This document shows, in pieces, positions 1-64,000 of a stretch of DNA of 64,000 nt (the first letter of the stretch is position 1; the number at the start of each line of letters is the position of its first letter). The DNA lies in assembly GCA_011033025.1 (NCBI GenBank), contig WFMF01000176.1:1-64000 (forward strand). The letters run 5' to 3'. The notes below the pieces were generated by a model. That model was given only the letters and a program-made list of their open reading frames with translations, had not been told where the DNA came from and made no database searches. The position numbers and the translations under genes are program-made. This DNA is from Beroe forskalii (Eukaryota; Ctenophora; Nuda; Beroida; Beroidae).

Positions 1-457
1 ATGAATCAAACCAAGTTCTTCAGCCTTCTTTTGAAATCTTCTCACTATGCTAGAAACTCTGTACCTTCTTTCTCCCAATCTGATCTTTGAAAATAATTCT
101 ACTGAATAATCACCATACCAATTTGGTTTGGTTTCACATGCCTCAATAACAATTCTTTGAGCTCATCAAAACTCTTCTCAAGTTGGTTTTTTTTGGTGTT
201 GACAAGTTCTTCAGCATTTCATAAGCTTCTCCACTAACTGCTGCACAGGGCTTTGTCTTCTTCGCATCATCTGTGATGCCCAACAGGTCAAGCTGGGCCT
301 CTAACTGCTCAACCCCAAAATTCCAACGCCCTTTTTGTGTTGCCCCCCTTTTCCCCAAACAACCCCAGATAAATTCATCTCTTAATAAATGCCCCTTTCC
401 CCTTTTGGTAACCCAATAAAAGCCCGTTTCCTTAGATAAAACAAAAAACCTAAACAA
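1..457 (-). mobile_element. Ty3/Gypsy-type gag fragment, decayed
   Basis: Read on the minus strand, bases about 330-180 encode stretches such as ITDDAKK and SGEAYEMLKNL. Bases about 195-145 in a shifted frame encode SFDELKELLLRHVK. This order (a short helix, then an E-x-Y-x-x-L-x-x-L block, then a DEL..LL.xH.KP block) is typical of the N-terminal gag region of Ty3/Gypsy LTR retrotransposons. Further gag-like words follow towards base 1, broken by stops. The reading frame is interrupted at least twice, and no protease, reverse transcriptase or LTR is visible before the window edge. The upstream part (about 330-457) is open but its identity is uncertain. This is a dead fragment, truncated by the window. 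Confidence 0.5.
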
Positions 458-1836
458 TTTTTAATTTTGTATCTTTAATATAACCCAAATATAAACATTG
501 AATCTTTATGAATAATTTAGGTAACGTCAGTAATATATGAAACACCAACACAAAAATTAATTAAAATTATGGAAATATGATAAAATAACTAATAATATAT
601 AATTTTTAAAAAAGGGTTGACAGGGTAACTTTAAAACGATTTTCTTTTTTCTAACTGCCCTCAAAATAGAACACATCCCAAAAAGTTCGTTTTCTTATAA
701 CCAAAAAGGGACATTTAAAAAAACCGGATGTGAAACGTTTTGTTCAAACAGAGCCGTGACCCGTGATAAAAATTTAAAATTCTTGTTTAAATTTTTGGCT
801 CTGGGTCTTTGAACATAAATTTAAAAATTAGAAGCCTCCTGGATGGGGTTTTTAATGTTTTGGACAAAATTGGGGGTTGAGGGAAAAGGTTCGTTTACCA
901 CATACTTCTTTTCATAAATTTAAAGATGGTAAAACCCGTCCGCCCTAAAAAGTGTTGTTCAAAAAATTTTTTTGGATTTTTTGCTTAAAATTACGTTTAA
1001 ATTTGGGGTTTTAAAAACTTTTGAAATTCTTCTTATTTTGCCATTCTTAAAAAAATTTCCCTTTGGGGGCAAAAATTTGACAACTTTTAAAAGTGTTAAA
1101 AGTTCCCCCAATTCGCTGATAATTTTTTAAATACAATTTTATAGGTCCTCAAATTTTGGGATTTGGCAAGAAAAAGGCCCAAACTTTTGTATCTACTGAA
1201 TTACAAAAAAATAATGCCCCAATCATTGATGAGAAAAATTTTGGGAAAATGGATCAATTTTTAAAATAAAATTCAAAAAAGCATAAATAAGGGTATTATG
1301 AAAATATAAAAAAAAACACAAAAAAAATCAAAATTGTAAGCAAAAACACATTCTGATCAAGATATAATCGGGAAAAAAAGTGTACAATTTTAATAAAAAG
1401 GGAAAAAATATTCCCAAATCAGACATAAAAAATACCCAAAATGAAAGGACTTTCCTTGAAATCGTTTGGGAAAATGTAAAAGAAAAATGACTTCTATTTT
1501 GGAAAAAATTGTTCTAGTAGAAACCTATTTGTTAAATGAAAAAAAAGTGATATAAAAACAAATAAATTCGTTTTTTTGCTTTTCCCTTTTTGGGAAAAAT
1601 TCAAAATTCCCCAAGCTTTTCAAAGTAACCCCTTTCAAAGTTCCCCGCACTACACCGTATCGATTTAAAATTTAAAGGGTTAGTTTTGATATAATTGATT
1701 TTGGGAATTTTAAAAATCCCCATTTTATCATAATAAAATAAAAGGTCATATCACTTAAAATTATCCCCAAACCATTTCATCTTATAACCTTGTGTTTGAA
1801 ACCCCTCCTCCCTTCTAGGAATTAACTAGAACTCAG
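458..1836. other. AT-rich, homopolymer-laden stretch without a gene
   Basis: No reading frame, exon or clear repeat is recognisable. The stretch is dominated by runs of A and T with scattered CCCC and GGGG, unlike the rest of the window. It may be low-complexity intergenic or intronic DNA upstream of the katanin exons, or a poorly polished part of the assembly. Confidence 0.5.
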
Positions 1837-1842
1837 CTGCAG

Positions 1843-2581
1843 GAACCTGCAAGTACGTCAGGACGGTGTGGAGCAAAGGAGACATCAAGGAGGCTTTGGA
1901 GGTGGCTTTGGACACAAGACCAGGGTCGCAGTCGACATGTTCCAGGTTAGTCTTCAGACCGCCGAATTTAGAAGATATCTTACTTAATGCTGAATGTCAA
2001 GTTAGTAGAATACTTTTATAGATAGATTACTGTGTGGCGTGTAAAAATGTTCATACTATATCTAATCTTCAGGCACTTGTTACTTAGACAGGTAGGTAAG
2101 AAGTTGATAGCCCCTTGATCATGTAATATACACCTAATTACAGTAATAAAAGTAAAAGCAGTATATTATTCTATCTAATGTTCTGTAAAACGTATAATTG
2201 AACAGTTCCCTTGATCCCTGACCCTTACTACCTCTGCAGGCGATCCAGAGCCGGCCAGCTATTTGGGACCTTCACATCTGCACGATTGTGTTGCCAGCCC
2301 TACGCACCCTGTTCCACTCAAAACACGAGAACCACCTATTTGTAGCATGCAGCACTCTCAAACACATAATCAGAAGCTTCGGGCAGCTCATCAGAGACAA
2401 CATCAACGCACCACCTGCTGGAAACATTGACATAACCCGCGAAGAGCGGTACAAGAAGTGTCATCTGTGTCACCAGCAGATTGCTAACATCAGTCGAGAA
2501 ATAACCAGACATTCGGGGGCGCAGGGCAAGCTGGGCAGTGCTATTCGGGAAATAATCAAACTGTCGGAATCTTTTTACTGA
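1843..2581 (+). CDS. KATNB1: Katanin p80 subunit B1, C-terminal exons (partial)
   Basis: Two exons encode the C-terminal con80 domain of the katanin p80 regulatory subunit. That domain binds the p60 AAA ATPase and targets microtubule severing at centrosomes, spindles and cilia. The last exon (2240-2581) follows acceptor CTGCAG and reads AIQSRPAIWDLHICT, then a helical segment, then DITREERYKKCHLC and a TGA stop; this matches the family C terminus, including the conserved ISREER..KC.LC block. The previous exon, about 1843-1945 with donor CAG/GTTAGT, encodes VRTVWSKGDIKEAL in one frame and RVAVDMFQ in another. At least one single-base indel therefore interrupts it (assembly error, or a broken copy). 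The start of this exon is uncertain (acceptors at 1836 or 1842). The WD40 propeller exons would lie upstream and are not seen. The identity of the last exon is secure. Confidence 0.85.
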
Positions 2582-2627
2582 CACTACCTGTGTCTGGAGA
2601 TATTGATGAGTTGAAGCTGTGGGTGAG

Positions 2628-2630
<3 letters not shown>

Positions 2631-2670
<40 letters not shown>
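2631..2670. repeat. (GT)n microsatellite
   Basis: About 20 uninterrupted GT units lie 50 bases downstream of the katanin stop codon, probably in its 3' untranslated or flanking DNA. Confidence 0.95.
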
Positions 2671-2680
<10 letters not shown>

Positions 2681-3879
2681 TCAAGCATTACACAAGGTTT
2701 ACAGGGTGTCATAGGTATGGATGATGGGTTTTTGAACAAAACATTTAAAGTGTCTAGCTCAAAAAAATGTGAGTCATCTGCGAAAAACCGGTTTTTAAAT
2801 TGATAAATCAGCTTCAAGAGCTTCTTCGAGGTTTTTTAGCATACTTAAGTCTAAACCGATATTTAAACCGCCTGTCCGCCTACATTATGTCTTATGATAA
2901 CAGTTTGAAACCATTTGATAGGTATCTATACAATAGCAAAACATAAATTATAGCATCAAAATCTCATGTTGACAGGAAGATTGCCCTAATATGCCTACCA
3001 CCCAAAACCAAACCCTACCGTACTTTTCCAATTCTTGGGTCAGTCCAGGTTTTTTGATCCTTGGGCTTCATCCCCCCCATGCCCAGTGAAATATGAAGTA
3101 TTGAAAAAGATGTCAGGTAGAAAAGGTGTAAGTCTCCCCTTGCAAGTTGCAGAAGAAGCTGGGGAATGTTGTTTGTACATGTGAAAGTTATGTGTTAGCC
3201 TGTGGTTTCAAGGAATACACTTTATTTCATGCTGAAATACATCATAATATCTTGATCCTTCACACAGAACTCGATAAATCACTTATTACTGTAGTACTGC
3301 ACTACTGTTGGTTGTTTCATGAATTCTCATGAATTAGAACAATTCTAATTCTAAAAATGAAGTGTACAGGTCCTTTCAAAAACATTAACCATATCGTTAT
3401 ATCCATTCAATACACATTCATTGAAAGAGGCATTTCAAAGAATGAAGATGCACTGTTTTATGAAGGATTTTAACTCCAGAGTATAATACGTATTTATGTT
3501 AATGAATAACAATAATTAAATTAGTTTTAAATTCACTGCTATGCAGTTCTACTGAGCTCTGAGTTCATTTATTTCCAGTATTAGATTTTTACTCAAATCT
3601 AAATTGATACCTTGAAATATGTTTGAAATAGTAGATTTCTGTATCATAGGGAGTAATTTATCTGTAAATATTACTAATTATTTATGTTTTTCTCTACAAT
3701 ATTTGTTCTCAATTCCTTGCTGTTTGGTTGTCAACTCTCTACAAAGTTTGCCATGAGCCTGGAAATAACACAATAATCTTTCGATCATTTGACTAATTAA
3801 TTGGGCAAGTATCTAAATTACTTGAACTTGCTTACAAAACATTATTTCTCTCATCCCTCGTCTCTTTGTTGAGGGCAGG
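2671..3879. other. Intergenic region between KATNB1 and EIF3A
   Basis: About 1.2 kb of AT-rich sequence with only short chance reading frames. It should hold the KATNB1 polyadenylation region and the EIF3A promoter and 5' leader, but I cannot assign a TATA box, initiator or leader exon with confidence. Confidence 0.5.
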
Positions 3880-6800
3880 ATGGTGTACTTTCAGAACCCA
3901 GAAAATGCCCTCAAGCGAGCTAAGGAGTTTATTGAGGTTAATAAGAAGACGGATGCCCTGGAGACATTGCATGAAGTGCTGAGGATGAGACGACACAGAC
4001 AGTACCAACACGACCTGCACGAGCCCATCATCACTCTCTACTTGCAACTGTGCGTGGAGCTCAAGAAGGGACATGCTGCTAAGGAGGGTCTCTATCAGTA
4101 CAAGATACTCACTCAAAACACTGACATCAACTCTCTCGAGAAGGTCAGATGGATGAAAACAATGATGAATGAAAGTTTATTCGCCGAAAAACAGTTCACT
4201 GAACAACAATTCAATTGACTGAACATTGAACAAAAAATTCATTGAATACTGTAACAACTCATAGAAAATCAACTCAATGAATACTAATTCACTAAACTGC
4301 AATTCACTGAAAAACGATTCACTTAAAATTGAACATCAATTCACTCAAACAATTCACTGAAAATCCTCTTCCAGATTATCAGGAGGTTTGTACAGACTGC
4401 TGAAGACAGGGCTGAGGAGGCAAGCAAGGAAGCCAAGTCCACCAGAGAATCCATTGCTGATGTTGAGGATCTCGACATGATCCACACTCCTGAAAAGTTA
4501 GTCATTCCATAGTGTGTCGTCAATTTCTTATAGTAGTAAGATACAACAATTAGATGAGTGTGAGTGAATGATTCAGTAAACTTGATCTCTGACAGACCGT
4601 GATCTCCATATAGCGAATATGACACTCCCTCTCCATTACATCTGACTCACTCCCTCTCTCTGTCTCCGTCTGAGTGCTCTCTGTTTCAGTCTCTCTGTTT
4701 CAGTCTCATGCTAGCTACGGTGTCAGGGGAAGACTCTCAGGACAGGGCAGACAGGACAGTCCTGACACCTTGGGTAAAGTTCCTTTGGGAGGTGTACAGG
4801 CATGTTCTGGACATTCTGAAGAACAACAACAAGGTGGAGAAGTTGTACCAAGACATGGCACAACTTGGTGAGATTACATAAAGTAGTATTGTATAGTTTA
4901 AAACCTTACAACACTACTTTATACAATCAAATTTGAGACCTGAAGATGTCGTAGAACGACGAAATTGATTGTCATTAAAGAACAACATTGTTTACATTTG
5001 TATTCGTACCATTGAGTCAAAAGAGAATAAATAAATTACTCAACAATTGTTACCAGGTAAGCATGGTTACCAGGTTAGCATGGTTACCAGGTTATCAAGT
5101 TAGCATGGTTACCAGGCTAGCATGGTTACCATGTTAGCATGGTTACCAGGTTAGCATGGTTACCAGGTTAGCATGGTTACCAGGTTAGCATGGTTACCAG
5201 GCTAGCATGGTTAGCATGGTTACCAGGTTAGCATGGTTACCAGGTTAGCATGTTTACCAGGTTCGCATGGTCACCAGGTTAGCATGGTAACCAGTTTGGC
5301 GTGGTTACCAGGTTAGCATGGTTACCAGGTTAGCATGGTTACCAGGTTAGCATGGTTACCAGGTTAGCATGGTTACCAGGTTAGCATGGTTACCAGGTTA
5401 GCATGGTTACCAGGCTAGCATGGTTACCAGGTTAGCATGGTAACCAGGTTAGCATGGTTACCAGGTTAGCATGGTTACCAGGTTAGCATGGTTACCAGGT
5501 TAGCATGGTTACCAGGTTAGCATGGTTACCAGGTTAGCATGGTAACCAGGTTAGCATGGTTACCAGGTTAGCATGGTAACCAGGTTAGCATGGTAACCAG
5601 GTTAGCATGGTTACCAGGTTAGCATGGTAACCAGGTTAGCATGGTAACCAGGTTAGCATGGTTACCAGGTTAGCATGGTTACCAGGTTACCAGGTTATCA
5701 AGTTAGCATGGTTACCAGGTTAGCATGGTTACCAGGTTACCATGGTAACAACTCCCCCACTCCCCCAGCGTTCACGTTCTGCATCAAGTACGAGCGTAAG
5801 ACGGAGTTCAGGAAGTTGTCTGACAGTGTTAGGAACCATCTGAACCTGATCATTAAGCACTCCCACCAAGCCAACTCCATCAACCTCAACGATCCTGTGT
5901 CTCTGCAACTCCACCTGGACACTCGCCTCTACCAGCTAGACTGTGCCATCACAATCAGTCTCTGGCAGGTATTACTAGTCTCTACCAGCTAGACTGTGCC
6001 ATAACAATCAGTCTCTGGCAGGTATTACTAGTCTCTACCAGCTAGACTGTGCCATCACAATCAGTCTCTGGCAGGTATTACTAGTCTCTACCAGCTAGAC
6101 TGTGCCATAACAATCAGTCTCTGGCAGGTATTACTAGTCTCTACCAGCTAGACTGTGCCATCACAATCAGTCTATGGCAGGTAACACTGACCCTAACTTG
6201 GGTGAGCTCATTGTAGATCCTTAAACAAGGAATCTAAACTGAGGGGCTCCGTACAGGCCATTGCTATTACGACGAATGTTATTATACAGCCAAGATTTAG
6301 ATTGTTTTTATGTTTACAAACATTACTTATTCCTATGTACACAAGACAGTGAAAGACACTCAATAATCATTAGGTAAGTAAATTTATACGTATTTTATCT
6401 TATCATCGCGTCAACATGAATCATCGTCATAAATTGAGCTTTTATCTGCAAACTTTTATCGGCAAACTTTTAATTTACTTCTTTTCTCCAGGAAGCTATA
6501 AAAACTATCAATGATATCCACTCATTGATGCAACTTAGCAAGAAGAAGCCGAAGCCTCAGGCCTTGGCTAACTACTACAAAAAGCAAGCCCTCGTCTTCA
6601 GCAAGGCCAACAACAGGTGGCGTCACCATTATTCCTAATAGTGGCGAAATAGCCAAATAGTGACGAAATAGCCAAATAGCCACATCCGAAAGTTTCATTA
6701 AGACATTCCAAACCTCCAAATGCCAAGTTATTAAAAACCTAATAAGCTTTACTTCTGAAAACATGTTTGTGGAACCCAGTACACAGTATTAAAGTATACC

Positions 6801-9800
6801 ACTTGGCAGGTTGTTTGAAGCTTGTGCTCTGATGAAGCACTACCAACTGGTGTTTGACCAGAAGAAGACGGCAACTGACCAGGAGAAGCAGATGCTGGCT
6901 TCAGGAGTGCTGATGGCGACGCTAGCCATCCCCCTGCCCTCCTCCATGAGTGAGAATGAGAAGTATCTAGACCTGCAGAACAGTACGAAGGATAAGAACA
7001 TGACGCTGGCTGCTTATCTGGACCTCCAACACGCCCCTACTAGGGAGACGCTGATAGCTGACATTGTGAAGCATGGCATTCCTGGCAAGGTGTACCCTGA
7101 ACTACAACCCCTCTTCAAACTGCTGGAGGTGGACTTCCAGCCCCTCAAGCTGCTTATTTCCAACCAGGGCGGTAACCCCCTTCATAATACACATCAAGGT
7201 GCGTTATTCCCACCCTGGCCAGGGCGGTAACCCCCTTCATAATAATACATATCAAGGTGCGTTATTATTCCCACCCTGGCCAGGGCGGTAACCCCCTTCA
7301 TAATACACATCAAGGTGCGTTATTCCCACCCTGGCCAGGGCGGTACCCCCTTCATAATACACATCAAGGTGCTTATTTCCAACCAGGGCGGTAACCCCCT
7401 TCATAATACATATCAAGGTGCGTTATATCCACCCTGGCCAGGGCGGTAACCCCCTTCATAATACATATCAAGGTGCGTTATTCCCACCCTGGCCAGGGCG
7501 GTAACCCCCTTCATAATACATATCAAGGTGCGTTATTCCCACCCTGGCCAGGGCGGTAACCCCCTTCATAATACATATCAAGGTGCGTTATATCCAACCA
7601 GGCCAGGGCGGTAACCCCCTTCATAATACATATTATCAAGGTGCGGTATATCCACCCTGGCCAGGGCGGTAACCCCCTTCATAATACACATCAAGGTACG
7701 GTGTATCTACTTACAGGGGTTTAAACTTACTTGTTGTTGAGCAACGAACCAAAGCTTTTCTAACAGTTATCATTCAGTTGCCAATTGGTTGATTATTCTT
7801 AACTGAATGATCGGATGATTGTAGTCTCAGCAACAAAACGAAAGAAGCTGATAACCTTCCAGCCACTCAAGCTGTGTGGCAAGGTCGACACGATGCTGAA
7901 AGAGGTGGAGGCTCTGTACACGGATTTGAAGTGTTACACTGACGACGTGAGACGTGTCGCTGTGCTGAGACTCATGAGGCAGTTGGCGCAGGTGTACGAC
8001 AAGATATCCATCAGCAAGGTAAGTCTCTCTTTGCTGATGTGGACTCAAATAAATCAAGTCAAAATCCCTTATACAGGGTGTTTCAAGACTCGTGTCCATA
8101 TTTTGAATAGCTACAATTTTCAAACTAAGGAAAACGACAGTTTCGTTTTATGTTCAAAATGCTGTCATTGTATTACAATTTAGGTTAGTAAACTCAAATT
8201 TGACCAATACTTCAATAATTTCTCGAACCAAGCCCCCTTTCTTGAGGCCAAGTTTTGCACTCTTGGTAGCATGTTATCCATAGCTGTTTTCACTGTATCG
8301 AAAATTAGCTTCCTCACCTCTCTTCTGATGTTCTTTTTCAGCAGCCCAGTTGTTCTGGGGATTGGTTCAGAGTTGCAGAGGGTCTATCAAACATGATTAA
8401 CCATATGCGGTTAATGAGGGACCTAAAACAACTGAAAAATTCAGTTTGGATGGGTCTCAGTCATCAAGGGTTTTTCGGACCCTATTTTTTGAAGATGGTG
8501 ATGGGAAGGCTGAGACTATCAAAACAGCTAACTACTTAGCCATGCTTCGAAATAAGTTCAATTCACTGCCAAAAAGGAAGAAGATACTTGACTCTTGCTA
8601 TTTCCAGCAAGATGGTGCTCCCCCACATACCAACACAGCAAGTATCACTTGGCTGAAGGGGTAATTTGAGGATAAGGTGATATCCAGGAGAACTGATTTC
8701 GCATGGCCAAATGACAGCCTGACTTAAATCCTTGCAACTTTTTCTTGTGGGGCTACCTTAAAGAGCGTGTTTACGCCAACCCCATCCCCAGAACAACTGG
8801 GCTGCTAAAAAATAACATTATATGGTAGGTAAGGAAGCTAAGTCTCGATACAGTGAAATCAGCCATGGATAACATGCTACCAAGAGTGCAAAACTTGACC
8901 TCAAGAAAGGGGGCTTGGTTCGAGAAATTATTGAGGTATTGATCAAATCTGAGTTCACTAACCTAAATTGTAATACAATGACAGCATTTTGAACATAAAA
9001 CGAAAGTGCCCTTTCCCTTGGTCTGAAAATTGTAGCTATTCAAAATATGGACACGAGTCTTGAAACACCCTGTAAAATCATTTTTAACACTTTAATTTCT
9101 ACAAAAGGTCCGTGTGAACTCACGTGCATTATCTGGCAGGTGGTGTCTCTGATTCCCTACATTGAGCCTCTGGAGTTGGAACTGCTGATTATTGAGCCTG
9201 CTAAAACTCTAGATCTGCAGCTGCGAATTGACCACGCTACCCAGACCTTCATATTCGGCAGCACCATCCAGTACCAGAGAGAAGAAACTACCAGGTTAGT
9301 GTGTCTCTTGTTGTCCCACCTTGTCTCTCCACTGCTGCTTCTCAGTGAGTGTGTTTTATGTCTCTTGTTGTCCCACCTTGTCTCTCCACTGCTGCTTCTC
9401 AGTGAGTGTGTTTTATGTCTCTTGTTGTCCCACCTTGTCTCTCCACTGCTGCTTCTCAGTGAGTGTGTTTTATGTCTCTTGTTGTCCCACCTTGTCTCTC
9501 CACTGCTGCTTCTCAGTGAGTGTGTTTTTATGTCTCTTGTTGTCCCACCTTGTCTCTCCACTGCTGCTTCTCAGTGAGTGTGTTTTATGTCTCTTGTTGT
9601 CCCACCTTGTCTCTCCACTGCTGCTTCTCAGTGAGTGTGTTTTATGTCTCTTGTTGTCCCACCTTGTCTCTCCACTGCTGCTTCTCAGTGAGTGTGTTTT
9701 ATGTCTCTTGTTGTCCCACCTTGTCTCTCCACTGCTGCTTCTCAGTGAGTGTGTTTTATGTCTCTTGTTGTCCCACCTTGTCTCTCCACTGCTGCTTCTC

Positions 9801-12800
9801 AGTGAGTGTGTTTTATGTCTCTTGTTGTCCCACCTTGTCTCTCCACTGCTGCTTCTCAGTGAGTGTGTTTTATGTCTCTTGTTGTCCCACCTTGTCTCTC
9901 CACTGCTGTTTCTCAGCCCCTCCATTAAGTCCATTATATCCCCCTGTGTTTCTCATCGTGTCTCCCCAGTGGTCCGACTGTACAGCAGATGCCGAGTGAG
10001 ATGTTCAGGAATCAGCTTGTTTCCCTGTACGGTGCTCTTAACAAGAGCGTGGAACTCATATCTCCCAACATGAAACAGGTATAGATATTATCATGTAGAC
10101 ATTAGTGAAGGTTCTCAAAAGCCGGACCTTTTTTATTGAAGTAAGTCTCAACAAAACGGGAATTCAAGCATTGAATGTCTAAGCTACAAGTTTATTAATT
10201 TCTTAATTATGAATCGGCGAAGTTTCTTAGTTTTTCCTAAATCATTGGCTCAGTTTCTCAATTCTCAGACAATTTTTGACTGAGTTTCAGCTCTTAGGGA
10301 GACATTTCATACTGCAGTTTGCGTGTCTTTTGTGTGCGTGGAATTAATTTCTCATGGCGTACACATTAGCACACATTATGTTATCCATGCCTTTACGCAT
10401 GCATTTCAGCGTATAATGGCGGGCTTGTTTCAGGAGGTGAAAGGACGAGGCGCGTCACGAGGCTATCAGCACGTACATGAAGTCGGCTAAGCGCGACCAG
10501 CTAGCGATGGTGAAGCGGAAGGAGATGATAGAGAACAGAAAGGAGTACTACGAGAACTTGAACACGGAGAAGGAGCGCGCAGAGCTCCAGGAGAGGGAGA
10601 AGACGAGGCGCGAGGCGGAGAAAGCGGAGACTAAGCGACGAGATGAGGAGGAGAAGAGGAGGACGGAGGAGAGAAGTGCGAGGGAGGAGAAACACAAGGA
10701 CAAACTCCTCAAGATGGAGAAGGTCAAGAAGCTGATGGAGCAGTTGAGGGCCTTGTGGTTACTTATTACTCAATTCTCAATTCTCAATTACTCTTCTCGT
10801 AATCTCGTCATCATGATATCTGGCGTTCTGGTGCGGTGCTCATCCTACTCCAATACAATTACTCTATATTCATCATGATATCTTTCTTCCAGTTGGGTGA
10901 GAAACCGTTCGAAGGGCTCACCGAAGAAGAGTTGTTGAGCATGGAGGAAGAGGACTTGTTGGCTCGTGGTATTGAGCACATGAGCAAAGAGAAGGATGAC
11001 CTCAAGCAGAAGATGAAACAGGTAAACTCTGTCATTACAAGACTTGCAGGGGTGACCAGTTAAACCCCCGTTACAGGGGTTACAGGCCCGGTTACAGGGT
11101 TATAACTCCGATTACCAGGTCTCTGTTAGATTTGAACTACTACATGCGAGCACAGCAGACGCTGTTATAATGACTTTTGAAACATTTCCTTGTGTTCAGG
11201 TAGAGAACTTCTACACGCGAGCACAGCGCTTGGTGTTATTATAAGTTTTAAAACATTTCCTTGTTTTCAAGTAGAGAACTACTACACGCGAGCACAGCGC
11301 TTGGTGTTATAATGAGTTTTAAAACATTTCCTTGTGTTCAGGTAGAGAAGCGGGTGGACTACTACACGCGAGCACAGCGCTTGGTTGAGATCCCTATAAT
11401 GAAGGAGGAGTGGCAGAGGACACAGGAGGAGGACAAAGTGTGGTGGGAGAAGAAGGAGACAGAGCGGATAGAGATGGCGATCAAGAAGCGGGAATACGAC
11501 ATATCCACGAGGAAGAGACTCCTCAGGATGAGGGATGACAAGGAGGTGTTCGTGCAGAGCATCATGTCGAACAAGGTGCGTGGGGTTCCATTCACTAACA
11601 CACTGAATCGAAGGATTCAGTGTTACCAAGCAAAAGACGGTTTTAAGGAAGTATTTCCTATACTTCATTCACCCGAGACTTCGCATTGCAATGGGCAGCT
11701 CCCCATTTAACTCTCCTGTGCCACATTTTCTTGTGCACTCGGCTATCTGGCCACTACATAGAAAGTTAACATAGCGCATTACTACAATCACTAGTAAGCT
11801 GTTAGGCGTTAGCAGTGATGAAGATTTGGGGTGCTTCTTTTAATGGTGTACTTTCTTTGTAGGAGAAGATGTTCCAAGAAGAGGTGATGAGGTTTGAAGA
11901 AGAATTGGAGGAGATAAGACAGGAAAGGAAGGAGGCAAAGAAGCTTGAGATCCTGAAAACATTGACGGAAAAGAGGAACAAAGATAGAATCGCCAAAGGT
12001 AAGTGTTTAAGTGATCTGATGACTTGTTTACCGGTGTGATGGCACAAACACTGACGTCAGCCTCCTGAGGATGTAGTTACAGAATCGGGGTACTTTTTCA
12101 AGGTTCTTTTTTCGGGGTACTTTTATCATGGAACATATTACGATCATAAGTTCGGCAGCAAATATCTAATAATATAATCTAATAATATAATATAAATATC
12201 TAATAATATAATATAAAGTACGATGTAGCTTGTGCCTTGTGGCTTGTTTGGTCGCCACTCCGTGAAAAGGGAGGATGGGTGGGTCAGAATATGACTAACA
12301 CTAAACACCCCCTGCAGAGGCGGAGGCTAAGAAGCGGGAGCGGGAGGAGGAAATGAGGAAGTTCAAGGAGGAGAAGATGAAGAGTGATCTGGAAGCAGAG
12401 GAGGCAGCTCAGAAGCAAAGGGAGCGGATGAGGGCTATTGAGGAGAAGATGGCTCAGAAGGAACGAGCTGAGGAGAGCCGGCCCAGAGAGGGCTGGGGAA
12501 GGGAGGGAGAGAGGAGAGAAGGGGGAGAGAGGAGGGAAGAGAGAAGGGATGGAGGAGAAAGGAGGGATGGAGGAGAAAGGAGGGATGGAGGAGAAAGAAG
12601 GGAGGCCTGGGGTGACCGGGGTGATAGAGACCGGCGTGACTTTGACAGGGACCGGCGTGACTTTGATAGGGGCGATAGGGATAGGCGGGATGGTGACAGG
12701 AGAGACGGCGGCAGAAGAGACGACAGAGACAGAGTCAGGGACGAAGGTAATGTTTTAGAGCCTTCAATTCACCAGAATGGTGACAATATTCATGATGAAT

Positions 12801-13616
12801 ATCGAACTGATGACGTAATTTTATTAATAACATCCTCCTACCGGGTGACCCAAAAAGGGAACAAAGTTCGGAGTTTGATATAATTTTGGGTTGTCATAAC
12901 ATTAAACCCTATTTGAATAATCCATACCTAATACCTATGTAGTATACAGTTTTTTGCACCAAAAAAGTTGACCTGTCTAGATCGGAAACTGTCAAGGGTA
13001 TATTAAAGGAAGAACCGATTTTTCTGAGGCCATATTTCCGCCCTTAAAATGCTCGAAATTGTGGTATTTTCATAGAAGTACACGCAATAATACAAATAAA
13101 CGCAATCTGTTTATCGTTAGTAAACACACATGCTTATCTCTCCACTTTGCATTTGGTTTCCTGAACATTCGGTTGAGTGTACTATCTGGCTGGTGAGATT
13201 TGAGATGAATCACTCACCCTTAGCACAGCGGGAGTGGTACAAAATCGAACCCGTGACCATTCGATTACGAGCCAGACTGTGATATTCCCAAATATTGTAA
13301 CCAAACTCTTAAAACAGCCAAAATTATCAATCTTTACTTCTTGTTCTCTTCTTGGGCCACCTGTTAGTTAAGCCCCAACCAACGTACGCTCACGTTTCCT
13401 TAGGGCCTTGGCGTCGGTCTGGACCGCGCACTGAAAGTCCTCGCCGGGACGACCGAGGAGAAGACTTCAGGAGGGAAGAGAGGGGTCGAAACGACGACTT
13501 TAGGAGGGAGGAAGCAGCGCCAAAGGAGGAGCCGCCCCAGAGAAAGAGACTGGTACTCCAGCCCAGAACGAAACCCACAGACTCGCAGCCCCAGAGAACG
13601 GAGCCTGTGGGAGGTG
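3880..13616 (+). CDS. EIF3A: Eukaryotic translation initiation factor 3 subunit A
   Basis: eIF3a is the scaffold of the eIF3 complex that binds the 40S ribosome during initiation. Fifteen exons join in phase: 3880-4143, 4375-4496, 4704-4867, 5769-5968, 6492-6616, 6810-7149, 7872-8018, 9140-9294, 9970-10078, 10444-10743, 10893-11021, 11342-11575, 11863-11998, 12318-12746 and 13404-13616, giving about 1020 residues. The start reads [17 protein letters not shown], close to vertebrate eIF3a. Exons 3-9 cover the helical and PCI-containing half ([42 protein letters not shown]). Exons 10-13 form the long charged coiled coil. Exons 14-15 are the Arg/Asp-rich tail with GGERRD and RDRRDFDRD repeats, matching the decapeptide-repeat region of vertebrates. 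Junctions 6/7 and 10/11 lack a GT donor at the in-phase position, and exon 10 needs a weak acceptor (10442-10443) or a one-base change. The extreme C terminus was not found. Confidence 0.93.
5050..5750 (+). repeat. 17-bp minisatellite in EIF3A intron 3
   Basis: Roughly 40 tandem copies of a unit close to TACCAGGTTAGCATGGT fill most of the intron and stop about 20 bases before the exon 4 acceptor. Every unit contains CCAGGTTAG, which resembles a splice donor context (CAG/GTTAG). Variants with GGTAACC or GCTAGC are interspersed. Confidence 0.95.
5927..6180 (+). repeat. 53-bp tandem duplication of the exon 4 / donor junction
   Basis: The last 42 coding bases of EIF3A exon 4 plus 11 intron bases (GTATTACTAGT) recur in tandem, so the exon end and its CAG/GTATT donor appear five times in a row. 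Copies differ at one or two positions (CATCAC versus CATAAC; CTCTGG versus CTATGG in the last copy). The last copy is followed by GTAACACTGA. Confidence 0.95.
7164..7695 (+). repeat. 55-bp minisatellite in EIF3A intron 6
   Basis: About ten copies of a unit beginning CCAGGGCGGTAACCCCC and ending TTCCCACCCTGG. The first unit starts within 15 bases of the exon 6 end. One later unit (about 7365-7390) carries the same GCTTATTTCCAACCAGGG string that follows exon 6, so the array appears to have grown from the exon 6 boundary. Confidence 0.92.
8074..9072 (+). mobile_element. Mariner-like element with long inverted arms, inactive
   Basis: The 999-bp insertion in EIF3A intron 7 is flanked by TA duplications (8072-8073, 9073-9074) and begins and ends with the inverted repeat CAGGGTGTTTCAAGACTCG. 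Between the arms, about 8446-8800 encodes the end of a Tc1/mariner-type DDE transposase: [11 protein letters not shown] is the second catalytic Asp block, followed after a stop and a frameshift by words resembling [13 protein letters not shown]. The inverted similarity is not limited to the tips. About 300 bases at each end are mirror copies, including the transposase 3' end, so the element has become a fold-back. It is inactive: the N-terminal part is missing and the frame is broken. Confidence 0.88.
9300..9915 (+). repeat. 57-bp minisatellite in EIF3A intron 8
   Basis: Eleven near-identical copies of a unit beginning TGTCTCTTGTTGTCCCACC. Each contains a pyrimidine-rich stretch followed by TTCTCAGTGAGTG, which overlaps an acceptor-like CAG and a donor-like GTGAGT. 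The period is a multiple of three, which keeps long false reading frames open on both strands. Confidence 0.95.
11110..11400 (+). repeat. Tandem copies of the exon 12 acceptor region
   Basis: The segment holding ACATTTCCTTGTGTTCAG, the exon 12 start GTAGAGAA and the coding string CACGCGAGCACAGCGCTTGG occurs three to four times before and into true exon 12 (starting 11342). Upstream copies are decayed: one lacks the G of the acceptor context (TTCAAGTAG) and all lose the reading frame. Confidence 0.85.
13205..13290 (-). repeat. tRNA-like SINE fragment
   Basis: On the minus strand the sequence contains GTCACGGGTTCGATTTTG, a B-box-like T arm, preceded by CTGGCTCGTAATCG, which resembles an anticodon arm. 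The 5' half does not fold into a clean tRNA and the acceptor ends do not pair, so this is more likely a tRNA-derived SINE remnant in EIF3A intron 14 than a functional tRNA. Confidence 0.4.
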
Positions 13617-13970
13617 GTGAGTTGAATTTAGTTTCTAAGGGGGGGGGGGGGGGTATTCTGTCATTAAGGCAGTTAGGGGGAGAGCTATTCCTCTTTAGGG
13701 GGTGGTGAGTTGACTCTAGTTTCTAGGGGGGGTATTCCGTCATTAAGGCAGTTAGGGGGGTATTCCGTCATTAAGGCAGTTAGGGGGTATTCCGTCATTA
13801 AGGCAGTTAGGGGAGAGCTATTCCTCTTTAGGGGGGGGGGTGAGTTGACTCTAGTTTCTAGGGGGGTATTCCTTCATTAGGGGGAAGGTGTTGAGTTGGC
13901 ACTAATTGCTTGAGGTGAGGTGTGTTGACTCTAGTTTCTAGGGGGGAGGGGGGTGGTGAGTTGAATTTAG
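13617..13970 (+). repeat. G-rich degenerate tandem repeats downstream of EIF3A exon 15
   Basis: Degenerate copies of a unit containing GGTGAGTTGAATTTAGTTTCTA, poly-G runs and GGTATTCCGTCATTAAGG. The unit contains the exon 15 donor GGTGAGTT, so this array too starts at an exon edge. The long G runs could form G-quadruplexes in the transcript. Confidence 0.8.
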
Positions 13971-14713
13971 TTTCTACTTAATTTTATGCGCACTTAATTA
14001 CTATACACTTAATTAGTGCGGTTTTTCTCAAACCGCACTAATAAGAGACGCCGTTATTAAGTGTACTAAGGTAACTTCAAGCTCGTTTTGCCCATCATAT
14101 AGAAAAATATTGATTGGCGAACCGATTTCAAACTGGATTGGATGCAATTTGTCATTTTTCATTCGATTTAGGCAAAAATGATCAGCTCGTCGAGACGAAT
14201 CGAATTGGTTACCCCTAGCTTTAATTTAAGATCCATCAATGGGTTGTTACGACTTACTATGCGGTTCTTTGCAGAATTACGCTTCCGCGAAATTGGGCCG
14301 GTCCCTATCTTAGAAAAACATCTTTTTGTACTAGCAAAACTTTGCTATTTAGCGTTGAAAATCTAAAATTTCATCATCCTTTCTGACGCGCGCAGCGGCG
14401 CGCGTGCTGGTAAAGTGTTGCACAAGAGCCACATTGGTTGGAAATAACAGAACAAATTAGACCAGAAAGAGTCCAACTAACACGTGTAATACCAGATCGA
14501 GTCCATTCACATCAGTCTAACCAACTCTTTCTCTTTCCTCTCCCTTCCCTTGGTGGGCCGAAACCCCGCCGTTTCCCTTTGTCACCTGCTGATGGGACAT
14601 CTACATCGCAGATAGCAGGGAAACCTTACAACTGTAGGGTAACCGCTGATGATTCACATTTTAGTCTCTTCCGTCTCTGTTGTCAATCCTTGGACTAGAA
14701 AATCGATATGCAG
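13971..14713. other. No gene recognised
   Basis: This stretch should lie in or beyond the last EIF3A intron. I looked for the missing C-terminal exon and did not find a convincing one. A weak palindrome (GTGCGGTTTTTCTCAAACCGCAC) sits near 14017-14039. Confidence 0.4.
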
Positions 14714-15678
14714 TATTTTTTCCCTCCCCATTGGCCTTTTTGTGAATACAAAAAGGCAAATGAGAGGGTTGGCAGAGATCGTGGTTTGGGAAGGTGAGAA
14801 ATAGGATATGTGCATAGCAGGTCCAGATTTGCAATACAACTACTGTAATTTCTGGAAAGTGCCCGGATTGCTCCTTTATAATATCAGTCGCGAAAATGTC
14901 CCTCCCTCCCTCCGTCCGTCCGTCCGTCCTTCCGTCCGTCCGTCCCCTCATCACAAATCTTCAAAATCACGAATTTCATAATCATTGGCTGTCGGTTGTC
15001 AAAACTAAAGTCTGACTTGGTTCATCCATGGAAAAAGCTCAAATTCTCTAAAATTATGATAAATTCTAAATTGAAGGGCCGTTGAAGAATTCGAGACTTA
15101 AAATCTTAGGAGTGAGTTGGGCTATGGATTGAGGGATAAGATGATAAGCTTCGGTTCTCAATTAGTTTTAGTACCAATCTGTATCACTATTCGACTGTAT
15201 ACTGAATTCGACTAAGTTCAAAAAATACTGTGGGTCGATGTGATTTGTAAAAGACGAATGATTCTTTTCGGAACGAGAGACAGCATTGAAACAGAAAGCA
15301 TGAAAATTGAATTTTGAAGATCAGATGAAAAGTGACATCAACAGTCAAGAAAATACAGCGCGTGAACAAACGGTTACACAATCTGATGCGAAACGTAAAC
15401 GAATTCAACGAAATGGCGCGAAATCTACAACGAACTGATTACAACAACTTGGCACGTAAGAACGCGCGCGCAAGAATTTCAGAAGAAATGGCACGTGCCA
15501 ATGCATGTTCTCGGTGGTCGCGCGCAGCATTGGCGCAATATTTATACTCCTGGCTGTTGTAGTATGATGCTAAGGTTCCATCAAGCACGGCCGGGGAGGG
15601 AAATTAAGCGACTGCATACGGGTACATCCCACAAACAAGAATCGAAGAATCAAGCCCGCTGCAGGCGCAATTCTTGTT
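14714..15678 (+). mobile_element. Dispersed ~1 kb repeat, copy A
   Basis: Nearly identical to 17603-18554. It runs from TTTTTTCCCTCCCC to GGCGCAATTCTTGTT and holds a (TCCG/TCCC)n tract near 14897-14945. A 76-codon frame at 15332-15562 (MTSTVKKIQRVNKRL..., basic and helical) is open in both copies. The right end shows a short inverted repeat (ACAAGAATCG / GCAATTCTTGT). No transposase is recognisable, so it is probably a non-autonomous element. Confidence 0.75.
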
Positions 15679-16610
15679 TACGGTTGTAGTATACCCATAC
15701 ACCTTTATAGATAAGACATTGCATTAAGTCCACTAAACCTATGTCCACCCTACCCTGCTTCTAGACTAGACAACCTGCTTCTAACCATTCAAACCATCAA
15801 AAGTCCAGCCAATAAGAAACAACCAACTGTTTGCTGATCCTTTTGTAGGGACACCCATGTAACTACATTGCTTAATGCCCCGGGATGTCTTGGCTTGGTG
15901 GCCTGGGGTCGGGTGTTGGTTGCCGGCTGGGGCGCCTCCTGGCTTGGGACTGCCAGTGCATGGGCTGTTGAGGCGCACCTGGTGTAACTGGTGTTCTGGG
16001 TCGGTGGTGGTTTGGCCGCTGTCCCGGATGGGCCTGGGTTCCCTGGGCTGCATTGCCGAGCTTGCTTTGTTACACGGGAAGGTTATATTATAATTATCCA
16101 ATGATTTCTTGGCAGTGTTTTTTCAAATCCTACAAGTGTTTGGCCGTTTCCTATTTCAGTTTTTAGTTTTCCTGATTCCTTCCCTGTGTTGTCTTTCAAA
16201 TCGCAGAGCGATGATTTAATCCATGTTGATTTGTTGTCAGCTGGGAACGGTCCAGTAAAACATTCTGAAATACCCCTGAAGTGATCCAGCTGTAATCGCC
16301 ATCTGCTCAAGCAGTGCACACATCCAGGCGGTGTGGCGTCATCAACTCAATACCTTGCAGCCTGATAATGACGTCACTCTCAACTGTTTATACTCGGCTG
16401 ACTCACATGACCTCATGAGCTGTGTAGAAGTGAAGTTTTTAGCGGCTAAATTCGTGTTTTGTATAGTAAACTCTGAAGTGAGATCAATGATTAAACCTCT
16501 CTATTTGTTAGTTTAGTAAATACCTAGTGCGGCGTTATTTTGTGCAATTTATAATATTAGTAACGTATAAACATTCATTTCAAATTGTAGAGACCAATGT
16601 TGCATATGAA
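15679..16610. other. No gene recognised; GC-rich island near 15870-16080
   Basis: The middle 200 bases are unusually G+C rich with GGCCTGGGGTCGGG-like words and are open in several frames, but no splice-bounded exon or family motif is visible. The flanks are AT-rich. Confidence 0.35.
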
Positions 16611-17372
16611 TTACCTTATTACAGGAAATTAAGTTTACATATAATTAAGTCCTAAGGTCTCAAAAAGGGCTTAATTTCATGCACCTTAGTGACATGTATT
16701 CTTAATTTCATGAGGACTAATTTTTCAACCAAATTTGAACATAATAAGTTCGAAAACATTTATTTTTTTCAATTATGTTTTATTCACTATTGATTAAGCT
16801 TTTAATTGATGCCGGTTGGAAAGCCACTGGTATTGCCAAGACTATCAATAATGCAAGAGAGCTCACATCTTGGAGCTCACTCCTTGACACTCCATCATAC
16901 CTTCATACCTGAATTTACATGACATGCAATGTTTCCAAGGCCGTTATGATTATCAGCTATTATGAGGTGTTTTGTGGAAACCTATTCGATCATTAATTTG
17001 ATGTACCTGATAAGATTCTCATGATGCTGTGATAATCTATTCTATAGGTTATTTTGTCACAGTAATTATCGTCTATGAAAATTCCCCAACTGTAATTAAT
17101 TGTGTTAAGTGGTAATTGGAGTGTAATTTATTCTATCAAAGTGTCAAATGAAGAAATAAAGCCAAAAATTCGTAACATATAAAGTCTTAATTAATTGCAT
17201 CTCATGAAATTTATATCTCCACAATGATAATTTGGCTGCATGTATTTAAGAATGCATCAAATTAGGCTTTCATGTAATTAAGCCCTAGGGCCTCAAAAAG
17301 GGCTTAATTTCATGTAGCTTAATGACATGTAGGCTCATTTTTCTGTAGGCGATATTTCCTGTAATAAGGTAA
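16611..17372. mobile_element. MITE-like element
   Basis: The ends are perfect 19-bp inverted repeats: TTACCTTATTACAGGAAAT at 16611-16629 and its complement at 17354-17372. Just inside each end lies a second motif, AAAAAGGGCTTAATTTCATG, in direct orientation. The interior is AT-rich and noncoding. No certain target-site duplication was found. Confidence 0.7.
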
Positions 17373-17602
17373 TATTTCATAATACCGTCACAGTTGCTGC
17401 TCCAGTGCTCCTCTGTTGGCAGGGCAAAGGGTTTTATTTGCAGGCAATAAGGTACCAAAGTGTCCCGAATCTTTCGAGTGCGGCGTATTACGCGCGCGTT
17501 GTACTGCGCGCAAATGTGCTTTTTCTGCGCCCTAAAAGCAAATTTGCGCGGAGCAAAAGTACAACGCGCGTCTTGCCGCGCACGACTTTTTATCTGTAAA
17601 AA

Positions 17603-18554
17603 ATTTTTTCCCTCCCCAATGGCCTTTTTGTGAATACAAAAAGGCAAATGAGAGGGTTGGCAGAGATCGTGGTTTGGGAAGGTGAGAAATAGGATATGTG
17701 CATGGCAGGTCCAGATTTGCAATACAACTACTGTAATTTCTGGAAAGTGCCCGGATTGCTCCTTTATAATATCAGTCGCGAAAATGTCCCTCCCTCCCTC
17801 CGTCCCTCCGTCCCTCCGTCCCCATATCACAAATCTTCAAAATCATGAATTTCATAATTATTGGCTGTCGGTTGTCAAAACTAAAGTCTGACTTGGTCCA
17901 TCCGTGGAAAATGCTGAAATTCTCTAAAATTATGATAAATTTCAAATTGAAGGGCTGTTGAAGAATTCGAGACTTAAAATCTTAGGAGTTAGTTGGGCTA
18001 TGGATTGAGGGATAAGATGATAAGCTTCGGTTCTCAATTAGTTTTAGTACCAATCTGTATCACTATTCGACTGTATACTGAATTCGACTAAGTTCAAAAA
18101 ATACTGTGGGTCGATGTGATTTGTAAAAGACGAAGGATTCTCTTCGGAACGAGGGACAGCATTGAAACAGAAATCATGAAAATTGAATTTTGAAGATCAG
18201 ATGAAAAGTGACATCAACAGTCAAGAAAATACAGCGCGTGAACAAACGGTTACACAATCTGATGCGAAACGTGAACGAATTCAACGAAATGGCGCGAAAT
18301 CTACAACGAACTGATTACAACAACTTGGTATGTAAGAACGCGCGCGCAAGAATTTCAGAAGAAATGGCACGTGCCAATGCATGTTCTCGGTGGTCGCGCG
18401 CAGCATTGGCGCAATATCTATACTCTTGCACGTTGTAGTATGATGCTAAGGTTCCATCAAGCACCGCCGGGGAGGGAAATTAAGCGCCTGCATACGGGTA
18501 CATCCCACAAACAAGAATTGAAGAATCAAGCCCGCTGCAGGCGCAATTCTTGTT
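17603..18554 (+). mobile_element. Dispersed ~1 kb repeat, copy B
   Basis: Second copy of the element at 14714-15678, same orientation, a few percent different. The 76-codon frame is kept at 18208-18438; differences include one synonymous change (Val codon) and an Ala-Arg to Val-Cys change. It ends only 40 bases before the start codon of the membrane protein gene. A GC-rich inverted repeat (ACGCGCGTTGTAC / GTACAACGCGCGT) lies just upstream at about 17490-17575. Confidence 0.75.
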
Positions 18555-18593
18555 CGAACAGGATATACAGAAAATGACAGGAATCTCCCAGGT

Positions 18594-19427
18594 ATGGCGT
18601 TGTCAGACTACCTCCCCCCTCCTCTGCTCATCCTAGGCGGACTTCTCACCCAAATGACAGTGGAGCATATTGTGGTATTCTACCGACTCCTAACAGTCTG
18701 TGAGTACCACCTGATCTGGTTACAGTTCCTCTACCTCTCCCTCGTTATGACTGCAGTGTGTGCTATCAAGTCACCCCCGCGATACCGCGCAGTCAGGACT
18801 CTTCTCACTCTCCTAGGCTCCCTGGTCCTTAACGTAGCTGCTGGACTTGACACCTTCAAAACAGGGCTGTATTGCTATGATGTGGAAGATATAGACATCT
18901 ACTTGGAGTACGTGTCTATAGGACTCCTAGTGGTGTCTGGAGTGGTTGTGTTGGTGGTGTTCCTCTGCAAACCCTCCTCCTCCTCTCTCCTCCTCCCTCA
19001 CTTCCCAGATAGTGACGTGATGCTGACAGGGGTGTGTTTCCACTACGGGTTCGAGGGCATGTCTCAGCACCTCATTACCTGGCCTAGTAATACCTCCTGC
19101 TATGGGAACTGGATAGAACTAATAGCCCTATCTCTACTGCTGGTTGTTATACAGGTTGTCAAGGCTCCCTCTAAATACACCGTGTCTAGGGGGCTACTGA
19201 CCTTCTTCTGCTCCTTCATAATACACTTCGCTACCGGGGAGAATGCTTACTACTACCTACTCTTTGGTCGCGCGTGTCTGCAGCTGGAAGGTTCTGTCAT
19301 TCCATTGGTGCAACTCATAATGACTGCAGTGTCAGGACATGCTGCTCTGGTTACCATGGTAATGTTCCTAGTTACCATGGAAACCACAACTTCAAGGGAT
19401 TATAGCGATAACAGTGAGATAGACTAG
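18594..19427 (+). CDS. Internally duplicated multi-pass membrane protein, unknown family
   Basis: A single uninterrupted frame of 277 codons starts at the first ATG and ends with TAG. Hydrophobic segments lie at about residues 8-30, 40-60, 66-86, 103-125, 175-193, 200-222 and 233-257, suggesting seven or eight membrane helices; the longest loop (about 128-170) holds several Cys. The two halves resemble each other. WLQFLYLSLVM...KSPPRYRAVRTLLT in the first half lines up with WIELIALSLLL...KAPSKYTVSRGLLT in the second: the shared W, LSL, K-x-P-x-x-Y, R-x-LLT and a later A-x-G are evenly spaced. It therefore looks like a tandem fusion of a three- or four-helix unit. I do not recognise the family; it lacks DRY/NPxxY receptor motifs. 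Being intronless beside a 15-exon gene, it could be a retrocopy or a lineage-specific gene. The 3' end of the frame is duplicated downstream. Confidence 0.65.
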   Translation: MALSDYLPPPLLILGGLLTQMTVEHIVVFYRLLTVCEYHLIWLQFLYLSLVMTAVCAIKSPPRYRAVRTLLTLLGSLVLNVAAGLDTFKTGLYCYDVEDIDIYLEYVSIGLLVVSGVVVLVVFLCKPSSSSLLLPHFPDSDVMLTGVCFHYGFEGMSQHLITWPSNTSCYGNWIELIALSLLLVVIQVVKAPSKYTVSRGLLTFFCSFIIHFATGENAYYYLLFGRACLQLEGSVIPLVQLIMTAVSGHAALVTMVMFLVTMETTTSRDYSDNSEID

Positions 19428-19555
19428 ATATCCTCGTAACTTTAATACCATGGTTACCATGCTCTGGTTACCATGGTAATGTTCCTAGTTACCATGGAAA
19501 CCACAACTTCCAGGGATTATAGCGATAATAGTGAGATAGACTAGATACCCTGGTA
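19344..19555 (+). repeat. Duplication of the 3' end of the membrane protein frame
   Basis: The last ~80 coding bases plus the stop (CTCTGGTTACCATGG... to ...GAGATAGACTAGAT) are repeated about 119 bases downstream at 19463-19548 with three substitutions. The second copy also contains the stop codon. A third, partial copy of the TTACCATGG motif follows near 19565-19600. Confidence 0.85.
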
Positions 19556-21005
19556 ACTTTAATACCATGGTTACTATGCTTTAGTTTAACCATGGAAACT
19601 ACCCACAAACTATAAGTATTAACTAACTGGGATGACAGTACTACCAGTGCGATAGACAAGATAGACTCGGAATCCTGGTAACTCTCCCATAAGCTCATTA
19701 GTAACCGTAGAAAACAGGAATGAGAACTGGAAAAATGAACCATATTTGTTGAAATGAACGTTTTACTCTGGTATTAACTTTATACTCTAATCTTGTTTTC
19801 TCAGTTTGATACTTTTAACGTACTAACGTACTGACACTAATGTTATGTTCGTATTTTGATGATCAGGACTTAGTGACTTACTATATAATTATTAAATTGC
19901 TATTAAATTTTAAAAACTATTTTTATAAATAGCTAATTTTAACATTTCTCTGCGCTAATATTGTGTTGACGCGTTTTGACAATTGACAACTACAGACGAC
20001 GTTCAAAAAGAAAAGTGATTTTGCGAATTTCAGCTGAAACTACTGTAAAATTGCAATCGTTCAAATGCTCATAACTTTTGATAAAATTGGCCGATTCCAA
20101 AAACTCAAAAAGCATCAGAACCGAGAAAGTCTGAATTTTTTTGTGATATGGGTTATTTCACACCGGTCAAAAAACATAAAAAGTATTCAAGCGTCAAAGT
20201 TGGGTAAGTGTTTTTGAAATGCAAGATTTATGAAGGAGTAAGGCATTTTACAGGTAATTCCATTTTTCTCAAAATTTTCTGAAAAATTTCTGAAGTTGCA
20301 GGACTGCAACTTTTTCATTTCTCAAGCAATTCCCATGAGTTTGTGGCAGCATCAAGCCACATCTATCAGCTTCAAATGCACTTTGAATTACCGAAAAAAT
20401 ATTGAAAATTGTAGAAGATATCGCATTTTTTGCAACTCAACCTGGAAATTTCAAGTACCCACCTCAAAATGGACCTAACTCGCTTATATCAACGCAAATT
20501 TAAGAAAATTTTTCACTGTTACACAGACCAATGATCAGTCTAATGATATCAGAAATAATCAAGGTGCTGCTATTGTTCAGTTCCACACAGTGAACGCTCA
20601 AAGTTGAAATTTACTGCGGTAAAAAGAGCCAAAAAAGCGAAATCACTTTTCTTTTTGAACAGTGACTGTACCTCTGCTAAGTCGCCATGTCCAAAAACAG
20701 TAACTTTACACGCTAGCACTCACAAACACACACTCACACATCACAAACTATTAAACAAACTCATACAGGCAGGTAACATTGCTGACCAACATACCTACAA
20801 ACCAACAAACACCTAACACACAAACAAACACTCAAACGTTAACAAAGACAAACACAAACAGGGAGGTAACACTGATTAACAAACACACCCACCCTCACAA
20901 GTGCGAGACAAACATACACTGACTAACACCCAGATATTCCAACACTCACACACACTGACCAACACTCACACTAACACACAGACAAACTAACAAACAAACA
21001 CTCAC
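19556..21005. other. No gene recognised
   Basis: AT-rich DNA with short chance frames. 20700-21005 is a CA-rich, ACACACA-type low-complexity stretch leading into the minus-strand exon at 21006. Text-like AT-rich intergenic sequence of the same style recurs near 39300-39700 and 60400-61200. Confidence 0.4.
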
Positions 21006-21173
21006 AGGAAGGTGTTCAGGTTTCCTTCTTTTCCGGTAGATGTTGGCAGTAAACTTGAGGTCGTGGACCCACTTCTCTGAGTCATGCGCGTCGTCCACGT
21101 GCAACTCTAACGTGGAGTTATCAGGGAGCGTCACTGTGAACGCGAACACGTTCTCTTCTTCAGACTCCGCTAC
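21006..21173 (-). CDS. Candidate exon, PH-like domain end (partial gene)
   Basis: On the minus strand an exon of 56 codons is bounded by acceptor GCTAG and donor CCT/GTGAGTG. It encodes VFAFTVTLPDNSTLELHVDD, then EKWVHDLKFTANIYRKRRK. The pattern (two beta strands, an acidic turn, then an amphipathic helix with a central Trp) is the C-terminal end of a pleckstrin-homology-type domain. Neighbouring exons were not found with confidence. A possible downstream direction is towards lower coordinates, and candidates at 32208-32319 and 36785-36904 could be 5' exons of the same minus-strand gene. That linkage is only a guess. Confidence 0.5.
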
Positions 21174-21240
21174 CTAGCAACAATAGATCAATACCTGGCA
21201 ACAGTAGGGAGTAACTCCGCTACCTGGCAACAATAGATGG
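21164..21240 (-). repeat. Duplicated acceptor of the PH-like exon
   Basis: The string CTCCGCTACCTAGCAACAATAGAT at the exon edge (about 21165-21188) recurs at about 21216-21239 with CTACCTGGCAAC in place of CTACCTAGCAAC. The minus-strand acceptor and the first exon bases are therefore present twice. Confidence 0.8.
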
Positions 21241-21244
21241 GGGG

Positions 21245-21385
21245 ATTGTAGCCCAAAAAAAACCAAAAAAAACCAAAAAAAACCAAGCCCAAGATCCTGA
21301 TTTTGGGGTAGGGCTTGGTTTTTTTTGGTTTTTTTTGGTTTTTTTTTGGATTTTTTTGGTTTTTTTTGGGTTGGATTTTTTTTGA
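21245..21385. repeat. Inverted repeat of AACCAAAAAAAA and GGTTTTTTTT units
   Basis: CAAAAAAAACCAAAAAAAAC on the left mirrors GGTTTTTTTTGG on the right around AAGCCCAAGATCC...GGGGTAGGGCTTGG. A transcript from either strand could form a strong hairpin. Confidence 0.85.
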
Positions 21386-22306
21386 ACTTTTTGGACATTT
21401 TACACCAATGTGTTATTTGTGTTACTTACATGGTATTATTGATACTAAATGGTTTCCAATCATTACAGATGACTAAAATCACTATTTTAAGGACTTTATT
21501 AGTATTTTGATAGCATTCACTGCTTTTTGATAAGGTACAACGGAAAATCATGAAATAGCACGGGACCTTGGTTCAACAGTGATTAGAGAGGAAAGTAAAG
21601 TACCGAAAGGTGTCAAATCAGGCCATACTGGTCTAAACAAGAGCGCTCCAGCCACTCATTGTCTCATTACCACGTAGGAGTTACTCAAGACCCGAGGCAC
21701 ATAGGGCCTTCAAAGAGTCGAGTCACCAAGCGTTTCATCGGATCTCAGTGCGAGATAAGAGTCAGGATGAAGGTTTCATGAGGAGGTCACACTATATGGT
21801 GCGAAGAGAACTAGGCAGTGTGACGTCAACAACTCATTACATAATCATATGATAATGACGTCATCCAACCTGCCTATTTCTCGTGCGCAGGGTTTACTGT
21901 TCAGTGCCACCAGAGGGTCTAGGAAATGTTGCAAGGAGTTAACTGGGAGTCACTAAGGGACAGAAGGATGGAGTCAAACCAACACTGCACCAGGTGAAGG
22001 TCAGCCAGCTGAAGTTGGCCAGTTGAGAGCCATTTAGCATTCTTGCTTCAATTATGATTGACAAAGGTCAGCCGCACTGTCAGCAGGGCTTGATTACGCC
22101 ACGGTCAACCCACGTTCCAACATCAAACATTCGAATCGTATAGGACCTGCCTCGTGCCGGACGGGACTTGCTGCGAACCCTCCGCCAAGTCCCCATCCCC
22201 CATTTTAATGTTTGAGTGTGTTTTGCTTTCAGATTTTTAGAGTGCTGATTTGATCTGTGAATAAGCTTTGAACTGTGGCAATCAGGCCGCACTGTACTGC
22301 GAACAC
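21386..22306. other. No gene recognised
   Basis: Mixed-composition DNA with only short chance frames between the PH-like exon and the membrane-anchor exon candidate. No repeat unit longer than about 15 bases recurs within it. Confidence 0.35.
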
Positions 22307-22485
22307 ATGGCTTACAGCCATCTCAATGTCAATGTGGTTTTTTTAATGATTTTTATTGTCCTAATTATATTTACTTTCAAAGCCCTTATGGGTGCCCCAC
22401 CGTGGGTTTTCAAACAAACAATGATTATTGATGCTCAGCATATCTTCAACGAGGCCACAAGGTCATCAACATGGCTAAGGGACAG
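22307..22485 (+). CDS. Candidate first exon of a membrane-anchored protein
   Basis: An ATG at 22307 opens a frame ending at a consensus donor (GACAG/GTAAGT at 22486). It encodes a short N terminus, a strong hydrophobic anchor of about 20 residues (VVFLMIFIVLIIF), then APPWVFKQTMIIDAQHIF. This looks like a type II membrane protein such as a Golgi enzyme, but no following exon was recognised and the family is unknown. It could also be a chance frame. Confidence 0.35.
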
Positions 22486-22619
22486 GTAAGTTCTGCCTGC
22501 TTCTTGTGATCGACTTGCTGTGGAAACGTGTCCTGTGAAGTCAAAATTTGGTAATTAACACTGGGAGAAGTGAGTCTGAGGTACCGCCCAGAATCTGGAT
22601 CAGACTCTGGTTCATGTAG

Positions 22620-22990
22620 GAGGGTATTAGGCCAGGAAGATAGAGATCATGATCAGAGCCACCAGTGGGTCAGAATGGCAGTGGGATAACCAGTCAGCTA
22701 GAGTCAGCAGTGGGCCAGACAAAGAGTACCAGCTGGGTCATCAGATAAGTATTGTCACCAGTGGTATAGGTAGGATCAGGACACGCCAGTAGGATCAGGA
22801 AGGATCAGAGACGCTTGTAGTTCATACGGTAAGTTAGGAGGCTCAGGTAGGATCAAAGAGACGCCAGTACACAGTATGTCAAGAAGGATCAGGAGACACC
22901 AGCTGTAGGTCAGGCAGGATCAGGAGGCTCAGGTAGGATCAGGGGATGCCAATAGGTCTGAAGTTAGGACCAGTCCAGATGCCAGTAGGT
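22620..22990 (+). repeat. Degenerate AGGATCAGG-type tandem repeats
   Basis: Imperfect units of about 25-40 bases built from AGGATCAGGAG, CAGTAGGTCAGG and GGCTCAGGTAGG follow the candidate exon. They are too diverged for a fixed period. Confidence 0.7.
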
Positions 22991-23321
22991 CAGGATCAAT
23001 ATGCTAATTATGCACATAAATATGTGTCATTAGGCCACTTGGTGGTGTATATTCACCGGTTTATATTTTCTCTCTGTTTTATGTTAACCTGTCAGTGTCA
23101 ACCAAACCTTTTAGCGTTATCAACGATGCAACATACTTTGTTATATAGTTTTTCGCATTATTTGTGAGTGTAATGAGGTTACTTGACTCACCGTCCCACT
23201 CATCGACGGGCGATGTCCGTGCCTATTGACTTGCCAGCGATGTTATAGTGACGTCCAAATGTGGAATGTTGCTGCGTGCGCGAGAGTATCATCCTACGAT
23301 CACACCCAGTGTCTTTAAACT

Positions 23322-23522
23322 TTGAAACAGCTGAGTTCTGAGTTCGTTACCTATTTTGAGTCTACCTGGCTTAGGCTAAAAAACAACCCCAGCTACCCAG
23401 TTGAGATGTGGAATCCTTATATTGAGAGCACATTGAATGATGACCGGACAATAAACAACTTCTGCGACTCTGAGGGATCAAACAATGCACTGCAAGTGAA
23501 CACAGCTGCAGGATTGCCCTAA
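23322..23522 (+). mobile_element. MULE-like transposase fragment
   Basis: The frame reads FVTYFESTWL, then YPVEMWNPYI, then DRTINNFCDSEGSNNALQ. The order YFE-x-TW, P-x-E-x-WN-x-Y and RT-x-NN...E-x-x-N is the C-terminal block of Mutator-like (MULE/FLYWCH-associated) transposases. Only about 60 residues are present, ending in a stop, with no upstream catalytic DDE region or terminal repeats recognised. It is a relic. Confidence 0.55.
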
Positions 23523-24147
23523 CCAGGACCCTGGTTAGGGGAACTGCAGGATGCTCCCGTCCAGCGAAGACTCGTTTGGTGGACATACTGACAAAGAAGC
23601 AGAGCTGAAAATACTTCGGTCCTCAACTGGAATACAAGCCACACGGGAACCCAGGAACTTTAATAGTTTAATGAGAGGATAATAAAAACTGTAAAAGAAA
23701 AAAACTGTCCGAGATTCCCCTGTTTTGAAACGAGATAATTGCGACGAAGATATAGCAGAATTTAGTCAGTTTCGGACTTAAAGTTCCATTTTCGATCCCA
23801 AACTGAATTCATTTTACAATACCTTCGTCATTTTAGGATTCAAATGCTTCAAATTATCACATACGCCTTCTTATGCCATAATATGCACTGCATTCATGCA
23901 AATTTTGCTATCGACTGGACATTCACAAATGGATTTATGAGTGAAATTGTCAAAAGTTGTGCGTAGCGCTTTCGGTTCGAAACTGATTTAGATTGTGCAC
24001 AGTTATGCGGGTCCACATGGAACGCTGATTTTTGCTCCAGAAGGACCTACACGTCCCCATAGGGGGTTTAAAATGTCCACAATGGCGGATCTTCACTAAT
24101 CCTAATGATGATATGTTTTATGAACTGATAGTTCATAGAACTATCGG
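23523..24147. other. No gene recognised
   Basis: AT-rich DNA between the transposase relic and the fold-back element; nothing identifiable. Confidence 0.4.
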
Positions 24148-24696
24148 TCATACGAGCGAATTACTGCGGGAGACTCTCGGGAGTCCTCCAGGAGCCCTCC
24201 GAGAGTCTTCCGGGAGTACTACTACTCCGAGAGAGTTCCCAGGAGTACCCCGAGAGTTCCCCGGGAGTCCTACGGGAGTACCTCGAGAGTCCCCCGGGAG
24301 TCCTACGGGAGTACCCTGAGAGTCCCCCGGGAGTCTTACGCTATTACCCCGAGAGTGTTTCGGGAGTCCTACGGGAGTACCACGGGAATACTCCGGGAGT
24401 ACCCCGGGAGCCCCCCTGGAGTCCTATGGGACTCCTACGGAAGTACCCCAGGAGTGCTAAGGGGGTACCCCGGAGTCCTACTCCTACGGGAGTACCCCGG
24501 GAGTCCTACGGGAGTACCCTGGGAGTCCTACGGGAGTACCCCGGGAGTACCCCGGGAGTACCCCGGGAGTACCACGGGAGTCCCCCAGGAGTCCTACGGA
24601 GTAGTACTCCCGTAGGACTCCGGTGTACTCACGTAGGACTCCTGGAGGACTCTCGGAGTACTCCCGGGATTCTCCCGCAGTAATTCGCTCGTATGA
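24148..24696. mobile_element. Fold-back element with a GGGAGTACC minisatellite core
   Basis: Perfect 26-bp inverted ends: TCATACGAGCGAATTACTGC... at 24148-24173 and its complement at 24671-24696. The interior is a degenerate array of about 20-bp units built from GGGAGTCCTACGGGAGTACC, reading one way on the left and reversing near 24600 (CTCCCGTAGGACTCC). No coding capacity is real; the long Pro/Arg/Ser frames are repeat translation. Confidence 0.85.
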
Positions 24697-24820
24697 ACGC
24701 CGTGAACGGTTAAGAATGATGTCATTATCATTATGTAATAGTGCACACGAAGTCTCCCTTGTAAATAAAGTCGACAAGTCTATTCAGTTTGTTTTCTTTC
24801 GCCTATCAAATTCATCCGCC

Positions 24821-25878
24821 TGGGTGTCTTTCATGAAACTTTTACTTAACTTTTGTGTTCAAAAGTTAAGTGCGCACTTAGCTTAAGTGCGAGAAATTTT
24901 GTCTTTCATGAAACAAGAACCTACGGGGTGACTCGTACTTAAGCACAGAGTTGTCTTTCATGAACGCCCTCAACCACCCGCACTTAACTTACACGTGATC
25001 AAGGTAACGCAGGTCATGTGACCGAAACACTAGCTAATCAGAGAAGCGGAGTGTTGGAAATAGGATGTACATCTCAACGGGAAAACATGATGCGTAATTC
25101 TATTACCTTTTCATCGAGATATTATTGTTTACTTGCCGAAGTTGTTCCTTACCCAAACATACTGTAGGGATCAGAACCTTCAATGCAGTGTGGATGATGA
25201 TGTGAAGGAGATGAAGAAGAAAGAAAATGAAGTTCCCATCACACGCTTACGCAAAGATCAGGAAAATACGCGTGACAAAGAAGCCCTGAGGCCTGAAACT
25301 GGGACAGCTGGCCAGAAATAGCGTTATTGACTCATTCATGACTTGAAGCATTTACCATATGATACCATGCGGATGAAATAGACGTTAATTAGTTAATTAC
25401 TGAATGGATATTGAATTTGTCATGTAGCCTTCCATCTTCATTGATAATAATGATATTGTCATATTAAAATGGCATTTTAATACTCGTCACAATTGGCAGT
25501 TATATGGTGGGTCTTATCCAAAGATTCCCTAAGTGCAAGTTAAGTACGGTTTAAGAGCGGTATAGACCGCTCTTAACTTTTCACTTAAATCTCCACAAGT
25601 TAAGTACGGCTTAAGTATTTTTCTGGAGTTAAGTGCAGTGTCCATTACATCACGCGAGCATAACGCACCATATATGGAGTGTCACGCAGAGTTGAGTGCA
25701 GGTTAAGTGCAAGAGGAGAAGTTGCACTTAAATATTTCATGTCGCACTTAAACACAAAAAGTTAAGTAAAAAGTTGCACTTAACTTCAGTTTCATGAAAG
25801 ACAATTGGAGAGTCGTACTTAAATTTCTACTTAAGTTTTTGTTAAGTGCAAGTATATGCGTTCATGAAAGACACCCTG
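24821..25878. mobile_element. Non-autonomous DNA transposon with TTAAGTGC repeats
   Basis: The terminal inverted repeat GGGTGTCTTTCATGAA (24822-24837) is mirrored at 25861-25876. Inside both ends are many inverted and direct copies of TTAAGTGC and TTTCATGAAAGAC. A 62-codon frame (25133-25321) lies in the unique middle part but shows no recognised domain. TSD and superfamily are not determined. Confidence 0.7.
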
Positions 25879-25959
25879 ATAATTTTTATATGTCGACGAT
25901 TGCTAGATATTTAAACATTTGATGATAGCTCGATAGGACATAACCGAATAGCTGTATGT

Positions 25960-26100
25960 GAATTTTGCTTTTCGGGATTCCGTGTTGCAAACCCCCGGAA
26001 GGCGGAATCCCGAAAATCTGACTTCCGAATATGACCAGATATTTTCGGGATTCCGGTTATCGGAATTCCGGGATTCCGGGTGGTAATCAAATTTTGAAAT
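25960..26100. repeat. GGGATTCCG palindromic short repeats
   Basis: Several copies of TTCGGGATTCCG and GGAATCCCGAAA in both orientations. The apparent minus-strand frames over this stretch are repeat translation. Confidence 0.7.
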
Positions 26101-27394
26101 TCTTCGGCAAGATCCCAAGCCCCCAAATTTTTTCACTCTCCGTTCTGTAATTCCAATCCTCCCAGAATCCTTGAAGTTGAAGTTGAAATTGGGGCAACCC
26201 CCACCTACCTCTTCTGGCCCAAAATTTTCTACCCCTTTTTCTTAGGGGGGGGGGGGGAGTTCTTCTGCACTTTTCTAAATCTCAGCAATAAATATCTGTT
26301 CTGCTGTGAGCTTTACTAATAACTGATAAGTCCCCTAACTGATAAGCCCTCTAATGACTTAGATTATAGCAACTTCCATCTCCTGGGTTATATGGGAGTC
26401 CAGAACCTAATCATTACCAACATCTGAAACTGGAATACCTTATCGGTCATAAGCTTCGAGTAATTGAGCTGATTCAACTGCAGCAGTACTTCATTATTTC
26501 AAATTTCAAACTCAACAGAGTCAGAATCAAATTATACCGAATTCCAATTTTTCGCTCAATGGAAAATTATTCCACCTGCACCACTAATATTTAATATTTC
26601 ATTATTCCGGAAACTTGTGGAGATTGAACAGCGGAACCATTAAGTCGTTACATAAAAAATCGAACTTTTATAATAGTTAGTTCTTTCATATAGTAAATCT
26701 CAATCCAGCACTTATACTTCCCAGTGACAGACTCTCAGAGTCAAAAGTAAGACACTTTTGATATTTGATGTCAGTTCAGATTTTCATAAACTTAGGTATT
26801 TATCAGTATTTTCAGACCAGACCATTAAAAATTAATCCGGTTATATGCAGCTGCATGATAATCAGATTGAATAAATCAAGTGGAACAGGTGCAACAAATC
26901 AAATTATCATTGAAAATCCAATGTTTTTATTTTTTATCCAAATTTTGGGGTTTACGTCAGCCTATAGCTTATCAGGAACAGTGATCAGTATTAAAGCGAC
27001 CCCTCCACAGAAAAGCCATGAATTTATTTTATTCTTCTTGAACTTAGAATGCTTTTAAATTCAGTTGGCCGGCGGCCGTATAGCATAGTAGCATAAATTA
27101 GCATAATTGCATTATCTGCAAGTCCTTAGTCCATATCAACCGCAATTTCAGTTACGATTCGAATTTAAAATCTTTGCTTCTATGTTTTCACTTATATACT
27201 TATATAAGGCTCTATGATTATTACGAAGACCATGATTGCCAAGTTGACCCCTTTGCAGTTTGCACGTTGACCCTTGGCTGACCCACTCCAATATGGACAT
27301 TCCTCTCGCTCTCAACATAAATATTTGTTATTTGTACAGTAAATAAATGGGATTTTGCCAACCAACTTACTCTCAGTAACTGTTATAGTTTAAA
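26101..27394. other. Intergenic upstream of the peroxidase-GRE gene
   Basis: AT-rich, no exon recognised. A run of 14 G lies near 26245. The region just before the next gene should contain its promoter; I see no clear TATA box. The start codon context is TTTAAAATGA, with A at -3. Confidence 0.4.
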
Positions 27395-30300
27395 ATGAAG
27401 CGCAGTGGAGGGAGGAAGCGTAACGTACAAGAAGATGTCTTCAACAAGGTAAGAGGTTATTTAATGTTTGTTCATGACACAGGTGTCGCTTTATGTGGAG
27501 AAATGAAGATCATTCTGAAATTTCTGACTCACGTGGATAATTTCCATTACCTTGTATTTTTCATTATTTCATCTCCCTTCCGTAAAAACAAATCTTTCCA
27601 AATCCATTATTTTCAGAGCAAAGAACGGCTGCAGAAGAAAGAGAAAACAATGCCGGGAACATGCCCGATGGGTGGATCAAGCACATCAGCAGGCAATTCA
27701 AAGCCAGAGTTTACCATGCAGGAAGGTTTGTTGTATCCTAAACCCAAGTTAGGGTGGGTATTCCTGCTGAGAGACCGGGAAGACGGGACAGCTAACCTGA
27801 TACAGAGAACAGCAGCCTGCTCAGCGATAAGGAGATTAGTAAGGGACACTTGGAAAGGAATTGACTCCAGTAAGATTAACGTGGTGGCAGCTTTCCAGCC
27901 CAAAGCATGGGAATACCTGATGAAAGACTGTCAAGACTGGTCCGACACGGCGGGAACGTTGGAGAAGAGGAAAGAAGGCCGCAATTTGGTGGCGGGGAGT
28001 GACAAGTTCCTGAACACAGACGATACTGCTTGTGTGGTCATCCGTTCTGAAGCCATCCACTGGACTGGGGTCAGTGAGAGAATACACTGCTTGATGAATG
28101 AACTCAGCGATATCGCAAAAACCAACGACCTACAGCTCTGTGTGACTGAGTGTGCCGAAAAAGACGTTTTCAGTGGGGTATTCATTGACGGGTTGGCCAA
28201 CAAATCAGACGCTAACTCAGTGCAGAAAACGGTGTCCTGTGCACCGGGAGTAAACGGCTGGCCAGGTGCCAGCTACATGCTGCTGCAGAAGTTCAAATTC
28301 GATTGGGGAATCCTGGGGGACATGAGTGTGGCTGAGATATGTAAGATGGTGGGGAGACAGAATAACAACGTCATCATCGCAGAGGACAACCCTAGGGCTC
28401 ACAACAGATGCGTCCACATGGCTGATCCTAACCCCCACTCTCTGTCGAATCTCCGGCTGCACCGGCTCACCATGCCCTACAGTGTGACACCCCCACTCAA
28501 TGTCAAGAGTAAAACCGGGGGCAAGAACAAGGAAACGGGCGTGGTCTACATGGCCATGACAAAGTCCACCAACTACATAATGAAGCTCTTGGAGAACATG
28601 GTCGGAGATCAGCCTGGGATTACTAAAGATAGTCTCATAGCAAAAACCACCTGTTTAAACGGCGCGTTCTTCTATGTTCCTGCCCGTCAGGAATTCTATG
28701 ATGAGCATATTGAGCAACCGTTCAAAGGCGAAGATCTCCTGCTGGCTTATTTCCGAGTGAAGCCGGTCTGCAACCAGTACCTGTTCTACAACCACAAGGA
28801 ATACATGAACAGGATGAACAACTTCAACTACTCCGACCCCGACTACATGGCTCCGACAACGAGAGTGCTGCGGTTGATCCGGTCAATGTTTGAGAATTGG
28901 GAAGACACCTGGTTCCATCCGAGGAGTGCAGAACCCCTACCCCATTTGGAGCAACTTGCACCACCAACAATTATGGCCGAATCCCTTCGAGTGAGGCAAG
29001 CAGAAGCCATCTATCTTACTCTTTCCGAGGTTTACACAATGCCAGTGTCGGATAAAACCACTAAGTTCGAACTTTGGGAATCATACGGTGTCATTCAAGA
29101 CCTGTTTCGGATTAACCCCTCTGACATACTTGCAGGGAAAATGCCGGTGTATGGGCTGGGGGTTGGGCAACTGGCAATGTCTTACCTGAAAAGTGATCCC
29201 TCAGGCAAGGAGCTATCTGTGGAAGAAATTTTTGCTTACTCGAAGAAACTGAGCGCTGCCTCAGGGTACGGACATGTTGTTCCTGATTACCATAAGATAG
29301 TAGCAATGGGTCTACCAGCGTTCTTAGACTATCTTGATAGTTACATTGGCGGAGTGATTGACAATGAGTTCTACAAATGCTGTAAGAGGGTCTACGAAGG
29401 CATCCAGCAGTATCTGATAAACTACTCAAACCTCGCCCTGTTCCTCGCTAATTCAGGGTATGCGGCGTGTGCTGATGATGTCGACTTCGAGCTGCTTCAC
29501 AGCCATGATAAAGCTAATCTCCTGGCGATGGCTGACAGGTTAAAGTGGCTAGCTACGGGTCAATCTGATCAAACATATACTGTAACGGCTGGCAAACCGA
29601 GGAATTTACTGGAAGCCGTCCAACTGCTGTTCACGATACACGCCTGCTTGCACATGAACTGTGAGCCGGTCTCTGTTGGGAGACTTGATGTTATTCTAGA
29701 GGATTACATTGATCTGGAGGATACAGGTTATCCCTCAAACCAAGATATTATTGATGCATTCTGGATAAAGCTCGGAGAGAAAGTACAGCTAAGTAGGAGC
29801 ACGCGGCTGGATCTGTATGCAGTTGGTGACATTGCCGTTCCTTACGCAAGCGATGGCCGTTTCCCAAGGGGTGATTCATGTAACCAATGGGTCCAGCAGG
29901 TCTCAGTTGGAGGCTATGACTCTCAGGGGAAGGAACCCTCCGCCAAGAGACTTGAGATTGCCAAGCTGTGTCTCCATGCGGCCCGGAGACTCCCACTGAA
30001 CGCACCATGTCTCTCTCTACGAGTTCACAAGGGAATAGCGGAGACGCTGCTCTGGCATGCCAGCAAAGCCATACTGAGTGGAGGGGCTCATCCCGTCATC
30101 CTACACGATGACAGGATAGTGCCAGCACTGGTGGCACGCGGCTTCAAGGAGGAGGATGCTCTCAACTTCTGCTCTGATGGGTGCTATGAGCCGCTCGTTC
30201 CAGGAAAGTCTGAATTCTCATTTTGCTATGTCTCACTTCTTCAAGTTCTTGAAATGACCATCAATAAAGGTGCAACCATGATGGAAGCTGGTCCTGCAGG

Positions 30301-31475
30301 AATGCGTGGATTTGCCGTATCTCTTAAATCTAGGCGAATCCTTGGACGACTTGCAAGATGTCATGAATCAGTTTGGCAAACATCTACGCCTCCAGATGCA
30401 TGATATACTGTCCAGTTTGTTGTCGAGATACGGCAACATAGCATCGGTTTATGCATCACCAATTCTTTCGCCTTTAATTGAGGGATGCATGGAGAGAGGC
30501 AAAGATATTTACGATGGAGGGGCGGTCATCAAGATGATTGCTTGTATGACAGTTGGCTTTGCGAACACTGTCGACTCCTTGTACGCTATTCAAGAGCTGT
30601 GCTACGGTCACAAATCAATGACCACACTCGAGTTCCTGGTGAGTGCGTTGAAAAGTGACTGGGGATATGGGCTCCAGGAACCAATACAAGACCCTGTTGA
30701 TGGGGGGAAGGCCCAGTATGTGAACAGTCAAGAAATGAAAACACTGAGGGATTACGCCCTGAAGATCCCTAAGATGGGGATGAAAGACGCAGAGTGTAAG
30801 TGGGTCGATGAAGTTCTACCACATCAGCGTGAGGGACTTCTTTCTATCAAGGAAATCGCAACATGGTTAGCTAAAACCTGCGTGGACGCCTTCAATGATG
30901 TCATAGAGAATGATAAGTTCCCGTTATGCCAACAGATAAAGGACTTGCAAGCCCAACACAACGGAGAGTTCCGCTTTGTGCTAGGTTCTGGAACATTTGA
31001 GGGATATGTGGGGTGGGGTCAAGGTGCTGCCGCATCAGCAGATGGGCGAAGGAAGGGCCAGCCTTTGGGGTCTGATATGAGTCCTTCTCCAATACCCCAG
31101 GATCTACCAGATACTCCGGCCAGAAGAGGGAACATCTACGATATCATGGAGTATTGGGATATCCCTGAGCTGAAAACAGGGTTTCCTAATGGCTGTGAAA
31201 TTGACTTGAATATCGGAGAGGATACAGATGAAGCAGCTTTGACTGAATTCCTAAAGAACTACGCGGAGTCCCAGGAGAATCTTGGAGGAAACATCGTGAC
31301 ACTAAGCTGCGGAGACCAGGAGACATACCGAGCAGCCATGCAGAACCCTGAGAAACATGACCTCGTCAGGGTGAGGACGGGAGGGTGGACGGAGTTCTTC
31401 ATTTCCTTCTACTCAGCACACCAACTCCAGCACATGAGGAGGATGTGGGCGGACATAGAGCCAAGGAAAGAGTAA
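27395..31475 (+). CDS. DyP-type peroxidase / glycyl radical enzyme fusion
   Basis: Two exons (27395-27448 and 27617-31475; donor AAG/GTAAGA, acceptor TTTTCAG) give about 1303 residues (spliced numbering) if one base near 30305 is skipped. Residues ~60-380 are a DyP-type (DypB-like) heme peroxidase: FIDG (Asp209), GASYMLLQKFKFD, SVAEICKMVGR, likely proximal heme ligand AHNR (His280), likely distal Arg301 before MPYSV, and the final strand GAFFYVPA. Residues ~430 to the end are a glycyl radical enzyme: GHVVPDYHKIVAMGL, catalytic loop DGCYEP (Cys874, codon 30182-30184; Glu876), SADGRRKGQPLGSDMSPSP, and C-terminal radical loop VRVRTGGWTEFF (radical Gly codon 31383-31385). Cys-x-Glu, not Cys-Cys, places it with the dehydratase/lyase/decarboxylase group rather than pyruvate formate-lyase; the substrate cannot be told. 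Such enzymes need a radical-SAM activase, and none is seen here. A near intron-less body suggests bacterial ancestry with an acquired 5' exon. No clear targeting peptide. Confidence 0.88.
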
Positions 31476-31703
31476 CTTGGAAAAATCCGATCAAGCTGAT
31501 TTTAAAACAAACTCTTAGTGGAAGCATAACCGTGGAGTCCCGACCCTCGGGTTTCACTCTTTTATCGTTGTGTGACGTGGAAGTGCTTATACCAGCTACT
31601 TGCGGTGCGTGGTGGTGCTCAAATATACTTTACTTTTTATGAACAGAATTTAGAATTTAGAATTTCAGTCTAATTACATAAAAATACTGTAATGTCAGAC
31701 CGT

Positions 31704-31734
31704 TAGGTCATCAAAATGATGACCTAAAAATAAA
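31704..31734 (+). terminator. Hairpin plus AATAAA polyadenylation signal
   Basis: A perfect 9-bp stem (TAGGTCATC / GATGACCTA, 5-base loop) at 31704-31726 is followed at 31729 by AATAAA, about 230 bases after the fusion gene stop. It is the most likely poly(A) signal of that gene. The hairpin may be incidental. Confidence 0.45.
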
Positions 31735-32168
31735 TTAATTAAGATTAAAAAGCAGACCCTGAAAAATATGTACCAGGCAAAATAGCCAAAAAATCCCCTG
31801 GAAAACAAATGGAAAACGTCCAAACAGTACTATAAAGGCACAAATAAATTTGCACGCCATCAAGCACCACAGAACAACAGTCGACGAAATCCTGCGCAGC
31901 ACATAATTAAAAAGTCGGAGCACCACCATTGTACTACAAAATTTACAGTTTTTAAATCTAATGTGTGTCAACTGTCAATAATTCAGCCTGTGTTTTTGAT
32001 GTCGTTTATTTCATTGATTCAGAACACGTGTGATAACTTGTTTACGAGTATACACGTATACAGAATTAAGGCAGCCGGATTCGGAAGTGGAAATTGCTAT
32101 ATGCTTAGGCCACCGTTACATCTTTAAAGGATAACAATCTTTAAAGTCACATCAATTCTGTAGTTTTG
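31735..32168. other. No gene recognised
   Basis: AT-rich DNA between the fusion gene and the minus-strand exon candidate. Confidence 0.4.
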
Positions 32169-32231
32169 TACCTGAACCACTTAGAAAGGCACATCACTAT
32201 AACGTACCTGAACCACTCGGAAAGGCACATA
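32169..32231 (-). repeat. Duplicated donor of a candidate exon
   Basis: The string ACCTGAACCACT..GAAAGGCACAT occurs at 32169-32193 and again at 32207-32231, differing by TA versus CG. On the minus strand it is the exon end GTGGTTCAG plus its GTAC donor. Confidence 0.8.
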
Positions 32232-32319
32232 ATCTTCCTCTGACCTGTCAGCACTGACTGGAGAGCTCCTGATAGTTGGTGTCAGGGGAAGCCTAGCCCT
32301 CTTGAGGGATATCTCCGTT
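32208..32319 (-). CDS. Candidate internal exon, unknown gene
   Basis: Minus-strand frame SLKRARLPLTPTIRSSPV then DRSEEDYVPFRVVQ, ending at a GTACG donor (32207-32203) and preceded by AATGAG as a possible acceptor. The Ser/Pro/Arg-rich then acidic-tyrosine pattern resembles a phosphorylatable linker. No family is recognised. The fusion gene would lie in an intron of this gene if it connects to the PH-like exon at 21006-21173. Confidence 0.35.
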
Positions 32320-32565
32320 CTCATTGGGAATATCATGAGGGATGTCATGTGGAGAAGAGTGGGATCGTTCTTCTAATCAACAACCTAATAAGATGTTTGG
32401 GAGTTAATATTCAATAACTATATAGCTATAGTTTAAGTTTCAAGCTGGAGGCATGCACACGACACACCTATTCTGTTCTAAACACAAGGAAATACCTTGA
32501 AAATGAAGTGAACTTAACGTTGTATTGTAACTTTGTAAATGCTAACCTGCACTAAAATGAAAGCT

Positions 32566-35500
32566 TCCTCCGTAGTTAAAGATCAAATGGAATCCCGTGC
32601 ATATGGAATGTTAATACGAAGTTTGGAGTGGTTTTGGCTACTTTGGACTATTTAGAAACTATTTAGACGTGGCGACAATTTTTATTTCAATGTCGCCACC
32701 CATTTTGGGCCACGCCCATTTTTGGCACTTTGCGCATGGCCCAAAAATCGAAAAACTAGAATGAATCCCTATATAACCAATGTGTTACATCGATTTTATT
32801 GTAAATTGACCCGAGAAACACGATGCAACCAACGTTTTTGCTCCCCGAGGTTCCTGTCAGGAGATTAGGTGACCTTGCCCACTTTTGGCCTTGCGTGAAG
32901 GCTGATTTTCGAAAGATATAACTTTCATGGAATAAGTATCATGTGATACATCAAACTTGTAGTAAATTGACCCGAGAAACATGATGCAACCCACTATTTT
33001 GCTCTCCGAGGCTCCTGTCAGGAGATAAGGTGACCACGCCCACTTTTTGGCCTTGCGCGAAGGCTGATTCTCGAGAGATATAACTTTCATGGAATGAGTA
33101 TCATGTCATACATCACAATTGTAGTAAATTGACCCGAGAAACACGATGCACTACACTATTTTGCTCTCCGAGGCTCCTGTCAGCAGATAAGGTGACCACG
33201 CCCACTTTTTGGCCTTGCGCGAAGGCTGATTTTCGAGAGATATAAATTTCGTGGAATAAGTATCATGCGATACATCAAATTTATGGTAAATCGACCTGAG
33301 AAACATGATGCAACCAACGGTTTTTTACTTCTCGAGGCTCCTTTCAGGAAATAAGATGACCACACCCATTTTTTGGGCGTGTGTAATTTTTCAAGGAAAC
33401 CTATAAGAAACAAGAAACCAACCTTTTTGAGGTCCTGAACGGCCCTCTGATAGTCCTGAATGACCCTCTCGCAGTCCTGAAAGAGCCTATCACGTTCCTG
33501 AACGACCCTCTCGCCGTCCTGAACGACCCTTTCACACTCCTGAACGACCCTTTTGCAGTCCTGAACGACCCTCTCATAGTCCTGAAAGACCCTATCACGG
33601 TCCTGAACGACCCTCTCACAGTCCTGAAAGACCCTATCACGGTCCTGAACGACCCTATCACAGTCCTGAACGACCCTCTCACAGTCCTGAAAGACCCTAT
33701 CACGGTCCTGAACGACCCTTTCACAGTTCTGAACGACCTATTCACAGTCCTGAACGACCCTCTTACAGTCCTGTACGACGCTCTGAAGTCCTGAACGACC
33801 CTTGCACTCTCCTGAACGACCTTTCACACTCTTGAACGACCCTTGCACTCTCCTGAACGACCCTCTAACGCTCCTAAACGACTCTCTTACACTCCTGATT
33901 CCACTTACAAACCTACGAGCAACCTTCATACACCCTCGCCCTATGACATGCATTTGCAACCATATTGCACTCACGATAAAACCTCTAGTACTCCTGAGAA
34001 ACCCTCTCACAGTCCTGAACAATCCTCTCACAGTCCTGAACGATCATCTCACAGTCCTGAATGACCCTCTCACAGTCCTGCACGACTCTCTCACAGTCCT
34101 GAAAGATCTTCTCACAGTCTGAAAGATCCTCTAACAGTCCTGAACGACCCTCTCACAGTCCTCACCAGTCAAACTTTCAAGAGTTTTGGAGGGTCGTTCA
34201 GGACTGTGAGAGGGTCGTTCAGGACTGTGAGAGGTTTGTCAGGAGTGTGAGAGGATCGTTCAGGAGTGTGAGAGGGTTATTCAGGGCTATGATAGGGTTG
34301 TTAAGGACTGTGAGAGGGTCTTTCAGGACTGTGAGAGGGTCGTTCAGGACTGTGAGAGGTTCGTGCAGGAGTGTGAGAAGATCGTTCAGGACTGTGAAAG
34401 GGTTGTTTAGGACAGTAAGAGGGTCGTGCAGGAGTGTGAGAGGGTTGTTCAGGACTATGAAAGGGCCGTTCAGGACTGTGGGAGTGTTGTTCAGGACTAT
34501 GAAAGTATGAAAGGGTTGTTCAGGACTGCGAGAAGGTCGTTCAGGAATGTGAGAGGGTTGTTTAGGACAGTAAGAGGGTCGTGCAGGAGTGTGAGAGGGT
34601 TATTCAGGACTATGAAAGGGTTGTTCAGGACTGTGAGAGGGTTGTTCAGGACTGTGAGAGGTACGTTCAGTACTGTGAGAGGGTTGTTCAGGACTGTGAG
34701 AGGGCCGTTCAGGACTGTGGAAGTGTTGTTCAGGACTATGAAAGGGTTGTTCAGGACTGTGAGAGGTACGTTCAGTACTGTGAGAGGGTTCAGGACTGTG
34801 AGAGGGTCGTTCAGGACAATGAAAGGGTTGTTCAGGACTATGAAAGGGTTGTTCAGGACTGTGAGAGGTACGTTCAGTACTGTGAGAGGGTTTAGGACTG
34901 TGAGAGGGTCGTTCAGGACTATGACAGGGTTGTTCAGGACTATGAAAGGGTTGTTCAGGACTATGAAAAGGTTGTTCAGGACGGTTTGAGGGTCGTTCAG
35001 GAATGTGAGAGGTTCGTGCAAGAGTGTGAGAAGATCGCTCAGGGCTGTGAGTGTGGTCACCTCATCTGCTGACAGGAGCCTCGGAGAGCAAAATAGTGGG
35101 TTGCATCGTGTTTCTCGGGTCAATTAACTACAAGTTTGATGTATCACATGGTACTCATTCCATGAAAGTTATATCTCTCGAAAATCAGCCTTCGCGCAAG
35201 GCCAAAAAGTGGGTGTGGTCACCTTATCTGCTGACAGGTGCCTCGGAGAGCAAAAAAGTGGGTTGCATCGTGTTTCTCGGGTCAATTAACTACAAGTTTG
35301 ATGTATCACATGGTACTCATTCCATGAAAGTTATATCTCTCGAAAATCAGCCTTCGCGCAAGGCCAAAAAGTGGGCGTGGTCACCTTATCTCTTGACTGG
35401 AGCCTCGGAGAGCAAAAAAGTGGGTTGCATCGTGTTTCTCGGGTCAATTTACTACAATTTTGATGTATCACATGATACTTATTCCATGAAAGTTATATCT

Positions 35501-35858
35501 CTTGAAAATCAGCCTTCGCGCAAGGCCAAAAAGTGGGCGTGGTCACCTTATCTCCTGACAGGAACCTCGGAGAGCAAAAACGTTGGTTGCATCGTGTTTC
35601 TCGGGTCAATTTACCATAAAATCGATGTAACACATTGGCTATATAGGGATTCATTCTAGTTTTTCGATTTTTGGGCCATGCGCAAAGTGCCAAAAATGGG
35701 CGTGGCCCAAAATGGGTGACGACATTGAAATAAAAATTGTCGCCACGTCTAAATAGTTTCTAAATAGTCCAAAGTAGCCAAAACCAGTCCCAACTTCGTA
35801 TTAACATTCCATATGCACGGGATTTTGATATCGACCATTTGATCTTTGACTACCGAGG
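32566..35858. mobile_element. 3.3 kb fold-back element
   Basis: The outer 700-800 bases on each side are inverted copies: GATCAAATGGAATCCCGTGC at 32581 mirrors GCACGGGATTTTGAT...CCATTTGATC at 35815-35844. Within each arm, tandem ~130-bp units carry CCCGAGAAACACGATGCAAC, CTCCGAGGCTCCTGTCAG and CACGCCCACTTTTTGGCC (32800-33360, mirrored 35050-35600). The interior is a 21-bp array, CCTGAACGACCCTCTCACAGT on the left (33430-34160) and its complement on the right (34185-35045), turning over near 34170. A unique island lies at about 33895-33990. No transposase is encoded; the long frames are repeat translation. Confidence 0.88.
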
Positions 35859-37499
35859 GAATATCGTGTTTCCCAATCGGGATTCTTGGATACTGCCGAC
35901 ATATAAACGTGAGTGAGGGTTTAATTTTAGTGACACTAGAAATGGACGCTATCATGATTAGACACTATAGACCGTGGATAACTGGATAGGTCATCAAAGA
36001 GATGTTAATGAAAAGTTGGCTGTGAAGTTTTGACTTTTTGAAAACAAATACATTCTCTCACACTGACTTAAATCTTATATAAAACTTAATTATCTAAGTG
36101 TCACGTCACCTGAGACTGTAGTTGAGACAGAGAGACTGTATACCCCGAGGTACAGAGAGGAGACCAGGACTCCAGAGAAGGGAGGAGAGTGGATACTTGC
36201 TAGGGGGACACGACAAACAAACAAACATGTTCCACTGATGAGTTGCCCTTCACAGACACCGCCCCAACTCCTCTCCTAGCAACTGGGACACAACTATGAA
36301 GAGATGAAGGAGTTAGTTACAGCAGCTGCAGGGTATTCCAATATAGAGTTCTCAGAAGTAAAGCTCCATAAATTATTTTTGGGATAAGTTCACTGAGACT
36401 GAGTATCGTGAGTGACTGAGTGCCACTGAAACTATATTTTAGAAGAATGGATGTGATTTTCCGTCAGAACTAACACTTAACAGCTTGGACGAATGCGTGG
36501 GGGTAGAGGTGCTCTTCTAGGCAGGATATACCCAAGGTAGGTGAAGAGGGTGACACTATGTGTAACACTGAGAAGTGAGAAACAACCTTCTCCCTGATTC
36601 TAAAGAAATTGTATTTACTGATTATTGTTCCAAAATACCTCATTGATAACATCATTTTGAAACTCTTGAGTTAAAAATTGTCCATAATCCATAATCCATA
36701 ATCTTTCAATTTTCATAATGATAAACTAATAGAAGAGCTTAACAAATACTCAGCCCAGAAATACTTACTTTTTGACAGCAATGAGTAAGTTAGCAGAAAT
36801 ACGGTAGGTACGTAGGGGTGAGCAAATCCACTGTCCAGGTAGATAACTGATTCGCTCTGGAGTTCGTATGACTGCACGTCCCTGGATACATCTCCGTTTT
36901 CCATATCCTAAGAATCTGAAAAGCAGGGCGTTTTAGTAATAATCAATTCGTTATGGAACGAGAAAATTCGGTATGTCTCCCATATAATTCTGGCTGAGAG
37001 ACGTCACAGACCAAAACCTCGATATTTTTGTATCGTATCCATTTACCCTTAACGGTTAATCCTTACCCTAAAACCAACAAATCCTAATTCTAACCCTTAA
37101 AACTACCTGTCGATTCATATGGGAGACTTAAAACTATAGGTATCTCGATTTATATGGGATTGCGCCTGATTTTGGAAAAAAAGGAAAATTGTCCCACTTC
37201 GGACAAATCTTTTACGGAGAATCCAAGATAATATCTCGGGAAAGAGATGTGTCATAGATGATATTTCAGTGGTGATTAAATCTACAGCGGACTGATTCGC
37301 CAAACGCTGTATTATCTCCCACCATAATACTCCAGTTGAATGACAACTGACGTCTAGGACCTATTCCCCTGCCCCCTGCACAGTGCACAATGCACATCTA
37401 CATATCTATCACCCTCCATCACCCAAATCATTACCTCAAACCTAACCCTCACCGTCACCCAAATCCTTACCTCAACCTTCACCTCTACCAAGAGGTGCC
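35859..37499. other. Mostly empty; one weak minus-strand exon candidate
   Basis: Minus-strand bases 36904-36785 encode ENGDVSRDVQSYELQSESV then IYLDSGFAHPY between TTTTCAG (36927) and a GTACC donor. All three frames are open here, so the call is weak. The rest (36000-36700, 36930-37499) is AT-rich with no gene recognised. Confidence 0.3.
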
Positions 37500-38135
37500 A
37501 GATACGTCATTATCTGACGTATCAGACGTATTATCATAGATGATGAAACATCAGACTGATGTCAGTGATACGCCAAACTGGCAAACTGGTGTCAGTGATA
37601 CGTCGACTGGTTTTAGTGATTCGTCAGACTGGTGTCATTGCTTCAGAGATACGTCAGAGTGGTGTCAGTGATACTTCAGAGTGACGTCAGTGATACGTCA
37701 GACTGATGTCAGTGATAAGTCACACCGATGTCAGTGATACGTCAGACTGATATCAGTGATATATCAGAATGGTGTCAGTGATATTATCGGACCGGTGTCA
37801 ATGATACTTCAGACTGGTGTCAGTGATACGTCAGATTGGTGTCAGTGATATGTCACATTGGTGGCAATGATACGTCAGACTTGTTACAGTGATACGTCAG
37901 ACTGATGTCAGTGATATGATATCAGACTGATGTCAGTGATACGTCAGACTGGTGTCAGTGATACTTCAGTGGTGTCAGTGATGATGTGTAGGACTAATGT
38001 CAGTGATATGTCAGATTGGTGGCGATGATACTTCGAATGGTGTCAGTGATATGTTAGACTGGTGTCACTGTCAGAGAAATGTCAGATTGGTGTCAATGAT
38101 ACTTCGACTGGTGTCAGTGATATGTCATATTGGTG
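37500..38135 (+). repeat. ~22-bp TCAGTGATACGTCAGACTGG minisatellite
   Basis: About 28 degenerate units built from GTCAGTGATACGTCAGACTGG, with frequent short deletions, followed by unrelated sequence at 38140. Confidence 0.9.
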
Positions 38136-38209
38136 TCAAAACCTGAAAATTGGTTCCGCTACGACTTTCAGCACTTCGTGCTGGTACTCCTGGCTCTTTT
38201 ACTGTGTCT

Positions 38210-38400
38210 GGCCAGCGGTCCCGGCCCTTCGGACCGGGACTGCAGCCCTCGGCCCTTCGCTTCGGGCCTATGGCAGAACCCCCGCCCTTCGGGCGGGGGT
38301 GCTGATCGTTCGGAGATGCCATTGGCCCTTCGGGCCGAGGGCATCTGCCCTTCGGGCACATGCCCTCGTCCGGAGACCCCATAACGTGGCTGCGAGCGCT
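38210..38400. repeat. GC-rich GCCCTTCGGGC palindromic repeats
   Basis: Multiple perfect small palindromes (GCCCTTCGGGC, GGCCCTTCGGGCC) in a 190-base island of very high G+C within AT-rich DNA. A related family occurs at 59895-60330. Confidence 0.8.
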
Positions 38401-40160
38401 TGCCAGCGCCCTGATATAAAAAACATATTATTTTGCGTTTCAAGGAAGATATTACCTAAGCATTTTGACTCTAAATTTTCTATATCACACATCATATAAT
38501 CCCCAAATTGTAGTTCTCAGAATTAACATATATGTTCATTCTGAGAAATATTATGTGGGGATTAAAATGACGTGTGATTCGGCCTTTTATTTACAGTTGT
38601 GACAAAATGTAGATTAATAATACTGCGCTTTCTCATTTGTTTTTTTTGAGTTTTTGTGTTGAATTGACGTCAAGTTTACTGCCATGAGAATTTTGCATGC
38701 TCACAAAGGTTGCGGCAAGAACTAGAATATTGTCACAAGCCTCCTCCCTCCACAATATAGTAATAAGGAGCAGTTGAACTGTTTAAAGGCATTAAGGCAA
38801 GTAACTTAATAAAAGACAAAATAGTTGGAACTTTGTTAATTAAAATCTAATTTGATTTTGTCATTTTTATGTAAAAGTCTCACGGATGGCAATCATCCAC
38901 AGGAAAACACTTATTTAAGAAGCACCTCAAAAATATGCTGTTGAAATTTTGCAGTTACTTGAGCACCATAGTCCTTGTCAGAACTTTAGAAATACTGAAT
39001 AACTTATATTTCTATTTCAACTTTTGAAGGTTTTACTTCTATTCCAACAGCAACTGTAACAGGCGATGACAGTAACCTAAGGATTCAAGTATAATCAAGC
39101 CAGTGACGGTTAATAAGGAAGTTTTATCCATAATTTCATACTTTTCGCGCCCAAAACTTCGCTGAAATGGGCAGCTCCTCACTTACCTTATTGGCCTTTA
39201 TTAGCCGGCCTCTTTTACACGGCCCTAGCGCAAAAATCGAATCAATTTTGAACCATTTCAACCAGACCCTTGGACGAAAATTTGCAAGCAGTTGCCAAAC
39301 CAACTAACCAAGGATTTTTGCTAAAAATAACCACTAAAGTGACCATTTTTTGTTGTTTCTGACAGAGGAAAACTCCAGCTGCCAGTAGCTTTTTACCGGA
39401 TGAAAAATATTGTTCCTAGCCGAAGTTATGAATCTTTAAATCGCGACTTCGCCTGTAATAATACTAAAATAGTGTGCGCACGCAAAATTCTAACGCGATT
39501 TGCCAAAAATCAACTTTAAAATCTATATCCTCCTAGAACCCTTGAAACTTGGTAGTTATTTTTTAGGGCACAAAGCAAAACTTTTGATTGGACAGATTTT
39601 TGATTTAGGCCTCAGAAGTGAAAATATGAATTTTCAAAGTCGGCTCCAGGTCAAAAATGACAATTTTCAAATTTCAAATGCTCATATTTTCACTTCAAGT
39701 TTTCTTGAATGTCCTATACTCCTTGCAAAAAGTGGGATGCAGTAGGCCAGTAGATTTGGTTGTTTATCTAATTTAACCTATTTTATTTTCAAATTGTTGA
39801 ATAATTCAGCAGCGCTGATCCAATAGTAATGCAATAACTCCCTGAACTCTGCAGCATGAAAAGTCCTGCGATAGGAATGGTAGTAATGATATTCCTACTG
39901 CATAGGATGAGTGAAGCAGGTATTGTTCTTATGGTGCATCAAGTACCAAGTTACCTCTTACCATTATTTACTTATTCAATCAATTATTACTCAAAGGTTA
40001 CATGGTTTTTCTACCAGGACCAATTATAGATATGAAACATGCCCATAAATCAAAGATATTTCCATGGATTCATGCCATGATAAGTTAATGCTAAGTAGAA
40101 TTCCTGAGTTTAAGTCATTTGAATTGTGATAAGATAGGTACCGATCATTTAAAATTATCG
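38401..40160. other. No gene recognised
   Basis: AT-rich. A palindrome with ATAATCCCCAAATT...GTGGGGATTA (about 38496-38568) looks like a small hairpin element. No exon identified. Confidence 0.4.
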
Positions 40161-40366
40161 GCAGATGAGCACCTTGCAATCGGCGCTGATCAGCGCCGAT
40201 CAGCGCCGATGAAATTTTTAATTTTTTCCATCGGCACTGATCAGCGCCGATCAGCGGTGATCGGCGGTGTCGCTGATCACCGCTGATCGGCGCTGATCAG
40301 CGCCGATCACCGCTGATCGGCGGTGGGTCGGCGCTGATCGGCGCCGATTGCAAGGTGCTCATCTGC
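40161..40366. mobile_element. 206-bp palindromic hairpin element
   Basis: Inverted ends GCAGATGAGCACCTTGCAAT (40161) and its complement ending at 40366 enclose a dense array of CGGCGCTGATCAGCGCCGAT, itself palindromic. Many GATC and TGATCA sites result. Confidence 0.88.
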
Positions 40367-42740
40367 CAAGTTATCCAGTTTGCTGTTATTATTTATGTTC
40401 AACAAAAAAAATATGATACCGGAATGTCTCAAAGTCCATTCATTTTCAGAGAAGTCATTGAAATTCAGCATCGTTGATGGAAGAGGAAAACTAGTTACAG
40501 ACAATGTTGCTGGTTTTGTCTTGGTGACAACAAAACATGGCGTTAGTTTTCTTGCGAAACTGCTTTATTAAGCATTTATTACAATATGAATATTTACCTG
40601 ATGTTGCCACATTTCTTGATATGAAAGAATTATCGCTGATTTTCACAATGGAACAAAATGTTCAAATATTAACTTTTCCCCTACAATAATGATTAGAGTT
40701 GATAGTCTTCTGTCGTAAAATTTTTACCAAACTAGAAAGTTTTATTAAGAACGTAAATCTGTAAATTACTAAATTATGAATTCAAACGTTTCCAAAATAC
40801 ACAATAAAGAAACGGCAGATTCTTCGTTTAAATGCACGTGCAGTTTTTGCGCGCAATCACCAATAAGTTAACCATTATAGCAACGTGCGCAACTGGTGAA
40901 TCAATCCTTAAACTCGATCTTGTTTTTTGCGATACTTTTTCCAACTTTGAGCATTAATTACGGAAAATCTAAAGCCTAAATTCAAATAAAAATAATGCTT
41001 TCTTAGACGAAATTTATTTTTCTACTAATCTACTACCCTGCAAAAAATCGCGGGATTTCAACTCCGTTTTTAGCCGGCGTATGGGCCCAACTAAGCACGG
41101 GTGCTTAAAACCTCTTAATCCTTCATAATAATGATGATGCTTTGCGCGGTAAACTAAAACCCAATTCACTTTCGGAGTGAGTTTTGGAGAATACTATTTT
41201 GCCTACTTTGAAAAGCAAGGAAATATTTTCTTGGGTCTTCAAAGCTGGGCAAGAAAGTTGCTCTGTACTAGCATATGTCCCGTTTTAATGTTATAGCCCT
41301 TGGCTGGCGCCATGGTCCTCTGTTCATGAACATGGAGAGCTGCCGAGGAGTGGTGAGAGGACTGCTACCTTGCCTCGGTATTCTACCTAAATAATATAGA
41401 GTTACTCAACGAATAAGTGTGAAGTAACATGATTTATGCCTCGAGCAGAGCGAGTTAAAATATATTGCATTATTCACCGAAGCCGAAATCAGTTGAATAA
41501 TGATTTGTTTTCAACGAGGGCGCAGCCCAGTTTAAAACAATTTGTTAGTTTTTGGGATTAAGGCGATATTATTTACCAAGTTTTTCAAACGCAAGAAAAC
41601 ATTTTCTTCATTCTAAGATTATAAATATAACTTTATCTTTAGACGGTAGATTAGTTAATGAGCAAAAAATTTTGTTTATTAAAGTTTTGATGTGCCCCTT
41701 TAGGAACTCTTAGTCAAGCATTGGCCTTATCTGAATACTGTGAAAATAATAGAAAACTATGAAAATAATATCAAATACCATGAAAATAATAGCAAAACTA
41801 TGAAAATAATACAACTATGGAATACAAAACTATGAAAATTGCACCAAAAACTTTTTCTGGCCAGGTTGTAGTGGGGTTAGGGCGTCTGACTTTCAATTTA
41901 GAGGTTGGGGTTGTTGGGGCTGTGAGCAGTGGGCTGTTGTAATCAAATTATACATTACAGCCAATTGGATCCTAGATGAGCGTTCATGAAACTTGAAACC
42001 TTTAAAATTTTGCCACTGCAGCGAAGCTTTTTGAAAGTATGGATTATATATTACCAAATTGGTCCTAGAGGCTGATTCAGATGGCTGTTAAAATCTTGAA
42101 AATTTTGCCCGCAGAAATAAAAAATAATAAAATTTTGTTACTTAAAAAGTGAAAATAATTGGTCTTAGACACAAAAAAACTCAAAAATAAATTTTCAACC
42201 GCCTGCGGCGGGTTGTTGTGATGAATTAACACTTTTAGGTTTGTTATCACATTGGCCTTCATAAACACTGCCAAATCCACACCGATATCCGTTTTTTTAT
42301 TGTTTAATCAAATTATAGCAATTCCGCCAAATTGACTTGATTTCAAACTCAGCGAACGCGCTACCTTAAAATTTTCATCAGTCCTGAGTACATGTTACAG
42401 GTTTAACAGACGAATTAAAATATATTAGATTTTTTAACTTCCGTGTGAAATCAGCAAATAGCAATTAAATCCATCGATTTTCAACAGCTCTTGAACAGCA
42501 AAAGGCAAGTTTTTAATTAAGGCAATGATCTAATTTCTTGAATCAACATCACTTTCAAGTGCCATTATATATTAAAATATTATCTCATATGTGATAAGGT
42601 AATACCTAAAAATTTTATATGTTAAGTTTAGATCTAATCTTAGACGACCCCATATTATTATCTTAGACAGCATTGGCCTTATCTGTATTCGACTGGATTC
42701 ATGATATTAAAGGGGTATGTAAATACTATACATGTTTCAG
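40367..42740. other. No gene recognised; possible 5' part of the receptor gene
   Basis: AT-rich with short tandem words (CTATGAAAATAATA near 41755-41830). The missing signal-peptide exon of the receptor gene should lie here or further upstream; I could not identify it. Confidence 0.4.
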
Positions 42741-45700
42741 AACGGAACTGTCAACTCGAAAGGCATATCAAAGGCTACAGCCGATGTAATCTGCTCGGAG
42801 GTAGGACATGAATATGCAGTGGATTGGTTTGGAATACCTCCTACCTGTGAGCGTAATGACGTCTTGTCAAACACAGCTAAGTTTGATTGGACTATTGACT
42901 GTCCTGACAGAGCTACCCAGTTCAGGCAATGCCATGCGAGAGTGGATAAAGTAAGCCATGATTACTGTATGATGACGAATCAAAATAGATTGCCACATCT
43001 CGCTCTCGTTTGCAAAGGTAAGCGGGTTGTATTGCTTTCCTGTAAATTTCACTGCAGAATCATAGGGCATAATGGAAAAGGGTTCACGTACTAAATACTT
43101 TAGTACTTCATTCATTGGACATTAATTGAACATAACAATGAGGGATCATCGAGATACATACATTCCCGCCCTGGTTATAAATTGAACATAAACAATAAGG
43201 CATCATCGAGATACATACATTCCCGCCCTGGTCAGGGCGGGGCAGTATCCAAGAAGCCCGACTACCATCGCGGAATTCCGTGGTAAAATTCCGCCCGGAA
43301 TCAACAGCGGAATCATGGTCGGAAGATTCTGCGCGGAATTAACAGCGGAATTCCGCGCGGAAATTTTTCCGTAGCCGACCTCGTTTCCCCCGACCTCGTG
43401 TCTTATACCCGCAGAATCTTCTGACCATGATTCCGCTGTTAATTCCGCGCAGAATCTTCCGACCATGATAACCCCCGCGGTAATAAAAAAAAGACTGGCC
43501 AGGGTATACATGAGAGAAACGAAAGTCACAGGGTGTATAATATCATGATCCTTGGGAGAAAATTTAAAACGATGAGATCTCAAGAACGGGAAATGCTACA
43601 GCCATGATCGAGGTCACGTTTTGTTCAGAAGACCTCTACATGCAATTTTGCCATATGCCCATATACTTATAGACGTGATAATTTTAGGACCCTATTTGTG
43701 TCAGGGTAAACTCGAAAACCATAAAAGATACAGACATGATCGAGTGCGGGTTTTTCTGCTAAGATGGGAGTGTGGCATATGCTATGTAAGAAGTTTCGCG
43801 GATCGATTTTTTGCTGTTATGACGTCATTAAAATCGATGAAATTACGATTTTTATCGAAAAACGTAATTTTGGACCACTTGAAGCACTGTATCTGAAAAG
43901 TTTTCTACCGCGTCATGATTTCCCGACCTCTGTAGCATTTAGACCTCGAGTTCTAGCCACAAAAGAAGTTTCATGGTGATTGGTGAAAAATGAGGTCGTG
44001 GGAGGCCTTACTAGTCCAAAATATGGTGACTTTGAGCATCTATATCTCAGCTCACGAACATTGCTCCGTCTTTTCCAGATGTATCAATGTTCTTTCTCAA
44101 TCAAATATCAAGGGTAAAAAGTTTCAAGTCGCCCCAATTTAAGGGAAAGGTGTGGTGGCCCCTCAAAACGTAAAGTGCAGGGCTGTTGTGCTGTTGACTG
44201 AATCAACATTTTGATTCACTTGGTACTTGAATAGAACAAGAAATGGCCCATGGAAATGAAGTGAGTTCACGTGGACGTTTTGTAGAAATTAGGCAAATTT
44301 AAAATTTGAGTCTTAAGACCGAATTTTCGACTTGATTTGATTGAAACAAGTCACAATGCAATAGACAAACATGATTCCAGGTTCATATGACAAATTTTGC
44401 ACGTTAGTTCACATCGACGTTTTGTAAAAATTAGGGAAATTACTACTTCAACGATTTTAACAAATGATTTCTATTTCGAACGTCTAATAACGTATGTTTA
44501 GATCATAATAACCTCTTACAATTAAAAAGTGGCGCCCCTGTGACTCTGTGAGGGGGTTGATATGACGACCGCTTGTGGTTTTGTCTGTGGTATATATAAT
44601 TATATAATAAACTTATAAAAACATAACGAGGGAGGGTGTTTACTGTTTTTGGGTGTTTACTGTTTTGGGTGTTTACTGTTTACTGTTTTGGCTGTTTTTT
44701 TGCTCAATAGTAAACCCTTACCTACTTTTTCGAAATTACAGGAGTGTGTGTTGTTAAGGCCAACTTGGGCAACTACGTCCAGGAAAAGTGTCAAGGTTTA
44801 CCTTATATATTTGACGTGTACAAATGTGTTCAATCAGACCAATATTACTCTGTTTATGTGGCAAGTTACTATGGAGCTTTATTGGGAAATCACATGGAAC
44901 CCAGCAAAGATTTCTTCTTGACCAACAGATGTCCTGGTGACAAAGGGTATTTTCAGACATGTGGCTTTATCCTACCCCCCAAAAAAGGGGCAGCAGCCAA
45001 TTTTGTAAGTGCTGAAGACGATATAGCACTATGTGAGTATTTTATTTGCAGAGTGAGGAAAATATCAGTTTTTTCTAAAAGATGGCAATTCATAGCTTTG
45101 CATTATTCATCTTTCTGTGAAGATCTCTTTAAGCTTAAGTCGTCTTATTCTGATTATGAATGTGACATACAAAGAATGACTGAATATTGCCAATTAAAAT
45201 CTCAAAAAATGGTAATTAAGCAATGTGATATGATTTGTCAAGATACTGATAGTTGCATGGATGAAGCTGTTTGCAATGGCATCCAATATGGGATGTATTG
45301 TCCAAAAAGTCGTCAGCCTTTTTTTGTGAAAGCAGGCAATATTTGTGATGAAATCTACAATTGCGACAATAGAATAGATGAAAAGCATTGCTTTCGTGAT
45401 CCAATCATCGAAAACGTGTATGGCAATAAATGGACAAATGATACTGAAATGCAGAATATTTGCTGGAAATCCAAATCTAATAAATTGACAGACTATATCG
45501 CAATCAGACCTATAAATTATACAAGATGCAGTCCGTTGGAAAAAAATGACAAAACGGGTACTTATGTCAGTTATTGTAAAAATTTCCACGACCAATACAA
45601 CTGTAGTGATGAGTGGCGTGGCACGGTGAGATGTCCGGTTCATGGGTACTCCACAACCATCTCGAAGGTAGTTGTGTGCAACCTTGAAATCACCAGCCTC

Positions 45701-48213
45701 GAGCTCTGTGATGACATGTTTGATGTGCAATGTGTGGAGCCATCAGCCACATGTAAAGTACACAAGCACCTTCTCTGCAATGGCGTTAGTGATTGTAGTG
45801 ATGGTAGTGATGAGAAGGCAGATGAATGTGTCCACCTCTTACAGGAGACATGCGATCGCAGGTAAAATAACAATGGCTGGCCTATTCCATAAACGCAAAC
45901 AATAGCTTGCCAATTAGGCAATTAATTCAGACAGCAAAACATTAAACTTAGCTTATTGCAGTGCAATAACAACATGTAATGCGGAATTTTACCAGTTTTA
46001 CCAATAAATGCACTATAATAACTAGCAAAAAGTGGTGCAAATAATTTTAAAACATTTGTGTTAAAAAAGATTATAGTTATTATAACAGAGATACTGACAT
46101 ACTGTATCATCTGTTCAGAAAAAACACTTTCAGGTACAGACACAAGGAAAAACTGAAAATTCCCTTCACTTGGCTCAATGATGGCATAGAGGATTGTACA
46201 TCTGGCAAGGATGAACATGGAATCTGGCCAACGTGTAAAGCTCTAGACCATGTTCGCATAGTAACTGATAATACAACATGCACAGATGCCTTCATTTGTG
46301 ACTCTGAGGATTTTGTCGAATTTGAAAACCTTTGCGATGGACAATACAGCTGTGGTGCTGAGAGAGTGGCTTGCCATGCTGCCAGAGTAAGCCAGGACCC
46401 ATTATCCTCTGCTGTGCATTACCAAAACACATTTCATCTCCTCCATTGTCAACCTGGTATCAACACTCGTGCGACTTTACCAAGTCCATGCAATGAGAAG
46501 GACTTAGAAAGCCCAAACCACCCAACTTTTGGGGTATCTGTACCAACAAAAATAAAGATACCTTCAGCAAAAACTAACTGCAAATATCTTTTTGGTGAGT
46601 CATACATCTTCATGAGCTGTTCTCAACGATGTTTTGATGGAGATTGCCCGCTGAAGCCTCTTCAGAAAGACTCATGCTCAAAAGGAACATTTAAAAGGTA
46701 TTTTTCATTATCAAAGAATGGGCATATATCAATACTTGCGAAGCTGAGGGATCAATTTCAAAACAACTTTTTTAGTTGTAGTAATTTGAAATGTGTCACA
46801 TATGACAAAGTCTGCAATCTTGTTAATGATTGTGGGGACAATTCAGATGAAGTGGATTGCATTAATCATTTCCAGTGCAGCACAACAAAAGAACTAATTA
46901 ATTCTGACAAAAAATGTAATGGTATCATTGATTGTATTGATTATTCTGATGAGTGCAATTTGGAGTGTGGAAAATATATTATCACAGGACGAACCTTGAA
47001 AATATCAGCATGGGTCATTGGTTCTTGTGCAGTAATTCTTAACGCCTTCATTTTGGTGAAACTGTTATTAGATTTCTATTCCAACATATCGAATGCTGGT
47101 TTCAATAAGCTTCTTCGGATGATGGTCACCATTGGGGATTTTCTGACAGGTGTCTATCTGTTCTTGATTGCTGTCACTGATTCCATTGTGTTTGGTGACT
47201 CATATTGTAGAAAACAGTTGTTTTGGCTAAGCAGTAATTATTGTGCAATTCTTGGTGTCGTCAGCACTGTTGGAGCAAATATTTCTCTATTTTCTATGGC
47301 CTGTCTAAGCATCTTTAGGGCTATAGATATGCAAAATTTGTCAAGAGAAAACAGCAAGTATATCAAACTTAAGATGTTTTTGCTTTTCAGTGTTATTGCC
47401 TCGGCATCAATTTTAATATCAGTCACCCCACTGCTGGAGAGATTTGAAGACTTCTTTGTTAATGGTATCACATATGACCAAAAGATAAGACTTTTTGTAT
47501 CTGCAGTTGACAAGGAAACTCATAAGAAGGTTATCAATACATATCATGGAAAGATTTTAAAGAAATCGCTGAGTTGGAAAGAAATACACAGACTCACCGA
47601 CATGATGTTTACAAGTAACTATGGTCCTTCTGTTACAAGACGGAACATTCATTTCTATGGGAATGATGGAGTGTGCCTCTTCAAATACTTTGTCAAGAGT
47701 GATGATCCTCAGAAGTTATTTGTCTGGATGAATCTGTTTCTGGTCTTTTCCAGTTCCATTGTGATTACAGTATGTTATGGTGTAATTATAACCCGGGCCA
47801 GAACAGCTGCTAGCAATGTTCAGTCAATGATGGCATGTCAGAATAAAAGTATAGCCAAGCACACAGATCGTTTGCAGAAAAACATAACCCGTATAATTAC
47901 AACAGACTTGGTCTGCTGGATACCTTTTCTGCTGACATGCTTACTCCATTCCTTTGAAGTATTGGATGCCACATTTCTTTACCCTGTGCTCTCTATAATA
48001 GTGTTACCAATTAACTCTGTGATCAATCCTTTGATTTATGATGATTTTGTTCGGAAGCATGCAACAGTCATGAAGAAATTTGTGATATCATGGTATCTCA
48101 AAATGAAGAGGACTGCATGCATATCTCTTGGGTTTGGTCCGAATAAAGAGAGGTCAGATTCGTTGACAAGTGAAACCAATCGTCCATCTGACATGGAGAC
48201 AAAGGACCTTTAA
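42741..48213 (+). CDS. SRCR/LDLa ectodomain seven-helix receptor (class A GPCR), 5' incomplete
   Basis: Three in-phase exons: 42741-43017, 44742-45861 and 46134-48213 (TAA), about 1158 codons. Exon 1 resembles an SRCR domain (ATADVICSEVGHEYAVDWFG, ending HLALVCKG). Exon 2 begins with a Cys-rich region of unknown type and ends in LDL-receptor class A modules (CDNRIDEKHC; CNGVSDCSDGSDE). Exon 3 adds further LDLa modules (CNLVNDCGDNSDEVDC; CNGIIDCIDYSDEC) and then seven helices from about 46990 to 48050. The TM6 motif CWIP (47914-47925) and TM7 NPLIY (48025-48039) mark a class A receptor; the DRY position reads FRA. The architecture resembles LDLa-bearing relaxin-type/LGR and molluscan GRL101-like receptors, but no leucine-rich repeats are visible. 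It is expected at the plasma membrane. Ligand unknown. The signal peptide exon is missing. The 7TM region is in one exon. Confidence 0.85.
43236..43500. repeat. Inverted repeat in the receptor gene intron
   Basis: Arms such as GGAATCATGGTCGGAAGATT (left) and AATCTTCCGACCATGAT (right) pair around TTTCCGTAGCCGACCTCG. The preceding 43125-43235 contains a direct duplication of CATCGAGATACATACATTCC. Confidence 0.8.
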
Positions 48214-50559
48214 ACTTAACAATAAGGTCTAAATTGAGTCATTTTCATATAGATAAAGAAATCATTATGTCATTCCACAAAGACCAAAGTATGACTATAG
48301 ACTCTCGGGTAATATCTGGAGTAACTGAGTAAGGAGTTTTGCACATATATCGGTCATTTCAGATTCAAACTTAATACATTACCATTAGTTTCTATATTGA
48401 CTATGTTTTATCAATGATTTCTTTAGGCAGCCATATAGCATAAAACTGGCATTTTAACACTTTAACAGTGATAAAGGGTGATGACAGAGAAATTAGAAAT
48501 TGTTATATTGTTGTGCACACTTGTTGGTAACAGCATTGAGTATTGGCCATTGTCCATTATCTTAGTTGGATTTGTTATTTTATATTTATTGTGTGACAAG
48601 CTGTTTATTATAATTGATAAAATTTTAGTATAATGGTGACCCCAGTTAGACCATGACGTAACGTAGTAAGACAATGATTTAATTTGTGTTCACAGACAAT
48701 AGATTACTTTAAATAGTATGTTATGCCTACATTAAGAGGTTGATAACATGTGATTTATGTTATGTGTTATCTTGATTTAATGATAATAATAAATAGTTGG
48801 ATTCAGGAATCTATGTTGTGATGAGGATAGCACACCTTCTGCTTAAATGGTTTAAAAGTTTAAATAGATAGCATAGATTTCTTAATCACTATCATAAAGC
48901 TACAAATGGCTCCTTATAACTCAGGGCATACGGTCAAAATTCTAAAACCAGCCATCTATAGCGTAAAAGTTGAATTAATATTTAATATTCGATCTATTTA
49001 AATTAAATATTATATCATGGGAATTTTTTATGTTCACAAGTCCACAAATGTTGTGGCAAGAATTAGAATATTGTCACATTGTCACATATCAAATTTATGA
49101 GGCATTCATTTAATGAAAGAGCTGGAACGCAGTTGAATTAAAGTAGATAATATCTTACTGCTATGATATCTTGAATTAACATGCCCTGGGCATGTATTCT
49201 TTGAACATGAACCTTCTTAGTTTACTTTTTAGTTTCAATAGACAGCTGTGCATAAAGGTTATGTTTTAGCTTCTTTCGTTGCTGCCTCTAAGCTATCATA
49301 GTTTATTATTATTATTATTAATATAGTTTTGACATAAAAGTCTAATATACTTATATATCTTGCATTTTTGTTTAAATTGACCTCAATCTCATTATTTCCT
49401 TAGGTCAAAAACGGTCAAACCTCCACAAAATTACTGTTGGATGGGTTGTTAAGTCACCCCCCCCCTTCCCGCAAGTTTGGATGTGGATAGTCCATTTTGT
49501 TTCATTTCGGATTCTTTTTGTAAAATTCAACCCCGCAGGAGGTTACTTGACACATGGTCCAACGGTTTTGGTGGTGATGTAACTCACCCTTATGCAGTTC
49601 AAAACCAACCTCTTCATTCTTAATTCATGGTATAACAAAATTGATGTATGTCTTAATTTCTACAAATTGCCCACGTGAACTACCTTTCGAGGATGTTCAT
49701 GTTATACCTTTACTAACCAACCTACCTTGACTTAGGATAGCCCTGACAGTTATGACCTCAAGTACCTCGGATGTGGACCCTCATCTAGAAGATCACGAAA
49801 CCTAACTTCAGCTTCCTTATATTGCAGCTCTGTACTGTATACACATTTGTTCTCTCAGTATTGATATCCTTTTATATTCTTTATGACGTATAAAAGGAGC
49901 ACGTGTTAGCACTTCTAATATTCAAACTTAACTGCCTCTCCTCTGATTTAAATTAAGCCGTTAGATAACAGTTTTAACATATTCCTCCCCTGCAGGGTGT
50001 TCTTGGTTAGTACAGTGACCGGCACACACAGCTGTTCAACACGGTGAAACTGATAGAGTGGAGAGCAAGCTAGAAACACTCCGTGAACCTCGCCGCGAAT
50101 CTTGGGCCGGCTGATGAGCTAATTATGACGCAAACACTCGAATACTGTGGACGCTTCGTAACGGCACACCCTTATAGTGATGCGTTACCAATTAACTAAA
50201 CTATTTATAAGAAGCTTTAGTTTTTTACCTGAATTCAAAAGATATTGTATCTTTTAAATTGTCACTTATACCTATTTATTTCACCCTATCCTCTTGTCCG
50301 GACTTCGTTCCCCTATCTTGAAATTCAATCCAGATCTTGAATTCAAATTGAAATCTTGAAGCTCAATTAAAGTCAGAATTCAGGGTCGAGAGTAGAATTA
50401 TATTATTTTGGTATCGATTGGACATTCACAATTGGTTTCATTAGTGAAAAGGTCAAAATTTGAACGTCAAAACCAAGATTTATTACGCACTGCAGTTCAT
50501 AATGATTTTTTATGGTGCAGTGGAACAGTGCGTATTGCGTAATGAGAGGTTTTGTAACT
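48214..50559. other. 3' flank of the receptor gene, no further gene recognised
   Basis: AT-rich. It presumably contains the receptor 3' untranslated region. No exon or repeat of note was found. Confidence 0.4.
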
Positions 50560-50705
50560 AGCAAAAATTGCAAACCGCGATATTATGCACCGAGCGCGAA
50601 GCGCGAGGGCATAATAACACATTAAGACCGAGGCCGAAGGCCGAGGTTTTAATGAAAGGTTTGCAGTTTTTGCGAGTTACAAAACCGAATTATGCAACGA
50701 CAATA
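50560..50705. repeat. Small palindromic element with GCGAAGCGC core
   Basis: GCACCGAGCGCGAAGCGCGAGG and CCGAGGCCGAAGGCCGAGG lie between two copies of GCAAAAATTGCAAACC / GTTTGCAGTTTTTGCG in inverted order. A similar GAGCAGAGCGAG arrangement lies near 41440-41530. Probably a MITE family. Confidence 0.55.
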
Positions 50706-51159
50706 CATGTAGGTATATATTTCGTAATTATGTATAATTCATAATGTATAATTCATATCAAGCAAGAATATGAGAATATGTAGTGTAATTATTGGCTTGT
50801 CAAGTATTTGAGCTATTGTAATAAGTGCAGCTACTGTATCCTTCAGTGTGAAATCTGCGGTCTGTCACCCCAGTGTTCATTTTTAACACCTCCCTTCTAT
50901 AGTAAGGTCACGTTTTGAAAACAGTAGAGTGTACTTGAGTGCCAAAATGGTTTTATTATCAACTGTAGTTCCACTTTTTTGGCACTGTAGTTGCACTTTT
51001 TAAAAAGTGTAACTGTTTTAGCGTGCATAATGGGTGTAAAGGAGCACTGCATAAACCTCCTTAGAAGTTGCATAATGATTTATTTTGCACGATAGAGCCA
51101 GTTGTAGCTTCATATCATAATTTAAAACATTTCCTTTTGTTTGAAAATATCCCTAGGGG

Positions 51160-51275
51160 GGGAGGTAAGGCAAACTTTGGCAAACTATGGCAAACTTTGG
51201 CAAACACTTTTTTTGGCAAACTCCAAAAAAAGTGGAAGCATTTGCCAAAGTTTGCCAAAGTTTTCCAAAAATAAA
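51160..51275. repeat. GGCAAACTTT hairpin repeat, copy 1
   Basis: Tandem GGCAAACTTT units face CCAAAGTTTG units around TTTTTTTGGCAAACTCCAAAAAAAG. Preceded by a G run and GTAAGG. Same family as 53975-54105. Confidence 0.85.
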
Positions 51276-51653
51276 ACACCTTTTTGAGCACTTTGGCAAC
51301 ACTTTAGGTACCCATAATATGCTTTTCAAGGATGCTGAATTGATTCCCAAGGTCTGTTTCACATTTTGACGTTATCCAGAAGCTGTAGCACAGACAACAT
51401 CCACATTGAATCGAGTAGAAGGCTACAGTAACGAATACGATATTTCATTGCCTCTTACTTTAAGTTTCATGCATTTAAGTACTAAGTAGTCCGATCAAAC
51501 CATTGTATAAAGCCCTAAAACCGAAGCATCCACGCTTCATAAGCCTGTTCCAGCAGCCTAAAATCAATAGTAAAGCCCTACCGTGACCACTGACCAGTTT
51601 CCATGAATTCCTGCAACATAATCCGACATAACGGTGTTGAGAATGCTAATTGC

Positions 51654-53640
51654 CAAGTGAAAGCTGAGTGGAGCCTAGTGGAGGCTGAGTGGAGCCTAGT
51701 GGAGGCTGAGTGGAGCCTAGTGGAGGCTATGTGTAGCCTAGAAGCTTAGAAGATGCTGTGAGGAGCCTAGAAGAGGCTTACTGAACACTAGTGGAGGTTG
51801 TGGTGAGCCTAGTGGAGGCTGAGTGGTGCCTAGTGGAGCCTAGTGGAAGTTGAAGGAGCCTAGTAGAGGCTCTGAGGAGCCTAGTGGTCCACTAGGCTCC
51901 ACTCAGCCCTATACCTACTAGGCCTCACTCAGCCACCATTAGGCTCCACTCACTCTCCACTATGCTCAACTCAGCCTTCACTAATTCTAGTGAAGGCTGT
52001 GTGGAGCCTAGTGGAGGCTGTGAAGAGCCTATTGGAGGCTGACTGGAGCCTAGTGGAGGCCGTGGGGAGCCTAGTCGAGGCTTTGTAGAGCCTAGTGGAG
52101 ACTGTGTGGAGCCTAGTGGAGATTGAGTGGAGCCTAGTGGAATCTGAGTGGAGCCACATAGCCCTACTAGGCATCACTCAGCCTCCACTCACTCTCCACT
52201 ATGCTCCACTCAGTCTTCACTAGCAGTGGGGGCTGTGTGGAGGCTGAGTGGAGCCTAGTGGAGGCTCAGGGGAGCCTAGTACTAGGCTCCACTAAGCCTC
52301 ACTCAGCCTCCACTAGGCAGTAGGCTCCCCTCAGCCTACACTAATAGTGGAGGCTGAGTCGAGACTAGTGGAGGCTGTGTGGAGCCTAGTGGAGGCTGAG
52401 TGGAGCCTAGTGGACCAGTAGGTTCTACAAGGCCTCTACTATGCTCCCCACAACCTCCACTAGGCTCCACTCAGCCTCCACACAGCATCCACTACTAGTG
52501 AAGGCTGAGTGGAGCATAGTGGAGAGTGAGTGGAGGCTGAGACATAGTAGGGCTGTGTGGCTCCACTCAGCCTCCACTAGGCTCCACTCAATCTCCACTA
52601 TGATCCACTCAGCCTTCACTAATAGTGGATGCTGTGTGGAGTCTGGTGGAGAATGAGTCGTATCTAGTGGAGGCTGAGTGGAGCCTAGTGGAGGCCAGTG
52701 GATGCTGAGTGGAGCCTAGTGGAAGCTGAATGGAGGTTGACTGGAGCCTGCTGAAGGCTGAGTGGAGCCTAGTGGAGGCTGTGTAGAGCCTAGTGGAAGC
52801 AGTGGGGAGCAAACTGGAGGCTTTTTAGAACCTAGTGGTTCACTAGGCTCCACTCAGCCTCAACTAGGCTCCACACAGTCTTCATTAGGATCCACTCACT
52901 CTCCACGAGGCTCCACTCAGCGTTCACTAGAAGTGGAGGCTGTGTGGAGCCCAGTAGAGGCTGATTGAATGAGTGGACCCTAGTAGAGGCTGAGTGGAGC
53001 CTAGTGGAGGCTCTGTGGAGCCTAGTGGAGGCTGAGTAGTACCTAGTGGAGGCTGAGTGGAGCCTAGTGGAAGCTGAGTGGAGTCTAGTGGAAGCTGTGT
53101 GGAGCCTAGTGGAGGCTGAGTGGTGACTGAGTAGAGCCTAGTTGAGGCTGAGTGGAGCCTAGTGAAGGCTGAGTGGTGCCTGGTGGAGACTGTGTTGAGC
53201 CTAGTGGAGGCTGTGTGGAGCCTAGTAGAGGCTGTGTGGAGCCTAGTGGAGGCTGAGTAGAGCCTAGTACTCTAGTAGAGTAGTAGAGGCTGAGTAGAGC
53301 CTAGTGGAGGCTGAGTGCTGGCTGAGTAGAGCCTAGTGGAGGCTGAGTGGAGCCTGGTGGAGGCTGAGTGGAGCCTAGTGGAGGCTGAGTGATAGTTGGA
53401 TCTGTCTGAAAATTTGAATCTATATTATAAATTGTTTTTCAAATTAGTGCACATTTTACCAGCTTCAGCAAGAAATTTTGTTGTATGAAGGCTGATTGAT
53501 ATGGGCTCCAGTCAGCCTCCAAATAGCCACCATATTAAAGCTTCAGCCTCCACGAAAATGTTATATTTCAGTTTCCGTGGAGGCTTAGCCTCCACTTAGC
53601 CTCCACTCAGCCTCCATGGATGCTAATGGAGGCTAATTTT
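51654..53640. repeat. ~21-bp GAGCCTAGTGGAGGCTGAGTG satellite, mixed orientation
   Basis: About 2 kb of degenerate units close to GAGCCTAGTGGAGGCTGAGTG. Direction flips several times (for example plus units 51660-51890, minus 51890-51980, plus 51985-52155, minus 52160-52225), giving many nested palindromes. Density falls after 53400, with a few units near 53500-53640. Confidence 0.9.
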
Positions 53641-53974
53641 GGTCATGTTCCTGTGGTACCATTTTGTCGAAGACACGTTATCTGATGAACTGGTTAGAGA
53701 TAAGTAGATAGTAGATACATGTCTATTGTCTGGGAATTATAAACATCTATTTTCTCGAACCAAGATGTTCTCGAAATTTCTAAACCTGGTCTTTCAGCCA
53801 CAGGATACCTTTTTGAAAGGGGAAAGGTTAAGGTACAGATCGTAAAGCCTCGAAGGGGAAGGTCTAAATGAAAATTAATCATTGAAAATCGATTCAGCTT
53901 CTTAGAAAACCATTATGCACATGTCCTGTATGCACTGTGGACAACAAATCAGAAATTTCAAAATTTTTGAGTAT

Positions 53975-54105
53975 TTTTGGCAAACTTTGGCAAATTTTGG
54001 CAAACTTTGGCAAACTATGGCAAACTTTGGCAAACACTTTTTTTGGCAAACTCCAAAAAAAGTGGAAGTGTTTGCCAAAGTTTGCCAAAGTTTGCCTTAC
54101 CCCCC
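53975..54105. repeat. GGCAAACTTT hairpin repeat, copy 2
   Basis: Same hairpin family as 51160-51275, with the same TTTTTTTGGCAAACTCC core and the poly-C end mirroring the poly-G end of copy 1. The two copies bracket the AGCCTAGTGG satellite. Confidence 0.85.
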
Positions 54106-54141
54106 CCCCCTCCCTATTTTAACGAGTTAGGTCGGGTTAAA

Positions 54142-55028
54142 GTTTCACAAGAGTTGTGAATTTTGTCCGATGGATCCATTGTATCCATCATGTCGAATGG
54201 ACATTGCATGTCCAATGTACGTCCATTGGACATCCAATGGACATCCATTGAACATGATGTCCATCGGTAAAATTGTCCAATGGTGTTCAATGGATCCAAT
54301 GGATCCATTTTTGATGTTCAATGGACATGTTCAATGGATCCAATGGATGTTCAATGGATCCATCAGAGTGGATGCAATGGACACAATCACCAAACATGGT
54401 TTGGTAGGTTGGTAGATGGGCATCAGTCTGCTATTTTTGTTCAATGGATCCATTGTGTCCATTGGTTCCAATGGATCCATTGTGTCCATTGAAACCATTG
54501 ACATGTCCATTGATCCATTGGATCCATTGTCCATTGCACACTATTTCCAAGTTGGATCCAATGGATCCATATTGTCATGTATTGGACACAATAGATCTAT
54601 TGGAAAAGATGGATCCAATGGACACAATGTGCAATGGATCCAATGGAAATGTTCAATGGTGTTCAATGGATCCATTGGATCCAATAAACACAATGGATCC
54701 ATTGACAAAATACCAGACTGATGTCCATCTACCAAACCATGTTTGGTGATTGTGTCCATTGATCCACTCTGATGGATCCAATGAACATCATTGAACCATT
54801 GAACATGTCCATTGAACGTCCATTGAACATGTCCATTGAACATCAAAATGGATCCATTGGATCCATTGGTCATTGGATCCATTAAACACCATTGATCAAT
54901 TTTACCGATGGACATCATTTTTCAATGGATGTCCATTGGGTGTCCAATGGACGTACATTGGACATGTCCATTGGACATGATGGATCCAATGGATCCATTG
55001 GACAAAATTCACAACTCTTTTGTGACAC
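54142..55028. mobile_element. Fold-back element made of GGATCCATTG units
   Basis: The ends GAGTTGTGAATTTTGTCC (about 54150-54168) and GGACAAAATTCACAACTC (about 55000-55017) are inverted. The whole 0.89 kb mirrors itself about a centre near 54590 (for example GATGGACATCA..CTGCTATT versus CCAGACTGATGTCCATC). The interior is built from ATGGATCCATTGG, itself palindromic, giving dozens of BamHI sites. The frames inside are repeat translation. Confidence 0.88.
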
Positions 55029-55638
55029 TTTTTACCATAATTCGGTTTAATAACTCTTAAAAAGTGTAAACCTCTGCAATAAATACGTATTGTATTATTT
55101 GCCGTACTTTAAAAACGTATTTAACAACCTTGAGGTCACGTGTTACGCGCGCGAGCAAACCACTTCACAGTTACTGCACTTTAGTATTGTTTCGTCTTAC
55201 CGTTCTGGCTAAATCATCGTTTAGTTGGTTTCATACAAAAATATTGATATTTGGCCAAGTTATTGGCTAAAATAGGCTTATGCGATGCGCGTATGCCCAT
55301 ATGGGCATACGTTTTCGGCCAACTCGGTCTTTTTGAGATATCGACTTCAATTTTTATGGTAACACAGGGGACCATTATCTATCGATTGCACACCTCAGAT
55401 CCCGTCCAAGTCGCTTTTGAAAAAATGCGCCCATTTTGGGCGCACTTTGGCGCCGGCGCCACCAGTGGGTCTGGGGTACCAAACCCGGCCAAAAGTTGGC
55501 CTGGGGTACCTTTTGGGTCAACCGTTATCTCAGAAACGTGTTTTCCAAAAAATATGGGTGCATTTCGCCAATCGCGCCCTCCCCCCTCTGCGGACGTCTT
55601 TTTGGATGGCCCCTAAGAGCCGTCTTCAAGAACAAACC
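55029..55638. other. No gene recognised
   Basis: Moderately GC-rich 55260-55620 with overlapping open frames in three phases (81-121 codons), but no motif or splice-bounded exon. A palindrome GTATGCCCATATGGGCATAC lies at 55291-55310. Confidence 0.4.
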
Positions 55639-55890
55639 CGGCTATAACGCGGATTCGGTTATAACGCGGATTCGGTTATAACGCGGATTCGGTTATAACG
55701 CGGATTCGGTTATAACGCGGATTCGGTTATAACGCGGATTCGGTTATAACGCGGATTCGGTTATAACGCGGATTCGGTTATAACGCGGATTCGGTTATAA
55801 CGCGGATTCGGTTATAACGCGGATTCGGTTATAACGCGGATTCGGTTATAACGCGGATTCGGTTATAACGCGGATTCGGTTATAACGCGG
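55639..55890 (+). repeat. 17-bp perfect tandem array GGTTATAACGCGGATTC
   Basis: About fifteen units, essentially identical except the first (GGCTATAACGCGG). Each unit contains the palindrome GTTATAAC and CGCG. Confidence 0.97.
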
Positions 55891-56934
55891 TTTTTGCAGC
55901 AAATTCCCTCCTCCCGGGGTACGACTGTATTCACCAAGCAGGAGTTCAAACGGACGTAAATTCTTAGAGCTGTAAGCACGAACGTTGGGCACACTACTTT
56001 TGGATCACCCTGCATATATAATCTTAATTATAATTTCGTAAGAGCACGTGAATAATGTTTGTGCTCCCGTACACAATTAAATTTGAGCTTGCCAAGAAAA
56101 TATCAAGGAAAACGAAGGCTAAACAGGGCTAAGTCGCGGTGTTGCTATGGATACACGTATTCTGCACGTGCAGATTATGATCAGTTCTATGCGAGTGCTT
56201 TCTGATACGTTGTTGACTGCTGCATTGTAGCGTTTGATAGAACGGCCTGTTTACTGTTTTTCATTTGAAATTCAAGATCTGAAGATAAACGACGGGTATG
56301 GCTGGCATCGTGGAGGCTATTTCCGATAGCATCTCTTCATTAATCAGTGGCCGACGTCGGTCGATTTAAATCAATGCTGAGTTGAAGATAACGGAAAAAT
56401 GTTAATTTAGAGAAATTTAAGGTTGATTAAAATCAAATTGAATCGAATTTGGGCATAGCACATAGCGAATTTGGAGCACTGCTCTTGGCGTGAATCAATG
56501 CTTAATTCAACGTTCAGTGTGAGTACGATACTCAGTTTTAATTTTCATATTTAACTTCATCATACAAGAGCAAATTATAATAATCAAAACTTGCCCGGTT
56601 CAGCATTACTAAAAGTAACCAACGAATTATGTTAAATTTGCTCCTTCATAAACTTTTTGTGAGCTTATTATTTGATTCTGTATTATCTAGCAGGCCCAAC
56701 GGGCATTTCTAGTATTTTATACTTTGATAAACAATCAACACTTATTAAAGTAAGACTTATTATTGTAAGAACTAAGATTATAATGCATCAATTTCAAGAA
56801 ATAGTAATAATTAAATAGCGCTAAAACCCTCAAAAGAAATCACTTGAAAACTGAACAATATCCGGACATTTTTTTTGTTTTTTTTCGAATCATGCATTTC
56901 TATTGTCTATTGTCTATTGCAACTGAAAAAGTTC
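55891..56934. other. No gene recognised
   Basis: AT-rich. It includes the 3' flank of the minus-strand apextrin-like gene. Confidence 0.4.
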
Positions 56935-57625
56935 TCATTTGCAGCATGTCGCCAATACGAGGTCTGTTGTAAAATCACCACTGTAACTAGCATAATCAAC
57001 AGTGCATTTATCTTCATAACAAGTGAGCTTACTGTCTCCAAATTCACTCCCTTGAAATAGAAATCGTCCATGTTGTCAGTCCTCATAACCCCGTGGGTAT
57101 GCCTGAACACATGATACATTTAATCAGAGCTATATAATATTATATAATCGGGATGAAAGATGTGGGATTTTTGTTCGAAATAACGTCGAAGCGTCCAAAT
57201 GGAGAATCTTGACCGAACCTCGATTACGAAGTTAGAGAGTGAAGCATGGCTATACAAGCCATGCTCTTCTATTGCCTCTTAACTCTATTAACTGATTAAG
57301 TATCAAAAACCTATTACACTGTATCCTTTTGATCCATTTAATTTTGCTAACGTCATTAGGGGGAATCGGGAGCGTTATATTGTCCTAAAAATAGTGAAAG
57401 TAAACAGCATGAGATCGAGAACTTGTATATATTATTATTACCTCTTTGTGCTATATAACAAATAAATCAACTGAATAAGCTTACCTCGATTGCTGTGAAG
57501 CCGTCCGGACAGGGCCCGTTTTTAAGTATACAGTAAGACCCACTTGGCCACTCTCCACCGCTCTCTCCTTCCGCAACGAACAGAGCTAGGAGCACAGTGA
57601 ACAGTAGGATAGATGTCCGAGCCAT
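56935..57625 (-). CDS. Apextrin-like small secreted protein with in-frame TGA
   Basis: Exon 1 (57625-57485) starts with an ATG, a classic signal peptide (hydrophobic FTVLLALFVAEG) and GGEWPSGSYCILKNGPCPDGF, and ends at a consensus donor (GAG/GTAAGC). Exon 2 (57102-56935) joins in phase after TGTGTTCAG, reads AYPRGYED, meets TGA (57078-57076), then continues QHGRFLFQGSEFGDSKLTC to TDLVLATCCK and a final TGA. The WP-x-G-x-Y-C-I...CP-x-GF start and LATCC end resemble apextrin/ApeC-type secreted defence proteins of marine invertebrates; this family assignment is from memory of the motif pattern. The frame remains coherent past the TGA, so the stop is either recent, a sequence error (one base from TGG), or recoded. 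If translated as is, only 55 residues result. Confidence 0.62.
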
Positions 57626-58045
57626 GATGAACAATATATTCAGCTATTCCTACAATGTGTTGGTATAAGTTTGCTGTTATCAGATAGTTTTCTCACGATG
57701 TCATGCAAACACTGTGTAACTTAAACCTTCTCAAATACCATATTCTCGTCACAAGGTAAGGAAGGTAAGAAAGTGAGTCAGGTTTGACCGAGAGGTGCGC
57801 TGCTATGCGCAGTAGTTGTTTAGACTAGCAGAGAGTCATGACATAAAGTAATAAATCACGAGTGCTGCTGTAGACCAAATGTGTTATTCGAGTAGTGGTT
57901 ATCACGAACTGAGCTGTTGCCATGGGAATCGGCAAAGGATTCGAATAAAGTAAATTAATGGTAAAGCAGGATACAACATATAAGAGACGACCCTTGGGGG
58001 GGGGGTCAAGCACTAAATGGTTGGAACACATGCCCACTACGTATA
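57626..58045. other. Upstream region of the minus-strand secreted protein gene
   Basis: The promoter and leader of the apextrin-like gene should lie here. I see no clear TATA box. A run of nine G lies near 57998. Confidence 0.35.
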
Positions 58046-58200
58046 GGAGCCGACCGGGTGGCACGGTCCGGGATCCGGCTGATTGCTAATCCGGCCCGGT
58101 CGGCTTTGGGGTTCGAAATTCGAAATTAGGCAGACGCCAGTTTGCGTGTTTATTAGTTTCATCGGCTGCACGATATTTTCTTGTGCTTGGCAGTTTGTAA
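58046..58200 (+). repeat. tRNA-derived SINE candidate
   Basis: GGAGCCGACCGGGTGGC and GGGGTTCGAAATTCG sit about 50 bases apart, as A-box-like and B-box-like Pol III promoter parts, with GATTGCTAATC in the anticodon-arm position. The acceptor stem does not pair and no A-rich tail is obvious, so it is not a functional tRNA. Confidence 0.45.
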
Positions 58201-58880
58201 GCAGCTACTTTAACTTACCTTAATAAGGCCCACAAATTTATTCAACCATTAATTTGGTTACCAAAATTTTGGTTACCATTATTTTGTCACAAATTTTGAA
58301 AATTTTAGAATTTTTAGTCTACCATATTTTATGGCCAAAATTTGTGACATTTAAGGCAATTTTCACCTCCATATTACTTTGATTTTTCCGATGTTTTTCC
58401 CTCTCATTTTTAAACTTAATTTCCCACTCTACACAAAAATTCAAACATAAAGCCAGTCCAATGAATAAATTTGTTGTTAAAACTTTGACTTTTCATTACA
58501 ATATTATATGGAGGGGCAACACAAAAACGCAATTTATCCCAAGAATTATTCTGTAATTAGACTTAAAAACAACTAGCAATTCAATTCGAAATGCAGTATT
58601 GTTAGTATCACTAATTTACCTATCCATTTTTCGACTTATGTAATGACATGGTCTCCAACCATGGTAAACATCGCGGTTTTAGATAACTGTAGCTATATGT
58701 GTACACTGTACACAGTACTTGTGATTACGGATGGGGAGGGGGAGGAGAGTATGAGAAAATGGCCAACAAGTGATAACGTAATAATAATATGTGAAGAACC
58801 CCTAGAGCTAGGAGCAAAATATGGCAGCTATACGAGAGTACTAGAGTTCTCTGTACGAGGCAATTTATAACAATTGCTTA
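58201..58880. other. No gene recognised
   Basis: AT-rich; a 75-codon frame at 58643-58870 lacks splice context or motif support. Confidence 0.35.
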
Positions 58881-58955
58881 CCCGGCTAAAAACTTCATGA
58901 GGCCGAGGACAAGAGGACTGTGGACAATATTGTCCTCATGAGATTTAAGCCGGTT
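58881..58955. repeat. Small hairpin element
   Basis: CCGGCTAAAAACTTCATGAGG faces CCTCATGAGATTTAAGCCGG across a 33-base loop. A MITE-like stem-loop. Confidence 0.65.
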
Positions 58956-59664
58956 AATAAACGAGAATAACAATAAAAAGAATTGTACTGTTAGTTTGTA
59001 CTGTTTGTTAGAGCTGGAAAGGGGGGGGGGGGAGAGAGCGCGCCTGTTGTTATGGGAAAAATTAATTTTACTTAGACAAAGGAAAAATAATAGCTAATCA
59101 ATAAAACAATTGATTCTCTTTCCAAATGCAAAGAACACAGCACTGATATTAAATAGTCTACATGTTGTGGTCCCTCTCCAGCCTCTGGACAATTAAAATC
59201 TCATCTATTATCAAAAAAGAGCCCCTTGGCTACCCCAGTTAGTTAATTTCATTTGTGTGTTGTAAGTTTAAAACAAAGGAAAAAAAGTTAATTGGGATAA
59301 GAAGAGGGAAACTGGACGGCGGTTGAGCCCCATGGAAGTTAGTGCTAGCTCAGTGAGATCTAAACAGTTAGCGAACTGAGCGTATAACAGTAGGATACAC
59401 CCATTGCTTATTCTAAGAAATGGAAACTGAAATTATAGGAACTAAGAGAATATCACGAAGGAGATGGGAGGAGGTAGGAGATATTACCGAGTAAGACAGA
59501 GTTCTATTAGTAATAAAGATATGATTATAGGGGGTATAGGTGAGACCTGCTCTTCTCACAGGCATGCCGTGACGTTTTGCCACCTGGCTACTGACCTTTC
59601 ACCGTCTAGCAGGTCACCCATATCCCCACCCTGATAAGCTAAAAAAACAAAAAACAAAAAAATA
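58956..59664. other. No gene recognised
   Basis: Includes a poly-G run near 59020-59031. No exon identified. Confidence 0.4.
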
Positions 59665-59757
59665 TGTTAACAGTAATTGTTTAATGAAGCAACACACGTC
59701 AAATCATGATTTGACATGTCTTGCATCATTAACAATTACTCCATTAACGCATTAACA
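59665..59757. repeat. 93-bp palindrome
   Basis: GTTAACAGTAATTGTTTAATG faces CATTAACAATTACT...GTTAAC around CACGTCAAATCATGATTTGACATG. It would extrude as a near-perfect cruciform. Confidence 0.85.
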
Positions 59758-59894
59758 GCCACGGCTAACTAAACCAATTTTTTGGTTTTTGGGTTTGAGG
59801 TATAACAAGAGCTAAAGGTAAATGGTAGAAACGTGACTTAAATGAAATAAGTGTCAGGGTAGTTTATTACTTGTAAGAAATAGGGCACTCTAAA

Positions 59895-60330
59895 AAATAG
59901 ATAGACACGCGCCTATCGGGTCCATTTTGGGATACTGCCCGAGGGCGTAAGCCCGAGGGATGTATCCGGTTTTGGCCCGAGCCCATAGGGCGAGGGTCTA
60001 AACCAATATGGACCCGATCAGGCAAGTGTCTATATATTATAGACCCGCATGAAAACGTCAGAGGGTTCTATCAGGGGGCTGGCAAGCCCCCCGCGGCGGT
60101 TTGCGAGCCCGAGGGCCCGAAGGGCCCGAGGGCGAGCTATGGACGGCGAACCTAGCAGTGCGAGGGCCGAAGGCCCGAGCCGCGAGCCCGAGGACCCGAA
60201 GGGTCCGAGGGCGAGCATTGGACGGCGGACCTAACAGTGCGAGGGCCGAAGGCCCGAGCGCAAGCCTGAGACCCGAAGGGTCCGAGGGCGAGCATTGGAT
60301 GGCTATCCTAACAGTACACGAGCCTCCGAG
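59895..60330. repeat. GC-rich GGGCCCGAAGGGCCCGAGGGCGAGC repeats
   Basis: Three to four units of about 75 bases in the core (60100-60300), carrying CCGAAGGGTCCGAGGGCGAGC and GGACGGCGGACCTAACAGTG, flanked by CGGGTCCATTTTGGGATACTG and its inverse near 60010. The island contrasts sharply with AT-rich flanks. Confidence 0.8.
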
Positions 60331-61251
60331 CATCGGGAGTGAGTTTATGTAACTTTGCTTGCCAGCCCCCAACTATATGTTTTCTTGGATTGGCCACATT
60401 TCACGTTGAAATTTGAGCAATTTTCCGTTGTCGAAATCGCACAAAAATTTGAACATCGCATGTTTAGAGGTCAAAGGTGCAACTGTCAAAATTTCAGGTC
60501 AATCGGATGAAAAATAGCCGAGTTATTACAACTTGAATATTGCCAAAATTGAGGGTGTTCTTGTTAAATTGGGTTACGACCATATATATACATACATATA
60601 TATATACATACATATAGATATATAGAGGTATATACATATACGAGAGATGACGCTTTAGTGCGAGAAGTATACCCTATTTAAACGGCGATATCTCGGGGAC
60701 CATTAAAGATACAGAGCTCATCGACCCAGCGTTGGAAAGTAGAAAGATAGAACTTGCAGATAGTGACCTTAAAAACTATTTTACGTCATGATTATGACGT
60801 CATAATGACGTCACAAAACTAAGAATTTCGAGTGACGATTTTCCCAAAAATAGGCGTTTTTCAACGCAATTTTTCGGTATGAAGCTTTCGAGATAGAAAA
60901 AAATGCTCCTGTTAGCGCAGAAGGAAATTTAATGTACTTTTCAAAGATGTGGTCAAAAGTTCCGGGCTCTACGGCATCATTGAGATATTTGCGATTGTTC
61001 GAAGCACTTTGACACGAAAAATTCCAAAACTGGCAAAACTTGTGAAGCTAGTGGAGAGAACAGGACCACCCCAGAACTTCATCTTTGGATATGTTGTCGG
61101 TCATAGTCCCAACTGTGTAAATGAATGGGTCTCAGATAGCTCATCTAATTTTATGACGTAATTGTGACGTCATCAGTAATGCTACGTAACGCGAATTTTA
61201 CGCGTGATTTGACGCCAAATTTCAATATCTCGGCACAGAAAAAGGGTGATA
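60331..61251. other. No gene recognised; TA-rich microsatellite at 60590-60640
   Basis: ATATATACATACATATA microsatellite, then AT-rich sequence with repeated TGACGTCA-like words (60783-60815, 61152-61174). No exon identified. Confidence 0.45.
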
Positions 61252-61521
61252 TTTTCCCAAAACCAAAAGTTTGGTTGTGATGGTCCGCGGCGGTTTTAAG
61301 GCGTTCTTTACTGTAAAACCCATGATATGAGAAAGAACGCGACGGTTAAAACTGCCGCAACGGCACTTTTGATGCATTAAGTTACGTGAATGCTGTATAT
61401 TTTATAAGTGACGTTGCAGCAGTTTTAACCGTCGCGTTCTTTCTCATATCATGGGTTTACAGTAAAGAACGCCTTAAACCGCCGCGGACCATCACAACCA
61501 AACTTTTTGGTTTTGGGAAAA
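61252..61521. mobile_element. 270-bp hairpin element
   Basis: About 110-bp arms (TTTTCCCAAAACCAAAAG... to ...GGTTAAAACTGCCGCAACG and the complement from 61414) are almost perfect inverted repeats around a 50-base loop. A MITE-type fold-back with no coding capacity. Confidence 0.9.
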
Positions 61522-61529
61522 ATAATTAA

Positions 61530-64000
61530 ACCTCCACCATCCCATGTTACTCACCCTTATCAAACCTGAGCCACCATGAGCCTCCACCATCCCATGTTAC
61601 TCCCCTTAGCAAACCTGAGCCACCCATGAGCCCATCCCATGTTACCAAACCTGAGCCATCATGAGCACCATCCCATGTTACTCACCCTTTATCAAACCTG
61701 AGCCACCCATGAGCCTCCACCATCCCATGTTACTCACCCCTTAGCAAACCTGAGCCACCCATGAGCCTCCACCATCCCATGTTACTCACCCTTAGCAAAC
61801 CTGAGCCACCCATGAGCCTCCACCACCCCATAGCCACCCATGAGCCTCCACCATCCCATGTTACTCACCCTTAGCAAACCTGAGCCACCCATGAGCCTCC
61901 ACCATCCCATGTTACTCACCCTTATCAAACCTGAGCCACCCATGAGCCCACCACCCATGTTACCACCCCAAACCTGTTGAGCCTCCACCACCCCATGTTA
62001 CCCTTAATCAACCTGAGCCACCCATGAGCCTCCACCATCCCATGTTACTCACCCTTAGCAAACCTGAACCTGAGCCACCCATGAGCCTCCACCCATCCCC
62101 ATGTTACTCACCCTTAGCAAACCTGAGCCACCCATGAGCCTCACCATCCCATGTTACTCCCCATGTTGAGCCTCACCACCCCATGTTACTCAAAAACCTG
62201 AGCCACCCATGAGCCTCCACCACCCCATGTTACTCACCCTTAGCAAACCTGAGCCACCCATGAGCCTCCACCACCCCATGTTACTCACCCTTAGCAAACC
62301 TGAGCCACCCATGAGCCTCCACCACCCCCATGTTGAGCCTCCACCCCATGTTACTCATTAGCAAACCTGAGCCACCCATGAGCCTCCACCATCCCATGTT
62401 ACTCACCCTTATCAAACCTGGAGCCACCCATGAGCCTCCACCATCCCATGTTACTCACCCTTAGCAAACCTGAGCCACCCATGAGCCTCCACCATCCCAT
62501 GTTACTCACCCTTAGCAAACCTGAGCCACCCATGAGCCTCCACCATCCCATGTTACTCACCCTTAGCAAACCTGAGCCACCCATGAGCCTCCACCATCCC
62601 ATGTTACTCACCCTTATCAAACCTGAGCCACCCATGAGCCTCCACCATCCCATGTTACTCACCCTTAGCAAACCTGAGCCACCCATGAGCCTCCACCACC
62701 CCATGTTACTCACCCTTAGCAAACCTGAGCCACCCATGAGCCTCCACCACCCCATGTTACTCACCCTTATCAAACCTGAGCCACCCATGAGCCTCCACCA
62801 TCCCATGTTACTCACCCTTATCAAACCTGAGCCAAACCACCCCATGTTAGCACCCCCATGAGCCACCCATGAGCCTCCACCCCCCATGTTACTCACCCTT
62901 TAGCAAACCTGAGCCACCCATGAGCCTCCACCATCCCATGTTACTCACCCTTAGCAAACCTGAGCCACCCATGAGCCTCCACCATCCCCATGTTACTCAC
63001 CCTTATCAAACCTGAGCCACCCATGAGCCTCCACCACCCCATGTTACTCCACCACCCCTTAGCAAACCTGAGCCACCCATGAGCCTCCACCACCCCATGT
63101 TACTCACCCCCCTAGCAAACCTGAGCCTGAGCCTCCACCATCCCATGTTACTTACCCTTATCAAACCTGAGCCACCCATGAGCCTCCACCATCCCATGTT
63201 ACTTACCCTTAGCAAACCTGAGCCACCCATGAGCCTCCACCACCCCATGTTACTCACCCTTAGCAAACCCTTAGCAAACCTGAGCCACCCATGAGCCTCC
63301 ACCTGAGCCACCCATCCCCATGTTACCATCCACCACCCATGTTACTTAGCAAACCTGAGCCACCCATGAGCCTCCACCATCCCATGTTACTCACCCTTAT
63401 CAAAACCTGAGCCACCCATGAGCCTCCAAACCCCATGTTAGCACCCTTACCCATGAGCCTCCCACCATCCCATGTTACTCACCCTTAGCAAACCTGAGCC
63501 ACCCATGAGCCTCCACCACCCCATGTTACTCACCCTTATCAAGACCTGAGCCACCCATGAGCCTCCACCACCCCATGTTACTCACCCTTAGCAAACCTGA
63601 GCCACCCATGAGCCTCCATAATCCCATGTTACTTTACCCTTAGAGCCACCCATGAGCCTCCACCATCCCATGTTACTCACCCTTAGCAAACCTGAGCCAC
63701 CCATGAGCCTCCACCACCCCATGTTACTCACCCTTATCAAACCTGAGCCACCCATGAGCCTCCACCACCCCATGTTACTCACCCTTAGCAAACCTGAGCC
63801 ACCCATGAGCCTCCACCATCCCATGTTACTCACCCTTAGCAAACCTGAGCCACCCATGAGCCTCCACCACCCCATGTTACTCACCTTAGCGAAACCTGAG
63901 CCACCCATGAGCCTCCACCACCCCATGTTACTCACCCTTAGCAAACCTGAGCCACCCATGAGCCTCCACCACCCCATGTTACTCACCCTTAGCCTGAGCC
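61530..64000 (+). repeat. 51-bp minisatellite array, runs off the window
   Basis: More than 40 units of about 51 bases containing GAGCCACCCATGAGCCTCC and ATCCCATGTTACTCACCC. Units alternate between CCTTAGCAAACC and CCTTATCAAACC, and several are truncated. The array begins nine bases after the hairpin element. A period divisible by three keeps long false frames open on both strands. Confidence 0.97.

Follow-up and report, generated by a model that had tools for sequence, protein, structure and literature searches.

One gene of Beroe forskalii encodes a DyP-type heme peroxidase (DyP) fused to a complete glycyl radical enzyme (GRE), and this gene belongs to a family whose GRE is constantly accompanied by a DyP. 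We favor the reading that the DyP may make the GRE protein radical from peroxide, replacing the activase, because the partnership is constant, the radical residues are conserved, and no radical-SAM GRE activase was found in genomes holding only this type of GRE. We regard this reading as evenly poised between right and wrong. The fuller proposal, that of an aerobic GRE branch with one clade in animals in which DyP compound I would replace the S-adenosylmethionine (SAM) radical activase, is one we hold slightly more tentatively.

We analyzed a 64,000-nucleotide stretch of B. forskalii contig WFMF01000176.1, here called the window. The DyP and the full GRE form one protein that is read across two overlapping open reading frames (ORFs), 27395-30403 and 30306-31475, both on the forward strand (Table 1). 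In the first ORF, Pfam searches matched Dyp_perox_C (PF20628, E 1.4e-12, residues 263-431) and PFL-like (PF02901, E 5.3e-43), and the NCBIfam model TIGR01413, Dyp_perox_fam, matched residues 109-431 (E 5.1e-15, under the model's curated cut-off). The second ORF holds the remainder of PFL-like (PF02901, E 7.8e-19); its Gly_radical match is weak (E 0.0028), under the Pfam cut-off. The first-pass annotation had described a DyP joined to a full GRE in a single gene and had named the Pfam families Dyp_perox, PFL-like, and Gly_radical as a check; the matches to PF20628, TIGR01413, and PF02901 across the two ORFs bear it out, with Gly_radical the one sub-threshold Pfam family. Several NCBIfam GRE models also match, every one under its cut-off, so we take the window protein to be none of the named GREs. 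PDB sequence matches of the family's DyP part are DypB-type DyPs, at E 6e-5 and weaker. Exon-by-exon family searches of the 216 Mb B. forskalii assembly returned neither a further PFL-like match nor a further one to Dyp_perox_C. The window also contains an LDLa/7TM gene.

The coding span of the DypB-type DyP-GRE is confirmed as 27650-31475(+), with one frame break. The earlier gene span of 27395-31475 holds at its end and is revised at its start: the protein probably begins at the ATG at 27650, close to the homologue starts, rather than at 27395, and the span includes a putative intron as well as the break.

Table 1. Features of the DyP-GRE gene in the window.
Feature	Position	Strand	Basis
Putative 5' intron, GTAAGA...TTTTCAG, 168 nt, in phase, within or beside the 5' UTR	27449..27616	+	Read from sequence, inferred
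DypB-like DyP-type heme peroxidase domain, with the Asp of FIDGLANK, the proximal His of RAHNRC, and the Arg of LHRLTMPYS	27650..28690	+	PF20628, TIGR01413, PDB sequence matches, conservation
GRE barrel, N-terminal and central parts; both Trp of FENWEDTW, GHVVPDY His, catalytic loop SDGCYEP (Cys-Tyr-Glu)	28691..30304	+	PF02901, conservation, family-only residues
Frame break	30305..30345	+	ORFs, comparison with Hydra protein, hand count
GRE C-terminal part with radical loop LVRVRTGGWTEFF; stop 31473-31475	30306..31475	+	PF02901, weak Gly_radical, conserved GGW

The two ORFs lie in different frames, and the homologous reading switches from one to the other between approximately 30305 and 30345, within a stretch that is about 8 nt short of the Hydra protein by hand count. 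A sequencing error, an allele, or a young pseudogene may account for the break. A partial second copy of the 5' part (residues 53-293, 98% protein identity) lies inside a duplicated stretch of contig C253. The break itself, together with the truncation of the C253 copy by a stop at the breakpoint, would fit a decaying gene in B. forskalii, with function retained only in relatives. Against such decay, neither window ORF contains a further stop, and over 206 codons the two copies differ by 15 synonymous and 3 nonsynonymous changes, which points to purifying selection. We consider decay unlikely, if a serious alternative for this one gene, and it would be compatible with the DyP acting as radical generator in the family as a whole.

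A protein search scored 7999 candidates, of which 187 match at E ≤ 1e-3. Both Pfam domains are present in 119 of the 120 matches listed (of 187), the exception being P0098 (858 aa). Among the matches listed are proteins of Clytia, Hydra, Acropora, Macrobrachium, Halocaridina, Mytilus, and one fungus, as well as of bacteria that include Lewinella, Archangium, Saccharothrix, Gallaecimonas, and Nannocystis. A second search with an animal alignment returned only six proteins, all already known, and no further taxa. The contigs that carry the animal homologues reach 56 Mb in Hydra, 21 Mb in Macrobrachium, and 5.9 Mb in Acropora. These large contigs, the size of the B. forskalii assembly, and the LDLa/7TM gene rule out a chance fusion or bacterial contamination and uphold the animal host already proposed for the window gene. 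A phage origin is likewise ruled out, viral contigs being without any relative.

We built a quick FastTree phylogeny of 81 chosen rows, midpoint-rooted, which gives no direction of transfer. One branch with support of 100 sets apart 19 rows, comprising the window protein, the named animals, and further rows, and the window protein groups with Hydra and Clytia (7 rows, support 100). The animal members (Hydra, Clytia, Acropora, Mytilus, the shrimps, and the B. forskalii window) thus appear to form one clade, which is new here. The fungal row falls among bacterial rows, and a long-branched EukProt row lies outside the animals. The fungal position agrees with the transfer reported in the available excerpts of PMC5041501.

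As had been read from its sequence at first pass, the DyP part of the window protein has a proximal His together with a distal Arg and Asp, and the GRE part has both a Cys-x-Glu loop and a radical loop, here RxGGW. We counted residues in an alignment of 121 rows, consisting of the window protein and the 120 matches listed (of 187). All 121 rows have the Cys and Glu of Cys-x-Glu and both Trp in the stretch FENWEDTW, and the two Gly of RxGGW occur in 114/114 and 115/115 rows with letters there. The proximal His is found in 120/120 rows and the Arg in 118/120. At the distal acid position, 117 rows divide into 86 with Asp, 29 with Glu, and 2 with His (Asp or Glu in 115/117); shrimp proteins and one whole bacterial branch are among those with Glu. 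The active-site Cys, the radical-loop Gly, and the heme His are therefore invariant wherever rows have letters, an observation that is also new. Given its PFL-like barrel, Cys-loop Cys, and C-terminal radical-loop Gly, the window protein would be classed among the GREs, and the proximal His, distal Asp, and Arg of its Dyp_perox domain suggest DyP class B/P. The motif of pyruvate formate-lyase is a Cys-Cys pair with an RVSGY loop; the window protein, with a single Cys in DGCYE and the loop RTGGW, is not a pyruvate formate-lyase proper.

Comparison of 18 fused and 12 GRE-alone members with 8 canonical GREs identified residues that are specific to the family (P0078 numbering). W371 is common to fused (17/18) and GRE-alone (12/12) members and occurs in none of the canonical GREs; W672, D774, E1040, D1065, E1112, W1166, and E1168 are likewise shared by the two sets and absent from all eight. 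The radical loop reads R-x-G-G-W-x-E in place of R-V-A-G-Y, and the differences are fixed in both the fused and the GRE-alone branches. The predicted structure of P0078, a bacterial fused member distinct from the window protein, has a pLDDT of 91.9 and a pTM of 0.92; it contains a PFL-like 10-stranded barrel that matches 1r8w, 5i2g, and 5fau at TMt 0.74-0.79.

A genome scan returned 73 bacterial loci. Because its patterns were taken from the GRE part, a GRE of this type without a DyP could have turned up. All 66 judgeable loci have a DyP, fused in 52 and encoded by a separate adjacent gene in 14; the other seven (L052, L060, L067, L068, and L071-L073) are too fragmentary to judge. Frame changes interrupt some of the 52 fused genes (e.g., L019, L044, and L066). 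In the GRE-alone sister branch, a separate DyP gene lies directly behind the GRE in 14/14 judgeable loci (13 by HMM, plus L063), its frame overlapping the GRE end or starting at most 43 bases from it, and loci L069 and L070 show only the GRE end. A DyP was found in 14/14 genomes from this set (12 GRE-alone loci plus L052 and L060) compared to 3/14 named control genomes. Overall, the GRE-DyP partnership is well supported. The separate DyP resembles class A, EfeB/deferrochelatase (1.5e-28, one member searched), and the fused DyP resembles DypB by profile and PDB sequence comparison, so that two DyP classes appear to serve one GRE clade.

For comparison with canonical GREs, we took 8 control loci from the 38 non-DyP GRE rows listed (144 records matched the plasmid search). 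An activase is annotated within 4 kb in 8/8 of these plasmid loci, and none is annotated in two DyP-GRE plasmid loci. An HMM of eight activases, run over the 73 DyP-GRE loci, gave one good match, in L045, where a canonical PFL lies next to it; weak matches in L014 and L019 are without the CxxxCxxC motif, and that in L035 has E 0.25. This search rules out a dedicated activase near the DyP-GRE gene.

We then considered whole genomes. Of the first 49 genomes, three have a match to the activase model TIGR02494 above its cut-off, and two more come near it (approximately 128 bits plus a second piece). Some TIGR02494 match at E ≤ 0.001 occurs in 39/49; below the five clear ones, the best reaches 51 bits, and 13 weak matches read for motif (L100-L112) comprise 10 AmmeMemoRadiSam-like and 3 MoaA-like proteins. 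Full-length canonical GREs (PF02901) occur in the same five genomes as the activase, one of which (G005) has two of each, and the other 44 have only the DyP-type GRE (5/5 against 0/44, Fisher p 5e-7). Metagenome-assembled genomes (MAGs) are incomplete; among the 33 isolates in this set, 4 have both a canonical GRE and an activase and 29 have neither. We searched a further 21 genomes, which one repeat reduces to 20, at an activase threshold of E ≤ 1e-12; the single activase found belongs to a Desulfobacca MAG, and the contig that encodes it also carries a canonical GRE. In total, 67 of 69 genomes have a GRE match (two of the further 20 lack one at threshold), and TIGR02494 is clear in six, exactly the six with a canonical GRE, which lies close by. 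In these whole-genome searches outside the fungi, no radical-SAM GRE activase was detected in any of the 61 genomes holding only the DyP-type GRE. The B. forskalii genome has one GRE and one DyP, and no GRE activase was found in it (best E 0.31); its clear radical-SAM matches are, presumably, given their motifs, a lipoyl synthase, two viperins, and an arsenosugar-type enzyme. Activation by a radical-SAM GRE activase, a usual mark of GREs, thus appears to be missing from the family outside the fungi, though an unrecognized activase may act in it. An NrdG-like protein occurs in 7/49 genomes and an AmmeMemoRadiSam-type radical-SAM enzyme, for which we know of no established function, in 13/49; 29/49 have neither of these nor a GRE activase.

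If the DyP generates the radical, the predicted ferric heme would react with H2O2 (or a peroxyacid) to form compound I, which would oxidize the GRE through aromatic residues. DyP compound I can oxidize Trp and Tyr at a distance. The candidate relay consists of the family-only Trp at P0078 positions 371, 672, and 1166, the last beside the radical-loop Gly. Oxidation would yield a glycyl radical and, given that the Gly and Cys of GREs exchange a hydrogen atom, an active-site thiyl radical, which would then probably carry out elimination chemistry of the diol-dehydratase or choline-lyase type. A heme reaction of the O2 era would in this way do the work of the anaerobic 4Fe-4S/SAM activase, like the diiron-tyrosyl center of class I ribonucleotide reductase, in which an O2-made radical feeds the thiyl radical. 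The two DyP classes, the family-specific radical loop, and the confident P0078 model would all support the DyP as generator. Against it, O2 cleaves the glycyl radicals known so far, no more than 86/117 rows have Asp as the distal acid, and the window copy is frame-broken.

Alternatively, the DyP module might protect the glycyl radical by clearing peroxide or O2-derived species around it, the radical being made by an unrecognized activase encoded elsewhere in the genome. The NrdG-like or AmmeMemoRadiSam-type proteins could serve in that capacity, and their presence, like the putative PFL activase reported for Chaetomium in the available excerpts of PMC5041501, favors such protection and counts against the DyP as generator; induction by peroxide, from the same source, also fits. 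Protection still needs an activase, however, and none was found in 61/61 genomes with only the DyP-type GRE or in B. forskalii, whereas each of the six canonical-GRE genomes has one. The 29 genomes without any of the three radical-SAM types and the family-specific radical loop argue in the same direction. The protective role suggested in the first-pass annotation is thereby weakened, and we consider it improbable. The DyP as radical generator is a role that the annotation did not raise.

Coupled catalysis, in which the peroxidase oxidizes a substrate, the GRE domain acts on the product, and the radical has a separate origin, draws on the genes near the bacterial loci. These encode PLD-like proteins, non-specific nucleases (some fused to a trypsin-like domain), cytidine deaminases, DUF2608 proteins, and PF04185 phosphoesterases, and at least one lies within 8 kb at 34/66 loci of the ORF cluster, a set different from the 66 judgeable loci. 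Such neighbors suggest a pathway and hint at phospholipid- or nucleic-acid-derived substrates, in a neighborhood that is not uniform. A known defense system is ruled out: PADLOC matched only a PLD-like and a trypsin-nuclease neighbor, and the DyP-GRE, the GRE-alone protein with its DyP, and the deaminase gave no match. Shared radical chemistry explains two DyP classes on the same GRE more easily than a shared substrate does, and coupled catalysis leaves the absent activase unexplained, making it a quite improbable account. It is more doubtful still that the GRE barrel is past radical chemistry and serves the peroxidase as scaffold or binding domain. The missing activase would fit, as would the many hosts that, judging from organism names, are aerobes; however, a scaffold would hardly retain the Cys and Glu in every row and the radical-loop Gly in every row with letters, the GRE-alone branch included.

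GREs are regarded as anaerobic enzymes that radical-SAM activases turn on. A widespread clade found in many aerobes and in animals that keeps its radical residues intact, has a peroxidase as constant partner, and goes without an activase would represent a new way to a protein radical. It would link GREs with O2-dependent enzymes such as class I ribonucleotide reductase, and Hydra, corals, mussels, and shrimps would possess a radical enzyme that has yet to be explored. With the split pairs (e.g., those of Flavobacterium or Ensifer), the idea could be tested directly, by combining the GRE and the DyP as two proteins.

The first-pass annotation knew of no described protein with this architecture, which does not hold: fungal and bacterial DyP-PFL fusions were published by 2016 at the latest (PMC5041501) and noted again in 2021 (PMC8469222). 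In its available excerpts, PMC5041501 cites a 2014 encyclopedia entry for the fusion, records it from prokaryotes and eukaryotes that are only distantly related, and regards its significance as elusive; it also reports that DyP-PFL is induced by peroxide and peroxyacetic acid and that Chaetomium, which carries a DyP-PFL gene, has a putative PFL activase. Among the open-access papers listed in our literature searches, none deals with an animal DyP-GRE, the split operon, or peroxidase activation of a GRE. What is new here, the fusion itself being known, is the animal clade, the invariant residues, the split GRE and DyP branch, and the activase absence.

The DyP-PFL proteins of Chaetomium cochliodes and Xylaria have the same two domains (PMC5041501, PMC8469222), in the same order according to PMC5041501; compared to the available excerpts of those papers, animals, the split GRE and DyP operon, and the activase absence appear only here. 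By profile and fold, the nearest relatives of the family's GRE part are the diol/glycerol dehydratase and choline TMA-lyase GREs (1r8w, 5i2g, and 5fau), with which it shares the Cys-x-Glu loop and a His at the glycerol dehydratase His164 position. Unlike them, it has an RxGGW rather than an RVAGY loop, no activase, and an attached DyP, and in a profile alignment it does not keep the glycerol dehydratase positions His281 and Asp447. Like DypB-type DyPs (3vee and 9obr), the DyP part keeps the Arg and proximal His, and in the window also the Asp; unlike them, it has Ala, Ser, Gly, or Thr in place of the Asn beside the distal Arg (N246 of DypB), often Glu as the distal acid, and a fused GRE. Class I ribonucleotide reductase has a different metal module, and we claim no membership by sequence; the likeness is one of proposed mechanism, in which an O2- or peroxide-dependent metal center would feed a thiyl radical in a related barrel.

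A truncated second copy of the 5' part of the DyP-GRE gene is present in the animal's own assembly, on another contig (C253, positions 203302-204181; stretches L085, L086 and L093). This copy sits within a duplicated stretch, and its end adjoins a degenerate CCCTAA-like repeat.

The region at window positions 32780-35611, 1.3 kb 3' of the DyP-GRE gene, is a large, foldback-like structure. In the same interval, 162-nt repeats lie on both sides of 21-nt tandem arrays and, judging orientation by eye, are mutually inverted. Near the end of the window, the 51-nt tandem array has a strong GC skew of -0.58.

Repeat arrays and receptor-type domains in the window
Feature	Window position	Remark
21-nt tandem arrays	33432-35051	between inverted 162-nt repeats
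LDL-receptor class A repeats and rhodopsin-family 7TM receptor domain	44744-48213	
51-nt tandem array	61832-63993	~44 copies

The alignment column that holds the distal DyP acid, the Asp of FIDGLANK in the window protein, contains Glu in 29 of 117 rows, including shrimp proteins (motif FREG) and one bacterial branch (motif SEN).

On an Asticcacaulis plasmid (L074), genes for a DUF2278 protein and for one of the SUMF1/EgtB type lie ahead of the DyP-GRE gene. At two other bacterial loci (L030 and L040), a neighbouring gene encodes a trypsin-like domain fused to Endonuclease_NS, and at L063, where the GRE stands alone with a separate DyP gene, a trypsin-like domain fused to a PLD-like domain. These trypsin-like fusion neighbours look like an uncharacterised effector set.
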